DNA of 64,000 nt from Microbacterium aerolatum (GTDB taxonomy: Bacteria; Actinomycetota; Actinomycetes; Actinomycetales; Microbacteriaceae), in contig NZ_BJUW01000014.1 of NCBI RefSeq assembly GCF_007988825.1, positions 1 to 64,000 on the forward strand, in the 5' to 3' direction. The notes under the pieces were generated by a model. It worked only from the letters and a program-made list of their open reading frames with translations, was not told where the DNA came from and made no database searches. This document shows, piece after piece, positions 1 through 64,000 of the stretch; positions within the stretch are counted from its first letter, which is position 1, and each line of letters starts with the position of its first letter. A program made the translations under genes and the position numbers.

Positions 1-1
1 T

Positions 2-1060
2 CGTGAAGGTGCCGCGCCTCGTCGTGACGGTGACCGCCGTGAGGGTGGTTACCAGAAGCGTGATGGCGCTCCGCGCCGCGACGACAGCCGTGGGTCAAGC
101 GGGGGCCGCGGTTTCCCGCAGCGCGGGGGAGCCGGGCGCGAGCGTCCTGACCGTCAGGCCGACGATCGTCCGCGCTACGACGCGCCGGAGATTCCCGACG
201 AGATCACGGGGAAGGACCTGCACGCGTCTGCTCGTAACGAGCTGAAGACGCTGAGCAAGGAGAACGCCGAAGAGGTGGCACGTCATCTCGCGATGGCCTC
301 GCAGCTGATCGACGAAGATCCCGAACTCGCGCACAAGCACGCTCTCGCGGCATCCCGTCGTGCCGGTCGCATCGCGATCGTGCGCGAGACGCTCGGCATC
401 ACCGCCTATGCGATCGGCGACTTCGCCCTCGCGCTGCGCGAGCTGCGCACCTACCGCCGCATCTCCGGCAAGGACGACCAGATCGCCCTCATGGTCGACA
501 GCGAACGCGGTGTCGGTCGCGCCGACCGTGCCCTCGAGGCAGGACGCGCCGTCGATCGTGCCGCGCTGCCGACCCCCGTGCGCGTTGCGCTGGCGATCGC
601 CATGTCCGGTGCCCGCCTCGACCAGGGCGAGCCGGAACTCGCGCTCGGCGAACTGCAGATTCCGGAGCTCGACCCGAACCGTGCGTTCGAGTGGAGCCCG
701 GCTCTGTTCGGCGCCCACGCCGCGGTGCTCGAGGATCTCGGACGCGATGAGGAGGCGGCTTTCTGGGCCACCCGCGCCGAAGTCGCCTCCGAAGCCCTCG
801 GCATGAACGATGACGACGAGGACGAGATCTTCGTCGAGGACGGCCTCATCGAAGGCGAGTTCGACGACGAGCCGGCTGTCGAGACGCCGGTGACGGACGA
901 CGAGCCGGCTGACGAGACGCCGGCGACCGACGACGAGCCTGCCGAAGCACCGGTGGTCGACGACGAGTCGACCACCGAAGAGCCCATTGAGGACGCACCG
1001 ACCGAGGACACCCCGGCCGCGGAAGAGCCCGGTGAGGACGCGCCGAAGGAGGATTCCTGA
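2..1060 (+). CDS. TPR-like helical repeat protein with RG-rich N-terminus, 5' end outside window
   Basis: The reading frame is open from base 2, so the start lies upstream of the window. About 352 residues are visible. The first 50 or so are a basic, Arg/Gly/Asp-rich low-complexity stretch of the kind seen in nucleic-acid-binding disordered tails. Residues 75-250 are alternating helices of TPR character (for example the AHKHALAASRRAGR segment). The last 90 are an acidic tail of imperfect DDEPADETP-like repeats. It sits directly before the HAD phosphatase gene with no gap. The exact function is not known to me. Proteins in this position in related genomes are usually called tetratricopeptide repeat proteins (from memory). 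Confidence 0.75.
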   Translation, partial: REGAAPRRDGDRREGGYQKRDGAPRRDDSRGSSGGRGFPQRGGAGRERPDRQADDRPRYDAPEIPDEITGKDLHASARNELKTLSKENAEEVARHLAMASQLIDEDPELAHKHALAASRRAGRIAIVRETLGITAYAIGDFALALRELRTYRRISGKDDQIALMVDSERGVGRADRALEAGRAVDRAALPTPVRVALAIAMSGARLDQGEPELALGELQIPELDPNRAFEWSPALFGAHAAVLEDLGRDEEAAFWATRAEVASEALGMNDDDEDEIFVEDGLIEGEFDDEPAVETPVTDDEPADETPATDDEPAEAPVVDDESTTEEPIEDAPTEDTPAAEEPGEDAPKEDS

Positions 1061-2092
1061 GTGGGACTCTTCTCCAAGGCCCGTCCGACACCTCTGGACG
1101 GCGTCGACGTCGTCCTCGCTGACCTCGACGGCGTCGTCTACGCCGGCGCAGGCGCGCTCCCGCATGCAGTGGAGAGCCTGAACCGCGTCGCCGAGAAGCG
1201 CCGGGTCGGCTACATCACCAACAATGCCTCCCGCACCGACGCCTCTGTCGCTGAGCACCTCACCGACCTGGGCCTCTCGGTCGCGGCGAACGACGTCGTC
1301 ACCAGCCCTCAGGCGGCGATGCGCCTGCTCGCGTCCATTGTCCCTGCCCCAGCAACTCTGCTGATCGTCGGGGGAGAGGGCCTCGTCGTCGAGGCGGAGA
1401 AGGCCGGCTACCGGGTGACCCGCAGCGCAGAGGATGCGCCGGATGCTGTGGTGCAGGGCTTCTCGCCCGACGTCGCCTGGACCGACCTCGCCGAAGCCGC
1501 GTTCGCGCTCAAGCTCCCCGAGGACGAGGGCGGCATCCCCTGGATCGCCACCAACAACGACTGGACGATTCCGCGCGAGCGCGGGGTCGCTCCGGGCAAC
1601 GGCACGCTCGTGTCCGCCGTGCACACCGCCGTCGGACGCCTCGCGACCGTCGCCGGCAAGCCCGAGATCCCGATCTTCGAAGAAGCCATCGCACGGTTCG
1701 GGGCGAACAAGACGCTCTTCATCGGCGACCGGCTCGACACCGACATCATGGGCGCTGCCCGCGTCGGCATCGACTCGGTCCTCGTGCTGACCGGTATCGA
1801 TCGCCCGAAGCACGTACTCGCCGCACCCGAGGGCTCGCGCCCGACCTACGTGCTCAGCGACCTGCGCGAACTGCACGAGCCCTACCCGCAGACCGAGCGC
1901 AAGGACGGCGTCGTGACCGTGAACGGCGCGTCGGTCCGCGTCGTCGGCGGAGACGTCCAGATCCTCGCAACCGGCAAGCGCCACATCGACCTCGTGCGCG
2001 CCGGTGCGACCGCGATCTGGGAATCCGGCACCCCGATCTTCGTGCTGAACGTGCCCGAGCAGCTCTACGACGACCCGTTCCACCGCCCCTGA
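1061..2092 (+). CDS. HAD-IIA family sugar/nucleotide phosphatase
   Basis: A GTG start immediately follows the preceding stop codon. The 343-aa product has the class IIA HAD hallmarks: DLDGVVY near residue 21 (nucleophile and acid/base Asp), TNNAS (motif II), and GDRLDTDIMGA (motif IV, Mg binding) near 226. The family (NagD, glycerol-3-phosphate or phosphoglycolate phosphatases) removes phosphate from small cytosolic metabolites; the substrate cannot be read from sequence. The gene lies in the conserved actinobacterial run leading to tlyA-nadK-recN. Confidence 0.88.
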   Translation: MGLFSKARPTPLDGVDVVLADLDGVVYAGAGALPHAVESLNRVAEKRRVGYITNNASRTDASVAEHLTDLGLSVAANDVVTSPQAAMRLLASIVPAPATLLIVGGEGLVVEAEKAGYRVTRSAEDAPDAVVQGFSPDVAWTDLAEAAFALKLPEDEGGIPWIATNNDWTIPRERGVAPGNGTLVSAVHTAVGRLATVAGKPEIPIFEEAIARFGANKTLFIGDRLDTDIMGAARVGIDSVLVLTGIDRPKHVLAAPEGSRPTYVLSDLRELHEPYPQTERKDGVVTVNGASVRVVGGDVQILATGKRHIDLVRAGATAIWESGTPIFVLNVPEQLYDDPFHRP

Positions 2093-2137
2093 GTGCGCCT
2101 CGGCGGCCCGGCCGTCGACGCGTCGTAAGGTGGAGGG

Positions 2138-2311
2138 GTGAGTGACGAGATCCCCCAGCCGACCGATGGCCTCTGGAGCCGTCTGCGCCTGATCGAGGGG
2201 CAGCCGCTTGCGGCTCGTGCAGACGCCTACACGGTCGTCCACGATGAGCTGTTCCGCCGGCTCGAGAGCGGAGCGAAGCTCGACTCCCAGGAGAAGTCGG
2301 GAGACCGGTGA
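2138..2311 (+). CDS. small conserved-position protein, 57 aa
   Basis: A short frame opens with GTG and ends in TGA, overlapping the GTG of the next gene (GTGA). The product is hydrophilic with helical heptads (LWSRLRLIEGQPLAARADAY, then a DELFRRLESG helix). A purine-rich aaggtggagg lies just 1 base before the GTG, unusually close for a ribosome binding site. Translational coupling to tlyA and high-GC codon use support it being real. No known domain is recognised. It may be a small partner of the neighbouring products or merely a conserved leader. Confidence 0.65.
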   Translation: MSDEIPQPTDGLWSRLRLIEGQPLAARADAYTVVHDELFRRLESGAKLDSQEKSGDR

Positions 2312-3105
2312 CGCGCCTCGACGCTGAACTGGCATCGCGCGGTCTCGCGCGCTCCCGAACCCACGCCGCGACGCTGATCGCCGCCGGACTCGTGAGCGTC
2401 GACGGCCGCGAAGTCATCAAGCCGTCGACGGCCGTCGACGATGCCGCCGAGATCGTCGTCGCCTCCACCGATCACTACGTCAGCCGCGGCGCGCACAAGC
2501 TCGTCGCCGCACTCGACGCGTTCGACGTTCCCGTCGAGGGGCGACTGGCACTCGACATGGGGGCCTCGACCGGCGGGTTCACGCAGGTGCTCCGTGAGCG
2601 CGGCGCTAGCAAAGTTCTCGCCGTCGACGTCGGACACGGGCAGCTCGCGGCATCCGTCCGCAGCGACCCCGGCGTCGTCGACGTCGAGGGATACAACGTC
2701 CGCCACATGACCCGCGAGAACCTCACCGAGGTCACCGGCGAAACTGCAGCGCCCGACCTGATCGTCGGCGACCTCTCCTTCATCTCCCTCGAGCTGATCC
2801 TCCCCGCCGTCGCAGCGGTCGCGGCATCCGGAGCCGACATCGTCGTGCTCGTCAAGCCCCAGTTCGAAGTCGGGCGCACCGCCGTCCGAGGCGGGCTCGT
2901 CACGGACCCCGCCACCAGGGCCGACGCCGTCGCGCGCGTCGTCTGGCACGGCTGGGATGCCGGCCTCGGGATGCTGGGGATCATCGCCTCACCGATCCTC
3001 GGCACGCACGGAAACGCCGAGTTCCTCGTCCACATGGCGCCCGGACGCGGGAGCAATCCGACAGAATGGACAGGACGCATCGACGAGCTGACAGGAGGAC
3101 GATGA
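2308..3105 (+). CDS. tlyA: TlyA-family 16S/23S rRNA (cytidine-2'-O)-methyltransferase
   Basis: The 265-aa product has an N-terminal S4 RNA-binding domain (residues 1-62, LDAELASRGLARSRTHAATLI) and an FtsJ/RrmJ-type methyltransferase fold with the SAM motif GASTGGFTQVL near residue 89 and DLSFISL. TlyA proteins 2'-O-methylate cytidines of 16S and 23S rRNA, which in mycobacteria confers capreomycin sensitivity; the old hemolysin label is historical. The GTG start overlaps the upstream stop and the stop overlaps the nadK ATG (ATGA), indicating coupled translation. Confidence 0.92.
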   Translation: MTRLDAELASRGLARSRTHAATLIAAGLVSVDGREVIKPSTAVDDAAEIVVASTDHYVSRGAHKLVAALDAFDVPVEGRLALDMGASTGGFTQVLRERGASKVLAVDVGHGQLAASVRSDPGVVDVEGYNVRHMTRENLTEVTGETAAPDLIVGDLSFISLELILPAVAAVAASGADIVVLVKPQFEVGRTAVRGGLVTDPATRADAVARVVWHGWDAGLGMLGIIASPILGTHGNAEFLVHMAPGRGSNPTEWTGRIDELTGGR

Positions 3106-4012
3106 ACGAGCGCAACATCCTGGTCGTCGCCCACGCCGGCCGGGACGACACCGTCGCCGCAGCCCGCCGTGTCATCGAACTGCTCCGCAGCGCCGGCGCG
3201 CGTCCCGTGCTCTCGGTCGACGACCGCGCCGAACTGTGCGCGGTCGACGGCGACTTCTTCTCAAGCGTCGACACGCTGATCGACGATGTCGCCGTCGACG
3301 ATCTGGAACTCGCGATCGTCCTCGGCGGCGACGGCACGATCCTGCGTGCGGCTGAACTCGTCCGCGGCATCCACAGCGCACCGGTGCTCGGGATCAACAT
3401 GGGGCACGTCGGTTTTCTCGCCGAGATCGAGCGCGACGCCATGGACGAAGCCGTGGAGCGCGTCATCGCACGCGACTACGTCGTCGAGGAGCGCCTGGCC
3501 CTCGCCGTGCGCGTCAAGGATGCCGCAGGCAAGGTCGTCTACGAGACGTGGGCACTGAACGAGGCCACGGTCGAGAAGGCGAGCCGGGAGCGCATGATCG
3601 AGGTCGTCGTCGAGATCGACGGACGACCGCTCTCCAGCTACGGCTGCGACGGCATGGTGATCTCGACGCCGACCGGATCCACCGCCTACAACTTCTCCGC
3701 CGGAGGGCCGGTGATCTGGCCGACTGTCGAGGCGATCGCCGTCATCCCGCTCTCCGCACACGCCCTGTTCGCCCGCCCGCTGGTGCTCGGACCCGAGACG
3801 TCCGTGGCGATCGAAATGCTCGAGCGCACCACGGGTACCGGCATCCTCTGGTGCGACGGCCGGCGCTCTCACGAACTGCCGCCCGGCGCACGCGTGGTGG
3901 TGCGACGCTCGTCGCGCCCCGTGCGCCTCGCACGTCTGCACCCGACCGAGTTCACCGACCGGCTCGTCCGCAAGTTCCAGCTGCCGGTCGCCGGCTGGCG
4001 AGGGGCTTCCGC

Positions 4013-4016
<4 letters not shown>
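3102..4016 (+). CDS. nadK: NAD kinase
   Basis: This 304-aa protein phosphorylates NAD to NADP. It shows GGDGTILRAAE (the GGDG nucleotide-binding motif), NE near 154 and the glycine-rich YGCDGMVISTPTGSTAY segment typical of NadK. An in-frame ATG 36 bases upstream exists, but the start at 3102 is preferred because AGGAGG lies 3 bases before it and the ATGA overlap with tlyA is typical of this operon. The neighbours tlyA and recN have the same order in other actinobacteria. Confidence 0.95.
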
Positions 4017-7990
<3,974 letters not shown>

Positions 7991-7991
7991 C

Positions 7992-8894
7992 GTGCGCCTG
8001 GATCGTGCGATCGACGCCTACCTGCGGCACATCACGATCGAGCGCGGCCTGTCCGACCACACGATCGGCGCGTACCGTCGCGACCTCGCCGTGTACCTCG
8101 ACTGGCTGACGGATGCCGGCATCGACGACACCACGGCCGTCACCGGCGCGATCATCGGCCGCTTCATCGCCGACCGCTCGGGCATGATGCCGGTTCCGGC
8201 GGCGACGAGCCTCGCCCGGCTGCAGTCCTCGGTCCGCGGGCTGCACCGGTACCTGATCCGTGAGGGGATCGAGGTGGAGGACCCGACCGGCCGACTGCGC
8301 CCGCCGAAGACTCCGCAGCGGCTGCCGAAGGCGCTGACGATCGACCAGGTAGAGCGTCTCCTGGCGGCGCCGTCTGCAGAGGAGCCCATCGGCATGCGCG
8401 ACCGCGCACTGCTGGAGCTGCTGTACGCGACCGGCGCCCGCGTCTCGGAGGCTGTCGGTCTCGACGTCGACGATCTCGCGCACGGCGACGTGCTGCGGCT
8501 GCGCGGCAAGGGCTCGAAAGAGCGGATCGTGCCGATCGGATCGTTCGCGAGGGATGCCGTCGACGCCTACCTCACGCGAGTGCGCCCTGCCCTCGCGGCG
8601 AAGGGCAACGCGTCCGCCCGGCTGTTCCTCGGAGCGCGCGGCGCACCGCTGTCGCGGCAGAGCGCGTGGCTGGTGATCCGGTCGGCTGCCGAACGCGCGC
8701 AGATCACCGCCGAGGTCTCACCACACACCCTGCGGCATTCGTTCGCCACCCATCTGCTGCAGGGCGGGGCGGATGTGCGCGTCGTGCAGGAACTGCTCGG
8801 GCACGCATCGGTGGCGACGACGCAGATCTACACGCACGTCTCGGTCGACACTCTGCGCGACATCTACGCGACCTCCCACCCGCGCGCCCGCTGA
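7992..8894 (+). CDS. xerD: site-specific tyrosine recombinase XerD
   Basis: The 300-aa product has a SAM-like core-binding domain (residues 1-90) and a catalytic domain with Arg in ATGARVSEAVGL, the beta-hairpin Lys in GKGSKERIVPIG, HTLRH, the second His in LLGHASVATTQ and the nucleophile Tyr in IYTHV. XerC/XerD resolve chromosome dimers at dif. The context (next to parA-scpAB) supports a housekeeping role rather than a phage integrase. The GTG at 7992 was chosen because upstream codons in this frame overlap the Nudix gene. Confidence 0.93.
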   Translation: MRLDRAIDAYLRHITIERGLSDHTIGAYRRDLAVYLDWLTDAGIDDTTAVTGAIIGRFIADRSGMMPVPAATSLARLQSSVRGLHRYLIREGIEVEDPTGRLRPPKTPQRLPKALTIDQVERLLAAPSAEEPIGMRDRALLELLYATGARVSEAVGLDVDDLAHGDVLRLRGKGSKERIVPIGSFARDAVDAYLTRVRPALAAKGNASARLFLGARGAPLSRQSAWLVIRSAAERAQITAEVSPHTLRHSFATHLLQGGADVRVVQELLGHASVATTQIYTHVSVDTLRDIYATSHPRAR

Positions 8895-8947
8895 GCCGCT
8901 CTCGGGGATCGCCGGGGCGGGAGCCCGCGGATCGGCACGTGAATCGC

Positions 8948-8953
8948 TAGAAT
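8948..8953 (+). promoter_or_regulatory. possible -10 box for the parA-scpAB run
   Basis: TAGAAT sits in the 89-base gap after xerD, about 30 bases before the parA GTG, which has agcaggag as ribosome binding site. No convincing -35 is visible. Confidence 0.35.
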
Positions 8954-8983
8954 CGACCAAGCACGAGGGAAGCAGGAGATTCG

Positions 8984-9874
8984 GTGGCTCAGAACGCGGC
9001 GAAGACCAAGGGTAAGACGTCGAAGGCTGACGACACCCCCATGGGTCCCACCGGGCGTCCCTATCACGGCTTCGCGATCCCCGCGCCGCTCGCTTCGCAC
9101 GGACCTGCGCGCATCATCGCGCTGTGCAACCAGAAGGGCGGCGTCGGCAAGACGACCACGTCCATCAACCTCGCGGCGGCTCTCGCCGAGTACGGCCGCA
9201 AGGTGCTCGCCGTCGACTTCGACCCGCAGGGCGCTCTGTCTGCCGGCCTCGGCATCCAGACGCACGATGTGCCGACCGTGTACGACCTGCTGCTGGACAC
9301 CAAGCGCGACGCGCACGACGCGATCGTGAAGTCCGGTGTCGAGGGACTCGACGTCATGCCCGCGAACATCGACCTGTCGGCCGCAGAGGTGCACCTCGTC
9401 AACGAGGTCGCCCGCGAGACGATTCTCGCCCGGGTGCTGCGCCAGGTGGCGGGGGAGTACGACGTCATCCTGATCGACTGCCAGCCCTCGCTCGGCCTGC
9501 TGACCGTGAACGCGCTCACCGCGAGCCACGGCGTGCTGATCCCGCTGGAGTGCGAGTTCTTCGCGCTGCGCGGCGTGGCCCTGCTCATCGAGACGATCGA
9601 GAAGGTGCGCGACCGGCTCAACCCCGCGATCCAGCTCGACGGGCTGCTGGCCACCATGTACGACGCTCGCACCCTGCACTCGCGTGAGGTGCTGGAGCGC
9701 GTCGTCGAGGCCTTCGGCGACGACGTGCTGGAGACCGTGATCGGCCGCACCGTGAAGTTCCCCGACGCGTCGGTGTCGGGGGTCCCCATCACCGAGTTCG
9801 CGCCGGAGCATGCCGCCGCCCAGGCGTACCTGCGACTGGCCCGGGAGCTGGTCGCCCGTGGCGCCGTCGCGTAG
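8984..9874 (+). CDS. ParA/Soj-family ATPase next to scpAB
   Basis: The 296-aa product has the deviant Walker A motif CNQKGGVGKTTTS (residues 47-59), DFDPQGALSAGLG (switch I region) and VILIDCQPSLGLL (Walker B). Residues 1-40 form a basic/disordered extension. No parB gene or parS-like site is adjacent; instead it overlaps scpA, an arrangement widespread in actinobacteria. It may position chromosome or condensin components. The start is supported by agcaggag 6-7 bases upstream. Confidence 0.88.
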   Translation: MAQNAAKTKGKTSKADDTPMGPTGRPYHGFAIPAPLASHGPARIIALCNQKGGVGKTTTSINLAAALAEYGRKVLAVDFDPQGALSAGLGIQTHDVPTVYDLLLDTKRDAHDAIVKSGVEGLDVMPANIDLSAAEVHLVNEVARETILARVLRQVAGEYDVILIDCQPSLGLLTVNALTASHGVLIPLECEFFALRGVALLIETIEKVRDRLNPAIQLDGLLATMYDARTLHSREVLERVVEAFGDDVLETVIGRTVKFPDASVSGVPITEFAPEHAAAQAYLRLARELVARGAVA

Positions 9875-10733
9875 CGAGCTGCCAGTCTCGGACGCTTCGA
9901 CAGGCTCAGCGGCCGAGTCTGTCGCGGTCCCTGAGCCGGTCGACGAGCCGTCCGAAGGATTCCGCGTCTCGCTGACGAACTTCGACGGCCCGTTCGACCT
10001 GCTGCTGAACCTCATCTCCAAGCACGAGATGGACATCACCGAGGTCTCGCTGAGCGCCGTGACGAACGAGTTCATCTCGTACCTGAAGGAGCTCGAGGCC
10101 GACGAGGAGCTGGATCAGGCATCCGAGTTCCTGGTGGTGGCAGCGACGCTGCTCGATATGAAGGTCGCCGGCCTCCTTCCGCAGGGCGAGCTCGTCGACG
10201 CCGAGGCTGTCGCGCTGCTCGAGGCGCGCGATCTGCTGTTCGCCCGTCTGCTGCAGTACCGCGCCTTCAAAGAGGTCTCCGCCTGGTTCGCCCGCTGTCT
10301 GCAGCGCGAAGACCGACGGCACACCCGCGCCGTCCGCCTCGACGAGAAGCACCGGCGTCAGACGCCGGAACTCGTCTGGACGCTCAGCGCCTCGGACTTC
10401 GCGGCCCTCGCGCTGCTCGCGTTCGCCCCGAAGGAGATCCCGAACGTCGGGCTCGACCACCTGCACGCTCCGCTGGTCAGCATCCGCGAGCAGGCGGCGA
10501 TCGTCGTCACCCTGCTGCGCAACACCGAGTCGCTGACCTTCCGTGAGCTCGTCGCCGGCACCACCGAACCCGGCATCGTCGTCGCGCGGTTCATCTCGGT
10601 GCTCGAGCTGTACCGGCACGCGGCGCTGTCCTTCGAACAACTGGAACCGCTCGGCGAGCTGACGCTGCGCTGGGCCGCCGACTCCTGGTCGGACGAGACA
10701 CTTGCGAGCCTGGGGGCCGACTATGACCGATGA
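9858..10733 (+). CDS. scpA: segregation and condensation protein ScpA
   Basis: This kleisin subunit of the bacterial SMC condensin (291 aa) has the family signature FDGPFDLLLNLISKHEMDITEVSLSAVTNEF near residue 40, a middle helical region, and a winged-helix C-terminus (FLRELVA/ISVLELYR region). The chosen GTG overlaps the end of parA by 17 bases. The first 35 residues are a non-conserved Ser/Glu/Pro-rich stretch encoded by an imperfect inverted repeat (see repeat entry). The stop lies within the first codons of scpB. Confidence 0.93.
   Translation: MAPSRSELPVSDASTGSAAESVAVPEPVDEPSEGFRVSLTNFDGPFDLLLNLISKHEMDITEVSLSAVTNEFISYLKELEADEELDQASEFLVVAATLLDMKVAGLLPQGELVDAEAVALLEARDLLFARLLQYRAFKEVSAWFARCLQREDRRHTRAVRLDEKHRRQTPELVWTLSASDFAALALLAFAPKEIPNVGLDHLHAPLVSIREQAAIVVTLLRNTESLTFRELVAGTTEPGIVVARFISVLELYRHAALSFEQLEPLGELTLRWAADSWSDETLASLGADYDR
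9898..9942. repeat. imperfect inverted repeat inside scpA N-terminal codons
   Basis: CGACAGGCTCAG at 9898-9909 and CTGAGCCGGTCG at 9931-9942 match as reverse complements in 11 of 12 positions. The same word (cttcgacaggctcag) is a typical arm of intergenic REP-like elements in this bacterial group, as I recall. Here it is translated in frame, giving a low-complexity linker in ScpA. Confidence 0.6.
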
Positions 10734-11319
10734 GATGACCGAGACGATTCCGTCCGAGACGCAGTTGCCGCTCACCGAGCGGCTCGAGGCGATCCTGCTC
10801 ATCATCGACGAGCCGCTCGGTCTCGTCGCCCTCGCCGCCGCAGTCGGCGCGCCCGTGCCCGCCGTGCGGCAGGCGATCGAGACGCTCGTCGACGACTACG
10901 ACGGCAACGGTTCAGGCCCCAGGCGCGGCTTCGAGCTGCGCGAGGTCGGCGGCGGCTGGCGCCTTTACGTTCGCGAGGACCACGATGGCCTGGTCGCCGA
11001 GTTCGTCGGCGGACAGGCGCCCGCGCGGCTGTCGCAGGCCGCGCTCGAGACGCTCGCCGTGATCGCCTACAAGCAGCCGGTCACGCGCAGCCAGGTGGCA
11101 TCCATCCGCGCCGTGAACGTCGACTCCGTCGTACGCACACTGCTCGCGCGAGGGCTGATCACCGAGCTGTTCGCCGACTCAGAGACCGGCGCCATCAACT
11201 ACGGCACCACCGACGCCCTGCTGCAGAACCTCGGCATCAACTCGCTCGACGAGCTGCCACCGATCTCGCCGCTGCTCGACGACGGCGCCGACGGATTCGA
11301 CGAAGGAACCATCCGATGA
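10723..11319 (+). CDS. scpB: segregation and condensation protein ScpB
   Basis: The 198-aa product consists of two winged-helix domains typical of the SMC-ScpA accessory protein ScpB: LTERLEAILLIIDEPLG at the start of the first and LSQAALETLAVIAYKQPVTRSQVASIRAVNVDSVVRTLLARGLI in the second. The ATG at 10723 follows a ggggg ribosome binding site and overlaps scpA by 11 bases. The stop overlaps the following rluB ATG (ATGA). Confidence 0.94.
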   Translation: MTDEMTETIPSETQLPLTERLEAILLIIDEPLGLVALAAAVGAPVPAVRQAIETLVDDYDGNGSGPRRGFELREVGGGWRLYVREDHDGLVAEFVGGQAPARLSQAALETLAVIAYKQPVTRSQVASIRAVNVDSVVRTLLARGLITELFADSETGAINYGTTDALLQNLGINSLDELPPISPLLDDGADGFDEGTIR

Positions 11320-12128
11320 ACATGAACATCGAACCGTTCGGCGAGGCGCCCCAGGGCGTCCGCCTCCAGAAGGTGCTCGCCGCCGCGGGCGTGGCATCAC
11401 GTCGCGTCGTCGAGCAGTACATCGTCGAAGGGCGCATCCGCGTCAACGGCGTGGTCGTGGAAGAGCTCGGCCGACGCATCGACCCCGAGACCGATCTCGT
11501 GGATGTCGACGGCACGGCCATCCAGCTCGACGTCTCCAAGCGCTACGTCATGCTGAACAAGCCCACCGGCGTCGTCAGCACCATGAAGGACGAGAACGGC
11601 CGCCCCGACCTTCGCCGCTTCACGAAGGACTACGAGGAGCGCCTGTACAACGTCGGCCGATTGGATGCCGAAACCAGTGGCCTCCTCATCCTCACCAACG
11701 ACGGCGAACTCGCGCACGTGCTCGCGCACCCGTCGTTCGGCGTGACCAAGGTGTACATCGCCAAGGTCGAGGGCACGGTCACCGCGCAGGTCATCCAGAA
11801 GCTCACCACCGGATTCGACCTCGAGGACGGCTTCATCAAGGCCGACAAGGCCCGGCTGCTGGACACCTCGAAGGGCGCGAACCCGTCGAGCCTGGTGGAG
11901 CTCACGCTGCACTCCGGGCGCAACCGGATCGTGCGCCGCATGCTCGCCGAGGTGGGGCATCCGGTCACCGAACTCGTGCGCCGTCAGTTCGGCCCGCTCC
12001 ACCTGGGAACCCTCCCGGCGGGGAAGTCCAGGGAACTGACTAAAATCGAACGTGGTGCGCTTCTGACTCTCGCGCGCCACGATGCCCCTGCGGACGCCAC
12101 GCCGGGAGACGCCCAGGAGATAGAGTGA
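11316..12128 (+). CDS. rluB: 23S rRNA pseudouridine synthase, RluB/RsuA family
   Basis: The 270-aa product begins with an S4 domain (RLQKVLAAAGVASRRVVEQYIVEGRIRVNG, residues 14-60) and carries the pseudouridine synthase catalytic motif GRLDAETSGLLILTNDGELAH (catalytic Asp near 112), followed by RNRIVRRMLAEVGHPV. It modifies a uridine in 23S (RluB) or 16S (RsuA) rRNA; the scpAB neighbourhood favours the RluB type. ATG 11322 two codons later is an alternative start. Confidence 0.92.
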   Translation: MNMNIEPFGEAPQGVRLQKVLAAAGVASRRVVEQYIVEGRIRVNGVVVEELGRRIDPETDLVDVDGTAIQLDVSKRYVMLNKPTGVVSTMKDENGRPDLRRFTKDYEERLYNVGRLDAETSGLLILTNDGELAHVLAHPSFGVTKVYIAKVEGTVTAQVIQKLTTGFDLEDGFIKADKARLLDTSKGANPSSLVELTLHSGRNRIVRRMLAEVGHPVTELVRRQFGPLHLGTLPAGKSRELTKIERGALLTLARHDAPADATPGDAQEIE

Positions 12129-13249
12129 CCGACACTGCCAGGACCCATGGCAACGGCAATGCGCCGCGCCTCTCGGGGACCGTCCGCATCGTCGGCGCAG
12201 GGCTCCTCGGCGCGAGCATCGGGCACGCGCTGCGAGCCAAGGGCGTCGACGTCGTCCTCTCCGACACGTCACCGGCGCAGCTGCGCCTGGCGATCGACTA
12301 CGGCGCCGGACGCGCGGCCCGCGACGACGACGCGCCCGCGCTGATCGTCGTCTCCGTGCCGCCGGACGTCACGGCCGACGTCATCGAGGCCGAGCTGACC
12401 GCGTTCCCGGATGCCGTCGTCACAGACGTCGCGAGCGTCAAACTCGAGCCGTTCCGCGCCCTCAAGGACCGCGGCCTCGACCTCACCCGGTACATCGGCT
12501 CGCACCCATTGGCCGGCCGTGAGCGCGGGGGAGCGATCTCCGCGCGTGCAGACCTGTTCATCGGACGCCCGTGGGTCGTCTGCCGCGACGAGGAGACTCG
12601 TGCCGCCGACCTCGCGCTCGTGGAGGACCTCGCGCTCGATGTCGGCGCCATGCCGCTCGAGATGACGCCGGAGGAGCACGACCGCTCGGTCGCGCTCACC
12701 TCGCACGTGCCGCAGGTCGTCGCCAGCCTGCTCGCCGCACGCCTCGCGACGGCGGACGAGGACGCGCTCCGGCTCGCCGGTCAGGGCGTGCGCGACACGA
12801 CGCGCATCGCGGCATCCGCCCCGGAACTGTGGGTGCAGATCCTCGGCGCCAACGCGGAACCCGTCGTCGACGTGCTCGATGCTCTCGCCTCCGACCTGAC
12901 GACGGTGGCTGAAGCGCTCCGCGCGCCCGAGGCGCCCGGCGCCCGACGGGTCATCGCCGAGACGATCCGCCAGGGCAACGACGGCGTCGAGCGTCTGCCG
13001 GGCAAGCATGGCCAGAACCGCAAGTTCGAGCAGCTCGTCGTCATGGTCGACGACACCCCCGGCCAGCTGGGGCGCCTGTTCGGCGAACTCGGCGAACTGG
13101 GAGTCAACGTGGAAGACCTGCGCCTGGAGCATTCGCCGGGCGCGCAGTTCGGTCTCGCCGAGATCAGCGTGGCACCTGCCGCACTGCACGGTGCGACGGA
13201 GGGGCTGCAGGAGCGCGGATGGCGGATTGCAGGAGCGACCAATGAGTGA
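12125..13249 (+). CDS. tyrA: prephenate dehydrogenase with C-terminal ACT-like domain
   Basis: This 374-aa enzyme oxidatively decarboxylates prephenate in tyrosine synthesis. A Rossmann motif VRIVGAGLLGASIGHAL lies at residues 20-36, SHPLAGRERGG contains the catalytic His, and residues 290-370 resemble a regulatory ACT fold (LVVMVDDTPGQLGRLFGELGELGVNVEDLRLEH). The GTG start overlaps the rluB stop. A TAAAAT word inside the end of rluB (near 12042) could be an internal promoter. Position before cmk-der is conserved. Confidence 0.9.
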   Translation: MTDTARTHGNGNAPRLSGTVRIVGAGLLGASIGHALRAKGVDVVLSDTSPAQLRLAIDYGAGRAARDDDAPALIVVSVPPDVTADVIEAELTAFPDAVVTDVASVKLEPFRALKDRGLDLTRYIGSHPLAGRERGGAISARADLFIGRPWVVCRDEETRAADLALVEDLALDVGAMPLEMTPEEHDRSVALTSHVPQVVASLLAARLATADEDALRLAGQGVRDTTRIAASAPELWVQILGANAEPVVDVLDALASDLTTVAEALRAPEAPGARRVIAETIRQGNDGVERLPGKHGQNRKFEQLVVMVDDTPGQLGRLFGELGELGVNVEDLRLEHSPGAQFGLAEISVAPAALHGATEGLQERGWRIAGATNE

Positions 13250-13919
13250 GTTCATCGCGATCGACGGGCCGGCGGGCTCCGGCAAGTCGAGCGTCTCCAA
13301 GGCGATCGCCCGCCAGCGCGGCTACGGCCTACTCGACACCGGTGCCGCCTACCGGGCGCTGGCCTGGTACGTCCTCGAGCAGGGCGCGGACACGGATGAC
13401 GTCGATGCGGTGCTCGCCGCGGCATCCGATTTCGATCTTCGGCTCGGGCTCGATCCCGACGACCGCACAGTCGCCGTCGGCGACACCGACATCACCACCA
13501 CGATCCGTGAGTCGCGGGTCTCCGGCGCCGTCAGCGGCGTCGCGCGCGTTCCCGCCGTGCGCGAGCAGGTGAACATCTTCTTCCGCTCCCTGGTGGCGAA
13601 CGCCGCGTACCCGGCCGTCGTCGTCGAGGGGCGCGACATCACCACCGTCGTCGCACCCGACGCCCCCGTGCGCATCCTGCTCACGGCATCCCCCGAGGTG
13701 CGCGCCGCACGACGTGCCGGTGAGCTGACCAGCGAGAACGCCGCCGATGTCGCCGAAGCGCTGCACAAGCGCGATGCCTCCGACAGTGCGGTCGTCGACT
13801 TCCTGAACGCCGCGGACGGCGTCGAAGTGGTCGACACCACGCATCTCGATTTCCCACAGACCATCGACGCCGTACTCGCGGTGATCGACCGAAAGCAAGG
13901 AGCGGAACATGGCCGCTGA
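13242..13919 (+). CDS. cmk: cytidylate kinase
   Basis: The 225-aa product phosphorylates CMP/dCMP. It has P-loop [17 protein letters not shown] at residues 5-21, [10 protein letters not shown], the GRDITTVV segment (family GRDIGTVV) and the KRDASDS lid. The ATG at 13242 has an aggag-like site and overlaps tyrA by 8 bases. The end overlaps the der ATG by 11 bases. Confidence 0.95.
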
Positions 13920-15432
13920 CGAAGAGTACGAAGGCGGCCCCGACCGCCTCGCCGAGAAGATGGACGAGCTCGACGAGCAGCTCGCCGAACAGCGCGCGGA
14001 GGCTCTGCGCGCAGGCCTCGCCGACTACGACCTGGACGAGGAGGATGCCGCGCTGCTCGCCGGCCTCACCCTCGCCGAGGGTGGCGTCGAGTTCCTGCCC
14101 GCCCTGCCGGTCATCGCGATCGTCGGGCGCCCGAACGTGGGCAAGTCCGCGCTGGTAAACCGCATCCTCGGTCGCCGCGAGGCCGTCGTGGAGGACACCC
14201 CCGGCGTCACGCGTGACCGCGTGACCTACAAGGGCGAGTGGAACGACCGTCGGTTCTCGCTGGTCGACACCGGCGGCTGGGAGCCCGACGCGAAGGGCAT
14301 CGACCGTTCCGTCGCCGCGCAGGCCGAGGTCGCGATCGACCTCTCCGACGTCGTGCTGTTCGTGGTCGACGCGATGGTGGGCGCCACGTCCACCGACGAG
14401 CACGTCGTGAGGCTGCTGCGCAAGAGCGGCAAGCCGGTGTTCCTCGTCGCCAACAAGATCGACGACACCCGCCAGGAGCCCGAGGCCGCGGCTCTGTGGA
14501 ACCTGGGTCTCGGCGAGCCGTACCCGACCTCTGCCGTGCACGGCCGCGGCGTCGCCGACCTGCTCGACGCCGTGCTCGAGAAGCTGCCCGAGGTGTCGGC
14601 GGTCGCCAAGCAGGAGATCGGCGGGCCGCGCCGCGTGGCGATCCTCGGACGCCCGAACGTCGGCAAGTCGTCGCTGCTGAACAAGGCCGCCGGCGAAGAG
14701 CGCGTCGTCGTCAACGACCTGGCCGGCACGACCCGTGACCCGGTGGACGAGGTCGTCGAGCTTGGCGGCCGCCTGTGGCGCCTGGTCGACACCGCCGGCA
14801 TCCGCCGTCGCGTGCACCTGCAGCAGGGCGCCGACTTCTATGCGTCTCTGCGCACCTCCGCCGCCCTGGAGAAGGCCGAGGTCGCCGTCGTCGTGCTCGA
14901 CGTCTCCGAGTCGCTCAGCGAGCAGGACGTGCGCATCATCGACCTGGTGCTCGAGTCGGGCCGCGCGCTCGTGCTCGCGTTCAACAAGTGGGATCGCCTG
15001 AACGACTCCGACCTGGAGAACCAGGACCGCCGTCGCTACCTCGAGCGGGAGATCGAGCAGGATCTCGCACACGTCAGCTGGGCGCCGCGCGTCAACATCT
15101 CCGCGAAGACCGGCCGCCACCTGGACAAGCTCGTCCCGGCGCTGGAGACCGCGCTGGAGAGCTGGGATCGTCGCATCCCGACCGGCAAGTTCAACGCCTT
15201 CATCTCCGAGCTGGTCGCCGAGCACCCGCACCCGCTGCGCGGTGGCAAGCAGCCGCGTATCCTGTTCGGCACGCAGGCGTCGACGCGTCCGCCGACGTTC
15301 GTGCTGTTCACGACCGGATTCCTGGACCCCGGCTACCGCCGGTTCATCCAGCGCCGCTTGCGTGAGCTGTACGAGTTCGAGGGCACGCCGATCGTCATCA
15401 ACATGCGCGTTCGGGAGAAGCGCCAGCGCTGA
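13909..15432 (+). CDS. der: ribosome-associated GTPase Der (EngA)
   Basis: The 507-aa product has two tandem Era-like GTPase domains: G1 motifs [14 protein letters not shown] near residue 69 and [14 protein letters not shown] near 247, with DTGGWE/DTAGIRR and NKID/NKWD motifs. A C-terminal KH-like domain follows (residues 425-507). Der is essential for 50S maturation. A 60-residue acidic N-terminal extension is present, as is common in actinobacteria. It ends the long plus-strand run and converges with the next gene with a gap of one base. Confidence 0.96.
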
Positions 15433-15433
15433 G

Positions 15434-15994
15434 TCACCTCGGTGCCAACGCGTCCTGGATGCTCGCGCTGAGCCCTGGCGGGATGTCGACCTCGACAGCG
15501 AGGGCATGCAGGGCGCGGCTGAAGTAGTTGCGCACCGATGCTGCCAGCGCGATGTCGACGATCTCGCGGTCGGTGAATCCGACGTCGCGCAGACGGAGGC
15601 TGTCGGCATCCGTCATGGATGCTGAATCACGGCTGAGCTTGGCGGCGAAGTCCATCAGCGCCATGTCCGCGTCGCTGAGGCGGGCGTCGTGGTAGTCGCG
15701 GAGGATCCGCTCCAGCTGCTCCTCGTCGAACAGGTTCAGCGACTTGCGCGCGTGCGCGTACCGGCATGACTGCGACCCGATCGCGTCGGCCGCGGCGAGA
15801 GTGGCGAGCTCGTACCTGCGCACTCCGAGCTGTGCGACGATCGTGCGCACCAGCTGCTGGAAGGCGCGGAAGGCCTCCGGGTTCACCGCCATCATGCGGG
15901 TATGGCTGGGAACGTAGCCGAGCTCGGCGATCTCTGAGGCGTACAGGTCGGCTACGGCCTCATCGGCGTCATCCGGGGTGGTGATGATGGACAT
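15434..15994 (-). CDS. carboxymuconolactone decarboxylase/AhpD-like peroxidase-related protein
   Basis: The 186-aa all-helical protein matches the peroxidase-related branch of the CMD/AhpD family (motif region AAADAIGSQSCRYAHARKS). The conserved Cys-x3-His is present, but the first Cys of the usual CxxC is Ser, so a classical two-Cys relay is unlikely. A strong gaggaga ribosome binding site precedes the ATG. It is the last of three minus-strand genes with the HD-GYP regulator, separated by 25 bases, so it is probably regulated and transcribed with it. Confidence 0.8.
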   Translation of the reverse strand: MSIITTPDDADEAVADLYASEIAELGYVPSHTRMMAVNPEAFRAFQQLVRTIVAQLGVRRYELATLAAADAIGSQSCRYAHARKSLNLFDEEQLERILRDYHDARLSDADMALMDFAAKLSRDSASMTDADSLRLRDVGFTDREIVDIALAASVRNYFSRALHALAVEVDIPPGLSASIQDALAPR

Positions 15995-16019
15995 GGCAGA
16001 TTCTCCTCGGTTCAGGTGG

Positions 16020-17588
16020 TCATGCGAACGGCGTCGCCAGTCCGTGCTGCAGGGCGTACAGGCTGGCGCCGACCCGATTGCTCGCGCCGATCTTGACGTA
16101 GACGTGCTCCATGTGGTTGCGCACGGTCTTCTCGCTCAGCACGAGCGTCTCGGCGATCTGCCGGTTGCTCAGCCCGCGAGCGACGTGTGCGAGCACCTCG
16201 CGTTCGCGCGCGGTGAGACCGTCGTCGCTACGAACTCGTCGGGCCTCGTGTCCGGCGACGCTCAGCACGGCCTCAGTGCACTCGGGATCCAGCTGACCGT
16301 GCGCGCTGCGCTCGCGCACCTCCGCGGCAGCCGCGGCCGGATCCCGAGCTTCCCGATATGGTCGCGGCTCGAGTGCGGATTGGTAGGCGACGGCGACGGC
16401 CAGGATGCGTTCGCCTCGGCCGAGCGAGGTGGCCGACGTGCCGAGCGGGTAGCCGCTGCCGTCGAGATGCTCATGGTGGGCGCGCGCATACGTCCGCTCC
16501 CGTTCCAGGCCGGAGATCCGCGACAGCACCCGGTCTGTGAGGTACGGGTGCATCCGCACTCGTTCCCACTCCGACGCCGTGAGGTCACCGGGCTTCGACC
16601 AGATCTGGCTCGACACGCCCAGTTTGCCGATGTCATGCAGGTGCCCTGCCCGGCGCAGGGCGTGGACCTCGTCGGCCTCCCGGCCGAGCAGTGCCCCGGC
16701 GTCTGCCGCAAGCGTGGCGACGGCACGCGAGTGCCCCAGCGTGAAGGGACACTTCAGATCGGCGAAGTCACCGATCGCGCTCACGAGCCGGCCGAGGCTC
16801 TCCTGGTCCAGTCGAGTCTCGGCATCCGGAGCCTCCTGGATCGCCGCAGACCAGACATCGCCGTCCGACGCCTCGGCGAACAGCGGTTCCGGGTCGTCCA
16901 CGACTGCGTCGACGATGACCGGATCGAAGTGCCCGCCGCGGCGAGCGCTCAGCGTCGCGACGGCGGCGTCGATGCCGCGCATCCGATGGTGGACCTCGGC
17001 GACATCCGCGATCTGGGCGATTCGCATCTCGATCGGGATCTCGTCCCCTGTGCATCCGCGGGGCAGTCCGGAACCGTCGAATCGCTCGAAGGTGAATCCC
17101 ACGGCCTGCTCCACGTCTGAGGGCAGCCCGATGTGATCGGCGAGTTCGGCGGCAGACATGCAGTGCGAGTGCATGAGCGCACCGAGCTGTCCGCGGGCGT
17201 CGCGGAGCAATGTTCCGATCGTCAGCACGCGCTTGGCCACGGGTTCGCCGCGGCCGATGTTGCCGAGCAGGAAGCGCATGAACGGCATCCCGGACCAGTC
17301 GACCGAGTACGAGTCGCGGCGTACCGCGATGTCGTCGCCGAACCACCGTGCGTACTCCTGGGAGTCCGCATTGCAGCCGATCCACATGATCAGGGCCGTG
17401 TAGTACGTCGTGGCACGCTGTGCGCTGCTCAGCCCGAGTCGGTCGGCGAGCCAGCAGGCGATGACCGCAGTGCGGAGCATGTGCTCGGCGGGCTGCCCGA
17501 GGCCGAGGTCGATCGCCACCGAGAGCCCGGCCAGGACCTCGATTCGGCGTGGCAGGAGTCCATGCCTCTGCGGCGCACTGGGGTCCAT
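16020..17588 (-). CDS. HD-GYP domain protein with C-terminal LuxR-type HTH
   Basis: In this 522-aa protein, residues 290-410 form an HD-GYP phosphodiesterase-type domain with HLHDIGKLG (HD pair 318-319) and HHEHLDGSGYP (371-381). Residues 140-235 look like a second, degenerate copy (FERFDGSGLPRG retained, metal His largely lost). Residues 458-515 are a LuxR/GerE helix-turn-helix (LTAREREVLAHVARGLSNRQIAETLVLSEKTVRNHM). HD-GYP domains usually hydrolyse cyclic di-GMP or related messengers; fusion to a DNA-binding domain suggests a one-component, messenger-responsive transcription factor. It lies between two genes of an apparent operon. Confidence 0.85.
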   Translation of the reverse strand: MDPSAPQRHGLLPRRIEVLAGLSVAIDLGLGQPAEHMLRTAVIACWLADRLGLSSAQRATTYYTALIMWIGCNADSQEYARWFGDDIAVRRDSYSVDWSGMPFMRFLLGNIGRGEPVAKRVLTIGTLLRDARGQLGALMHSHCMSAAELADHIGLPSDVEQAVGFTFERFDGSGLPRGCTGDEIPIEMRIAQIADVAEVHHRMRGIDAAVATLSARRGGHFDPVIVDAVVDDPEPLFAEASDGDVWSAAIQEAPDAETRLDQESLGRLVSAIGDFADLKCPFTLGHSRAVATLAADAGALLGREADEVHALRRAGHLHDIGKLGVSSQIWSKPGDLTASEWERVRMHPYLTDRVLSRISGLERERTYARAHHEHLDGSGYPLGTSATSLGRGERILAVAVAYQSALEPRPYREARDPAAAAAEVRERSAHGQLDPECTEAVLSVAGHEARRVRSDDGLTAREREVLAHVARGLSNRQIAETLVLSEKTVRNHMEHVYVKIGASNRVGASLYALQHGLATPFA

Positions 17589-17607
17589 TTCTCAAGTGTG
17601 CTCCGGA

Positions 17608-18324
17608 TCAGTTGCGAACGGGAGTGCTCGTCCGGACGGGGGCGAAGCTCGCTCGCCCCACGAAGAAGATGCCGCGCTGGGGGAGCCAGAAATCGGCGAG
17701 GTGGCTCTGCTCGGGTAGCGGCCCGATGCGGCCCAGATCCTGGCCGTCGAGCACGGCCCGACCACCGGCCACGCGCCACACCTGCTGAGGGGCGGCCTTG
17801 TAGAGCGGGCCGTTCGGAGTGGCCCCGCGCAGCCTCGTGCGTCCGATCCCCAGGAACGCCGCTGCCATCGGTCCCATCGACGCGAGTACTGCCTCGCTGT
17901 TCCAGGCGTCGTCGGGCAGGGCGCCGCCTGCTGCGGTCATCATTCGCGTGGCCGGTGTGCTCGCCAGCTCGAGCCGCCACGACAGCCGGTCGCCCATCGT
18001 GACCTCGCACGTCCATTCATCCGGCCATGCGATGTCGATGGACGGCACCTGTTCGCCTGGTGCTTCGGAGCCGAAATACCGCGGGCAGCTCGCCTCGGGC
18101 GCGACCGTGGTGAAGATCTCCCACCCGGCGTCGGGGTCCCGATGCCACACAGCCCGGTAGGCCGGGCCGATCGAGGTGGCGACGAACGCCCGCAGCGCGA
18201 GGTAGTGGCCGCTGGCGTACGGCAGCCCCATGACGCCGTAGCCCGTGAATCGTTCGTCGGTGCCTTCGGCGAGGTGAGGACCGACCTCCTGGGTCGCCGC
18301 GGCCGCGCGGGGTGTGGTGCTCAT
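17608..18324 (-). CDS. uncharacterised 238-aa protein, first gene of HD-GYP/LuxR operon
   Basis: No family was recognised with confidence. The ATG at 18324 was chosen because the upstream extension is basic, low-quality sequence overlapping the intergenic region. The product has no signal peptide and is a mixed alpha/beta fold with conserved-looking segments FTGYGVMGLPYASGHYLALR, WEIFTTVAPEASCPRYFGS, and HLADFWLPQRGIFFVGRASF near the end, which suggests a beta-barrel ligand-binding fold. It precedes the HD-GYP/LuxR gene by 19 bases and probably shares its transcript. Divergent from the dehydrogenase gene. Confidence 0.7.
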   Translation of the reverse strand: MSTTPRAAAATQEVGPHLAEGTDERFTGYGVMGLPYASGHYLALRAFVATSIGPAYRAVWHRDPDAGWEIFTTVAPEASCPRYFGSEAPGEQVPSIDIAWPDEWTCEVTMGDRLSWRLELASTPATRMMTAAGGALPDDAWNSEAVLASMGPMAAAFLGIGRTRLRGATPNGPLYKAAPQQVWRVAGGRAVLDGQDLGRIGPLPEQSHLADFWLPQRGIFFVGRASFAPVRTSTPVRN

Positions 18325-18485
18325 GAGTTCAGCGTGCGCCCGGGGGAGGCAGTGCGCCTGAGGCATCGGCCTCAAGTCTGCGCACCCTTGCCGAAAGGCA
18401 GACCGGGTGGTGCAATGGAAGGTGGATGCCGTGACCACGCGGCATCCACTACCCGCGCCCACAAGGCCTGCCGAAAGAGGATGCA

Positions 18486-19556
18486 ATGTCGCACACCCTG
18501 CCCCTTCCCGAGTTCTCCCACGAACGGGTGGAGGTGATCACCGGCCGGCGCAGCGGACTGTTCATCGCCGTCGCCCTGCACTCATCCGTTCTCGGCTCCG
18601 CCCTCGGCGGCGCGCGACTGTGGACCTACCCGCACTGGAGCGATGCGCTCGGTGACGCGCTGCGCCTCTCGGCCGCGATGACGCTGAAGAACGCGACCGC
18701 CGGCCTCAACGCCGGCGGAGGCAAGTCCGTCATCGGGCTCGAGCCCGGGACTGTGCTCGACGCCGAGCGTCGCCGTGACGCGTTCCTCGACCTCGGCGAC
18801 GCCGTCGAGTCATTCGGCGGGCTGTACCGCACGGCGGAGGACGTCGGCTCGACCATGAACGACATGGCCGTCGTCGGCGAGCGCACCGCGCATGTCGTCG
18901 GGCTGCCCGACAGCACCGGCGGTTCCGGCGAGCCCGCCGGCCCGACCAGCCTCGGCGTGTACGAGTCGCTGCGCGCAGTGCTCGAGCGCACCACCGGCAG
19001 CGCCGATGTCGCCGGGCGCCGCATCACCATCTCGGGTCTCGGGCAGGTCGGTGGCCGGCTGGCCGTGCGTCTTGCCGCAGAAGGTGCGGCTCTCGCCGTC
19101 ACCGACGTGAACCCCGACCGCCGGCACCTCGCCGGAGAACTCGGCGCCAAGTGGGTCGAGCCGGGCACCGAGCACCTGGTGCCCTCTGATGTCTTCGTGC
19201 CGGCCGGCATCGGCGGGCTGCTGACCGACGAGGTGATCGACGCGCTCGACACCCGTGCGGTGTGCGGGCCGGCGAACAACCCGCTCGCCTCGCACAGCGG
19301 TGCGGAGCGGCTCGCCGGGCGCGGCATCCTGTACGCCCCCGACTTCGTCGTGAACGCGGGTGGCGTGATCTACCTCGACCACGAGGCCAAGCAGCTCGGC
19401 ACGCGTGCCGAGATCATGGAGCGCGTCGCGCAGATCGGCGACACGGTGCGCCGTATCCTCGCGGATGCCGAGGAGCGTTCGATCACTCCGCTCGAAGCTG
19501 CCGAGGAGCTGGCGGCCGAGCGGCTTCGCGCCGGGGCATCGGCACTGGCCGGCTAA
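18486..19556 (+). CDS. Glu/Leu/Phe/Val dehydrogenase (leucine/valine dehydrogenase type)
   Basis: The 356-aa product has an N-terminal catalytic domain with the Lys-containing MTLKNATAGLNAGGGKSVI segment and a Rossmann domain with ISGLGQVGGRLAVRLAAEGA (GxGxVG). Length and the missing extra glutamate-dehydrogenase segments fit leucine/valine dehydrogenases, which reversibly deaminate branched-chain amino acids to 2-oxo acids with NAD. An aaagagg ribosome binding site precedes the ATG. Its TAA and the TAG of the convergent nucleosidase gene share bases. Confidence 0.88.
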   Translation: MSHTLPLPEFSHERVEVITGRRSGLFIAVALHSSVLGSALGGARLWTYPHWSDALGDALRLSAAMTLKNATAGLNAGGGKSVIGLEPGTVLDAERRRDAFLDLGDAVESFGGLYRTAEDVGSTMNDMAVVGERTAHVVGLPDSTGGSGEPAGPTSLGVYESLRAVLERTTGSADVAGRRITISGLGQVGGRLAVRLAAEGAALAVTDVNPDRRHLAGELGAKWVEPGTEHLVPSDVFVPAGIGGLLTDEVIDALDTRAVCGPANNPLASHSGAERLAGRGILYAPDFVVNAGGVIYLDHEAKQLGTRAEIMERVAQIGDTVRRILADAEERSITPLEAAEELAAERLRAGASALAG

Positions 19557-20110
19557 ACCCCGTAGACCTCGCGGACCCGGTCGCGCAGTTCGTGGCTGCA
19601 CGCCGTGACGGCCTCGGTCCAGGTGGTGTTCGCATCATCCTGGGCCCGGTCGGACACGGCCTTCCAGATGCGGATCGGCACGTCGAACTGCGCGGCCACC
19701 CAGGCGTACGCGAACGACTCCATGTCGACCAGGCGTCCGCCGAGGGAGAGGATGAGCTGCACGGCCTCGGCGTCGTCGATGAAGCTGTCGCCCGTCGCGA
19801 TTGAGATGTCGCCCTCGCCGAGCTGCATGCGCTGCGGCATCGACACGTGCTCGCCGCGGACGCCCTCTTCGTTGATGACGTCGTGCTGGAAGGTCCAGTG
19901 GATCTCGTGGACGCCGGCACCGATCGTCTCGTCGAGGGCTCCGGCGGTGCCGACAACGAGGATCTCGTCGTACTTTGCGGCGTCGAGGGCGCGGGTCAGC
20001 GCATAGGTCGCCTTGAGCTTGCCCGGACCGGTGACGAGCCGGTCGAAACCGGGCAGCTGCTCGGGGAAGGCGACGAGTTCGGAATCGAGGGCGGCGACGA
20101 GAAGCTTCAC
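19553..20110 (-). CDS. nucleoside phosphorylase-family hydrolase (MTA/SAH nucleosidase-like)
   Basis: The 185-aa product carries the PNP/UDP phosphorylase signatures LVVGTAGALDETIGAGVHEI and GRLVDMESFAYAWVAAQF (catalytic Glu in DMES). Such enzymes cleave methylthioadenosine or adenosylhomocysteine to adenine plus the thio-ribose. The GTG at 20110 is favoured because the open frame further upstream is a tandem repeat without coding character. The protein is shorter than E. coli Pfs (232 aa), so another substrate is possible. Confidence 0.8.
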   Translation of the reverse strand: MKLLVAALDSELVAFPEQLPGFDRLVTGPGKLKATYALTRALDAAKYDEILVVGTAGALDETIGAGVHEIHWTFQHDVINEEGVRGEHVSMPQRMQLGEGDISIATGDSFIDDAEAVQLILSLGGRLVDMESFAYAWVAAQFDVPIRIWKAVSDRAQDDANTTWTEAVTACSHELRDRVREVYGV

Positions 20111-20149
20111 CCCCTCATTCTCCCAGACCCGCCCGCCCCTCGACTCTCG

Positions 20150-20240
20150 TCTCGCGGGCCCTCGTGCGTGGCCTCGTCTCGCGGGCCTTCGTGCGTGACC
20201 TCTTCCGCGGGCCTCCATGCGTGCGCTTGTTTCCGCGGGT
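20150..20240. repeat. about 27-bp tandem repeat (3.4 units)
   Basis: Units begin at 20150, 20177, 20203 and 20231 and share the core cgcgggcc(c/t)tcgtgcgtg(g/a)cctc, with the third unit diverged. The units are head-to-tail without unique spacers. They lie between the nucleosidase start and a REP-like element. Confidence 0.7.
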
Positions 20241-20306
20241 CGTTGAGCGTAGGCGCGGAGCGCCGAAGACGAAACGCGTTGAGCGAGCCGCAGGCGAGTC
20301 GAAACG
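20235..20306 (+). repeat. REP-like element, copy 1
   Basis: This copy starts GCGGGTCGTTGAGCG and contains an internal hairpin (aggcgcggagcgcc), then GACGAAACG, TTGAGCGAGC and GAGTCGAAACG. The same modules recur near 57.7-58.0 and 62.0-62.2 kb. It lies in the 284-base gap between the nucleosidase and a Nudix gene. Confidence 0.8.
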
Positions 20307-20394
20307 TCACCCAGGCCCATCGAAACGTAGCCCCAGCCGAGTAACCCACCGTCACCCACACCCCGATCCCCAATTCCTGTGAAAAGCTGAACAG

Positions 20395-20892
20395 GTGACG
20401 ATCGTTCCCCCCGAACCCGGCGAACCGCGACGCCCGCTAGGACCGCGTGACCCGGGCGACGCATGGGTTGTCGCCGAGACGGGGGAGCGGTACTGGGGCC
20501 GATTCGGCGCAGCGGGCCTTCTCGCGGTGGATGCCGAGCGCGGCATCCTGCTGCAGCACCGGGTGAGCTGGAGTCACTTCGGCGGCACCTGGGGCCTGCC
20601 CGGCGGTGCCCTGCACGAAGACGAGACGCCGATCGATGGCGCGATCCGCGAGGCGACCGAAGAAGCCGGCATCCCTGCAGGCTCGGTCGAGGTGCGCTTC
20701 ACCAGCGTGCTCGACCTCGGCATCTGGTCGTACACGACAGTCGTCGCTGACGTGGTCGCGCCGTTCGAGCCCGTGATCAGCGACCCGGAGAGCGTCGCGC
20801 TGGAGTGGGTGTCGTTCGACGAGGTGACCGAGCGGCCGCTGCATCCGGGGTTCGCCGACGCGTGGCCGCGCCTGCGCGAGCGTCTCGGATAG
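20395..20892 (+). CDS. Nudix hydrolase (MutT-like)
   Basis: The 165-aa product has the full Nudix box GALHEDETPIDGAIREATEEAGI near residues 71-93. It resembles the small stand-alone MutT-type hydrolases that clean up nucleoside polyphosphate derivatives; the substrate is not inferable. The GTG start lies downstream of the repeats and has an aacagg-like ribosome binding site. It converges on the S4 gene, 2 bases apart. Confidence 0.88.
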   Translation: MTIVPPEPGEPRRPLGPRDPGDAWVVAETGERYWGRFGAAGLLAVDAERGILLQHRVSWSHFGGTWGLPGGALHEDETPIDGAIREATEEAGIPAGSVEVRFTSVLDLGIWSYTTVVADVVAPFEPVISDPESVALEWVSFDEVTERPLHPGFADAWPRLRERLG

Positions 20893-20894
20893 CG

Positions 20895-21269
20895 TTAGTC
20901 GCGTCCGCGCAGGCGGTCGATGTCGCGACGCTCGCGCTTGGTGGGGCGTCCGGCGCCGCGGTCTCGCACGCCCAACGCAGCCATCGGCTCGCGTGGCGGG
21001 GTGCGATCCTCGTAGGCGAGGGCGGCGACGGGTGCGCCGACGCGCTTGGTGAGGGTCTGGCGGACGATCAGGATGCGGTCGAAGCCGCTGATGCGCACGC
21101 GCAGCTCGTCGCCCGGCTTCACGGTCTGCGCGGCCTTGGCCTTGTCGCCGTTGACCCGCACGTGACCTGCACGGCACGCGGTCGTGGCTGCCGAGCGGGT
21201 CTTGTAGACGCGGATCGCCCACAGCCAGCTGTCCACGCGCACCGGCGACGTCATGAGCCGCCCGGTCAT
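20895..21269 (-). CDS. S4-domain RNA-binding protein (Hsp15-like)
   Basis: The 124-aa product has an S4 domain at residues 9-60 (VRVDSWLWAIRVYKTRSAATTACRAGHVRVNG) and a basic C-terminal tail (GRPTKRERRDIDRLRGRD), the layout of Hsp15, which binds stalled 50S subunits with nascent chains. The ATG overlaps the stop of the upstream membrane-protein gene as ATGA, which decides the start. An in-frame ATG five codons later is a second possibility. Confidence 0.88.
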   Translation of the reverse strand: MTGRLMTSPVRVDSWLWAIRVYKTRSAATTACRAGHVRVNGDKAKAAQTVKPGDELRVRISGFDRILIVRQTLTKRVGAPVAALAYEDRTPPREPMAALGVRDRGAGRPTKRERRDIDRLRGRD

Positions 21270-21937
21270 CGGGTGCCCCGCTTCCGCAAGGCGACCAGCG
21301 CTCCGGTGACGATGAGGCCCTGCCCGAGCGTGTAGGTGAGCATGACGAGGGGGCTGGTCCACGCGGGCATCGCCTCGGAGAGGAACAGGCGGAACGCGAG
21401 GATCGTGTCGCTGAGCAGGAAGAACACGCCGCCGGTGACGACGAGCGGGTGGCAGCGGGCGGCGAAGGCCGCGGTGCCGCCGAGCACGATTCCGTAGGCG
21501 GCGACGGCGGGCAGAAGCGCGCCGGTGTGCGGTCCGAGGACGGCGATCATGGCGATCCACCAAGCGACGTAGACGAGCGTCCACCACGGCATCCGGCGCA
21601 CCCGCAGCACGCGGGCGAACAGCACGATGTACGCGATGTGGGCGAGTCCGAAAAAGAGCAGCATGAGCGGCAACTCGGGTCCGGCGGGGAAGAACGCGCC
21701 GGCGCCGTCGCCGAGCCATGACAGCACGATGGCTGCGAGCAGCAGAGCGATGGCGAGTACGGGTCGCAGGCGGAGCGAAACCAGCACTGGGATCGCGAGC
21801 AGCGGCATCAGCCAGAGCTTCGTGGGAGCGGCGATGTCGCTCTCGATTGCGAGGGCGGCGACGTGCACGATCGACATCGCGATGTACGGGACGAACGCCC
21901 AGGGCAGAAGCGTTCGAGACGGGATGCTGCGCGGCAT
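21266..21937 (-). CDS. YhhN/TMEM86-family membrane protein, lysoplasmalogenase-like
   Basis: The 223-aa protein has about eight predicted transmembrane helices and the YhhN pattern (FFGLAHIAYIVLF, GGVFFLLSDTILAF with the conserved Ser-Asp, YTLGQGLI). Characterised members hydrolyse the vinyl-ether bond of lysoplasmalogen, but bacterial substrates are mostly unproven. The start is set by a ggtggg element before ATG 21937; the long upstream open frame is non-coding in character. It is coupled to the S4 gene. Confidence 0.85.
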   Translation of the reverse strand: MPRSIPSRTLLPWAFVPYIAMSIVHVAALAIESDIAAPTKLWLMPLLAIPVLVSLRLRPVLAIALLLAAIVLSWLGDGAGAFFPAGPELPLMLLFFGLAHIAYIVLFARVLRVRRMPWWTLVYVAWWIAMIAVLGPHTGALLPAVAAYGIVLGGTAAFAARCHPLVVTGGVFFLLSDTILAFRLFLSEAMPAWTSPLVMLTYTLGQGLIVTGALVALRKRGTR

Positions 21938-21960
21938 CCCACCATCGTAGGGCGACGGGG

Positions 21961-22542
21961 TCAGGCGACTGCGAGGCTGACGAGCGGGCGTTCGGGTTTG
22001 GGTCCGTCGATCTTGGTGAAACCGGCCGCGAGGAACGTGGAGAGCGCGCCGTGGAACAGGTCGTTGACGCGGACGTTCGTCTGCGAGGTGTCGATCGGGT
22101 AGCCCTCGATGACGCGGGCGCCGGACTCTCGGGCGAAGGTGATCGCCGCGTCCAGGAGCGTGGCGTTCAGGCCTTGCCCGCGGTGCTCCTTGCGGACGAC
22201 GAAGCAACTGGCCGCCCAGACGCCGTCGTCCTCGAGAGGCTCGTGAGTGGTGGCGATGACGTTACGAGTGCGGGCCAGTCGTCGCTGCGCGGGGCGAGGG
22301 CCGATGCGGACCCATCCGGCGGCTTCGCCGTCAACGTAGGCGACGATTCCCGGCGGGCGATCGGATGCCACTTCCTGCTGGAACAGCGCGGTGCGCTGAT
22401 CGAGGTCGGTGGTCTCCCACTCCTTGTTCGTCAGCACCGGCCAGACGCATTGGCAGCTGCGACCGTCGCCGCCGCCGCTCAGCGCGTGCTGGATGTCTTC
22501 CCAGACCTCTGGACTTGCGAGCGCGGTGGTGATCGTGGGCAT
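21961..22542 (-). CDS. GNAT-family N-acetyltransferase
   Basis: The 193-aa product has a GNAT acetyl-CoA-binding motif (FVVRKEHRGQGLNATLLDAAITFARESGA) near residues 113-141 and a conserved SCQCVWPV segment near the N-terminus, typical of a GNAT subgroup seen in actinobacteria. The acceptor is unknown. It is the last gene before the tRNA-Pro integration site. Confidence 0.85.
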   Translation of the reverse strand: MPTITTALASPEVWEDIQHALSGGGDGRSCQCVWPVLTNKEWETTDLDQRTALFQQEVASDRPPGIVAYVDGEAAGWVRIGPRPAQRRLARTRNVIATTHEPLEDDGVWAASCFVVRKEHRGQGLNATLLDAAITFARESGARVIEGYPIDTSQTNVRVNDLFHGALSTFLAAGFTKIDGPKPERPLVSLAVA

Positions 22543-22611
22543 GTGCGGCAGGCTACGCCCAGGGTCGGACACGGGCAAGAGTGCTGGTTCGCGAAGGCTG
22601 CGCGGTGCGGC

Positions 22612-22617
22612 TAAGAT
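22612..22617 (+). promoter_or_regulatory. possible -10 box of tRNA-Pro
   Basis: TAAGAT lies 33 bases before the mature tRNA 5' end. The -35 candidate (TTCGCG, 22588-22593, 18-base spacer) is weak. Confidence 0.35.
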
Positions 22618-22649
22618 AGGGGAGTTGCCTGCGTGAGAACGCACGACAA

Positions 22650-22727
<78 letters not shown>

Positions 22728-22789
22728 AGAGAAAATACCCGATCAGAAGGTATCTTCGAGAGGTCGTGAGGTCGGCGTTCGCGCCGGTC

Positions 22790-22841
22790 TTGTACCCAAG
22801 ATTGTACCCGCTGAGCCCCTTGACTCGACATGGTCAAGGGG
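22790..22841. promoter_or_regulatory. candidate integrase arm sites and integrase terminator
   Basis: TTGTACCC occurs at 22790-22797 and 22802-22809, 12 bases apart, which would suit arm-type binding sites. CCCCTTGAC (22816-22824) and GTCAAGGGG (22833-22841) form a 9-bp inverted repeat just after the integrase stop and echo the tRNA sequence ggtcaagggg. It could terminate the integrase transcript or be another binding site. Confidence 0.4.
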
Positions 22842-22852
22842 TTCAGGCGTCT

Positions 22853-23998
22853 CTAGTTGCTCATCGCGGCCTCCCGAAGGTGCTCGTTCATTCGTGCTGC
22901 AGCGTTTTGCAACGCTGTGTTGTCAGTGTGAAGGTACGCACGCGTCGTCTCGACCGATGCATGTCCGAGGATGTCGCTCACAACGTGTATCGGGATGCCG
23001 ATGTTTGCGAACCAGGTTGCACCCGCATGTCGGAGGTCGTGACGGCGCAGCCCTGGCAACCCCAGCGATGCAACCAGCTCGTCCCAGCCGGTTGCGTCAC
23101 GCAATGCTGCCGTGGTGATGACACCGTCACGCGGCCCGCGCATTAGTGGCAGGTTGCGCGACCGTCGCGTTGTGAGCCTGCGCAGCACGGGCTCGAGCGG
23201 TTCGATGATCGGTACGCGGCGGGCGCGACGACCCTTCGGGGGTTTGATGCTCAGGCCGCCGGCGCCGGGGAAACACTGCCGTTCGATCGTGACCATCTTG
23301 TTCTCCCAATCGACATCGCCGACGATGAGCCCGCCCACTTCCGAACTGCGCGCGGCGAGAAACGCGCTGAGCATGACGTGGTCGCCATAGCTTGGGTGGA
23401 TCTCAGCGCAGGATGCAGCGACCCGCGTGACATCATCGGGCGCAGGAATCAGCTTTGCTTGCGGAAGCTCAGTGTTCGGGCGATAGCGCCTGTCGGCGCG
23501 GTCGCGCACAGGATTGCGAGCGATGAGTTCATCGCGCACCGCTTCGTCGAGCACCCGCGTCAGTGCGGCGATCGTGTTCTTCAGCGTGGAGCGGGAGTGC
23601 GTCGCCTCCCAGCTGTCGATCGCTCGGTCGACAAGGCCCGTCGTGATGTCTCGAAGGCGGGTGTGGCCGAGCGTGGGGAGAACCCTGAGCCGGAGTCCGG
23701 CTCGGTATCCGGCTGCCGTCGATGTCGGATCGACGCCGCGAAGGAATCGGTCGCCGATCGAACACGCATAGTCGCTCGGGGTGATGACCGGATCAATGTC
23801 TCGGTTCGAGTTTGTGCACATGAGCTCGAAGAACTTCCGAACGGCTACCTCATCATCGACCGTGACCGATCGGCTCTGGCGTCGATGCGAGAACGGATCG
23901 GTCCAACGGACGCGAGCGCGGATTCGGGAACCGCGGCGGAGGGCGTCGAGGTGGAGGGGCACTCCGTGTGGTGGCAAGGCAGGACGATGAACAGTCAT
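22853..23998 (-). CDS. tyrosine-type integrase of the island
   Basis: The product is about 381 aa. Residues 60-150 form an SAM-like core-binding domain. The C-terminal catalytic domain has Arg in AARSSEVGGL, HDLRHAGATWF, LGHASVETTRAYLH (second His and nucleophile Tyr) and a basic KPPKGRRARRVPI hairpin. It lies 125 bases from attL and reads toward it, the usual arrangement for tRNA-targeting integrases. ATG 23998 is a provisional start; an open frame continues to 24082. Confidence 0.88.
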   Translation of the reverse strand: MTVHRPALPPHGVPLHLDALRRGSRIRARVRWTDPFSHRRQSRSVTVDDEVAVRKFFELMCTNSNRDIDPVITPSDYACSIGDRFLRGVDPTSTAAGYRAGLRLRVLPTLGHTRLRDITTGLVDRAIDSWEATHSRSTLKNTIAALTRVLDEAVRDELIARNPVRDRADRRYRPNTELPQAKLIPAPDDVTRVAASCAEIHPSYGDHVMLSAFLAARSSEVGGLIVGDVDWENKMVTIERQCFPGAGGLSIKPPKGRRARRVPIIEPLEPVLRRLTTRRSRNLPLMRGPRDGVITTAALRDATGWDELVASLGLPGLRRHDLRHAGATWFANIGIPIHVVSDILGHASVETTRAYLHTDNTALQNAAARMNEHLREAAMSN

Positions 23999-24109
23999 CC
24001 GATTGAGGATCTCCCCACATCCCTGCGAACTCAATGCTCCCGCGGAGACGCGATCGGATCGGCGTATCGCACGTTCCCCCAACCGCGATGATGACTGAGT
24101 GTCTGCAAG

Positions 24110-24943
24110 TCAACGGGGGAGAGAACCCAGGATCTCCGCGATCCGCGCATCCTTTTCGGCCGTTTTGATCATGCGCGTGAGGTTCGGACGATCAGTTTGC
24201 AGCGAGCGAGCGAGCTCGGCAACGGAGGCACGAGGATCACTTCCGGCGAGCTCGAGTAGACGGGTGAACCCCGCGAGACTGAACTTCAGGGAAGCGCGCG
24301 TCTGCTCAAGAGTGGCGTCCGCAGCCTCACGCAACAGCCACGCCTGGGCGATGCCCGCAACGATCGGGGAGAACGGCGCGATGTCCGGCGTCTCGATGTG
24401 TGCTTCCAGCTTCTCGTCAGTGCCACCGAACTCGGCCGCGAGAGCGTTCACCCATTCGGCGTATTTCGTGTAGGCGTCGAGCACGTTGTAGGTGTGGGTC
24501 GCCTCGATTCCGCCGTCTGCTAGGGTCCGGATGATCTTCGACTCCTTGGCCCCGACCTCCTCCGGGACGAGCGCGACGATCCGGTCTCGCCAGCCGCCAG
24601 ATCGCCTCACACCGCCATTGTTGAGGCTCTGTGAGAGGAAGAGGCGAAGGGTGTCAGCATGGATCTCCGCCTTGTCGGTCGTGTTGAAGCGGTAGATGCG
24701 CGGTGTGCCGATGGGTGTCCACTCGTAGTCATCCGCCACGCGGATCTCGCCCTCATAGAGAAGGTGCTCACCAGCGGGCGATGTCCACACGAGCACTCGA
24801 CCTTGCTCGGAGATATATCCGTAGAGGTGGTTCGTGTCCTCAGTATCTGCGCTGGCAGCAAGGGCGGAGACGTCATCGCTGTTCTTCACTTCGATGGCAT
24901 GGCGCAGGGTGAGGGTTGCTTCGAGGGCGGGATGATGTGTCAT
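24110..24943 (-). CDS. unrecognised 277-aa protein, possible HTH at C-terminus
   Basis: No family was recognised. Residues 1-110 are mixed alpha/beta with many acidic residues (SADTEDTNHLYGYISEQGRVLVW), the centre is helical, and residues 225-270 look like a helix-turn-helix (DPRASVAELARSLQTDRPNLTRMIKTAEKD). No clear ribosome binding site precedes the ATG, so translation may be leaderless. It lies between the integrase and an acetyltransferase-like gene on the same strand. It could be an excision/transfer regulator or part of a defence module; the sequence does not decide. Confidence 0.65.
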   Translation of the reverse strand: MTHHPALEATLTLRHAIEVKNSDDVSALAASADTEDTNHLYGYISEQGRVLVWTSPAGEHLLYEGEIRVADDYEWTPIGTPRIYRFNTTDKAEIHADTLRLFLSQSLNNGGVRRSGGWRDRIVALVPEEVGAKESKIIRTLADGGIEATHTYNVLDAYTKYAEWVNALAAEFGGTDEKLEAHIETPDIAPFSPIVAGIAQAWLLREAADATLEQTRASLKFSLAGFTRLLELAGSDPRASVAELARSLQTDRPNLTRMIKTAEKDARIAEILGSLPR

Positions 24944-25040
24944 GAGTACACACTACCCGTGAATGGCGAAGCGTTGCTATAGGCACCTCGCCTTGCCGCG
25001 GTACCTACAGCGACGGGTCGGACGGTCGTAGGGACTTAGA

Positions 25041-25676
25041 TCAGCTGGTGAAGTAGTCCTCTTCGTCATAGTCGGTGGCGTCCAGCCACAGAACCTCGTT
25101 GTCAAATAGTGCGAACCCGATGCTTTCCCACGCTTGGCGGACCTTCTGACGGTTGTCACGTAGTGCGCGGCCCCTCATCTTGTGCCATCCGTCTGGCTGC
25201 GCGATCAAAGCGGCGACGGTGATTCGTCGCCGCCCGAGGAATCGAATGGCTGTCGCCACTGCTCGTGGTCCCAGCCGTTGTCCGCGATACTTCGGATCGA
25301 TCCACACGCGATCGATGATGATCGCGTGTGATGGGAAGATCTCCGTTCGCTCGACGATGCCGTCATCCTGGAACAAGGCAGTACCCACGGCTCCGAGGTC
25401 TGCCTCGAGTGCGTCGAGTGCTTCGTATGCGCTGGTGTCGGAGTCCAGATTTACCAAGAAGCAGCGGATGGAGCCGATTGAGGTCACCGTAGGTTCGTCG
25501 CCATCGTCTGGATAGTCAGCGAGACTTAGTTCGGCCCACCAGGGCGTGACGGTGTTCTCGTAGTCTCCATCGTGCGCACCCGCAAGGACTCCTTCGCTGG
25601 AGTATCGAATCTGGATGTCATTGAGATCCACTGCGATTCGGGGGTGCGGGGAAGCTGATTCGTTGCTCTTCGGCAT
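25041..25676 (-). CDS. GNAT-like acetyltransferase
   Basis: In this 211-aa product, residues 120-150 carry a GNAT motif A pattern (IIDRVWIDPKYRGQRLGPRAVATAIRFL). The N-terminal half (PRIAVDLNDIQIRYSSEG, then acidic segments) is not recognised. GNAT proteins in mobile islands are often toxins of toxin-antitoxin pairs, but no antitoxin-like partner (RHH or HTH of 80-100 aa) is adjacent, so this remains unassigned. Confidence 0.65.
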   Translation of the reverse strand: MPKSNESASPHPRIAVDLNDIQIRYSSEGVLAGAHDGDYENTVTPWWAELSLADYPDDGDEPTVTSIGSIRCFLVNLDSDTSAYEALDALEADLGAVGTALFQDDGIVERTEIFPSHAIIIDRVWIDPKYRGQRLGPRAVATAIRFLGRRRITVAALIAQPDGWHKMRGRALRDNRQKVRQAWESIGFALFDNEVLWLDATDYDEEDYFTS

Positions 25677-25711
25677 GGTTCGATCTCAGTTCGGTGATGA
25701 CGGCGTGCTGA

Positions 25712-25925
25712 CGTCAGCGTATCCGCAGGCTCCTGCGCGACGTGATGGACGCGGCCGGGATTGAGAACGTCACCCCGCACCGCTTCCGCCGCACCGTCGC
25801 CACGGGCGTCAACGACGCGCAAGACGCGCTCCCCGCCTCCGAGCTCCTCGGGCACACCGACCCGCGGATCACGATGCAGCACTACATCCAGCGCAGCGAG
25901 ATCGTGAACCCCGTTACCGCGAGCA
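25712..25925 (+). pseudogene. fragment of a tyrosine recombinase (C-terminal catalytic end)
   Basis: The frame opens after a stop at 25709-25711 and encodes RQRIRRLLRDVMDAAG, VTPHRFRRTVATGV, ELLGHTDPRITMQHYIQR, i.e. HxxR, second His and nucleophile Tyr of a tyrosine recombinase, but the core-binding domain and the first catalytic Arg are missing. After about 25925 the frame runs on into the 3' end of the convergent CBASS gene without homology. It is different in sequence from the intact integrase and marks an earlier insertion. Confidence 0.8.
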
Positions 25926-26019
25926 CCTCGAGCGGGCCTTTGGTAAGGCTGGATGACGGGAAGACGATGCCTGCGGAGGGATCACGTGTAGGCATCCTCG
26001 ATGCTCATCGTGCCGATCC

Positions 26020-27792
26020 TTACGGGAAGACATCAGTGATCGGTCCGCCCGTAACGCCAGGTTCGAGGACGAGCACGGGCTTGTAGCGGGGCTCATCCTT
26101 CCTATTGCCATCCCATTCATAGACGACGGTTCGCAGCGTATTGAGGTAGCGCCCAATGAGTACGGCCATCGTGTAAGGACCGTGGAAGGCGAGGTGTACC
26201 TCGGCGCGTCCTTGGCTGGCGGAGAGTTTCTTGATTTGCTGTGCGATGGCCGCGCTGAGACGAGCTGCTTCTCGTGGGTCGATTCGTTCTGTGCTCCCAA
26301 GTGAGATGATCTCGGCTGCGTCGAATCCATCGGCTGAGTCGTTCACAAGCTGTTCGAAAGCGGTCCGATCTGCATGTGGCGTCAGGGTCACGAAGATCGC
26401 CACGCGATGTTGGAGTTCTCCCGCTTGGTCCTGTTCGAATTGGGCGGGCTCGATGGTCAGCTCGGTGGTCTGCGGGTCGTCGTCGGACACGGCGGATGTC
26501 CAGGCATTGCCCTCTGGATCGGTCACGATCACCCTGCCGATCTTCGTTTCGGGCAGAGCCGCACCAACTGCGAGGCCGACTGACAAGTGGGCTCCGCCCG
26601 ATACGCGGACGCTCTTTGCGCCTGCCGCATACACGGCATCGCTGGTGAGCGGGAGAGTCTTCTGGAGCAGTTCCAGGCCGCCTTGGGAAGGTAGTCGACC
26701 GTCGTCCGACGGTTTGAGTCGGATGTGAAGGTCCTCCTCGTCGGCGTCCAGGGCAGATGATGCGGGGCGGCTTTGCACGCGAATCGTGAAATCGCGTGCT
26801 TCTTTGCGAATGCTGGGCTTTCGTTGCTCGATGCGGTGCATCAGAAGGTCACGCACGATCTCGACTTCGCCAGACGGCTGGCGCATGTTCGCCTGCTTTT
26901 TGTCAGCCAGGGTTCGTGCTGGCGCGAGCCGCAGGAGCCGATCCGGGGCGTCGTAGTCACACTTCAACTCTTCACCTACCCGTGTGACCGTGTTTGCGAT
27001 GCACAGGCTGAAGTTGGGATCGGCGTCGAGCTGTAGCAGACGTGGCAGTTCGCGTTCGCGGACGATGTCGCTGTGGGCGATGTCGGGTGTGACGACGAGC
27101 ACGCCTGCCGAGAGACCTCGGGTGAGCGCCTGTTCGAGGCGGTCGGTAGTCGTCCCGGGTCGCAGATCGGTGCGGTCTCTCCATACAACGAGCCCGGCGG
27201 CCCGGAGTAGATCTTCAAGAGCGTCGGCTTGCGGGGTGCCGTCCGATTGGCGGTAGGAGATGAATACTGGGCCGTCGCCGCGGACGGCACCGTCCGGTAA
27301 AGGACCGAGGGGAGGGAATCTCGAAGGAGGAAGCGAGACGACTGCTTCCTTCGTTGTGGTTTTCCCGAACCGTTGACGCCGGGCGATGAGTCCGTAGAAC
27401 CTACCGGTTGCGCCGGGCGCAAAGACGAGCAGCGCGATCGGGTTGGAACTGACCTTGGCGGTCGCGCGCATCGCTGCGTGATCGACGGTGCTCGGTCCAG
27501 ATGGGGAGGGGTGGCTGTGCCACTCACCGACGTAGCCGATCGGATCGTCGTCAGCTCGTTGGTCCAGAAACTCCTGCAAGAGCTCGTCCGCGCGAATGTC
27601 GTCGCGAACGTAACTGTTCGTCGTTGCCCCTTGCCCATCAACAACCAGGGCGTGAGTTGCCACGATGGTGCCGTTGTCCTGGTAGCCGAGGAGGATGCCA
27701 CCGGTCTCCCGAGGGAGGTGGTTCGCTGTCTCGAAGGCGATGGTCTCGTAGGCGTCGACGAGCAGGTCGATGCGCGTTGGTGGTCGAGTCAT
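26020..27792 (-). CDS. CBASS fusion protein: Cap3-like JAMM protease + TIR + SAVED effector
   Basis: The 590-aa product has three parts. Residues 1-165 are a JAB/JAMM metalloprotease: Glu29 in LPRETGGILLGY and 92-HSHPSPSGPSTVD-104, with zinc-binding His92, His94 and Asp104. Residues 174-300 are a TIR domain (VFISYRQSDG, LVVWRDRTDLRPG, RERELPRLL with candidate catalytic Glu). Residues 395-590 match SAVED (SVRVSGGAHLSVGLAVG, IGRVIVTDPEG, HLAFHGPYTMAVLIGRYLN, KPVLVLEPG). In known type II CBASS, Cap3 removes CD-NTase from its Cap2-made conjugates, and TIR-SAVED effectors degrade NAD when a cyclic oligonucleotide is bound. Here both appear in one chain, overlapping cap2 by ATGA. The domain calls are from motifs by eye; the fusion is read directly from one uninterrupted frame. 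Confidence 0.87.
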   Translation of the reverse strand: MTRPPTRIDLLVDAYETIAFETANHLPRETGGILLGYQDNGTIVATHALVVDGQGATTNSYVRDDIRADELLQEFLDQRADDDPIGYVGEWHSHPSPSGPSTVDHAAMRATAKVSSNPIALLVFAPGATGRFYGLIARRQRFGKTTTKEAVVSLPPSRFPPLGPLPDGAVRGDGPVFISYRQSDGTPQADALEDLLRAAGLVVWRDRTDLRPGTTTDRLEQALTRGLSAGVLVVTPDIAHSDIVRERELPRLLQLDADPNFSLCIANTVTRVGEELKCDYDAPDRLLRLAPARTLADKKQANMRQPSGEVEIVRDLLMHRIEQRKPSIRKEARDFTIRVQSRPASSALDADEEDLHIRLKPSDDGRLPSQGGLELLQKTLPLTSDAVYAAGAKSVRVSGGAHLSVGLAVGAALPETKIGRVIVTDPEGNAWTSAVSDDDPQTTELTIEPAQFEQDQAGELQHRVAIFVTLTPHADRTAFEQLVNDSADGFDAAEIISLGSTERIDPREAARLSAAIAQQIKKLSASQGRAEVHLAFHGPYTMAVLIGRYLNTLRTVVYEWDGNRKDEPRYKPVLVLEPGVTGGPITDVFP

Positions 27793-29255
27793 TCGTGACT
27801 CCTTACTTCGCCGATCGACAGGTCTCGCGTTTCCCCCGCGGGGTGGAGAGGGCGATCGACGAGCAGGCCGACGGCGTGGCGCACGGTCGCTGCTGCCGCC
27901 TCGATCACCGCGTAAGGGGGCGTCGGAGAGATTGGACTGCCGCAGCCGGCTTCGAACAGTTCAGACTCAGGCTGATCGACAACGCTGGACGAGGGTGGCA
28001 GCGGTTCGGCTCCGTCGAGCGGCGGCAGCACATCGATTCGGTAGCTCGTGCCGCCGTTCTGGATCGCCGCTGAGACGATCCGCCTGGACAACGCCCGTGC
28101 AGCGACATGGAGGAGTGCAGTGGTGGCGAAATCGGCGGTCGCGTTCACCACGAGATCGTGGTCGGTCAGAAGCTCGACAGCTTCGTCGCCTGAGGTGAGC
28201 GCGTGATCGATCACCTCGATGTCGGCACCTGCAATTCCACCGCGGTCAATCAGATGCTGCTTGACGGCCTTAACCTTCGACCGGCCCACGGCTTCAGGGC
28301 CGACAAGGTGACGGACGAGATTCCCGGGCATAACGACGTCGCTATCGAGCAGGGTGAGTTTCTGGACACCAGAGCGCACGAGTATGTCCACGATGAACGA
28401 GCCGAGGGCTCCGACGCCCACAACTGCGACTCGCCGTCCGCGGAGCTCGGGAGCAAGCTGACCCGAGCGTGCGGCTTTGGCGGCATCGGTGTCAGCACCT
28501 GAGCTCAGGCGCCTGACTGCTATGCCGCCAGTTTCGGTGGGCCATACTTCGAGGGTGATTGCGCCGTCGTGAGAGCCACGGCTGTAGATCAGCACCACGA
28601 TCTCTATCGTGTGCTTGCGAATTCTGCGATCCAGGTCGACGCTGGGGTTGATGCGACCGGAGATGTCGTCCCATGATCTGGGGGGCACGTCTACATCGCC
28701 GAGGTCGGCAACGTATCCGAAGCGATCCTTGCTGTGCTTCGAGGACTTCGCTGGCTTGGTGCCGCCGCCGATTCGCATCAGGTTGTTCGCTGCCGGGCGG
28801 AACCGAACGAATCCGCTGGGATAGCGGGTCAGATCATCGTAGAGATAAAGCCGCTTATCATCGGAGGGCTTGAAGTAGCGGTCGAGGTCTAGGTCGGGTC
28901 GGTCGTCTGGCCAGCCTGCTGCAGCCTGTTCGAACCAGGCAGTGACGTGTTCGAGGAACGCTGGCGCTTCCGTCCACCACAGTCCCTCGTGATCGTCCTC
29001 GGCGATCAAGCACAGCGCCCCGTCCAACTCCCGGTGCCAGGACCACGCGACCGCATCTGAGTCGATCGGAACCACACGGGGTGGCTGAAAGGGGTAGCGG
29101 GAACGCAGCTTTATGAGAACCTCGGTCGCGCCCCCAGAGTGAACGATTGTCCCTCGCCAGCCGCTGTCATCTTTCGTGAAGCCGGCTCGGATCAGCCCTT
29201 CCTCGAAGTGCTGTTGTGAGTATGCGACGTAGTCGTCGTACTCGGTGAGGGTCAC
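27789..29255 (-). CDS. cap2: CBASS Cap2, E2-E1 ubiquitin-transfer-like fusion
   Basis: In this 488-aa product, residues 1-125 resemble an E2 conjugating fold (YPFQPPRVVP, then HRELDGALCLI with candidate catalytic Cys82). Residues 265-470 are a ThiF/E1 adenylation domain with ATP-binding GRRVAVVGVGALGSF (Gly280 onward), LDSDVV, and the E1 catalytic Cys438 in FEAGCGSP. Cap2 joins the C-terminal glycine of its CD-NTase to target proteins, priming the enzyme. The GTG start overlaps the CD-NTase stop (GTGA) and its own stop overlaps the next ATG, so all three CBASS proteins are likely made in step. Confidence 0.9.
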   Translation of the reverse strand: MTLTEYDDYVAYSQQHFEEGLIRAGFTKDDSGWRGTIVHSGGATEVLIKLRSRYPFQPPRVVPIDSDAVAWSWHRELDGALCLIAEDDHEGLWWTEAPAFLEHVTAWFEQAAAGWPDDRPDLDLDRYFKPSDDKRLYLYDDLTRYPSGFVRFRPAANNLMRIGGGTKPAKSSKHSKDRFGYVADLGDVDVPPRSWDDISGRINPSVDLDRRIRKHTIEIVVLIYSRGSHDGAITLEVWPTETGGIAVRRLSSGADTDAAKAARSGQLAPELRGRRVAVVGVGALGSFIVDILVRSGVQKLTLLDSDVVMPGNLVRHLVGPEAVGRSKVKAVKQHLIDRGGIAGADIEVIDHALTSGDEAVELLTDHDLVVNATADFATTALLHVAARALSRRIVSAAIQNGGTSYRIDVLPPLDGAEPLPPSSSVVDQPESELFEAGCGSPISPTPPYAVIEAAAATVRHAVGLLVDRPLHPAGETRDLSIGEVRSHE

Positions 29256-30262
29256 CCGAAGGTCCTCGTGCCCGCCGGGACGGTCCGTGCGCCAGCCGAG
29301 ATGGCGGAAGCGCGCTTCGACCCATCCTCATTGAATCCGGGGGGCATCGGGAACACTGTCTCGTCGTCGCCGTTCTTGCCCAGTAGCTTCTGGAACGCCA
29401 GTGCTGCCTTGCCCTCGTCCTCCTCGGCGAGCGCTTCGCGCGCGGTTTCCGCTGCGTCGGCAAAACGTGCTTTCGCTGCGTCCAGCTCATCATCTGTCGC
29501 ACGAATGCGGATGGTGTGCCCAGGCAGAGTGGGGTCGTTCACCGCGATGCCGAAGGTGACATAGCTGTCGATGATCTTGCTGACCTCTTTGAGCGCAGAG
29601 ACGTAATACTCTGCGTGATCGTTGCCTGAGACCAGGCCGGAGGCGAAGGCCTGGTAGGTCGCGACCTCGATGAAGAACCCACCAGGCTTCTTGCTGGCGC
29701 CGAGTATCGAGCGTCGGGTCTGACGCAGCAGCTTCACCGTGGGAACGTAGTAGCCGTCATGTGCCGCGTTCATCTCGGTCGACAGCGACGTGAGTTTCTC
29801 CGGATTGGTACGCACCCACTCGTCCTCATCGCCCTTCTGCGGGATCTCCCACGTTTCGCCGTCCCAGTAAGGGCGGGCAGGCACCGCGTCGACATACAGG
29901 TCGTACTCGGGGAACGACACTTGCAGACTGCGATCCTGACGCTTCGTTCGTCGGTGACCATCGTCATCGCTACCGAACTCCGCATGCAGAACGGTGAAGA
30001 ATCGGTCGAGGATGTTTTTCGACGTGACGTCGTTCGGTAGGTCCGGGAGTCGCACGAACACGTCGACGTCCTTGACCCGCTTGATCGACACGTTCCTCTT
30101 GTACGAGCCGATCAGCACTGGGTCCACTCCGTACTCGGTGAGCTTCGTGTCGGCTTCGAGTGCATCGCGCACCAGTCGGTGCGCCTCCGGTGCGTTGGCC
30201 TTGTCATCGCCGGGCTCGATGGAGCTCAGCGCATCCTTGAACTGCTGCTTGAGGTGAGCCAT
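29252..30262 (-). CDS. CBASS cGAS/DncV-like nucleotidyltransferase (CD-NTase)
   Basis: The 336-aa product has the nucleotidyltransferase signature GSYKRNVSIKRVKDVDVFV: Gly52-Ser53 and the metal-binding Asp65/Asp67, with the third Asp at 125 in YDLYVDAVPA. CD-NTases make cyclic di- or trinucleotides on phage infection; which one is not readable here, although a SAVED partner usually means a trinucleotide. The chain ends in ...GTRTFG; a C-terminal glycine after a flexible tail is what Cap2-type conjugation requires. An ATG with ggaggg four bases before it fixes the start. Confidence 0.9.
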   Translation of the reverse strand: MAHLKQQFKDALSSIEPGDDKANAPEAHRLVRDALEADTKLTEYGVDPVLIGSYKRNVSIKRVKDVDVFVRLPDLPNDVTSKNILDRFFTVLHAEFGSDDDGHRRTKRQDRSLQVSFPEYDLYVDAVPARPYWDGETWEIPQKGDEDEWVRTNPEKLTSLSTEMNAAHDGYYVPTVKLLRQTRRSILGASKKPGGFFIEVATYQAFASGLVSGNDHAEYYVSALKEVSKIIDSYVTFGIAVNDPTLPGHTIRIRATDDELDAAKARFADAAETAREALAEEDEGKAALAFQKLLGKNGDDETVFPMPPGFNEDGSKRASAISAGARTVPAGTRTFG

Positions 30263-30355
30263 CGGGCCCTCCGATCTCGTTGTGATTGTCTTGGACTTCT
30301 CCGAGCCTGTCCCATGCCACCGACATTTCGGCGAGCATGGAGAGCAGGTGGTGTA

Positions 30356-30472
30356 CTACTTCTTGCCGCGTTTGCCGGTGCTCTCGTTGGTCGTGGTTTT
30401 CGGGTGACGCTTCACTGTGGACTGCTTCACGAACCGCCCCGTGACTGCGCTGCGCCCTCTCTTGCCTGCCAT
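30356..30472 (-). CDS. small basic protein, 38 aa, upstream of CD-NTase
   Basis: The ATG at 30472 follows an excellent ribosome binding site (gaggaggtgagg). The product is Lys/Arg/Thr-rich (GRSAVTGRFVKQSTVKRHPK near the middle), of a type of tiny protein I recall seeing widely in bacteria without function. It is on the CBASS strand, 93 bases before the CD-NTase, and may be the first gene of that operon. An ATG further upstream (30565) is unlikely because it would override the strong site. Confidence 0.7.
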   Translation of the reverse strand: MAGKRGRSAVTGRFVKQSTVKRHPKTTTNESTGKRGKK

Positions 30473-30574
30473 GTTCCTCACCTCCTCGATGTTCCAGACT
30501 CGATGCTGTGTTTCAATTCTAACACGCTTCGTGTCGAAGGCGACGTGCTGTCGCAGATGTGACACACTGGGAGC
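30473..30574. promoter_or_regulatory. divergent control region between CBASS side and HTH/ImmA genes
   Basis: This A+T-richer gap separates oppositely transcribed genes. TGTGTT (30507-30512) and AACACG (30521-30526) form an imperfect inverted repeat with an 8-base spacer, TAGAAT on the minus strand overlaps it, and GTGACACAC lies close to the HTH start. It is a plausible operator for the XRE-type repressor encoded next to it. Confidence 0.4.
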
Positions 30575-30937
30575 ATGGCCAAGACCACGATCAACACGGC
30601 CGCGCTGTACTCCGCCCTAGACGCCGCTCGTCAAGAGAGGCAGCTTTCTTGGCGAGCGCTCGCCGGTGAAGTAGGGGTGAGCCCCTCGTTACTCTCCCGG
30701 CTCGGCAACGGCCTCAAGCCGGACACCGACGGCTTCGCCACGATCATTGCCTGGCTCCGACTCCCGGCCGAGGACTTCTTCGAGCACGAGGGGCAGCACG
30801 ACAACGCACGTGAGCCCGACCTCATGGCGCAGCTCGCACCGCTCCTGCGCGCCCGGAAGGACCTCAGCGAGACCGACGTCAAGTACCTGCAACAGGTCAT
30901 CGGTGCGACCATCGAACGTGCACGGGCTCAGGGATGA
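30575..30937 (+). CDS. XRE-family HTH regulator (CapH-like)
   Basis: In this 120-aa product, residues 10-70 form a helix-turn-helix of XRE type (ALDAARQERQLSWRALAGEVGVSPSLLSRLGNGLKP). The rest is helical and may dimerise. It is followed after 3 bases by an ImmA/IrrE peptidase gene. Such pairs act as repressor plus activating protease; CapH/CapP is the version known to control CBASS operons. Position divergent from the CBASS genes supports that role here, by inference. Confidence 0.83.
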   Translation: MAKTTINTAALYSALDAARQERQLSWRALAGEVGVSPSLLSRLGNGLKPDTDGFATIIAWLRLPAEDFFEHEGQHDNAREPDLMAQLAPLLRARKDLSETDVKYLQQVIGATIERARAQG

Positions 30938-30940
30938 CTC

Positions 30941-31492
30941 GTGCGTCGAGGATTCAAGACCGAGGCGAAGAGCCTCGCGCTGGAGCTACGAGCCGAGATC
31001 GGCCTCGACGCGCATGCGCCTTTCGACCCCTACGCCTTCGCTTCTGAGTACGGCATCCCGGTGGTCCAGCTCAGCGACCTTGATGGTGTCGCGCGTGACC
31101 ACTTCCTGCGGGCGGACGGAAGCGCACTGTCCGGGGCGCTGATCCCGAACGGGAGTGGCGTGGTCATCCTGGAAAACGATGCTCAGACCCTGACTCGTCG
31201 TCGCACCACCATGTGCCACGAACTCGCCCACGTCGTCCTGGAGCACCAGTTCGGCGTCTCGCTTTCCGACGAGAGGAAGTGTGGGCTCGGCGGCGACCAA
31301 GAAGCCGAAGCCGACTGGCTCTCGGGGGAGATGCTGATCCCCAACGACGGAGCATTCCGGCTTGCCAGAGCAAATGCCACCGACGAACAAGCCGCTCACG
31401 CCTACGATGTCAGCCTCGCGATCGCTCGATGGAGGATGAACCACAGCGGTGCGCGCAAAGTCATGCAGCGAGTTCGGGCAAGACGGGCGTAA
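30941..31492 (+). CDS. ImmA/IrrE-family metallopeptidase (CapP-like)
   Basis: This 183-aa gluzincin-type peptidase has zinc motif CHELAHVVLEH near residues 88-98 and downstream Glu in QEAEADWLSGEMLIP, the full ImmA/IrrE pattern. The GTG start is 3 bases after the HTH gene stop. Related proteases cleave their partner HTH repressor in response to DNA damage or foreign DNA. No C-terminal sensory extension is obvious. Confidence 0.86.
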   Translation: MRRGFKTEAKSLALELRAEIGLDAHAPFDPYAFASEYGIPVVQLSDLDGVARDHFLRADGSALSGALIPNGSGVVILENDAQTLTRRRTTMCHELAHVVLEHQFGVSLSDERKCGLGGDQEAEADWLSGEMLIPNDGAFRLARANATDEQAAHAYDVSLAIARWRMNHSGARKVMQRVRARRA

Positions 31493-31614
31493 AGCACAGA
31501 TGACCAACCAAATCAGCGCCATTCCGCTCAGGGCATCGAAGGCGTCTCCAGGATCATCGGCGATCGGCAATGATGGGCGCGACTCTGCGCATTCCGATCG
31601 CAGCGTCCTGCAGG

Positions 31615-32091
31615 CTAGGCCTGCGTTCGCGGATCGAAGCCAGCCGCGGTGCGCGGCACGAGCGTGGGCTCGATCGCCTCACCGAGATGGTGGATGCGCC
31701 AGCTGCTGATTGGTACCACCGCGATCTCTGGGCGCCACACGAGCGTCACGTGCATCGTCGCAGGGACGGCGTCGATGTCATCATTGAGATACGCATCGGT
31801 CTCGACGAGGCGCACATAGGCCACGTCCGGTGCGCCGATGCCGAACAGTGCCGTGGTGCTGATCTTGAGGCCTGAAGAGAAGACGGATCGAGCTCGGGAG
31901 AAATCTTCCCAGGTGCCAAGCGATTCAGGGGTGACGAATGCGCACCCCAACAGTTCGCTCGCATTCGCTTGTTCCATATCTAGGCCGGTACGAAATACAT
32001 CGACGAAGAGCGATGGGTGCCAGTCGGGAAGCGACTCGTAGGTCACCATGGCGTCGTCTTCTTCGGTCCAGCCAGCCGGCTCGTCACTCAT
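31615..32091 (-). CDS. unrecognised 158-aa acidic protein
   Basis: No family was recognised. The product is acidic, with a Trp/His-containing segment (LPDWHPSLFVDVFRTGL) and a probable beta-sheet C-terminal half (MHVTLVWRPEIAVVPISSWRIHHLG). It lies 76 bases downstream of the nuclease/repeat gene on the same strand, so it may be the second gene of that unit. It converges with the ImmA gene. Confidence 0.6.
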   Translation of the reverse strand: MSDEPAGWTEEDDAMVTYESLPDWHPSLFVDVFRTGLDMEQANASELLGCAFVTPESLGTWEDFSRARSVFSSGLKISTTALFGIGAPDVAYVRLVETDAYLNDDIDAVPATMHVTLVWRPEIAVVPISSWRIHHLGEAIEPTLVPRTAAGFDPRTQA

Positions 32092-32167
32092 CTGCCCATA
32101 ATGTCAGGGGTCGCCGACATGGCGGCGAGCTGTTCCTCCGGAGCCCGGTTGCGCTGACGTGTCGGTT

Positions 32168-35100
32168 CTAGGGGGCTTCTGTGTCGCTGAGGGCGGTGCG
32201 CACGCTGTAGGCAGGGTCGTCGGCCAGTACAGCGCGCACATCTGCATGAGCGCCATCGGCTTGGCCCGCGAGCTCGCGGGCGAGCGTTCGCCGCACGCGC
32301 ACGTCGGAGTCACGCGCCAAGCGGATGCCGAGGTGCTCAGGTTCGCCGTGCTCGACCCACTTCAGTGCGACCAGACTTCGGATGGCCCATCCTTGCATCG
32401 AGAGGAACGCAAGGTCGTCGTTCACAGCATCACCAAGACGCTGCAGCGCGATGGTCGGCCAGTAATCGGCCTGTTCGCCGAGTAGAGCGTAGACGACGCG
32501 CCGGACTTCCTTTCGCTGGTCATCGTTGCCGGCGAGGCTGGCGGCAAGCGCCAGCGCCTGCCCGCGACTTCCCTGGGGCATCCCGTTCATGCGGAAGCCG
32601 CCTAGCTTGTGGGTGTGCTGGCTATTGAGTTCGTCGTACTTTGACGGGGTGGGCGAGGTTGCGAGTCGCATGGCAGTCTCAAAATGACTTGCATGGTGGG
32701 CTTCATTGAGATGGCGTGTGAGATTGCCTGCCGCGTTTAGATAGTCTGCGCGATCGCTGGAAGCAAGGTGCGGATCATCTGCGCGAATCAGTAGCTCGGC
32801 GACGGCAGCGTTGATTGAGTCCGAGGGCAGATGGCGAATGAGGAGCGAGTCACCGATCGCGTTCGTACCCACGCTATAGACACCAGTGAGGTGCGTGAGA
32901 GGTGTGGTGAGTCGAGCCAAGGCATCGGCGGCAACAGCCGGATCGATGTCCGTCGGGTCGGCGAGTGCCAGTGTTTCCTGTGCCCAGTGGTTGCCGGCTG
33001 CGGCGAGCGTGGTGAGTCCGTCCCGCGCAAGCGCCTCGTTCTTCGCAATCGCATCGTGGGCAGTCTCACTTCGCGCGCCCTGAGCTCTGCCCAGGAGCGG
33101 CACAAGGTGGGCGATAGCACGTGGAGCGAGGTCCGGATGCCTGAGCGCGATCTTCGCCACAGCAAGCGCCTCATCGTCATCGTGGAACCGGTAGTGGTTC
33201 TCCTGAACCTCCGGTTGCTGCTCAAAGTGTGCCAACGCGGCCGTCGCCGGTGCGTGAGCAATGCGGCCGGCAATACCCGCCAACGCCTTGATTGCGTTGT
33301 TGTAGCGCGAGGTCGCAAAGGAGCGCAGATCGGGTCGGGTGCCTTCCTCGGCTGCCGCGAGCTCCGCGATGATGTGCTCGGCGATGAAGTCCACGAGGGT
33401 GTCGGGAACGAGATCCGCCTGGGAAGCGATGAGGCGGTAGGTGGCACCCACCGTCCAGTAGTTCGGTGCGTCCAGATTCTCCGTGATGTCAAGGAACTGA
33501 AGCGGCAATGACTTGCCCAGTGAGTCGATCCGTTTTGTCGCACCTATCTGCGCGAGGTGATGAGCGGCGAGGGTAGGTTCGTCGGACTCGATCATGATCG
33601 AGGCAAGCACGCGCCGCGCGCGTTCTTCTTCTACCAAGTCGCTAGTCGCGACCGCATCACGCAGCGCGCGCTGCGCGGAGATCGCCGCAGATCGCAGGCT
33701 GCCCTCGTTCAGTCCTGACAGTGCGTCGACGTAGGCGTCATGGGCCGTCGGCACGATTGGCTTGGAGATACCCATTTCTCGGACAGCGGTTTGCAAAGGA
33801 AGTAGTTCGTTACTTGTGAACGGGTTCCAGCGTGAGCGGAAGGCACGCCTGCTGAAGATCCACGTCGATGCCTCGCCCCACTGAGAGGCAAGCGACGCAA
33901 AGCCGGAGGCCTCATCCCAGGCTAGGTCGGCTTCCTTGAACTTCTCGTACCGAGCGAGGCTGCGTGCGTGGCGAGCGGCGATGAGTCCGGAGACGCTATA
34001 TCCGTGGGTGATCTTTCGAGCGTCGGTGAGAAGCTCTGCCCAGTCCTGCGTCGACTCGGCGATGATCAGGCGAAGGCGAGTACGTCGCATTTGATCGAGA
34101 CCAGGAAGACGGGACAACTCGGCCAGGGTGGGGACAGCGCTGCTCAGCCAGTCGGAGCGGTCGTTAGCAATAGCTGTTTCGCCTGCGAGGAGCGCGAGAC
34201 GTACCTGGTCCTCGGGCTCCCCAAGCCGCAGCTCCTTGACGTCCGGAAGATAGCCGAGCGGATTCATATAGAGGTTGATTGCGCATTCGGCGACCTTGCG
34301 GCAGGCATCTACTGTTGGGGCAATTTCGGCCTGAGTTGTTAACTCCGCTAGACGTGACTGCGTTATCTGGGCGGTTGTCGCGAGGCCTTGCTCGAGTGCC
34401 GACCAGAACTCATCGAGAGTGTGGCGTGACGCCTCCTCGGCTCGTCCGTTGAGAGCCAAGAGGCGCACGCGCTCCTTCTCGTGAGACGCCGCATGAGGCT
34501 TGAACCCTGCATTGTGCAGGGCAGCCTGCCCCTTCTCGATGAGCGCAAGCGCCTGTTCGGGATCGGTCGTTTCAGCCGCCTTATCAAAAAACTCCTGAGC
34601 ACCCGTCGAGACCTCGGGAGTGCGTGCGATTGCCTCTCGCACCGCGGCAGCATCGGCGGTGGGTACCTGGGTAACATCGATCTTGAACTTGTGACAGAAC
34701 GCCTCTGCCGTGGGCATACCGAAGTACTCGATCACGATCTCTGGCCGTTTACGCAAGAGCGCCGAGAGCTCCTGCGCATCCCAAAGGTCGAGAACGACCG
34801 GTCGAAGCTCCTTACGCTGAACAGCCAGCTCCTCGACTGCACCGGTGCTCTTGACTGCGCATGCCACGCCCAAAATCAGGCGCTGAACCGTGAACGGTCG
34901 CTCCGTAGTGAGGAACTTCTTGACCGCGGCGGTGAGCTGTGACTTCCCGAACCGCTTGTAGTTCTTGCTCTGAAGAGCGACGCCTGCGCCGTCCGGTGCC
35001 AGCGCAACGATGTCGAGTCCGAGTTGAGCCTGCCCGCGGTCTCCGTAAAGCTGTGCTTCACGAAGTCCTTCGACGTCTCGCATCATCCGCAGTTGAAGGC

Positions 35101-35230
35101 GTTCGAAGTTCTCCCATGAAAGGGAAGTGAACGGGAGCTCCTCCAGCTTGCCGATCACCGGAGCCGGGGTGGTGACCGACGCAGGTGCATACAGCGTTGA
35201 AGCCAATGACAGATGTTTCCAGTCAGCCAC
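32168..35230 (-). CDS. PD-(D/E)xK nuclease domain fused to long helical repeats, putative defence protein
   Basis: This product is about 1020 aa. Residues 38-110 fit a PD-(D/E)xK (Mrr-like) fold: Glu40 in WENFERL, Asp73 in LGLDIVAL and the QxK motif in VALQSKNY (87-89). From about 240 to the end the sequence is alpha-helical repeat, TPR-like in places (EQALALIEKGQAALHNAGF). No Walker A motif is present, so it is not a STAND/Avs NTPase. GTG 35230 is chosen for its aaggggg site 5 bases upstream; an open frame extends to 35425. It is divergent from a SIR2-family gene, 233 bases away. Confidence 0.78.
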   Translation of the reverse strand: MADWKHLSLASTLYAPASVTTPAPVIGKLEELPFTSLSWENFERLQLRMMRDVEGLREAQLYGDRGQAQLGLDIVALAPDGAGVALQSKNYKRFGKSQLTAAVKKFLTTERPFTVQRLILGVACAVKSTGAVEELAVQRKELRPVVLDLWDAQELSALLRKRPEIVIEYFGMPTAEAFCHKFKIDVTQVPTADAAAVREAIARTPEVSTGAQEFFDKAAETTDPEQALALIEKGQAALHNAGFKPHAASHEKERVRLLALNGRAEEASRHTLDEFWSALEQGLATTAQITQSRLAELTTQAEIAPTVDACRKVAECAINLYMNPLGYLPDVKELRLGEPEDQVRLALLAGETAIANDRSDWLSSAVPTLAELSRLPGLDQMRRTRLRLIIAESTQDWAELLTDARKITHGYSVSGLIAARHARSLARYEKFKEADLAWDEASGFASLASQWGEASTWIFSRRAFRSRWNPFTSNELLPLQTAVREMGISKPIVPTAHDAYVDALSGLNEGSLRSAAISAQRALRDAVATSDLVEEERARRVLASIMIESDEPTLAAHHLAQIGATKRIDSLGKSLPLQFLDITENLDAPNYWTVGATYRLIASQADLVPDTLVDFIAEHIIAELAAAEEGTRPDLRSFATSRYNNAIKALAGIAGRIAHAPATAALAHFEQQPEVQENHYRFHDDDEALAVAKIALRHPDLAPRAIAHLVPLLGRAQGARSETAHDAIAKNEALARDGLTTLAAAGNHWAQETLALADPTDIDPAVAADALARLTTPLTHLTGVYSVGTNAIGDSLLIRHLPSDSINAAVAELLIRADDPHLASSDRADYLNAAGNLTRHLNEAHHASHFETAMRLATSPTPSKYDELNSQHTHKLGGFRMNGMPQGSRGQALALAASLAGNDDQRKEVRRVVYALLGEQADYWPTIALQRLGDAVNDDLAFLSMQGWAIRSLVALKWVEHGEPEHLGIRLARDSDVRVRRTLARELAGQADGAHADVRAVLADDPAYSVRTALSDTEAP

Positions 35231-35463
35231 AAATGCCCCCTTGCCCCGCCCGGTCGCGCCCTTACTCAGGGCCGAGCCTGTCGACTCCATCCTACGAGAG
35301 GCGCTGAAGGGCGCTCCCTCACCAAGGTTCGACGCCAATCGTGGGGAACACCCACTGACTAGCATGCTTCGCATGCGACGGGAAGGGCCCGCCTCCAGTG
35401 CCAGAAACATCCGCTCGGAGGGCACGTGTACCTTTCGTGTCTGCCCGGCGTCGCTGGTGAGAG

Positions 35464-36600
35464 ATGGGTCGCCGCTGCCATGCTGGTATCGTGCAGACGA
35501 ATCTCGACGAGGCCCGTGAGTGGGTGGGGCGGGCGAGCGGGCGAGCCCTATTCCTCTTGGGCGCGGGGGCCTCTAAGCCTGCGCTTCCGGTCTCCGCTGA
35601 GCTCACTGAGATCGTGCTCGCGAGCATTGATGAGGCGACACTCAACTTCGCTGCTGAATCGCGGGTCCCGGAGCTCTGGCGGGATATTCGTCCGGTGCTC
35701 GCATCGATGGGCTCAAACATCGAGGATCTTTACCAAGCGGTCGAGACGCTGACCTATCAGGACTCTGACCCGACGCGGTTCTGGGTTAAAGGTTTCATGG
35801 AGTTCCCTACCTACGGCGGTAACACCGCAGAGCTGGCACGAGACGCTCAGTGGATCCTCGACATGGTCCAGGGGCACACCCTCGGTGCGCTTGATACCGC
35901 CCAGGCAGATGCGCCACTTGGTCACTTTGAGCCGTTGCTTCGTGCCGCCAAGACGGGCATCGTCACGCTTAACTACGACCAGCTCATTGAGCGGGCTGGT
36001 GAGAAGTTCGGTGTCGAAGTCTCCACAGGAGCCGAGCTGTGGGATGGAGGCTTCCAGTGGCAATTCGGGACAGCAGCCGTGCATCTCCTGAAGATGCATG
36101 GCTCCATGACCTGGCGCGGCTCTCGATCAATCAACCATGAGAGCGGGAACCTCGTCCCGGCTGTCGGCTTCTATGAAACGAGCGGTCTCAACGAAGCTGC
36201 GCCCAATCGACTTCTGACCCCGACCGTCATCTTCGGATCGGGTTCGAAAACCACTCCCTTCTCGGCTTTCCCGGCGTTGACTCGTCAGTTCCACGACTGG
36301 CTTGAAAGATCAGAGCTGCTGGTCGTGGTCGGCTACTCCTTCCGCGATCAACATGTGGATGCGGCGATCCGCCGCTGGGCTTCGTTGTCACCGTCTCGTC
36401 GCATCGTCGTGATCGACCCTTATCCGCGTCGCCACATCCGCCAAGACGAGGACACCCTCGGCGGATTGCTTTGGGCGATGGATGCGGAGTACCGGACGCC
36501 GGACGCAGATGCTCCATCCGTGGCTGCCACTCTGGGAAAAAACCGGATGATCTTCCTGACCGGAGGCGTGGAGAGCCTCCTCCCAGCGCTAGTTGCTTAG
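35464..36600 (+). CDS. SIR2-family protein, putative NAD-consuming defence effector
   Basis: The 378-aa product has the SIR2 signatures ALFLLGAGASKPALP near residue 28 (NAD-binding GAGAS), GIVTLNYDQLIERA, LLKMHGSMTW (HG pair) and LLVVVGYSFRDQHVDAAIRRW. This is the pattern of stand-alone SIR2 domains in anti-phage systems, which deplete NAD. ATG 35464 or GTG 35491 could start it. It is divergent from the nuclease/repeat gene and is the last gene before attR. Confidence 0.87.
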   Translation: MGRRCHAGIVQTNLDEAREWVGRASGRALFLLGAGASKPALPVSAELTEIVLASIDEATLNFAAESRVPELWRDIRPVLASMGSNIEDLYQAVETLTYQDSDPTRFWVKGFMEFPTYGGNTAELARDAQWILDMVQGHTLGALDTAQADAPLGHFEPLLRAAKTGIVTLNYDQLIERAGEKFGVEVSTGAELWDGGFQWQFGTAAVHLLKMHGSMTWRGSRSINHESGNLVPAVGFYETSGLNEAAPNRLLTPTVIFGSGSKTTPFSAFPALTRQFHDWLERSELLVVVGYSFRDQHVDAAIRRWASLSPSRRIVVIDPYPRRHIRQDEDTLGGLLWAMDAEYRTPDADAPSVAATLGKNRMIFLTGGVESLLPALVA

Positions 36601-36819
36601 CCTCTAAGCAACCGGGGCTGACCGCGATCTTCGGGTGATCGTTGCGACACGGATTTGTCCATCTCAGTGAGTTCGCTGGCGAACGGAGGAGGTCGGCGGT
36701 CGAAGCGGGGGACCAAAAGGGGACCAGAATCATGCAAACCATGCATGTCGTGACGTGTTCTGCACGCTCAGATCCCCGAAAACATGCGGATTTCGGTTCC
36801 ATCGAAGCCGTCTGGACGC
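36601..36819. other. non-coding right end of island
   Basis: No gene is supported in these 219 bases. GGGGACCA occurs at 36708-36715 and 36719-36726, 11 bases apart, a spacing that suits integrase arm sites. A partly palindromic stretch with ATGCA words (near 36733-36747) follows. Confidence 0.5.
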
Positions 36820-36865
36820 CTGGGGGTCAAGGGGTCGCAGGTTCAAATCCTGTCAGCCCGACCGA
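36820..36865 (+). repeat. attR, 46-bp direct repeat of tRNA-Pro 3' half
   Basis: This is an exact copy of 22682-22727. It lacks the 5' half of the tRNA, so it is not a second tRNA gene. The sequences diverge immediately outside (c/a on both sides), fixing the repeat length. Confidence 0.95.
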
Positions 36866-36871
36866 CCGACT

Positions 36872-36903
36872 AGCCCCGGAATCTCGCAAGAGTTTCCGGG
36901 GCT
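36872..36903 (+). terminator. intrinsic terminator, ancestral tRNA-Pro terminator
   Basis: AGCCCCGGAA (36872-36881) and TTCCGGGGCT (36894-36903) are perfect 10-bp complements around a 12-base loop, followed by ttctcttt. It sits 7 bases after attR, where the tRNA terminator would lie in an uninterrupted chromosome. Confidence 0.85.
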
Positions 36904-36968
36904 TTCTCTTTGCTCGGAAGCCAGGGGCCTCCAGGAGGCCTCCGGTTGTCCACAGCCCCTGCCAGGGG

Positions 36969-37553
36969 TCAGGGGATCAGGGCGGTGATCAGCCGATCCA
37001 GCACCCCGTGTGCGCGGTCACGGGCCGTTGCAAGGTCGTCATGCTGCGCGATCCAGAGCGCCGCTTCGTTCATCGCGCCTGACAGAAGCATCGTGGTGGC
37101 ATCAAGATGATCGTCGGCTACTCCGACATCCTGGAGCGCTTCGCGCAGATGTGCGGCGGAGTTCTCGGCATCGAGTCGCCGCCATGCATCCCATCCGATT
37201 GCCGCGGGGGCGTCGATGAGCAGAACTCGCACCGCCGCTCCCGTCGTGATCGCATCGAGAAAGGCGTGGGACCCGGCGCGGAGTTGCTCTGCGGCCCCTG
37301 AACCTGCTTTGTCGGCAGCGTCGACAACCAGCGCGGCGACGCTGGACTGGAGCTCGCTCGCCACCGCTCCGAAGAGCCCTACTTTGCTTCCGTAGTGATG
37401 GTAGACCGCTCCGCGCGTGACGCCCGCGGCCCGAGCGATGTCGTCGAGGGACACGTCGGCGTATCCATGAGCGGAGAACAGCCCTATAGCTGCCTCGAGG
37501 ACTTGTCGAGCCGTGAGAGCGGCGTCGGCGGCGGAGGCGCGAGGCATGATCAT
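36969..37553 (-). CDS. TetR/AcrR-family repressor
   Basis: In this 194-aa product, the N-terminal TetR HTH is clear (QVLEAAIGLFSAHGYADVSLDDIARAAGVTRGAVYHHYGSKVGLF, residues 18-62), followed by a helical ligand-binding region. It is divergent from a VOC-family gene, 66 bases apart, and probably represses it and itself through the palindromes between them. Confidence 0.92.
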   Translation of the reverse strand: MIMPRASAADAALTARQVLEAAIGLFSAHGYADVSLDDIARAAGVTRGAVYHHYGSKVGLFGAVASELQSSVAALVVDAADKAGSGAAEQLRAGSHAFLDAITTGAAVRVLLIDAPAAIGWDAWRRLDAENSAAHLREALQDVGVADDHLDATTMLLSGAMNEAALWIAQHDDLATARDRAHGVLDRLITALIP

Positions 37554-37558
37554 TCCTT

Positions 37559-37607
37559 TACGTACGTAGAGTATGTATATTGGTCGTTACATTCCCATTG
37601 TATGTAA
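37559..37607. promoter_or_regulatory. candidate TetR operators
   Basis: TACGTACGTA (37559-37568) is a perfect 10-bp palindrome. TTACAT (37587-37592) and ATGTAA (37602-37607) form a second inverted repeat. Both lie in the AT-rich gap between the TetR gene and the VOC gene, and AAAAGGAG follows for translation of the latter. Confidence 0.55.
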
Positions 37608-37619
37608 AAGGAGTAAGAC

Positions 37620-38027
37620 GTGACTCTCACCAGCCTTTACCCCGTACTGATGTCGGACGACGTGACGTCGGCTGCTGCGTTCTATCGCGACAAGATCGGC
37701 TTCGAGTTCACTTTTGAATCGGACTGGTATATCAGCATGCGTTTCGGCGCCTTCGAACTCGCGGTTCTTGCATACGAGCATGAAACGGTGCCCGAGGCGT
37801 ACCGCAGCCTTCCCCGGGGAGTCATCGTGAACCTCGAGGTTGACGATGTGGATGCCGTATATGAGCGCGTCACCGGTCAGCTCGGACTGGAACCTCTTCT
37901 CGCGATACGGGACGAGGGTTTCGGGCAGCGTCACTTCATCGTCGCCGCACCGAACGGAGTCCTGCTCGATGTGATTCAGCCGATACCGCCGAGCGCAGAG
38001 TATGCCGCCGCGTACGCCACGGCATGA
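37620..38027 (+). CDS. VOC-superfamily (glyoxalase/bleomycin-resistance-like) protein
   Basis: The 135-aa product has paired beta-alpha-beta-beta-beta units ([24 protein letters not shown] and [20 protein letters not shown]). Members are small dioxygenases, lyases or drug-binding proteins; the conserved metal ligands are not obvious. The GTG follows an AAAAGGAG site. Pairing with a divergent TetR gene suggests induction by a small toxic compound. Confidence 0.85.
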
Positions 38028-38097
38028 GGCTGCTGCCCATGGCCATTCCTCAGGGCTCCTCAGGTCCGGTTGAATCCGACACGCGTACCCTTCACTC

Positions 38098-38466
38098 ATG
38101 GACACGACCCCGAAAGTCGTCGAACACCTAGAGCCCAACGAGATCTTCGTGTTCGGCTCGAACGCGGGCGGATTCCATGGCGGCGGTGCCGCCCGCGTCG
38201 CTCACGAACGCTTCGGCGCAGTGTGGGGCGAGGGGCATGGCCATCACGGCCAGAGCTACGCCATCGACACCATGAGCGGGCTCGAGGTGCTCGCCAGCGA
38301 GGCAAGCAACTTCGTCACCTACGCCGAAGCGCATCCCGAGCTGCGCTTCCTGCTGACGCCGGTGGGCTGCGGGATCGCCGGGCATACGCCCGAAGAAGTG
38401 GCGCCCCTGTTCGCCGGCCTGCCCGACAACGTCACCGTCCCGGCATCCTTCGCTCCTTTTCTCTGA
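38098..38466 (+). CDS. macro-like A1S_2505-family protein
   Basis: The 122-aa product has the recognisable pattern EIFVFGSNAGGFHGGGAARVA, HHGQSYAI and TPVGCGIAGHTPEEVAPLF, a small family named after an Acinetobacter phage-type non-structural protein (from memory) whose fold appears macro-like. Function is unknown; ADP-ribose binding is a guess from the glycine-rich loop. The stop is 2 bases before the next GTG, so the two are co-transcribed. Confidence 0.78.
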   Translation: MDTTPKVVEHLEPNEIFVFGSNAGGFHGGGAARVAHERFGAVWGEGHGHHGQSYAIDTMSGLEVLASEASNFVTYAEAHPELRFLLTPVGCGIAGHTPEEVAPLFAGLPDNVTVPASFAPFL

Positions 38467-38468
38467 CC

Positions 38469-38990
38469 GTGACCACGACGCTGCTCCTCCTCGCCGACAC
38501 GCACGTGCCGGCTCGCGCGAGACAACTCCCCGATGCGGTGCTCCGTGCCGTCGACGATGCCGACCTGGTCATCCACGCCGGCGACTGGATCGACATCCCC
38601 ACGCTCGACCTGCTCGAGACACGCGCTCGTCGGCTCTGCGGCGTATACGGCAACAACGACGGCCCCGAACTGCGAGCGCGATTGCCCGAAGTGGCGCACG
38701 TGACAGTAGAGGAGGTCGACATCGCGGTCATCCACGAGACCGGCCCGGCCACCCGGCGTGAAGAGCGCATGGACGCCGCGTTCCCCGTCGTGGACATGCT
38801 CGTCTTCGGACACTCGCACATCCCGTGGGACACCGTGACTCCCGCTGGCATGCGACTGCTCAACCCCGGGTCGCCAACCGATCGGCGACGGCAGCCCGCG
38901 TGCACGATGATGCGCGCGGTGATCGACGGCGAGCGCGTCGAAGTGGAGCTGATCCCGGTCGAGCGACCTTCTCGCGCCCAGCACGACTGA
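38469..38990 (+). CDS. YfcE/MJ0936-type metallophosphoesterase
   Basis: The 173-aa product shows the metallophosphoesterase motifs LLLADTHVPAR (D-x-H), VIHAGDW, VYGNNDGPE (GNxD) and VFGHSHIPW (GHSH). Such small enzymes hydrolyse phosphodiesters in vitro; the physiological substrate is unknown. The GTG was chosen because it directly precedes the first beta strand. Confidence 0.9.
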   Translation: MTTTLLLLADTHVPARARQLPDAVLRAVDDADLVIHAGDWIDIPTLDLLETRARRLCGVYGNNDGPELRARLPEVAHVTVEEVDIAVIHETGPATRREERMDAAFPVVDMLVFGHSHIPWDTVTPAGMRLLNPGSPTDRRRQPACTMMRAVIDGERVEVELIPVERPSRAQHD

Positions 38991-39055
38991 CTGAACGTTC
39001 CCAACGATGGGGCGCTCCCGTTGACCCCGTCACAACGCGAGAGTAGACAGGGCGT

Positions 39056-39919
39056 ATGAGCGAAGCATCGGGCGTGATGAGGACTTTGATTCAGCGGATC
39101 GGTCGCACGAAAGAGCTCGACGGCCCGGCTGAGACAGTGGACGGCTGGGTCAAGAAAGCCACGCGAACCAAGAGCGTGAAGAATGCTCTCTCCGGCTCCT
39201 GGCTCGGCCACCAACTGCATCCGATGCTCACCGACTTGCCGATCGGAGCCTGGGGAGCCGCCGTCGCCCTCGACCTCACCGGAGGAGAAGAATCCGCTGC
39301 GGCAGCGCGGCGCCTCGTCGGTCTCGGCATCCTGGCGTCCGCGCCGACCGCACTGTCCGGGGCGTCGGACTGGTCGGACACGATCGGCGCAGACAAGCGG
39401 GTCGGACTCATCCACGCGGCATCCAACGCGACGGCGAGCGTGCTGCAAGCGAGCTCGTGGCTCGCCCGCCGGCGCGGTCACCGCGGCGCCGGCATCGTGC
39501 TCAGCATCCTGGGACTCGGACTCACCCTCTGCTCCGCGTACCTCGGCGGGCACCTCTCGTTCGTCCGCGGCATCGGCGTCAACCACACCGCGTTCCAGGG
39601 GGCGACCCGCAAATGGACCGATGTCGCGGCTGACAGCGACATCGCCGAAGGATCGCTCACCCGCGTGCTGGTCGCAAGCGTGCCGGTGCTGCTCACCCGG
39701 CAGTACGGCCGGCTGCACGCGATCTCTGCGGTGTGCAGCCACGCCGGCGGACCGCTCGACGAAGGGACGCTCGACGCCGACGGCTGCGTCACCTGCCCGT
39801 GGCACGGCAGTCGGTTCCTGCTCGAGGACGGCACCGTCGAACGCGGGCCGGCGAGCGTGCCGCAGCCGCTCTGGGAGGTCAGCGTGGATGAGGGACGGAT
39901 CAGCGTTCGCGCTACGTAA
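39056..39919 (+). CDS. DUF2231-Rieske [2Fe-2S] membrane protein
   Basis: In this 287-aa product, residues 45-175 contain about four hydrophobic helices (DUF2231-like, beginning GSWLGHQLHPMLTDLPIGAW). Residues 195-285 form a Rieske ferredoxin domain with CSHAGG and CPWHGS as cluster ligands. Rieske domains transfer electrons, so it is probably a membrane-anchored redox protein; the partner is not evident nearby. Confidence 0.87.
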   Translation: MSEASGVMRTLIQRIGRTKELDGPAETVDGWVKKATRTKSVKNALSGSWLGHQLHPMLTDLPIGAWGAAVALDLTGGEESAAAARRLVGLGILASAPTALSGASDWSDTIGADKRVGLIHAASNATASVLQASSWLARRRGHRGAGIVLSILGLGLTLCSAYLGGHLSFVRGIGVNHTAFQGATRKWTDVAADSDIAEGSLTRVLVASVPVLLTRQYGRLHAISAVCSHAGGPLDEGTLDADGCVTCPWHGSRFLLEDGTVERGPASVPQPLWEVSVDEGRISVRAT

Positions 39920-39958
39920 GTCTCGTCGCCGCACCTAAAGCTCTGCTTGACTGGGCGC

Positions 39959-40921
39959 ATGGAGCGTTTTCAGGTTCCGCTCTATCTCGCGGCCCTCGCC
40001 GTCGGCGCCTCCGTCGGCCTGCTGTTTCCCGTCGTCGCACCGCCCGCGGAAGTCGCCATCACACCCGCGCTCGGCCTGCTGCTGTACGCGACCTTCTGTG
40101 GGGTGCCGTTCGCGAGGATCGGCCAGGCATTCCGCGACTGGCGATTCCTGACGACGATCCTGGTCGTGAACTTCGCCGTTGTCCCCGTCATCGTCTGGAT
40201 GCTGTCGCGCATCGTCGCCCAGGACCACGTGCTGCTCGTGGGCGTGCTGTTCGTGCTGCTCACGCCGTGCGTGGACTACGTCATCGTTTTCACCGGTCTC
40301 GCCGGCGGCGCCAAGGACCGGCTGCTCGCAGCGACGCCGCTGCTGATGCTCGCCCAGATGCTCCTTCTTCCCGTCTACCTCTGGCTCTTCCTCGGCACAG
40401 ACTTCGTGCTCGACATTGACCTCGCCCCGTTCGCTGAAGCGTTCGGGCTGCTCATCGTACTGCCGCTCGCCGCCGCCGCGCTCACTCAGTTCGCCGCGGC
40501 GCGCACCCGCTGGAGCCGTCTATTGCTCAGCGCAGTCGAGACGACGATGGTGCCGCTGATGATGCTCACGCTCGCGGTGGTCGTCGCATCCCAGGTCGCG
40601 GGTTTGGGGGAGCGGATCGGTTCCCTCCTGATGGTGATCCCCGTCTTCGTCCTGTTCGCGGCGGTCATGGTTCCCGTCGGAATGGTCGCGTCCCGTGTCG
40701 CGCGGCTCGATGTTCGCGGCTCGCGAGCGATCGTCTTCAGCGGCGTGACACGGAACTCTCTCGTCGTCCTGCCGCTGGTCCTGGCGCTCCCCGGCACCTT
40801 CACCCTTGCACCCCTCGTCGTCGTCACGCAGACGCTCGTCGAACTCGTCGTGATGGTCCTCGCCGTGAACGTCGTCCCGCGACTGATCCCCGCGGCACAC
40901 GATGCGAGAACGCTCTCGTAG
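39959..40921 (+). CDS. BASS-superfamily transporter (arsenic resistance/bile acid symporter-like)
   Basis: The 320-aa product has ten predicted transmembrane helices and is close in pattern to actinobacterial proteins called arsenic resistance or bile acid:sodium symporters (LFVLLTPCVDYVIVFTGLAGG; FSGVTRNSLVVLPLVLALP). The Cys in TPCVDYV is reminiscent of the ACR3 arsenite site, but no ars regulator or reductase is adjacent, so the substrate is open. The ATG at 39959 is preferred over an in-frame TTG 12 bases earlier. Confidence 0.8.
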   Translation: MERFQVPLYLAALAVGASVGLLFPVVAPPAEVAITPALGLLLYATFCGVPFARIGQAFRDWRFLTTILVVNFAVVPVIVWMLSRIVAQDHVLLVGVLFVLLTPCVDYVIVFTGLAGGAKDRLLAATPLLMLAQMLLLPVYLWLFLGTDFVLDIDLAPFAEAFGLLIVLPLAAAALTQFAAARTRWSRLLLSAVETTMVPLMMLTLAVVVASQVAGLGERIGSLLMVIPVFVLFAAVMVPVGMVASRVARLDVRGSRAIVFSGVTRNSLVVLPLVLALPGTFTLAPLVVVTQTLVELVVMVLAVNVVPRLIPAAHDARTLS

Positions 40922-41099
40922 TCGCATCCCTCCGCGTCGCCTGGATGCGCGGAAACATCTACCTTGCATCTGCTTCCCCCTGTGACGCGGGTTCGTTCGC
41001 CTCGGCAGGCCTGTCAACCCCCTCACCGATGCATTGCCGTATCGAGAACACTGTCCGTGAGGGCGGAGCGTCCGCCTCGAGAATCCACGAGGAGGAATC

Positions 41100-41429
41100 A
41101 TGGAATCGACACCCGACGCTGTGTCCGCGGCCGGCGAGGACGAGCCGATGCAGCCGCTCCGAGACGAGGACGCCACCACCACCGCCGATCCCGCCGCCGA
41201 CCCGGCGCAGGCGGAGTGGGAGCGCACGCAAGCCGTCGACGAAGGCGGCGAGCTCGACGGTGCGACCGCAACCGGACGCGACCCTGATGAGATCCCCGAC
41301 CCGGACGACGAGATCCCCGCCGAGGATCTGCCCGGATTCGGCGCCCAGCCCGAGACACAGGGCGACGAACCCGTGAGCGCAGAGCTCGGCGAGGACGGAC
41401 AGGGCGACCTCGCCCCTGAAGATCTCTGA
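41100..41429 (+). CDS. acidic disordered protein, 109 aa
   Basis: The product is almost entirely Asp/Glu/Ala/Pro/Gly with no predicted fold (DPDEIPDPDDEIPAEDLPG). It is preceded by gaggagg, a strong ribosome binding site. It is first of three closely spaced plus-strand genes. The second is similar in composition, suggesting a duplicated or co-functional pair. No known domain. Confidence 0.7.
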   Translation: MESTPDAVSAAGEDEPMQPLRDEDATTTADPAADPAQAEWERTQAVDEGGELDGATATGRDPDEIPDPDDEIPAEDLPGFGAQPETQGDEPVSAELGEDGQGDLAPEDL

Positions 41430-41448
41430 TCGCGAGAGGAGACGCATC

Positions 41449-41661
41449 ATGATGATGGAATCGGACGCCGGCGGGCAGGCCGCCGCGTCACCCATGGATG
41501 CCGACGCCGCCGACGTGCAGGAGCAGCAGCGCCCTGCACAGGACGACCCGATCGATCCGGAGCAGTCCGTCGGGGAGCACCTGCCCGACGGCTCGGGCAT
41601 CGAGTCCGACCCGGCCGATGCGCAGGACCAGTCGATGGAAGTCCCCGACGAGGACGAATAA
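41449..41661 (+). CDS. acidic disordered protein, 70 aa
   Basis: This is a second acidic low-complexity product, starting MMMESDAGG and ending SMEVPDEDE. A gagaggag site precedes the ATG, 19 bases after the previous gene. The stop overlaps the next ATG (TAATG). No known domain. Confidence 0.68.
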   Translation: MMMESDAGGQAAASPMDADAADVQEQQRPAQDDPIDPEQSVGEHLPDGSGIESDPADAQDQSMEVPDEDE

Positions 41662-42179
41662 TGAGCGACCACGCCGTTTTCCGTGCGCCGATGCGATCGC
41701 GCGACGACAACGTGCCTGTCGGCGTCGCCGTAGACAGGGCGCTCGAACACGGCGTGTGCGGCGTCGGAGGGCGCCTCGATGCCCCTCCGGCGTCGCTCAC
41801 CGACGCACTGTCCCAGACCGACGCAGCGTACGGTGAACGCTTCGCGCGCCGCCTAGAACGGTTCGCCGACGCGCCGGAGGGCTCCTTCGTCTGGACCCGC
41901 GACGTCTACGAGTTCCTCTGGTTGGGCCGGATCGGCAACCCGTGGAGCTACGACGCCGGCCCAGGAGCCTGGGCTGTCGATCTCGTCCATGTGCGGCCCT
42001 GTGACTGGATTCCCACCCCGATCCCGTGGGGTCAGGCACCATCCTCCGTGCACGCATCCTTCGCGCGCGGCGGACGCAACTGGCAGCGGATTCGCGCGGC
42101 CGACGCGCAGGGCACCTCTGGAGTGTGGGATCGTTACGAGCCGGATGCGCCGGTTCAGCTCACCCGGGCGGTCGGGTAG
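41661..42179 (+). CDS. uncharacterised 172-aa protein
   Basis: No family was recognised. The product is rich in Trp and Pro (LWLGRIGNPWSYDAGPGAWAVDLVHVRPCDW) in its second half, resembling small globular hypothetical proteins of Microbacteriaceae. Coupled to the acidic gene upstream, it overlaps the convergent KTSC gene by 25 bases. Confidence 0.68.
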   Translation: MSDHAVFRAPMRSRDDNVPVGVAVDRALEHGVCGVGGRLDAPPASLTDALSQTDAAYGERFARRLERFADAPEGSFVWTRDVYEFLWLGRIGNPWSYDAGPGAWAVDLVHVRPCDWIPTPIPWGQAPSSVHASFARGGRNWQRIRAADAQGTSGVWDRYEPDAPVQLTRAVG

Positions 42180-42376
42180 ACGTCGCGGATCTGCTCGACG
42201 AAGAACCTCCCCTTGCTCTCGGCATCCATCAGCGCGCGATGGATCGCGTGCGGCACCGCGTGATAGCGGTACACATCGCCGCTGACGAACTCGATCTCCA
42301 GCACCGCGAACTGGTCGTCGTACCCCACGGACCTCACAGCCGACGATTCGACCTCGACGCGCCGCAACCCGGCCAT
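42155..42376 (-). CDS. KTSC-domain protein
   Basis: The 73-aa product matches the short KTSC domain (VESSAVRSVGYDDQFAVLEIEFVSGDVYRYHAVP), with the usual terminal Ser/Lys pattern partly altered. KTSC domains are often found next to or fused to RNA synthetase-like and nuclease proteins; function is unknown. It shares one base with the start of the following minus-strand gene. Confidence 0.85.
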   Translation of the reverse strand: MAGLRRVEVESSAVRSVGYDDQFAVLEIEFVSGDVYRYHAVPHAIHRALMDAESKGRFFVEQIRDVYPTARVS

Positions 42377-43074
42377 CAGCGACTCGCCGCGCCTTCTCGC
42401 GCACGCGCCACGATGATGCCCCGCTGCGAGGTCCAGAACCCATCGAGCATCTCGCGCAACCGTTCGGCGTCGACATCGGCGCCGAACGCCTCGGCACCCG
42501 GCTCCAGCATGATCCCGGCCGCGAGCGGACCGGCGTGCACCGGATCGAACCCCAGCAGGTCGACGAGCGCCGACACCGCGGCGACGTCCGCAGCAGAATC
42601 TCCGGCGATCGCGATCGCCTTGCGTCCGGGCGATCCGGCAGGCCGCGCCTCGTCCTCGAGATCCCGGTAGCCCATGTGGCTCAGCGCCTTCACGACCCGC
42701 GCGCCGTCGAGATGGGCCTGCACGAGTTCGCTCGTCGAGGTGCGCGGATCGCTGAGATCATCGCGGATGCCGTCGGACGCCCACCAGTAGTTCATGGCAT
42801 CGATCACCAGTGAACCGCGCAGGGCATCGGCGGGCAGCGTCCGGTATCGCCCGAGCGGGAGAGCCAGGACGACGGCATCCGATTCGGAGATGACCGTCGC
42901 GGTGTCGGCCGCCGTCGCGCCGACGGCGGCCATGGCCGGCGCGATCACCGCCGGTGCACCCGACCGGGCGACCAGCACGCGCAGCCCCGCCTCCGCCGCG
43001 AGCCGGGCGAGCACGGTGCCGAGTCGCCCGGCGCCGAGGATGCCGAGAGTCTGGATCGTGCGCGGAGTGTCCAC
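42376..43074 (-). CDS. F420-dependent NADP reductase-like dinucleotide-binding protein
   Basis: The 232-aa product has an N-terminal Rossmann motif ILGAGRLGTVLARLAAEAG, AVVLALPLGRY and VIDAMNYWW, and resembles the NADP oxidoreductase/F420-dependent family seen in actinobacteria. The physiological cofactor (F420 or a flavin) is not deducible. Its end overlaps the KTSC gene by one base. Confidence 0.8.
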   Translation of the reverse strand: MDTPRTIQTLGILGAGRLGTVLARLAAEAGLRVLVARSGAPAVIAPAMAAVGATAADTATVISESDAVVLALPLGRYRTLPADALRGSLVIDAMNYWWASDGIRDDLSDPRTSTSELVQAHLDGARVVKALSHMGYRDLEDEARPAGSPGRKAIAIAGDSAADVAAVSALVDLLGFDPVHAGPLAAGIMLEPGAEAFGADVDAERLREMLDGFWTSQRGIIVARAREGAASR

Positions 43075-43107
43075 CCGGCCATCGTATGACCGGAGCGCCG
43101 GCGCGGC

Positions 43108-43512
43108 TCAGCGCTGGTTCACGCGGATGAGGTTCCCGGCCGGGTCGCGGAACGCGCAGTCGCGCACGCCGTAGTCCTGATCCGTCGGCTCCTGCACGAT
43201 GTCGGCGCCGCCCGCCTCGAGACGCTCGAACAGCCCGTCCAGGTCGTCGCTCGCGAGAGTGATCGCGGTGTAGACGCCCTTGGCGATCAGGTTCATGATC
43301 GTCTCGCGCTCCTCGTCCGTGATGCCGGGGTCGACCGCCGGCGGATGCAGCACGATCGAGGTCGAGTCGCCGGCCGGACCGACCGTGATCCAGCGCATGT
43401 TCTCGTAGCCGACGTCCTTGCGAACCTCGAAACCGAACAGATCACGATAGAAGCCGAGCGCCGCATCGGCGTCGGTGTGAGGCAGGAACGCGTTGTGGAT
43501 GCTGATGTTCAT
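43108..43512 (-). CDS. VOC-superfamily protein
   Basis: The 134-aa product begins ISIHNAFLPHTDADAALGFYRDLFGFEV and ends FRDPAGNLIRVNQ, typical of glyoxalase/extradiol-fold proteins. It is downstream of an AraC-type regulator by 10 bases on the same strand. The activity is unknown. Confidence 0.88.
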   Translation of the reverse strand: MNISIHNAFLPHTDADAALGFYRDLFGFEVRKDVGYENMRWITVGPAGDSTSIVLHPPAVDPGITDEERETIMNLIAKGVYTAITLASDDLDGLFERLEAGGADIVQEPTDQDYGVRDCAFRDPAGNLIRVNQR

Positions 43513-43522
43513 GCAGGCAACG

Positions 43523-43954
43523 CTAGGCGGATGCCGCCGGCTGCGCTTCTCGATTCCTGACCGGTCTGGTCACCTGCTTGGCCAGACACGGCGGGATGCC
43601 CTCGACCGAGCGGGACGGATCATCGCGGTAGGTGCTCGGCGATACCCCGACGAGCTCGGAGAACCGTGTGCTGAAGGTACCGAGCGACGAGAATCCGACG
43701 GCGAAGCAGATCTCGGTGACGCTGAGGTCGCCGCGGCGCAGCAGCGTCATCGCACGCTCGATCCGCCGGGTCATCAGGTAGGCGTACGGCGGCTCGCCGT
43801 AGATGCGCCGGAACTCGCGGCTCAGGTGCCCGGCTGACATGTGCACGCCGCGCGCCAGGTCCTCGACGTTCAGCGGATGCGCGAACTCGCGGTCGATCCG
43901 GTCGCGCACGCGGCGCATGACCGTGATGTCGGCCCGATCGTTCGCTTCCGCCAT
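43523..43954 (-). CDS. AraC-family regulator (HTH domain only)
   Basis: In this 143-aa product, two AraC helix-turn-helices are visible (VEDLARGVHMSAGHLSREFRRIYG and LSVTEICFAVGFSSLGTFSTRFSELVGVSPSTYR). No effector-binding domain is present, so activity may depend on level or a partner. It probably regulates the VOC gene with which it is co-transcribed. Confidence 0.88.
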   Translation of the reverse strand: MAEANDRADITVMRRVRDRIDREFAHPLNVEDLARGVHMSAGHLSREFRRIYGEPPYAYLMTRRIERAMTLLRRGDLSVTEICFAVGFSSLGTFSTRFSELVGVSPSTYRDDPSRSVEGIPPCLAKQVTRPVRNREAQPAASA

Positions 43955-44083
43955 GCGTACATCCTGGCAGGCGCGTCGCCGGCGGGGGATGCCGGATGCC
44001 GAATCCGTCAGGAATCGAGAAGAGCCGCGGCGGGCCGCGACGTAGCGTGGACGGCACACCACCCCGATCGAGGAGGCAGCACC

Positions 44084-44539
44084 ATGACGAAGCAGGATGC
44101 CGGCGGGTTCTCCGCCGAGGAGCGCAGGGCGATGAAGGAGCGCGCGGCCGAACTCAAGGCAGACGCCAAGCGCGCGAAGGGCGCCGAGAAGGCCGCAGCC
44201 GAGGAGGCGGAGCTGCTCGCCAAGATCGCGCAGATGCCCGACGGAGACCGTGAGATGGCGGAGCGCCTGCACCAGATAGTGGCCTCGGTCGCGCCGGGGC
44301 TCGCGCCCAAGCTCTACTACGGCCAGCCCGGCTACGCGCGCGGCGGCAAGGTCGTGGTGTTCTTCCGCAGCGGCCAGATGGACAAGGAGCGCTACTCGAC
44401 GTTCGGGGTGAGCGCGCAGGCGGCACTCGACGGGCCGAGCGGCTTCTGGCCGACGTCGTACGCGCTCATCGACCCGACCGAGAAGGCCTGGGAGCAGCTG
44501 ACCGAGGTCGTGCGACGCGCGGCCGGCGCAGGGGAGTAG
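44084..44539 (+). CDS. DUF1801-domain protein
   Basis: The 151-aa product has an N-terminal Lys/Ala/Glu-rich helix, then the DUF1801 fold (VASVAPGLAPKLYYGQPGYARGGKVVVFFRS). Functions of this family are not established. A gaggagg site precedes the ATG. Confidence 0.85.
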   Translation: MTKQDAGGFSAEERRAMKERAAELKADAKRAKGAEKAAAEEAELLAKIAQMPDGDREMAERLHQIVASVAPGLAPKLYYGQPGYARGGKVVVFFRSGQMDKERYSTFGVSAQAALDGPSGFWPTSYALIDPTEKAWEQLTEVVRRAAGAGE

Positions 44540-44545
44540 GGCAGG

Positions 44546-45208
44546 TCAGTCGACGCTGACGGTCTCGTCGACAGCAGCCTTATTGCGGCGCATCTGCCGC
44601 ACGCGGATGATGATCCAGGCGACGACCGCGATGATCACGACCGCGATCACGATCTTCTGGAAGATGCCGGCGTAGTCCTCGACGATGTGCCAGTTCGCGC
44701 CGAGGTAGAAGCCGGCGAGCACGAAGATCGTGTTCCAGATGGCGCTGCCGGCCGTGGTCAGCAGCGTGAAGCGCAGCAGCGGCATCCGCTCGATGCCCGC
44801 CGGGATCGAGATGAGACTGCGGAAGATGGGGATCATCCGGCCGAAGAACACCGCCTTCGACCCGTGCTTCTCGAACCAGGCCTCGGTGCGTTCGACGTCT
44901 TCGGTCTTCAGCAGCGGCATCCGCTCGACGATCGCGTACATGCGGCGTCGGCCGAGCCATGCGCCGATGCCGTACAGCGCGAGCGCGCCGACGACCGAGC
45001 CGACGGTGGTCCAGATCAGCACCTCGACCAGGCCCAGCGTTCCCTGCGCGGCGGTGAATCCGGCCAGCGGCAGGATGATCTCACTCGGCAGCGGAGGGAA
45101 GAGGTTCTCCAGCGCGATGGCGACGCCGGCGCCGAAGCCGCCGAGGGTCTCCATGAGAGAGACGGCCCACGCGGCGATGGCGTTGAGGTTCTCGGCTCCG
45201 GCATCCAT
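44546..45208 (-). CDS. DedA-family membrane protein (SNARE-associated-like)
   Basis: The product is about 220 aa. It has hydrophobic segments around the DedA motifs LFPPLPSEIILPLAGF and FFGRMIPIFRSLISIPAGIERMP. DedA proteins support membrane homeostasis and lipid flipping. ATG 45208 is preferred over an upstream ATG at 45232. Confidence 0.9.
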   Translation of the reverse strand: MDAGAENLNAIAAWAVSLMETLGGFGAGVAIALENLFPPLPSEIILPLAGFTAAQGTLGLVEVLIWTTVGSVVGALALYGIGAWLGRRRMYAIVERMPLLKTEDVERTEAWFEKHGSKAVFFGRMIPIFRSLISIPAGIERMPLLRFTLLTTAGSAIWNTIFVLAGFYLGANWHIVEDYAGIFQKIVIAVVIIAVVAWIIIRVRQMRRNKAAVDETVSVD

Positions 45209-45250
45209 GGCTTCCAGCGTAGGAGAGCGCACCTGAGGATCAGCGCAGAG

Positions 45251-46195
45251 TCACCGGATGTTCACCTCGGCGCGGAACGGCCGCAGCTGCGGCATCCAGC
45301 ACCGCACGGCGTGCACGTACGCGAGGTATGGAGCGCCGAAGCGCTCTGTGAGGTCGGCCTCCTCGAGCGGGCGGATGATCCAGTTCCACACCAGCGACCC
45401 GCACAGCGCGTAGACCACGACCAGCCACGAACTCGCCATGAGCCCCACCGCGACGCCCTGCGCGATCCCGGCCAGAGCCATCGGATTGCGCACGAACAGG
45501 TACGGGCCGGCGATCACCAGGCGGCGTGCCGTCGCGGAGGGCAGCGGCGTGCCCTCACCGCGCGTCGACATGGCGTTCGCCGCCCAGATCCCGAGCGCGC
45601 TCGCCGCCACGAGCAGAATGAGGCCGCCCCAGCGCACGGCCGTGGGCAGCGGGAGATGCAGGTTCCAGCGATGTTCGAGCACGGCGATGATCGCGGGGAT
45701 CGCCGCCAGGAACAGGCCCCAGAAGACGACGATCTGCGCCGTCGTGCGGATGATGTGAGCGGCAGTCGACGACGGCGGCGCGAGCCGGAACGCGAACGGC
45801 CCGAACAGGATCCACTCGGTGGGCAGGCGCCCGAGCCACACGAGGAGTCCGGCCGCCGCACTGCCGACGGTGGCGGCGATCATGAGCAGCACGCCCCAGC
45901 CGGCGAGCCCCGTCATCGTCGCGTACAGTGCCATACCAGCCGTCACCACCGCGGTCCACGGCACCACGACCCAGACCGCGGTGCGCACTCCGACCGCGAC
46001 CAGCACCGAGACGATCACGAAGAGCGGGATGTCGAACGCGGCGACCAGCACCGGATCGAGCTGTCCGAGGGTCAGCTCGCGAACCGTGTCGGACATCGCC
46101 ACGCCGATCCACCAGGCCGCACCCGCGATGGCCTGGGCGGCGAAGTAGAGGCGTCCCAGCCGCGCGTCGGGAGGCAGCAGCGGCGAGGACGGCAT
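45251..46195 (-). CDS. isoprenylcysteine carboxyl methyltransferase-like membrane protein
   Basis: The 314-aa product has eight or more hydrophobic helices. The C-terminal third carries the ICMT/phospholipid methyltransferase pattern (GPYLFVRNPMALAGIAQ, then ERFGAPYLAY). Such bacterial proteins may methylate small thiols or lipids. The gene begins 71 bases from the next plus-strand gene. Confidence 0.78.
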   Translation of the reverse strand: MPSSPLLPPDARLGRLYFAAQAIAGAAWWIGVAMSDTVRELTLGQLDPVLVAAFDIPLFVIVSVLVAVGVRTAVWVVVPWTAVVTAGMALYATMTGLAGWGVLLMIAATVGSAAAGLLVWLGRLPTEWILFGPFAFRLAPPSSTAAHIIRTTAQIVVFWGLFLAAIPAIIAVLEHRWNLHLPLPTAVRWGGLILLVAASALGIWAANAMSTRGEGTPLPSATARRLVIAGPYLFVRNPMALAGIAQGVAVGLMASSWLVVVYALCGSLVWNWIIRPLEEADLTERFGAPYLAYVHAVRCWMPQLRPFRAEVNIR

Positions 46196-46266
46196 GTGGC
46201 GATTCTACGAGGCCGTGAAAGCGCGGATGCTCTTGCCTCTGCCGCCCCGCTTCGTAGGCTGTAGCC

Positions 46267-46644
46267 ATGGACAGGACGATCGTGATCGCGGTGCCGGCTC
46301 CGATCCCGCACGGGCATCGCGTCGAGGTGGTCGAGCGCGTGGACGACAGCGGCGAGCGCGTGGTCATCGGTGTGACGGATCTGGAGACGCGGATCCGGTA
46401 TCAGCACGCCGCCGCGACGCCCGGGTCGGCGGCGTGGATCGGCCGGGTTCTGGAGTGCACCCTCACTCCCAGCAGGGCGGGCGTCAGCACGACGCTGCTG
46501 GTGGATCCCGTGGGCCCGGGAGCTGCCGAAGCCGACATCGCGCTGCGCGGAGCGGATGCCGCGGCATCCGCCGTCACGGAAGAGGCGCTCCGCTGGGGCG
46601 GCGCCGACCGCACGCCGGAGCCGGAGGAGCCGCGCTTCTGGTGA
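46267..46644 (+). CDS. uncharacterised 125-aa protein
   Basis: No family was recognised. The product begins MDRTIVIAVPAPIPHGHRVEVVERV, predicted mostly beta-strand, with an Ala-rich helical C-terminus. It is divergent from the ICMT-like gene and convergent with the hydrolase gene. Confidence 0.6.
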   Translation: MDRTIVIAVPAPIPHGHRVEVVERVDDSGERVVIGVTDLETRIRYQHAAATPGSAAWIGRVLECTLTPSRAGVSTTLLVDPVGPGAAEADIALRGADAAASAVTEEALRWGGADRTPEPEEPRFW

Positions 46645-46662
46645 GGTGTCGTGCCTTCGGGG

Positions 46663-47454
46663 TCAGCGCAGTGCGGCGAGGATCACCTCTGTGACCGCAT
46701 CCGGCGCGTCCATCGGCGCGATGTGGCCGGCATCGGGGATCACGTGCTCCTCGATGCCCTCGGCCGCAGCCCAGCGCGGCATGGCCGTCGCGATGTTGCC
46801 GGTGCGATCCGCCGCCCCGCGGATGAGTGTCAGCGGAACGGGTGAACGGTAGCCGGGCTCCGGATCGACCAGCTCGGCGGTCGCGCGCCAGACGTCGAGG
46901 AACACTGGTTTCGGCATCCGGGCGAAGCAGCGGCGGGCGTACTCGATGACATCGGGTGTCGTCGCAGATGCGGTCGCCATCAGCTTCGGCAGCCGGGAGG
47001 CGGGAATCATTGCCAGCGACGGCGCCGCGAGCCGCAGCCAGAACCTCTCCATGCGCGTCAGAGGGCCCGCGTTCCAGGTCGAATCGACCACGATCAGGCG
47101 ACCGGCCAGTGCGTGCTCCCGGCGGGCGAGCTCCTGTACGAGGTTTCCGCCGAGGGAGTGACCGACGAGGGCGGGTCGGCGGAGCCCCAGGTGATCGATC
47201 AGCGCTGCGAGGTCGTCCAGAGCGTCTTCGCTGCGGAAGCGGACGCCGTGGTGGAGGTCCGAGGCGCCGTGTCCGCGCAGATCCCAGCTGACAGCGCGGA
47301 AGCCGGCGTCACGGGCGGCGGCGAACTGGGCGTCGAACATCGTGTGATCCACGCCTGCTCCGTGCGTGAACACGACGGCGTCGCCGAGGCCACCGGTGTC
47401 CTGATAGCGCAGCGTGGCACCGGGGCGGTCGAGCGTCTCAGGCAGATGCACCAT
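46663..47454 (-). CDS. alpha/beta hydrolase
   Basis: The 263-aa product has an alpha/beta-hydrolase fold with nucleophile elbow GHSLGG (residues near 95-100), oxyanion region FTHGAG and catalytic His in DAGHIAPMDAPD. It resembles esterase/haloperoxidase-type enzymes; the substrate is unknown. The stop of dnaE2 lies 21 bases downstream of its start. Confidence 0.88.
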   Translation of the reverse strand: MVHLPETLDRPGATLRYQDTGGLGDAVVFTHGAGVDHTMFDAQFAAARDAGFRAVSWDLRGHGASDLHHGVRFRSEDALDDLAALIDHLGLRRPALVGHSLGGNLVQELARREHALAGRLIVVDSTWNAGPLTRMERFWLRLAAPSLAMIPASRLPKLMATASATTPDVIEYARRCFARMPKPVFLDVWRATAELVDPEPGYRSPVPLTLIRGAADRTGNIATAMPRWAAAEGIEEHVIPDAGHIAPMDAPDAVTEVILAALR

Positions 47455-47475
47455 GCCACCGAACCTATCGGGCGG

Positions 47476-50400
47476 TCAGCGGAAGTCGCGAGAGCGATGC
47501 TCGATCCCGGTGCGCAGATCCTGGAAGGCATCGGCGAGCACGTTGATCACGCCCTCGGGCGAACGCTCCAGCATGCCGCGCACGATCAGCGCGGGGGATT
47601 CCCTGGCGATGCGGCGGTAGCGGTCCCAGACCCCGGTCGAGCAGACCACGTTGACCAGACCGTGCTCGTCCTCGAGGTTGAGGAACGTGACCCCGGCCGC
47701 GGTCGCCGGCCGCTGCCGGTGGGTGACGAGCCCCGCCACCTCGATGCGCCTGCCGACCTCGTGATCGCGCAGCTGTGCGGCGGTGAGCACGCCGCGGTCG
47801 TCCAGCGCCGCGCGGAAGTGCGTCATCGGATGGTCGTCGACCGAGACGCCGGTGCTCGACAGATCTGAGGACAGCAGTTCGTAACTGCTCTGATCGGTGA
47901 ACAGCGGCGGCTGCACCGACACGGTCGTGCCGGGCAGATATCGGGCGCGATCCTCTGCGGCGGCGCCCGCGAGCCAGACCGCCTCGCGTCTGCTCAGCCC
48001 GAGGCATTCGAAGGCGCCGGCCGATGCCAGCGCCTCCAGCTGGGCGGCGGTGGCATCCGTGCGGCGCACCAGGTCATGCTGGTCCCGGTACGGGCCGTGC
48101 GCCTCTCGCTCCGCGACGATGCGCTCGGCCATCGGCATGCCGATGCCGCGGACGCTGCCGATCCCGAGCCGCACGGCGAACGCGCCGTCGCGGCGATGCG
48201 CCGCCGACTCGTCCGGCGCATCCCGGTCGAACTCGCCCGGTGTCGGCTGCTCGTACACGGCGCAGGATGCGAGCCCGGTGGGGCCGGCGGGGCTGCCGCC
48301 CTCCTCGAGCGGCTCGAGCGCCGCAGCCGCGGCGGAGGCGTGCAGATCGGGTCGGCGCACCTGCACGCCGTGCCGGCGGGCGTCGGAGGTGAGCGTGGAT
48401 GCGGAGTAGAACCCCATCGGCTGCGCGTTCAGGAGCCCGGCGAGGAACGCGGCCGGATAGTGCAGTTTCAGCCATGAGCTGGCGTAGACCAGCAGCGCGA
48501 ACGACAGCGAGTGCGATTCGGCGAACCCGAAGTGCGAGAACGCCTGGATCTGCTCGTAGATGCGATCGGACTGCTCGACCGACAGACCGTTGCGCGCCAT
48601 GCCGGCGTACAGCTTCTCGCGGATGCTGTCGATCCTCTCCAGCCCGCGCTTGGAGCCCATCGCCCGCCGCAGCGTGTCGGCCTCATCGGCGGTGCAGTCG
48701 CCGATCGTCGTCGCCATCTGGATGAGCTGCTCCTGGAACACCGGGATGCCCTTCGTGCGCTCCAGCACCGATTTCAGCTTCGGATGCGGGTAGGTCACCT
48801 CGTCCATGCCCATCTTGCGCCGCACGAACGGGTGCACGGCGCCGCCCTGGATGGGGCCGGGGCGGATGAGCGCGATCTGGATGGCGAGATCGTAGAACCG
48901 CCGCGGCTGCAGCCGGGGGAGCAGACCGATCTGCGCACGCGATTCCACCTGGAACACCCCGATCGAATCGGCCCGGCACAGCATGTCGTAGACCGCTTCC
49001 TCCTCCTTGGGGATCGTCTCCAGCATCCATCTCTCGCCGGTCGACGCGTCGACGAGATCGAAGCAGTTCTGGAGGGCGGCGAGCATGCCGAGCCCCAGCA
49101 GGTCGAACTTCACCAGGCCCATCCACGCCGCGTCGTCCTTGTCCCATTGGATGACGGTGCGATTGTCCATGCGGGCGTGCTCGACGGGCACCACCTCGCC
49201 GACCGGGCGCGCGGTGAGCACCATGCCGCCGGAATGGATGCCGAGATGCCGGGGCGCCTTCAGCACCTCGCCGGCGTACTCCAGCACCGTCTCGGGGATG
49301 TCATGGCCGTCTGCGGGCATCAGATCGGCGCCCCAGCCGTCGACCTGGCGCGACCAGGCATCCTGCTGGCCGGGAGAGTAGCCCAGCGCCCTCGCCATGT
49401 CGCGCACGGCGTTCTTCGGGCGGTACTGGATGACGTTCGCCACCTGCGCCGCGCACTCCCGCCCGTACTGCTCGTAGACCCACTGGATGATCTCCTCGCG
49501 CCGCCCCGAGTCGAAGTCCACGTCGATGTCGGGCTCTTCCTCGCGGGTGCTGGCGAGGAACCGCTCGAACGGCAGACCGTAGAGGATCGGGTCGACGGCG
49601 GTGATGCCCAGCAGGTAGCAGACCGCGCTCGCCGCCGCCGACCCCCGGCCCTGACAGAGGATGCCGCGGCGCTTCGCCTCGGTCACGATGCCGTGCACGA
49701 TGAGGAAATAGCCCGGGAAGTCCTTCTCGTCGATCACGTTCAGCTCGCGCTCGATCCGGGCCCGTCCGGCATCGTCGAGACGGGGATACCGGGCGGGGGC
49801 CGCCTCCCACACCAGGTGCCGCAGCCAGGTCATCGGCGTGTGGCCGTCAGAGACCTTCTGGCTGGGCAGGGCGGGGCGGGCGCGGCGCAGCTCGAACGCC
49901 GACTCCTCGGCGATGACGAGCCCGTGCGAGATCGCGCCGGGGTAGCGGCGGAACCGTTCGGTCATCTCGGCCCCGCTGCGCAGATGCGCCGACCCGTGCG
50001 ATGGCAGCCAGCCGTCGAGGTCGTCCATGCTGCGCACCGCGCGCACCGCGGCGACCGCCTCGGCCAGGCCTGCCCGCCGAGGCGCCGAGTAGTGCACGTT
50101 GTTGGTCGCCACGACGGGGAGCCGATGGGATGCCGCGAGATCGGCGAGGGCGTCGTTGCGGCGGGAGTCCTGCGGGTCGCCGTGGTCGAACAGCTCGACG
50201 GCCACGCTGTCGTGCCCGAACAGGTCGACCAGGCGTCGCAGCGGGGTGGCGGCATCCCCTCTGGCCAGTCCCTGCCGGACCCCGCCCTTGCGGCAGCCGG
50301 TGAGGATCGTCCACTGTCCGTCTGCGCTCGCCGCGAGGTCGTCGATGTCGTAGACCGGGCGCCCCTTCTCGCCTCCGCGCAGCTGCGCTCTGGTGATCGC

Positions 50401-50865
50401 GCCGGAGAGCCGGTGATAGCCGTCCATGCCGCGGGCGAGCACGAGCAGATGCTCGCCGACCGGGTCGGGCACGCCGCCCTGCGGTGCGGGCAGGTCCAGC
50501 GACAGCTCGGCGCCGAAGACGGTCTGCAGCGGAGAGCCCATGAGATCCGCGGTCTCGGCGAACCGGGCGGCGCCGTAGAACCCGTCGTGATCGGTGATCG
50601 CGAGGGCTGTGAGCCCGAGCCTGGCGGCCTCGGCGATCAGCTCCTCCGGCGCGGAGGCGCCGTCGAGGAAGGAGTACGAGGTGTGCGCGTGCAGTTCGGC
50701 ATAGGGGACGGCGTGCTCGGGAGGGATGATCAGCGGGGGAGACGCCGCCCGGCGCTTGCTGATCGGCCCCGGGTCGGGTCTGGTCGGCGGCGGTTCGGGG
50801 GCCGGGCGCCCGCTGAGGGTGCGCTCGAGCTCTTTCCAGGGCATCGCCGGGTTGTGCCAGCCCAT
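47476..50865 (-). CDS. dnaE2: error-prone DNA polymerase DnaE2
   Basis: This is an approximately 1129-aa C-family polymerase. The PHP domain begins YAELHAHTSYSFLDG near residue 58. The catalytic palm has PDIDVDFDSGRREEIIQ. Thumb/fingers, tandem HhH and OB-fold (VAGLVTHRQRPATAAGVTFLNLEDE) domains follow. Shorter than replicative DnaE and without a long tau-binding tail, it fits DnaE2. The start ATG shares a base with the imuB stop (TGATG). Together with ImuA' and ImuB it makes the SOS mutasome. Confidence 0.95.
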   Translation of the reverse strand: MGWHNPAMPWKELERTLSGRPAPEPPPTRPDPGPISKRRAASPPLIIPPEHAVPYAELHAHTSYSFLDGASAPEELIAEAARLGLTALAITDHDGFYGAARFAETADLMGSPLQTVFGAELSLDLPAPQGGVPDPVGEHLLVLARGMDGYHRLSGAITRAQLRGGEKGRPVYDIDDLAASADGQWTILTGCRKGGVRQGLARGDAATPLRRLVDLFGHDSVAVELFDHGDPQDSRRNDALADLAASHRLPVVATNNVHYSAPRRAGLAEAVAAVRAVRSMDDLDGWLPSHGSAHLRSGAEMTERFRRYPGAISHGLVIAEESAFELRRARPALPSQKVSDGHTPMTWLRHLVWEAAPARYPRLDDAGRARIERELNVIDEKDFPGYFLIVHGIVTEAKRRGILCQGRGSAAASAVCYLLGITAVDPILYGLPFERFLASTREEEPDIDVDFDSGRREEIIQWVYEQYGRECAAQVANVIQYRPKNAVRDMARALGYSPGQQDAWSRQVDGWGADLMPADGHDIPETVLEYAGEVLKAPRHLGIHSGGMVLTARPVGEVVPVEHARMDNRTVIQWDKDDAAWMGLVKFDLLGLGMLAALQNCFDLVDASTGERWMLETIPKEEEAVYDMLCRADSIGVFQVESRAQIGLLPRLQPRRFYDLAIQIALIRPGPIQGGAVHPFVRRKMGMDEVTYPHPKLKSVLERTKGIPVFQEQLIQMATTIGDCTADEADTLRRAMGSKRGLERIDSIREKLYAGMARNGLSVEQSDRIYEQIQAFSHFGFAESHSLSFALLVYASSWLKLHYPAAFLAGLLNAQPMGFYSASTLTSDARRHGVQVRRPDLHASAAAAALEPLEEGGSPAGPTGLASCAVYEQPTPGEFDRDAPDESAAHRRDGAFAVRLGIGSVRGIGMPMAERIVAEREAHGPYRDQHDLVRRTDATAAQLEALASAGAFECLGLSRREAVWLAGAAAEDRARYLPGTTVSVQPPLFTDQSSYELLSSDLSSTGVSVDDHPMTHFRAALDDRGVLTAAQLRDHEVGRRIEVAGLVTHRQRPATAAGVTFLNLEDEHGLVNVVCSTGVWDRYRRIARESPALIVRGMLERSPEGVINVLADAFQDLRTGIEHRSRDFR

Positions 50866-52391
50866 CAGCGATACCTCCCCTCGGCCCACCAGGCGCCGTC
50901 TTCCCAGAGCACCAGCCACGCGCGCTGGGACTCGTCGACGATCTGGAACCGCTGCGCAGTGCGGGAACGGTCGGCATCCCACGCCCGCTCCCGCAGCGGC
51001 CAGGGGCCCGCCCAGCTGAGCACGGGCGCGTCCTCGATCACGGCGGGGGGCGCGGACAGCGCACCGCGCTCGTCCACGGTCGGGGCGGTGCCGTCTGCGG
51101 TCATCACCCTGGCGGGAACCGGCGGGACGAACACCTCGGAGGGATGCGGGGGCGGAAGGCTCCCCGGCCAGGGGGAGGCCGCGTCGCGCTCGTGCGGGGT
51201 CTTGTCGCCCCAGGGCTGGAACAGCTGCCGTTCGGCGAGCCGGCGCCCTCCCGTGACCTGCGGGGTGACCACGCCGCGATGCCCGAGCAGCGCCTGGACG
51301 CGGGACACCGCATGGTGCAGGCGCTGCTCGGGGCCCTGCCCGAACAGCCCCGGCTGATGATGCGCGCTGTCGTCGACGCGCGTCGGGGTGATCCGCACCT
51401 CGAGGATGCCGGCGCCGACCCGCTCGGTCTCGGCGAACGCGCTCGCCATTCCCTCGAGCTGCCACCGCACCCGGTCGACCAGGTCGCTCGCCTCGAACGA
51501 GGTCGGATGCATCCAGACCCGCGACGAGACGCCGCCGTCGTCGTCGGTGAGATCTATGCGCACCTCGGTGCACACCTGGGAGAGCTCGGCGAGACCCGCG
51601 GTGACGGCATCCGCGGTCTGGCGCACGGCGAAGGCGACTTGCTCGGCCTGCGCCAGGGGACTGTCGAACACGATCTCCCGCGCGAGCTGCGGCTCGGGCT
51701 TCTGCGGCGTCAGCGGCCGCGAATCGGCCCCGGCGGCCAGATCGTGCAGTCGTACGCCCCGCTCGCCGAGCCGGTCGCGGACGTGACCGACCTCGAGCGC
51801 GGCGAAATCGGCCAGGGTGCGCACGCCGAGCTTCGTCAGCAGCGTCGTGATCTGCTCATCGGCCAGCACCTGCACGGGAAGCGGCGCGAGGAAATCACGC
51901 GAACCGCCGGCAGAGACCACGCGCACCGGATCGGCCAGACGCGCCGCCTGCTCGGCGGTGAACAGCCCGTCGGCGACGCCGGCACGGGAACCGGGATGGG
52001 TGTGCTCGGCGAGCGCGTCGATGAGATGCTGCGCTGCCTGCTCCTCGCCGCCGTAGTAGCGGGCGGCGCCACGGGCCCGCAGCGCGATCAGCCCCGGACG
52101 CAGAGGCTGCACCCCCGGCACCAGCTCTTCGAGCAGGCGCAGCACCGGCAGGAACATCCGCTGCTCCTGAAGCGGATCGGCGGGAAGGATCCGCAGGCCG
52201 GGGGAACTGGTCTGCGCGAGCCGGCGACGTTGACCGCGCCGCACTCCCTGCGCCCTGGCGGATGCAGAGCAGGCGATGACGGTGTTCGCCTGCACGACGG
52301 CGACGGGCTCGTCTCCTGGGGGCGCGCCGAGTGCCGCGCGCACCGGCCAGTCCGGCAGCCACAGCACGAGGTGACGGGGAGGTGCGCTCAT
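50865..52391 (-). CDS. imuB: ImuB, catalytically inactive Y-family polymerase homologue
   Basis: The 508-aa product starts MSAPPRHLVLWLPDWPVRAALG. Y-family little-finger character is visible, but the paired catalytic acidic motif (SxDE) is missing, as expected for ImuB, which bridges the beta clamp, ImuA' and DnaE2. It overlaps ImuA' by ATGA and dnaE2 by one base. The C-terminal 120 residues are Pro/Ala/Arg-rich and probably disordered. Confidence 0.9.
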   Translation of the reverse strand: MSAPPRHLVLWLPDWPVRAALGAPPGDEPVAVVQANTVIACSASARAQGVRRGQRRRLAQTSSPGLRILPADPLQEQRMFLPVLRLLEELVPGVQPLRPGLIALRARGAARYYGGEEQAAQHLIDALAEHTHPGSRAGVADGLFTAEQAARLADPVRVVSAGGSRDFLAPLPVQVLADEQITTLLTKLGVRTLADFAALEVGHVRDRLGERGVRLHDLAAGADSRPLTPQKPEPQLAREIVFDSPLAQAEQVAFAVRQTADAVTAGLAELSQVCTEVRIDLTDDDGGVSSRVWMHPTSFEASDLVDRVRWQLEGMASAFAETERVGAGILEVRITPTRVDDSAHHQPGLFGQGPEQRLHHAVSRVQALLGHRGVVTPQVTGGRRLAERQLFQPWGDKTPHERDAASPWPGSLPPPHPSEVFVPPVPARVMTADGTAPTVDERGALSAPPAVIEDAPVLSWAGPWPLRERAWDADRSRTAQRFQIVDESQRAWLVLWEDGAWWAEGRYR

Positions 52392-53176
52392 CCTGCCGCC
52401 GCCCAGCGATCGGGCACCGGCATCACCGTCAGCGGCGTCGCCACTGTCGTGGTCACGGTCGTCGTCACCGGCAGCGGTTTCACCGGCTGCAGGGGAGCGG
52501 GTGCGTCTCCCACACGGCCGAGCGCGGTCGGCATCTGCACGCGCACCCGCCGACCCGACTCGAAGCGCCGCCCCGAGGCCCGCAGCGTCACGGTGCGATC
52601 GGAGAGCAGCCCCCACCCCGAGCCTAGGCCGTGCCACTCGGTCTCCTCGACGCGGATCGTCGCCTCGCTCTGCGGCCAGGGAGCGGTGACCAGCAGCGTG
52701 CAGCCGCGATCGCGCAGGCGCGCGTTCAACCGGGTGATGTCGGCATCCGAGACGCGACTGCGCGGATGCACGGCGATGATCGGGATCACCTCGGAGAGTG
52801 CCGTCGCGACGGTGAGCCAGCGCGGGCCGGGGTCGGGCACGAGGATGAGGCGCTCCAGCTCGACGCCGAGATCGCTCATCGCCTCGACGCCGATCGTCGG
52901 CATGCCGATGATCGCGCACCATGACCCCTTCTGCGACGGCGCGGCGAGCAGGGCGCCGAGCAGACTCGGGGACGGCGAGATCGAATACGACGATCCGACG
53001 CGCAGACCGGGGTCGGGCAGCAGCCCCTCCAGTGCCGGATCGAGCGGGAGGAAGGGCACGTCGCTGCGTCGCCGCTGCATGCGGGAGATCTCGCTGCGCA
53101 GGCGATGAACCTCCTGCGCGCGGGAGGCGACGCTCTCGCGAGGGAGAGCCGAGGGGGCGGAAAGTGCTGTGCCCAT
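52388..53176 (-). CDS. ImuA'-type RecA-like protein
   Basis: The 262-aa product is RecA-like in overall layout (VHRLRSEISRMQRR, GALLAAPSQKGSWCAIIGMPTIG, LERLILVPDPGPRWL), upstream of imuB, as in mycobacterial and other actinobacterial ImuA'. The Walker A motif is not clear. The last 45 residues are Thr/Val/Pro-rich. It is the first gene of the three-gene mutasome operon. Confidence 0.82.
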   Translation of the reverse strand: MGTALSAPSALPRESVASRAQEVHRLRSEISRMQRRRSDVPFLPLDPALEGLLPDPGLRVGSSYSISPSPSLLGALLAAPSQKGSWCAIIGMPTIGVEAMSDLGVELERLILVPDPGPRWLTVATALSEVIPIIAVHPRSRVSDADITRLNARLRDRGCTLLVTAPWPQSEATIRVEETEWHGLGSGWGLLSDRTVTLRASGRRFESGRRVRVQMPTALGRVGDAPAPLQPVKPLPVTTTVTTTVATPLTVMPVPDRWAAAG

Positions 53177-53300
53177 GCATCCATCCTCGAATGTATCTAC
53201 GAATAAAGCAAGCTGTCCTCAGATCGTAATTCGCACATCGGACATCGACGTTATCCACAGGCCGGAACCACGGCCGCCTCGGTTCTCGTAACCTTCCGGC

Positions 53301-53780
53301 ATGCCGTCCATCTCGCCGTACGAGGTCGCGGTCGTCGTCGCGCATGCGGCGCTCGCGGGGATCGGCATCTGGCTGCTGGTGATCGACGCGCGCACCCACC
53401 GGCTCCCGAACCGGATCGTGCTGCCGACGCTCGCGGCATCCCTCGCCCTGGCCGGGATCGACGCGCTCGCCATGCAGAGCAACGGCGCACTGATCGGGGC
53501 GCTGGCGGGGATGCTGATCCTCGGCGGCTTCTACGCCGTGCTCCGCGGCATGAGCCGGGGCGGGATCGGCGGGGGAGACGTGAAGCTGGCCGCCCTCATC
53601 GGCCTGGTGCTGGGATGGCACGGCTGGCAGGTGCTGGCGCTGGGCGCGGCATCCGCCTTCGTCCTCGGTGCGTTCTACGCCCTCGCGCTCATGGCGTTCA
53701 GGCGTGCGAACCGGTCCACCCGCATCGCGTTCGGGCCGTGGATGATCGTCGGCGCGGTCCTGGGCATCGCGATCGGGTGA
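53301..53780 (+). CDS. A24-family prepilin peptidase
   Basis: The 159-aa product has about five membrane helices and two catalytic Asp sites: VIDARTHRLPN (first Asp) and GGIGGGDVKLAALIG (second Asp). This is the short form without a methyltransferase domain. It would process type IV pilin-like or Flp/Tad pilins; no pilus genes are visible in the window, so the substrate loci are elsewhere. Confidence 0.9.
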   Translation: MPSISPYEVAVVVAHAALAGIGIWLLVIDARTHRLPNRIVLPTLAASLALAGIDALAMQSNGALIGALAGMLILGGFYAVLRGMSRGGIGGGDVKLAALIGLVLGWHGWQVLALGAASAFVLGAFYALALMAFRRANRSTRIAFGPWMIVGAVLGIAIG

Positions 53781-53815
53781 GGACATCGTCGCCCGATGAA
53801 GACTATGGTGTGCTC

Positions 53816-54028
53816 ATGGCAATCGCACGACTCCACGGCGGCCCGCTGGACGGGCAGATCGTCCCCATCCAGGACGCCGACGACAAGCTGATCGTTCCCT
53901 ACAGCGAGACGCAGGTGGTCTACAACCGCCGCGGCGATGCGCAGAACACGGGATCAGACGACGGCCCCACCGAGATCGACTACTGGTTCGACGAGGCGCT
54001 CGAAGGACTGACCAGCAACGATGACTGA
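53816..54028 (+). CDS. small conserved-type protein, 70 aa
   Basis: The product begins MAIARLHGGPLDGQIVPIQDADDKLIVPY, then an acidic C-terminus. It resembles small proteins common in Microbacteriaceae without known function. It overlaps the CYTH gene by 8 bases. Confidence 0.7.
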   Translation: MAIARLHGGPLDGQIVPIQDADDKLIVPYSETQVVYNRRGDAQNTGSDDGPTEIDYWFDEALEGLTSNDD

Positions 54029-54653
54029 GGGTGCCAGGACCGTCGAGGTCGAGCGCAAGTACGACGTCGACGCCGGTACGCCGCTGCCCGCCTGGACCGG
54101 GATCACGGGAGTGGATGCCGTAAGACCTGGCGAGCTGCGTGAACTGGACGCCCGCTACTTCGACACCGAAGACTCGGTTCTCGCCCGTGCGGGCGTCGCG
54201 GTGCGCCGTCGCACCGGCGGGCCGGATGCCGGCTGGCACATCAAGGGTCCCCGTGAGGGCGACGGGCGTCTCGAGATCGCATGGCCGCTGAGCGATGACG
54301 ACACGATCCCGGATGCCGTCGCCGATACCCTCGCACGATGGACGACAGCACCCCTGACGCCGCTCGCGCGCATCGAGAACAGCCGAACCGCCTACCTGCT
54401 CACCGGGCCCGAGGGTGTCATCGCCGAGTTCGTCGATGACCGGGTTCGTGCCACGGATCTGCGGCAGCCCGATCTTGCGGACAACCCGGTGCAGCGTGAG
54501 TGGCGGGAGTGGGAGGTCGAGCTGGGCCCGGCTGCTCCGGCCGATGACGCCGGTCGTGACGCGTTCTTCGCCGCGGTCGAAGCCGTCGTCTTCGCCGCGG
54601 GTGCTCGCGCCGCGGCATCCGATTCCAAACTCGCACGCGCACTCGGCCATTGA
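54021..54653 (+). CDS. CYTH-domain protein
   Basis: The 210-aa product has the CYTH signature VEVERKYDVD at residues 8-17, LDARYFDT, and acidic/basic tunnel residues (GWHIKGPREGDGRLEIAWPL). CYTH enzymes act on triphosphates (thiamine triphosphatase or short-chain polyphosphatase). No CHAD domain is attached. Confidence 0.9.
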   Translation: MTEGARTVEVERKYDVDAGTPLPAWTGITGVDAVRPGELRELDARYFDTEDSVLARAGVAVRRRTGGPDAGWHIKGPREGDGRLEIAWPLSDDDTIPDAVADTLARWTTAPLTPLARIENSRTAYLLTGPEGVIAEFVDDRVRATDLRQPDLADNPVQREWREWEVELGPAAPADDAGRDAFFAAVEAVVFAAGARAAASDSKLARALGH

Positions 54654-54682
54654 CGATGTCGCGGTTCTGACACAACCCCCTT

Positions 54683-54700
54683 CTCCGGAGGATTCCGGAG
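54683..54700. promoter_or_regulatory. inverted repeat before the polyketide cluster
   Basis: CTCCGGA (54683-54689) and TCCGGAG (54694-54700) flank ggat. It lies 15 bases before the polyketide synthase ATG and 30 bases after the CYTH gene. It could be an operator or a short terminator; no T-run follows. Confidence 0.4.
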
Positions 54701-54715
54701 TGCTTGAGTGACCTC

Positions 54716-55870
54716 ATGAGTCACCCCGCCACACTTCGCTCCCTGCAGACGATCGTTCCCGGAACCGAGCTGCGGCAGGAGGACGTGCGGGATGTCTTCG
54801 CCGCCCAGCCGGATCTCGGCAGACTGGCCAAGCGACTCGTGACGGCGTCGTTCAACGGATCCGGCATCGACACCCGCTACACCGTGCTCGACGAGCTGTC
54901 GTTCTCGTCGACGACGGAGTCGCCGCAGTTCTTCGACCGGGAGAGCGGCACCCTGCTGTCGCCGGGGACGAAGGCACGCAACGAGATCTACGTGCGCGAA
55001 GCGTGGAAGCTCTACGTCGATGCCGCGCGGCAGAGCCTCGAATCGGATCCGCACATCACCGCCGCCGACATCACGCACGTGATCACAGTGTCGTGCACCG
55101 GGTTCTACGCGCCGGGTCCCGACTACGAGATCGTGCGCGCCCTCGGGCTGGCGGACAGCGTGGAGCGATATCACTTCGGATTCATGGGTTGCTACGCGTC
55201 GATGCCGGCGCTGCGGGCGGCAGCGCGATTCTGCGCCGCGGACCCGGATGCCGTGGTCCTCGTGGTCAGCGTCGAGCTGTGCACTCTGCATCTGCGCACC
55301 TCCGAGGACCCGGACATGATCGTGGCCACGTCGCTGTTCGCCGACGGTGCCGCCGCAGGCCTCGTCACCGCGCGGACGTTCGACTCCGCCGTGCCCAGCC
55401 TCGCGCTGGACGGGTTCCACACCGGGATCATCCCGGGAGGCAAGAAGGACATGTCCTGGACGATCGGCGACGAGGGCTTCGAGATGGTCCTGTCCACGGC
55501 CGTGCCACAGCTCATCGGAGACCACATCTTCGATGCCCTCCGCCCGCTCTACGCTTCCGACACGGCGCTCGCCGCGGCCTTCGAGGACGGGACGATCGGG
55601 GATCAGGTGGCGCACTGGGCGGTCCACCCCGGCGGACGCAGCATTCTGGATCGCGTCGAGGACCGGCTGCAGCTGTCGGAACAGCAACTGCGTCCGGCGC
55701 GCGAGGTGCTGCGGCAGTACGGCAACATGTCCAGCGCGACCGTCCTGTTCGTGCTGCGGCGGATCCTCGAGGAGGAGGGCGCACGCGACGGCGACCGGGT
55801 GGCGGCAATGGCCTTCGGTCCTGGACTGACCGCCGAGGCCGCGTTGATGACCGTCATTGCGCCGGCCTGA
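54716..55870 (+). CDS. type III polyketide synthase (chalcone/stilbene synthase family)
   Basis: The 384-aa product carries the catalytic triad in family context: Cys in FMGCYASMPALR, His in AVHPGGRSIL, Asn in YGNMSSATV. Bacterial type III enzymes condense long or branched acyl-CoA with malonyl-CoA to alkylresorcinols or alkylpyrones. The ATG at 54716 is preferred over a TTG 12 bases earlier. It heads a tightly packed cluster with a methyltransferase and a monooxygenase. Confidence 0.92.
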   Translation: MSHPATLRSLQTIVPGTELRQEDVRDVFAAQPDLGRLAKRLVTASFNGSGIDTRYTVLDELSFSSTTESPQFFDRESGTLLSPGTKARNEIYVREAWKLYVDAARQSLESDPHITAADITHVITVSCTGFYAPGPDYEIVRALGLADSVERYHFGFMGCYASMPALRAAARFCAADPDAVVLVVSVELCTLHLRTSEDPDMIVATSLFADGAAAGLVTARTFDSAVPSLALDGFHTGIIPGGKKDMSWTIGDEGFEMVLSTAVPQLIGDHIFDALRPLYASDTALAAAFEDGTIGDQVAHWAVHPGGRSILDRVEDRLQLSEQQLRPAREVLRQYGNMSSATVLFVLRRILEEEGARDGDRVAAMAFGPGLTAEAALMTVIAPA

Positions 55871-56583
55871 TGGTCGATCTCTCGTCCCGTGCGATCGAGG
55901 CGCGGGAGCTGATGGACGATCCGGATGCGGATCTGCGCATGCTGGAGCGGACGTACGAGCGCTTCCCGCTCGTCAACGCCGTCGTCTCCCGGTGGCGCAC
56001 CGTGTACCGGCGCGACATCCGCCCGCGCGCCCGCCGGAAGCCGCTGCGTGTGCTCGATGTCGGTGCCGGCGGCGGTGACGTCTCGCGGGCGATCGCCGGG
56101 TGGGCGCGCCGTGACGGCCTGCAGGTCGCGGTGACGGCTCTGGATGCCGACGAGCGGGCGATCCGGTGGGCACAGGAGCGCGGCGGCGGGGTGGAGTACC
56201 GCCGCGCCTACACGGGCGAACTGGTCGCGGAGGGCGAGCGCTTCGACATCGTCGTCTCCAATCATCTGTTGCATCACCTGACCGGTGACGAGCTGCCGTC
56301 ACTGCTGGCGGAGTCCGTCGCACTCGCCGCGGACGACGGGCTCGTCCTGCATCGAGACATCGCGCGCAGCCGGTTCGCGTACCGGGGATTCGCCGCGGGG
56401 ACGCTGCCGTTCGCGAGGAATCTGCTTGCGGGCTCGTTCATCCGAGATGACGGGCTCACCAGCATCCGTCGCTCGTACACGGTGCCGGAGATCGCAGGCG
56501 TCGTCCCGCCGGGGTGGCAGGTGCGGCAGACGTTCCCCGCGCGGCTCGAGCTGCGATGGGAGGCGTGGGATGCCCGACCATGA
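55870..56583 (+). CDS. class I SAM methyltransferase of the polyketide cluster
   Basis: The 237-aa product has motif I LDVGAGGGDVSRAI near residue 60 and VVSNHLLHHLTGDEL. The start ATG shares bases with the synthase stop (TGATG), so it is coupled. By comparison with alkylresorcinol/quinone pathways it may O- or C-methylate the aromatic product. Confidence 0.88.
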   Translation: MVDLSSRAIEARELMDDPDADLRMLERTYERFPLVNAVVSRWRTVYRRDIRPRARRKPLRVLDVGAGGGDVSRAIAGWARRDGLQVAVTALDADERAIRWAQERGGGVEYRRAYTGELVAEGERFDIVVSNHLLHHLTGDELPSLLAESVALAADDGLVLHRDIARSRFAYRGFAAGTLPFARNLLAGSFIRDDGLTSIRRSYTVPEIAGVVPPGWQVRQTFPARLELRWEAWDARP

Positions 56584-57676
56584 CGTCGCGATCGTCGGCG
56601 CGGGGCCGGTCGGGCTGCTTCTCGGCTGCCTGCTCGCTGCGCGGGGCATCGATGTCGCGGTGTTCGAGGCGCGCGAAGGCGTTGACGACAGGTCGCGCGC
56701 GATCGGCATCCACCCGCCAGGGCAGGCTGCCCTCGACGCCGCCGGAATCGGGGCACAGGTGGGGGAGGAGGCGCTCGCGCTCGACGGAGGCGAGGTGATC
56801 TGTGACGGGCGGGTGCTGGCGTCGCTCTCGTTCGACCGGCGGCGGGTGCTGATCCTGCCGCAGCACCGCACCGACGCGCTGCTGCGGCAGCGGCTGTCGC
56901 GGCTGCGGGAGGGAGCGCTGAACCAGGGCCGGCGGGTCACCCGCGTGCACGAGGAAGGCGACGTGGCCAGGCTGTCGTTCGAGGATGCCCCGGACATCAC
57001 CGCGTCGTTCGTGGTCGCGGCCGACGGCGTGCGCAGCGGCATCCGGCGACAGCTCGGCATCGGCTGGCGCCAACGGCCCGGCAGCGGCTGGTACGCGATG
57101 GTGGATCTTCCCGGGACTGGCGTGGAGCCGCGCGCGCAGTTGCACTGCGAGCGCGATGGGCTGGTGGAGTCCTTTCCGCTGGCCGACGGCGGACGGCGCT
57201 GGGTCGTGTCCGACCCGCGACGTGCGCTCGGGGAGGCGACGGCGTTCTCATCCGCGATCCGGGGGCGCACGGGCATCCGGCTTGAGCTTCCCGGCGGCAT
57301 GCAGCCGACCCTGTTCCGCGCGGGGCAGCACCGTGCCACGCGGCTGGTGGCGGGGCGCATCGTGCTCCTCGGCGACGCGGCGCACGAGACCAGTCCGATC
57401 GGCGGGCAGGGGATGAATCTCGGGTGGGCGGCGGCCGTGCGGCTCGCCCCGGCTCTCGAACGATCTCTGCGCCGCCGTCATCCGGACTTCACCGACTACG
57501 AACGCCGCACACTCCGCGCGGCGGCGCGTGCGCAGCGCCGTTCGTTCTTCTACATGACGATGGGACGTCCTGCCCGCGGCCCCGCGCTCTTCGCACGGAA
57601 CGTCCTCATCCGCACCCTCGGCACACGCCCGCTGCGCCCCCGCGCCGCCGACATGATCACCATGCGCGGAGGGTGA
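56570..57676 (+). CDS. FAD-dependent aromatic monooxygenase
   Basis: The 368-aa product has the FAD-binding GxGxxG (HDVAIVGAGPVGLLLGCLLAARG), DG motif (VVAADGVRSGIRRQLGI) and GDAAHETSPIGGQGMNLGW typical of p-hydroxybenzoate hydroxylase-like flavoproteins. It overlaps the methyltransferase by 14 bases. It probably hydroxylates the type III polyketide product. Confidence 0.9.
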   Translation: MPDHDVAIVGAGPVGLLLGCLLAARGIDVAVFEAREGVDDRSRAIGIHPPGQAALDAAGIGAQVGEEALALDGGEVICDGRVLASLSFDRRRVLILPQHRTDALLRQRLSRLREGALNQGRRVTRVHEEGDVARLSFEDAPDITASFVVAADGVRSGIRRQLGIGWRQRPGSGWYAMVDLPGTGVEPRAQLHCERDGLVESFPLADGGRRWVVSDPRRALGEATAFSSAIRGRTGIRLELPGGMQPTLFRAGQHRATRLVAGRIVLLGDAAHETSPIGGQGMNLGWAAAVRLAPALERSLRRRHPDFTDYERRTLRAAARAQRRSFFYMTMGRPARGPALFARNVLIRTLGTRPLRPRAADMITMRGG

Positions 57677-57689
57677 ACCGGGGACAGTT

Positions 57690-57762
57690 GCGGGTCGTTG
57701 AGCGGAGGCTGCGGAGCAGCCGCAGACGAAACGGGGTGAGCGACCGAAGGGAGTCGAAGCCT
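57690..57762 (+). repeat. REP-like element, copy 2
   Basis: GCGGGTCGTTGAGCGG, then hairpin aggctgcggagcagcc, GACGAAACGGGG, GAGCGACCGAAGGGAGTCG, AAGCCT. It is followed by the inverted copy 3, so the pair could fold into a long cruciform. It lies in the 356-base gap between the monooxygenase and lpdA. Confidence 0.85.
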
Positions 57763-57775
57763 CAGCTGCAGTGGA

Positions 57776-57844
57776 CGCTTCGACTCCTCGCTGCGCTCGT
57801 CGCTCAACGCGTTTCGTCTCGCTCCGCTCGCTCAACGACCCGCA
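57776..57844 (-). repeat. REP-like element, copy 3 (inverted)
   Basis: It reads as the reverse complement of the family (ACGCTTCGACTCC at one end, CTCAACGACCCGC at the other), with the stem arms made of gcgag/ctcgc words. Confidence 0.85.
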
Positions 57845-57890
57845 GGGAAGAAGTTCCCACGGGGCGCTAGGGCCGCAGGATGCTGCAATT

Positions 57891-57963
57891 GCGGGTCGTT
57901 GAGCGGAGGCGGCGGAGCCGCCGCAGACGAAACGGGCTGAGCGACCGAAGGGAGTCGAAGCCT
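57891..57963 (+). repeat. REP-like element, copy 4
   Basis: It is nearly identical to copy 2, but the internal hairpin is aggcggcggagccgcc, i.e. a T:A pair and neighbours replaced by complementary G:C changes on both arms. Confidence 0.85.
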
Positions 57964-57975
57964 CGGAACCAACGC

Positions 57976-58014
57976 CGAACGGCCCGGCAGGCGATGCCTG
58001 AACCGGGCCGTTCG
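57976..58014 (-). terminator. terminator of lpdA
   Basis: CGAACGGCCCGG (57976-57987) and CCGGGCCGTTCG (58003-58014) form a perfect 12-bp stem, with a nested CAGGC/GCCTG hairpin as loop. It lies 18 bases after the lpdA stop. Confidence 0.8.
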
Positions 58015-58032
58015 AGAAGTGCTGAGCTGAGA

Positions 58033-59430
58033 TCAGAAGTTGATCATGTGGCCCGCGAGGCCGTGGAAGCCCTCCTGCAGCGCCTCCGACAGCGTCGGGT
58101 GCGTGTGCACGTTGCGGGCCAGCTCCAGTGCCGTGAGGTCCCACTTCTGCGCGAGCGTCAGCTCGGGCAGAAGCTCGGACACGTCCGGTCCGATCATGTG
58201 CGCGCCGATGAGCTCGAGGTGCTCGGCGTCGGCGATGAGCTTGACGAAGCCGACCGGCTCGCCCAGACCGTGCGCCTTGCCGTTGGCCATGAACGGGAAC
58301 GTCGCGACCTTGATCTCGCGCCCCTCGTCCTTCGCCTGCTGCTCGGTGAGGCCGAACGAAGCGACCTGCGGCGAGCAGAACGTCGCACGAGGCATCATGC
58401 GGTAGTCGCCCAGCGTCTGCGTCTCGGCGCCGCCGATGGTCTCGGCCGCCACGACGCCCTGCGCCTCGGCGACATGCGCCAGCTGCAGCTTCATCGTGAC
58501 GTCGCCGATGGCGTAGATGCCGTCGACGTTCGTGCGCATGTGGTCGTCGATGTCGATCGCGCCGCGCTCGGTGAGCTTCACGCCGGTCTTGTCGAGACCG
58601 AAGCCCTCGACGTTCGGTGCGAAGCCGACCGACATGAGCACCTTGCCGGCCTCGATGGAGGCCTGGTTGCCGTCCTTGCCGGTGTAGGTGACGGTGACGG
58701 AGGAGCCGTTGTCGACGACCTTCTCGACCTTGGTGGAGGTCAGGATGTCGACGCCGTAGTTCTTGTACTGCTTGGTGATCTCCTTCGACACGTCGGCATC
58801 CTCGTTGGGGAGCGCGCGGTCGAGGAACTCGATGATGGTGACCTTCACGCCGTAGTTCGTGAGGACGTACGCGAACTCCATGCCGATGGCGCCGGCGCCG
58901 ACGATGACGATCGACTCGGGGAGCTCGCGGGTGAGGATCTGCTCCTCGTAGGTGACGACGTTCTCGCTGAGCTCGACGCCCGGGAGCAGGCGCACCTTGG
59001 AGCCGGTCGCGATGATGACGTTGTCGAACGTGACCTCTTCGACCTGGCCGTCGGCCTTGGCGACCGAGATCGCCTTCGGGCCGGTGAACGTGCCGCGACC
59101 GTTGTACTCGGTCACCTTGTTCTTCTTCATCAGGAAGTGGATGCCCTTGACCCTGCCCTCGGCGACCTCGCGGGAGCGGTCGAACGCCTTGCCGAAGTCG
59201 ATGGTGAAGTCACCCGAGATGCCGAAGAACTCGGCCTTGTGGTTCAGGGTGTGAGCGAGTTCCGCGTTCTTCAGCAGAGCCTTGGAGGGGATGCAGCCGA
59301 CGTTGAGGCACACACCTCCCCAGTACTTCTCCTCGATGATCGCGGTGGAGAGTCCGAGCTGTGCACTGCGGACTGCGGCGACGTACCCGCCGGGGCCCGC
59401 GCCGAGGATGACGACGTCGTAGTGTGGCAT
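58033..59430 (-). CDS. lpdA: dihydrolipoyl dehydrogenase (E3)
   Basis: The 465-aa flavoprotein disulfide reductase has FAD motif [21 protein letters not shown], redox-active [16 protein letters not shown]-binding [17 protein letters not shown] and the C-terminal interface [12 protein letters not shown] (catalytic His/Glu). It serves pyruvate and 2-oxoglutarate dehydrogenase complexes. Monocistronic, with a strong terminator. Confidence 0.97.
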
Positions 59431-59439
59431 GCCTCCAGC

Positions 59440-60075
59440 CTATCGCTCTGCGGGGGTGTCCGATTCGGAATCGCGCGGTCCGCGGCGACGCAGCAGGAGG
59501 AAGAGCAGGATCGCCACGACGAGGAGCACGACGGCTCCGCCGATGAGCCAGCCGGGCGAGAAGGAAGCGATGGACTCCATGCTCGGATCCTCAGCGGGGG
59601 CGGCGGTCTGCGTCTCGTCCGGCGTCGGTGCGACGGTCTCGGTCGGCGCGGCCGAGGGCTCGGCGGGCAGCGTGCTCGTGGCCACGGTGAAGGCGAACTC
59701 GCCCGAGGTGGGGTGGCCGTCACTGGAGACGACCTTCCACAGCACCTGATACTGGCCGGCATCCGCCTCTGCCACCAGCGGCTGCGTCACCATCGCGCCG
59801 TCCAGTTCCGCTGCGCCGTCGGTGACCGATTCGCCCGCGGCATCCGTTACGACGATCTCCGTCGAACCGTCCCCGCCGATCAGCGCCGCGCTGAACGTCA
59901 GCGTCAGCTCACCGGGGAGCGTCTCGACCGTGGAATCCGCCGCCGGGCTGGAGTCGACTAGCGCGTCGTGCGCGGACGCCGGCTGCGGCCAGGCGAACAG
60001 GAACACGAATGCGGCGAGCAGTGTCGCGGCGAGAGCGAGTGGGGCGGTGGAACGCGAGGAGGTGAGTGTGCGCAC
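59440..60075 (-). CDS. CopC-domain surface protein
   Basis: The 211-aa product has a Sec signal peptide at residues 1-35 (hydrophobic LALAATLLAAFVFLFAWP, then ASA-H), so mature His would be N-terminal, a CopC copper ligand. The CopC-like beta-barrel covers residues 36-130 (STVETLPGELTLTFSAAL, YQVLWKVVSSDGHPTSGEF). A Pro/Thr linker and one C-terminal membrane helix follow (LIGGAVVLLVVAILLFLLL). Copper binding at the cell surface is likely; no CopD is adjacent. Confidence 0.88.
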   Translation of the reverse strand: MRTLTSSRSTAPLALAATLLAAFVFLFAWPQPASAHDALVDSSPAADSTVETLPGELTLTFSAALIGGDGSTEIVVTDAAGESVTDGAAELDGAMVTQPLVAEADAGQYQVLWKVVSSDGHPTSGEFAFTVATSTLPAEPSAAPTETVAPTPDETQTAAPAEDPSMESIASFSPGWLIGGAVVLLVVAILLFLLLRRRGPRDSESDTPAER

Positions 60076-60175
60076 ACCTCAACCATAGGAAATAGCGTTG
60101 TGCGCATGCTGTGTCCTACAGACCCTCGCTCGGGGGTCCGTCGATCCGTTAGTCTGGTTCGGAAGGAGGGCCACC

Positions 60176-60661
60176 GTGACAGATTTCGAAAGCCGACCGG
60201 CTCGCGACGCGTCGATCCACCGCGACGGCGAGCAGAGGCACGACGCCACACAGACATTCGGACACGACTCCGATCTGTCGTTCGTGCCCTTCGGTGCCGA
60301 GCTCACCGACGTCGAGCAGTCCGCGATCGCCGCCCTTCCTTCGGGCTCCGCGCTGCTCCTGGTCCGCTCGGGTGCGCTGGCGGGTGCGCGCTACCTGCTC
60401 GACACCGACGTCACGACGATCGGCCGTCACCCCGAGGCAGACATCTTCTTCGACGACGTGACGGTGTCGCGTCGTCACGCCGAGATCACCCGCTCCGGCA
60501 GCTCGTTCGAGATCATCGATCAACGCTCGCTCAACGGCACCTACGTCAACGGCGAGCGGGTCGACCGCAGCGCGCTCGCGAACGGGTACGAGCTTCGCAT
60601 CGGAAAGTTCCGGCTGAACTTCTTCATGTCGCCCACCGATCTCGCGGCGGCGACTGAGTGA
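60176..60661 (+). CDS. GarA/OdhI-type FHA regulator
   Basis: The 161-aa product has an FHA domain at residues 68-150 (TTIGRHPEADIFFDDVTVSRRHAEI, LNGTYVNG). The N-terminal tail carries ATQTFGHD, a likely Ser/Thr-kinase phosphorylation site in the position of the GarA/OdhI Thr cluster. Such proteins inhibit 2-oxoglutarate dehydrogenase until phosphorylated. A ggaaggaggg site precedes the GTG. Next to ftsR, as in Corynebacterium. Confidence 0.9.
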   Translation: MTDFESRPARDASIHRDGEQRHDATQTFGHDSDLSFVPFGAELTDVEQSAIAALPSGSALLLVRSGALAGARYLLDTDVTTIGRHPEADIFFDDVTVSRRHAEITRSGSSFEIIDQRSLNGTYVNGERVDRSALANGYELRIGKFRLNFFMSPTDLAAATE

Positions 60662-61350
60662 TGGCAGCACTCCACGCCCGCGATCGCTCAGCGACCGCGG
60701 GACTTCTGAGCATCGGTCAGGTGCTCGCGAGGCTCACCCCGGAGTTCCCGGATCTCACCTCCAGCAAACTTCGCTTCCTCGAAGTGCAGGGCATCGTCAG
60801 CCCGTCTCGCACCGAGTCCGGCTACCGCAAGTTCTCGCAGACCGACATCGACCGTCTGCGACTGGGGCTCACCCTCCAGCGCGACCACTACCTCCCGCTC
60901 AGCGTCATCCGCGAGCAGCTCGACGAGGCAGAAGCCGACGGCGGGGCAGTGTCGGCGATCGCGCCGCCGCCCTCGATCGCACCGGCACCGCGCCGCTACC
61001 GGCGCGAGGAGCTGCTCTCAGCGGCCGGAGCCGGTCCGCAGATCCTCAACGACGCCATCAGCACGGGGATCATCGCCCCGGCCGAGACCTACCCCGAGTC
61101 GACCGTCACGCTGCTGCGCGGACTCGTCGCGCTCGACAGGCACGGCATCGAGCCGCGGCACCTGCGGACGCTGCGTCAGAGCGCCGAGCGCGAGGTGTCG
61201 CTGATCGAGTCGGCGATGTCGGCACTGCTGCGCAGGACGGATGCCGCGTCGCGAGGCAAAGCGCGCGAAATGGCCCCCGAGCTGGCGGGCAAGATCGACG
61301 AGGTGCGAGCGGTCTTCATCAAAGAAGCGCTCGCTCGCGTGCTTTCGTAA
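60661..61350 (+). CDS. ftsR: MerR-family regulator FtsR
   Basis: In this 229-aa product, the MerR-type winged HTH lies at residues 15-90 (SIGQVLARLTPEFPDLTSSKLRFLEVQGIV, GYRKFSQTDIDRLRLGLTLQRDHYLPL). In Corynebacterium glutamicum the adjacent homologue, FtsR, activates ftsZ. The ATG at 60661 overlaps the FHA stop (TGATG); a GTG one codon earlier is an alternative. Confidence 0.88.
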   Translation: MAALHARDRSATAGLLSIGQVLARLTPEFPDLTSSKLRFLEVQGIVSPSRTESGYRKFSQTDIDRLRLGLTLQRDHYLPLSVIREQLDEAEADGGAVSAIAPPPSIAPAPRRYRREELLSAAGAGPQILNDAISTGIIAPAETYPESTVTLLRGLVALDRHGIEPRHLRTLRQSAEREVSLIESAMSALLRRTDAASRGKAREMAPELAGKIDEVRAVFIKEALARVLS

Positions 61351-61391
61351 CGAACTGGTTGCGACACACCTTGACCGCGAAGCGGATGTCG

Positions 61392-61420
61392 TTGCCGGTG
61401 CCGGGGCACTGCTCTAGCGT
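61392..61420 (+). promoter_or_regulatory. candidate promoter of second MerR gene
   Basis: TTGCCG (61392-61397) and TAGCGT (61415-61420) with a 17-base spacer precede a GGAGAGG site and the ATG at 61450. Moderate match only. Confidence 0.4.
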
Positions 61421-61449
61421 GGAGGTAATCGCTTCGGAGAGGATTTCAA

Positions 61450-61995
61450 ATGAATGCGGATGAGCGTACCGGCGACCCGCGGTTCGTGACCGAACTCCTC
61501 TTCACCGACGGTCTGCCCGCGATGGATGACGAGGTTGGCTACCGCGGTGCGGTCGCCGCTCGCGCCGCCGGCATCACCTACCGCCAGCTCGACTACTGGG
61601 CACGCACAGAGCTCGTCGTGCCCACCGTGCGTGGCGCCAGCGGCTCGGGCTCGCAGCGCATGTACGGATTCCGCGACATCCTCGTCCTGAAGCTCGTCAA
61701 GCGCCTGCTCGACACCGGCATCTCGCTGCAGCAGATCCGTGTCGCCGTCGAGCAGCTTCGTGCCGCCGGCATCCGCGACCTCGCCGGGACCACGCTGATG
61801 AGCGACGGCGCATCCGTCTACCTGTGCACGTCGAACGACGAGGTCATCGACCTCGTCAGCCGCGGCCAGGGTGTGTTCGGCATCGCAGTGGGCAAGGTTC
61901 TCCGCGAGGTGGAGACCACTCTCGTCGAGTTCGACCCCACGGCACCGGACCCTGTCGACGAGCTCAGCGCTCGTCGCTCCAAGCGTTCCGCGTAG
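61450..61995 (+). CDS. MerR-family transcriptional regulator
   Basis: In this 181-aa product, the MerR HTH lies at residues 28-100 (YRGAVAARAAGITYRQLDYWARTELV, RMYGFRDILVLKLVKRLLDTGISLQQI). It is the second MerR gene of the odhI-ftsR neighbourhood, matching the usual actinobacterial order; the linking DUF151-type gene sometimes seen between them is absent. Confidence 0.88.
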   Translation: MNADERTGDPRFVTELLFTDGLPAMDDEVGYRGAVAARAAGITYRQLDYWARTELVVPTVRGASGSGSQRMYGFRDILVLKLVKRLLDTGISLQQIRVAVEQLRAAGIRDLAGTTLMSDGASVYLCTSNDEVIDLVSRGQGVFGIAVGKVLREVETTLVEFDPTAPDPVDELSARRSKRSA

Positions 61996-62033
61996 TCGAG
62001 GTTTCTGGGGCTCAGCAGGTTTCTGGGGCTAGG

Positions 62034-62108
62034 CGAGGTTTCGACTCGCCTCTGGCTCGCTCAACCCGTTTCGTCTGCGGCGCTCCGCGCCTCCGCTCAA
62101 CGATCCGC
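62034..62108 (-). repeat. REP-like element, copy 5 (inverted)
   Basis: It runs from GAGGTTTCGACTCG to GCTCAACGATCCGC, reading as the reverse complement of the family, with stem words cggcgctccgcg. It follows a short tandem duplication of ggtttctggggct at 62001-62031. Confidence 0.8.
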
Positions 62109-62144
62109 AAGGGCATGCGCCCGTCGGTCAACGGGGGAGTTGCT

Positions 62145-62207
62145 GCGGGTCGTTGAGCGAGCGTAGCGAGACGAAACGGGTTGAGCGAGCGCAGCGAGTC
62201 GAAGCCT
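62145..62207 (+). repeat. REP-like element, copy 6
   Basis: GCGGGTCGTTGAGCGAGCG, tagcgag, GACGAAACGGGTTGAGC, gagcgcagcgag, TCGAAGCCT. It forms an inverted pair with copy 5 across 36 bases. Confidence 0.85.
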
Positions 62208-62225
62208 GCCTGCCCGGCGAGAACC

Positions 62226-63047
62226 TCAGGCCTGGGCGCCGGTCTCGGGGACGGGCACACGGCCGGTGCGCACGATGCGGTCCAGCAGCGAGTCGAAGTC
62301 CGCTGCGAGTTCCTGCGCGGAGTCGCCGGGCCAGATGTGCAGCGGCTTCGCGGCGCCTTGCGCCTGCTGCAGCGACGTGCGCTCGGGAAGCTGAGGCGAC
62401 AGTACCAGCGGGCCGAACATGTCACGCAGTTCCTTGATGCGGAACTGGTGCTCGATCGACTGCGGGCGAACGCGGTTGACGACGATGCCGAGCGGCTGAA
62501 GACGAGGGGAGAGGCCGCGGCGGATCTCCTCGATGGCGCGCAGCGCGCGGTCGGCGGCGGCGACCGAGAACAGGCCCGGTTCGGTCACGACCATGACGCG
62601 GTCGCTGGCGGCCCAGGCGGTGCGGGTCAGCGCGTTCAGCGACGGTGCACAGTCGATGAGCACGAGGTCGTAGTCGCTCTCGACGGCAGCCAGCGCCTCC
62701 TCGAGCTTCCACACGTCGCGCACGCTCGGGTGCGGGCCGTCGAAGTTGATGGCGGACGGGCTGCCGATGAGCACGTCGATGGTTCCCGGGTGCACCTTCG
62801 CCCAGCCGCTGGAGGTGATCGCCTGACGGACGACCTTCTCCTTCGGGTTCGCCAGCACATCGGCGATGTTCAGACGACCAGCGACCTGGATGTCCATCCC
62901 TGTCGAGACGTCGGACTGGGGATCGAGGTCGACGACGAGAGTACGGATCCCCCGGGCGAAGGCCGCAGAGGCCAATCCGAGAGTCACGGTCGTCTTGCCG
63001 ACACCGCCTTTTAGGGAGCTGACGCTGAGTACGTGCACGATGACCAC
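62226..63047 (-). CDS. ParA-family ATPase
   Basis: The 273-aa product has the deviant Walker A SSLKGGVGKTTVTLGLAS, DLDPQSDVSTGMD and VLIDCAPSLNALT. GTG 63047 is chosen for its ggggaagg site; GTG 63038 is an alternative. It has no ParB partner next to it and lies divergently from pyruvate carboxylase, as in other Microbacteriaceae. Confidence 0.86.
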   Translation of the reverse strand: MVIVHVLSVSSLKGGVGKTTVTLGLASAAFARGIRTLVVDLDPQSDVSTGMDIQVAGRLNIADVLANPKEKVVRQAITSSGWAKVHPGTIDVLIGSPSAINFDGPHPSVRDVWKLEEALAAVESDYDLVLIDCAPSLNALTRTAWAASDRVMVVTEPGLFSVAAADRALRAIEEIRRGLSPRLQPLGIVVNRVRPQSIEHQFRIKELRDMFGPLVLSPQLPERTSLQQAQGAAKPLHIWPGDSAQELAADFDSLLDRIVRTGRVPVPETGAQA

Positions 63048-63131
63048 GTTACCTTCCCCTAGGCTTGGAAAACACTCAGCCCCGCCCCGTGTGCGTCGAC
63101 AGTGCCGCACCGCGAGCTATCAGAGGTGTGC

Positions 63132-64000
63132 ATGTTCAAGAAGATCCTTGTGGCCAATCGCGGTGAGATCGCGATTCGCGCATTCCGGGCTGCGTTCGAG
63201 GTGGGGGCGCGCACAGTCGCCGTGTTCCCCTACGAGGACCGCGGCTCGCAGCACCGTCTGAAGGCTGACGAGGCCTACGAGATCGGCGAGCGGGGCCACC
63301 CCGTCCGCGCATACCTCGACGTCGACGAGATCATCCGCGTCGCACGCGAATCGGGTGCCGACGCAATCTACCCGGGCTACGGATTCCTCTCCGAGAACCC
63401 CGAGCTCGCCGAGAAGGCTGCCGCGAACGGCATCGTCTTCATCGGCCCGCCCTCGCACGTGCTCGAGATGGCGGGCAACAAGGTCGAGGCGAAGCGCCAC
63501 GCGATCGAGGCCGGTGTGCCGGTGCTGCGTTCCACCCAGGCATCCGGCGACGTCGACGAACTGGTCGCACAGGCCGACGAGATCGGGTTCCCGCTGTTCG
63601 CCAAGGCTGTCGCCGGCGGCGGTGGCCGCGGCATGCGCCGGGTCGAGACCAAGGGCGAGCTCGCCCCAGCCCTCGCCGAGGCGATGCGCGAGGCCGAGAG
63701 CGCATTCGGCGACCCGCGCATGTTCCTTGAGCAGGCTGTCGTCCGGCCCCGTCACATCGAGGTGCAGGTCCTCGCCGACAAGACCGGCGAGACCGTTCAC
63801 CTGTTCGAGCGCGACTGCTCCGTGCAGCGCCGGCACCAGAAGGTCGTCGAGATCGCCCCGGCGCCGAACCTCGACGACAGCATCCGCACCGCCCTGCACG
63901 GCTACGCCATCGCCTTCGCGCGCTCGATCGGCTACGAGAACGCCGGCACCGTCGAGTTCCTGCTCGAGACGGCGGGGGAGCGCACCGGCGAGGTCGTCTT
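63132..64000 (+). CDS. pyc: pyruvate carboxylase, 5' part only
   Basis: The first 289 residues are visible and the gene runs off the window. The biotin carboxylase domain is clear: ILVANRGEIAIRAFRAA, ADEAYEIGERGHPVRAYLDVDE, SENPELAEKAAANG, the ATP-grasp glycine loop KAVAGGGGRGMRRV, and ERDCSVQRRHQKVVEIAP. The YEDRGSQHRLKADEAYEIG stretch is the pyruvate carboxylase type rather than acetyl/propionyl-CoA carboxylase. A gaggtg site lies 5 bases before the ATG. Confidence 0.9.
   Translation, partial: MFKKILVANRGEIAIRAFRAAFEVGARTVAVFPYEDRGSQHRLKADEAYEIGERGHPVRAYLDVDEIIRVARESGADAIYPGYGFLSENPELAEKAAANGIVFIGPPSHVLEMAGNKVEAKRHAIEAGVPVLRSTQASGDVDELVAQADEIGFPLFAKAVAGGGGRGMRRVETKGELAPALAEAMREAESAFGDPRMFLEQAVVRPRHIEVQVLADKTGETVHLFERDCSVQRRHQKVVEIAPAPNLDDSIRTALHGYAIAFARSIGYENAGTVEFLLETAGERTGEVV

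Follow-up and report, generated by a model that had tools for sequence, protein, structure and literature searches.

The divergent helix-turn-helix (HTH) and M78 (ImmA/IrrE) peptidase genes beside the CBASS operon of Microbacterium aerolatum are best read as a controller of the CapH/CapP type, in which a repressor cut by the peptidase would open the operon, and in which the whole unit moves as a cassette. We give this reading a probability of about 0.78. The pair very probably controls the adjoining operon, and this control probably works by proteolysis. As to the trigger, we lean toward DNA damage, and direct sensing of single-stranded DNA (ssDNA) by the peptidase is unlikely. An earlier note on this DNA had proposed that a CapH/CapP switch governs both the CBASS operon and itself, with a peptidase activated by ssDNA. 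Synteny, cassette exchange and the co-exchange of the operator with the HTH gene strongly support the first part of that proposal; the ssDNA trigger fared worse.

The features of the locus are listed in table 1, with positions in the window, that is, the whole 64-kb stretch of DNA analyzed. ORF coordinates, Pfam and PADLOC agree with the arrangement originally described, an HTH gene and a HELAH peptidase gene separated by 3 bases and divergent from CBASS. The operon encodes a CD-NTase together with an effector and E1-E2/JAB functions and is a type II CBASS. It lies in a 14.1-kb integrative island (22682–36865) with exact direct repeats of 46 bp; the left copy sits at the 3′ end of a tRNA-Pro (GGG) gene, and a tyrosine integrase gene occupies 22853–24082. 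Farther along the island, the region 31615–36600 contains a 158-aa ORF and a 1085-aa ORF that are conserved in two related loci (L002 and L016), and a SIR2 gene that is also conserved in L002. The 1085-aa product has no Pfam match, and its N-terminal part looks nuclease-like by eye. This region is possibly a second, undescribed defence system.

Table 1. Features of the CBASS operon and of its divergent controller, by position in the window
Feature	Position	Strand	Basis
JAB-TIR-SAVED fusion effector, single chain	26020–27792	−	Pfam and PADLOC
E1-E2 fusion	27789–29255	−	Pfam and PADLOC
CD-NTase, CBASS cyclase, SMODS (cdn)	29252–30262	−	Pfam 4.3e-14; PADLOC PDLC00810 8.5e-160
Basic protein of 38 aa, leading the leftward operon, strong Shine-Dalgarno GAGGAGGTGAGG	30356–30472	−	tblastn
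O3, weaker conserved half-site GTTCYA	30489–30506		function proposed
O1, proposed operator GTGTT-N8-AACAC, perfect inverted repeat	30508–30525		conservation, uniqueness; role proposed
Proposed −10 TAGAAT of the CBASS operon, inside O1	30517–30522	−	conservation; role proposed
O2, conserved block (CTGTCGCAGATGTGACACACT) directly upstream of the HTH start, proposed to serve autoregulation	30548–30568		function proposed
XRE HTH putative repressor, CapH-like, 120 aa	30575–30937	+	Pfam, AlphaFold2, Foldseek
Short CapP-like M78 (ImmA/IrrE) zinc peptidase, 183 aa, GTG start	30941–31492	+	Pfam E = 2.2e-11

The HTH protein scores just below the curated Pfam cut-offs for HTH_31 and HTH_3. Its AlphaFold2 model (mean pLDDT 80, pTM 0.51) comprises an HTH domain (residues 1–70), a weakly predicted linker (72–80) and two C-terminal helices, a plan common to SinR, DdrO and other repressors. 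A Foldseek search with this model gave no match at E ≤ 0.001; the N-terminal domain of CapH (7t5u) ranked 18th (E = 0.029) among many XRE/HTH folds. No CapH chain was found among the PDB sequence matches of the protein.

The peptidase carries the HELAH motif at residues 93–97 (H93, E94, H97), followed by C114 and E121. HExxH and the downstream E..A are invariant in 27 aligned homologues. The zinc peptidase active site, HExxH with its downstream Glu, is intact. Similarity to CapP is seen through the PADLOC capP profile (E = 1.9e-14), which matches at positions 5–157 of 242 and leaves 158–242 (85 positions) unmatched. A single-sequence search against the CapP chain 7t5t reached only E = 0.094, and a PDB search with a narrow profile of eight close relatives returned nothing at E ≤ 1. 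The structural model (mean pLDDT 57.8) places PprI/IrrE within the top ten fold matches, none at E ≤ 0.001; it is too weak for mechanism and was used only for family resemblance. The solved CapP chain is 291 aa long, against 183 aa here, and 26 homologues, read from the match or the gene start, range from 148 to 211 aa. The C-terminal region that CapP has beyond its peptidase core is not found in this protein.

A pattern scan with the peptidase across 84,980 species genomes returned 16 loci, 14 of which have the HTH gene (L002–L015), all in Actinomycetota. L016 and L017 contain only part of the peptidase and were left out; L016 is from the same genome as L015, whose peptidase is truncated. In that genome, Pseudactinotalea suaedae, the peptidase gene is split across two contig ends, with the motif altered to HEPAH near the break, by either an insertion or an assembly break. 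Together with the window, L034 (genome G213) and a Tsukamurella plasmid (L096), these loci form a set of 17; L033, which from its equal length looks like the same contig as L013, was not counted. Across the set the peptidase is 73–99% identical, the HTH and M78 genes are adjacent, and an immune operon lies divergent from the HTH gene in every case.

These operons are of four kinds, identified by profiles in the window, L003, L012 and L013 and assigned by tblastn identity in the other loci. Seven are type II CBASS operons of the window type (window, L002, L006, L011, L014, L015, L096). Eight, by count, are type II CBASS operons with a cyclase of another family (L003, L004, L005, L007–L010, L034). 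One is a type III CBASS with HORMA, TRIP13 and NucC (L012), and one a Pycsar operon with two PycC and PycTM (L013). In L096 the annotation splits the effector in two, and in L014 only 74 effector residues match. Next to more distant window-type cyclases (33–50% identity), no tblastn match to the controller was found in any of six cases, so the controller is optional. A genome of the same genus (L119) carries a related CBASS (cyclase 46%) with NucC-like and TIR-SAVED genes, and no match to the HTH/M78 controller.

The inverted repeat reported earlier between the HTH gene and the CBASS operon is real: O1 has perfect arms and is the sole exact match to its pattern in the window, where matches with up to two mismatches occur at chance level (8 vs 8.55 expected). 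The 16-base core of O1, GTTTCAATTCTAACAC, recurs unchanged in 14 of the 17 loci, and all 17 match it within two mismatches. This core has a single occurrence in the 3.2-Mb genome at up to two mismatches, so control should be local. The full five-base arms are perfect in only three loci (window, L014 and L096); the shorter GTT-N8-AAC persists in 16. The minus strand of O1 contains TANNNT in all 17 loci (TAGAAT in 14, otherwise TAGTAT, TACAAT or TAGACT). As this is a plausible −10, the promoter rather than the repressor may account for some of the conservation. A simple sigma-70 scan found no promoter, and the −10 is proposed from its conservation. On the HTH side, the O2 block GCAGATGTGACACACT and its variants are seen in an alignment of 15 loci and in two more. 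To the left of O1, GTTCYA (O3) is present in 16 of the 17. The region 30473–30574, which the earlier note had named for binding of the HTH protein, adjoins with its first base the initiation codon of the 38-aa ORF, a gene that the note left unmentioned.

Three comparisons show that this controller has been exchanged as a cassette among immune operons. First, the window and L008, whose operon is of the second type II kind, are 78–98% identical at the DNA level in bins of 60 columns between 30377 and 31450; identity falls to 37–43% left of 30320. A controller segment of ~1.1 kb is thus conserved where the adjoining operon is unrelated. Second, in L012 residues 1–37 of a window-type cyclase (68%) remain at the expected beginning of that gene and are followed by the type III operon; this remnant is a scar of replacement. 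Third, L045 (genome G212) carries an operon closely similar to that of L003 (cyclase 93%, E2 91%, E1 94%, JAB 85%, TIR-SAVED 91%). Its 38-aa ORF is 92% identical to that of the window, with a similar Shine-Dalgarno region, whereas its HTH and M78 proteins are only 32% and 30% identical to those of the window and its operator region is different. Here the operon has been kept and the controller replaced together with its operator. In a concatenated HTH and M78 tree (16 rows, without L015), five changes of operon kind are required, the minimum being three; labels shuffled on the same tree need 6.9 on average, and as few as five in 16 of 200 shuffles. One of the 12 inner branches is well supported and nine are open, and the well-supported branches by themselves demand no second change for either of the two type II CBASS groups. 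The argument for exchange is drawn from the mosaic borders and not from the tree. No description of such a controller exchange was found in one open-licence literature library.

CapH and CapP are an HTH repressor and an M78 peptidase encoded beside CBASS (Lau et al. 2022, as described in PMC13373217, PMC10904395 and PMC10233336). The window shares this plan and matches the capP profile; its HTH protein is unmatched to CapH by sequence, and the 38-aa ORF that leads its operon may be a further difference. We class the controller as a compact variant that probably works as CapH/CapP does, with a peptidase that lacks the C-terminal region. For binding, repression, cleavage and trigger we infer the following scheme. 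The HTH protein, probably as a dimer, would bind O1 and so keep closed the leftward promoter, which serves the 38-aa ORF and the CBASS operon; by binding O2 it would hold down transcription of its own gene. A stress signal, in the likeliest case DNA damage in the course of infection, would lead the M78 peptidase to cleave the repressor, probably within the linker or the C-terminal part, whereupon both promoters would open. HTH gene, peptidase gene and operator are inherited as a cassette able to front different immune operons.

The alternative that survives best retains a CapH/CapP-like controller with another trigger: a metal, a redox change, a phage product or the 38-aa protein. It arises from the missing sensor domain, and we hold it to be a credible reading with odds below even. 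PprI without its GAF-like domain is reported neither to bind ssDNA nor to be stimulated and activated by it (PMC10904395). The C-terminal region of CapP can be called GAF-like because the same source states that CapP aligns with PprI. Since the 183-aa peptidase lacks this region, the capP match ending at position 157, the ssDNA step cannot be assumed, and ssDNA activation as put forward in the earlier note is unsupported for this short form. A zinc or redox trigger has been reported for IrrE (PMC7907104). The loop between HExxH and E..A contains a cysteine in 24 of the 27 homologues, as it does in the CapP chain 7t5t. A cysteine switch is one idea for CapP. On the other hand, the short form could bind ssDNA through a basic tail, and the ImmA proteins of integrative and conjugative elements (ICEs) are also short, which counts against a different trigger. 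For the ImmA of an ICE, moreover, activation by DNA damage has been predicted (PMC10233336).

It is improbable that the pair is an ImmR/ImmA-type regulator that controls excision of a mobile element, with CBASS as a passenger. The locus does lie in an island with a tyrosine integrase at tRNA-Pro, and ImmR/ImmA pairs, which have a similar plan, control ICEs such as ICEBs1 and TnSmu1 (PMC10233336). However, kin of the window integrase were found in only three of 16 related loci (L002, 59% over 90 aa; L015, 33% over 87 aa; L034, 29% over 360 aa) in a search that covered 9–19 kb per locus and that farther or unrelated integrases would escape, whereas an immune operon is present in 17 of 17. The steady linkage to integrase or transfer genes that characterizes ImmR/ImmA is thus not seen for kin of this integrase. 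Likewise, no operator copy lies near the integrase promoter, the nearest two-mismatch match being inside the integrase ORF. Both co-occurrence and the operator search therefore disfavour an integrase regulator.

Beyond the close set, a peptidase profile found 15 places in 14 of 394 genomes of the class. Eight adjoin a cyclase, Pycsar or E1 operon (window, L013/L033, L034, L036, L037, L038, L045, and L046 with a weak E1 match). No immune operon was recognized at the other seven (L035, L039–L044); in L039 a SIR2-like gene lies ~2 kb from the M78 gene. Plasmids gave 31 matching records, of which six were inspected. The Tsukamurella plasmid is one of the 17 loci; on an Acidiphilium plasmid the HTH/M78 pair faces multiubiquitin, E2 and ThiF genes, on a Mycolicibacterium plasmid it faces genes including one for a Mov34/JAB protein, and on three Rhodococcus plasmids nothing was recognized facing the pair. 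The seven places without a recognized immune operon could suggest that HTH and M78 form a toxin-antitoxin-like or otherwise self-contained unit unrelated to CBASS expression, but the exchange before four kinds of immune operon and the inverted repeat over the proposed −10 make this very improbable. A phage origin was rejected, as only 2 of 50,697 phage records matched at E ≤ 1e-5, both P2 at 30%, and the IMG/VR pattern scan gave only three distant loci (26–31%); closest relatives among phage or ICE repressors, the outcome that the earlier note had set against its own proposal, were looked for and not encountered.

The 38-aa ORF was detected by tblastn in 15 of the 17 loci, the window included, with a shortened match in L010. 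It is absent from L013 and L014 by the same search and so is not indispensable. At the corresponding place on the Tsukamurella plasmid no gene is annotated in the PLSDB gene table, which is incomplete. The protein has a computed pI of 12 and a pN/pS of 0.25 over all pairs of 13 sequences (L007, L010 and L011 left out). It has no match in Pfam, PADLOC, NCBIfam, PHROGs or PDB, the query for Pfam and PADLOC being a longer 69-aa reading; a 67-aa relative has no Pfam match either. Nothing similar was found in phage records, and four of its motif strings had no occurrence in the literature searched.

Members of this family share the motif RSAxTGRFVxxxTxxRHPxTT in one or two copies. The 394 genomes of the class contain 36 such places in 26 clusters; for nine of these clusters an M78 gene is no more than 2 kb away, where 0.05 would be expected. 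The other 17 clusters have other settings; among those inspected, not all of them, were a gene weakly resembling sigma factors and small proteins of the DUF2188 or DUF1508 type. Double-motif relatives of 67 aa (L083, L087, L088, L092) adjoin HTH/M78 pairs in the last three loci and a weak sigma-factor-like gene in L083. In L085 (3984–4073), a relative is joined to a weak ribbon-helix-helix match (E = 0.0015, under the cut-off). In L036, a relative (62%) is divergent from an HTH gene and ~1.1 kb before cyclase and E1-E2 genes, with a SAVED endonuclease gene on the opposite strand. On a Streptomyces plasmid (L103, 2315–5609), an HTH-M78 fusion and one small gene are followed by a divergent 38-aa relative, multiubiquitin and ThiF.

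We considered the 38-aa protein as an antirepressor specific to this HTH protein. This is disfavoured since in L045 it is kept at 92% identity while the HTH protein is at 32%. Rather speculatively, it may be a genuine third part of the immunity that HTH/M78 pairs would control, and may act on one shared target. Its effector contexts include the two type II CBASS kinds and type III CBASS. It would be made first when the switch opens and would license or restrain the operon, its target being, for example, nucleic acid or the peptidase. If so, it would be the founding member of a family of short proteins that carry this motif and lie outside the searched libraries. The gene is a candidate for an unstudied immune component of a kind that annotation can miss.

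Other known systems share parts of this design. PprI/IrrE and DdrO of Deinococcus likewise pair an M78 peptidase with a repressor bearing C-terminal helices, and DdrO is among the fold matches of the HTH protein; PprI differs by its GAF-like domain (PMC10904395), and the pair controls DNA-repair genes rather than an adjacent immune operon. ImmR/ImmA control a conjugative element, whereas the window pair has no consistent integrase link. CapW/BrxR and CapK/CapS are, like the proposed controller, DNA-damage controllers found before several kinds of immune operon, but they belong to other protein families (WYL; STAS and kinase) (PMC13373217). The same source links 219 of 544 Bub operons to CapW or to CapH+CapP, so controllers serving several pathways are already known. 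What appears new here, from sequence comparison, is close controller copies on unrelated operons together with a replacement scar.

CBASS can kill its host when misfired, and how it stays off is therefore a real question. With the sensor region missing, one must also ask how short forms are switched open. The loci described here amount to a natural swap experiment, with one controller and its operator before four immune operons and, conversely, two controllers before a single operon. These natural swaps predict the DNA bound by the repressor and make modular control directly testable.
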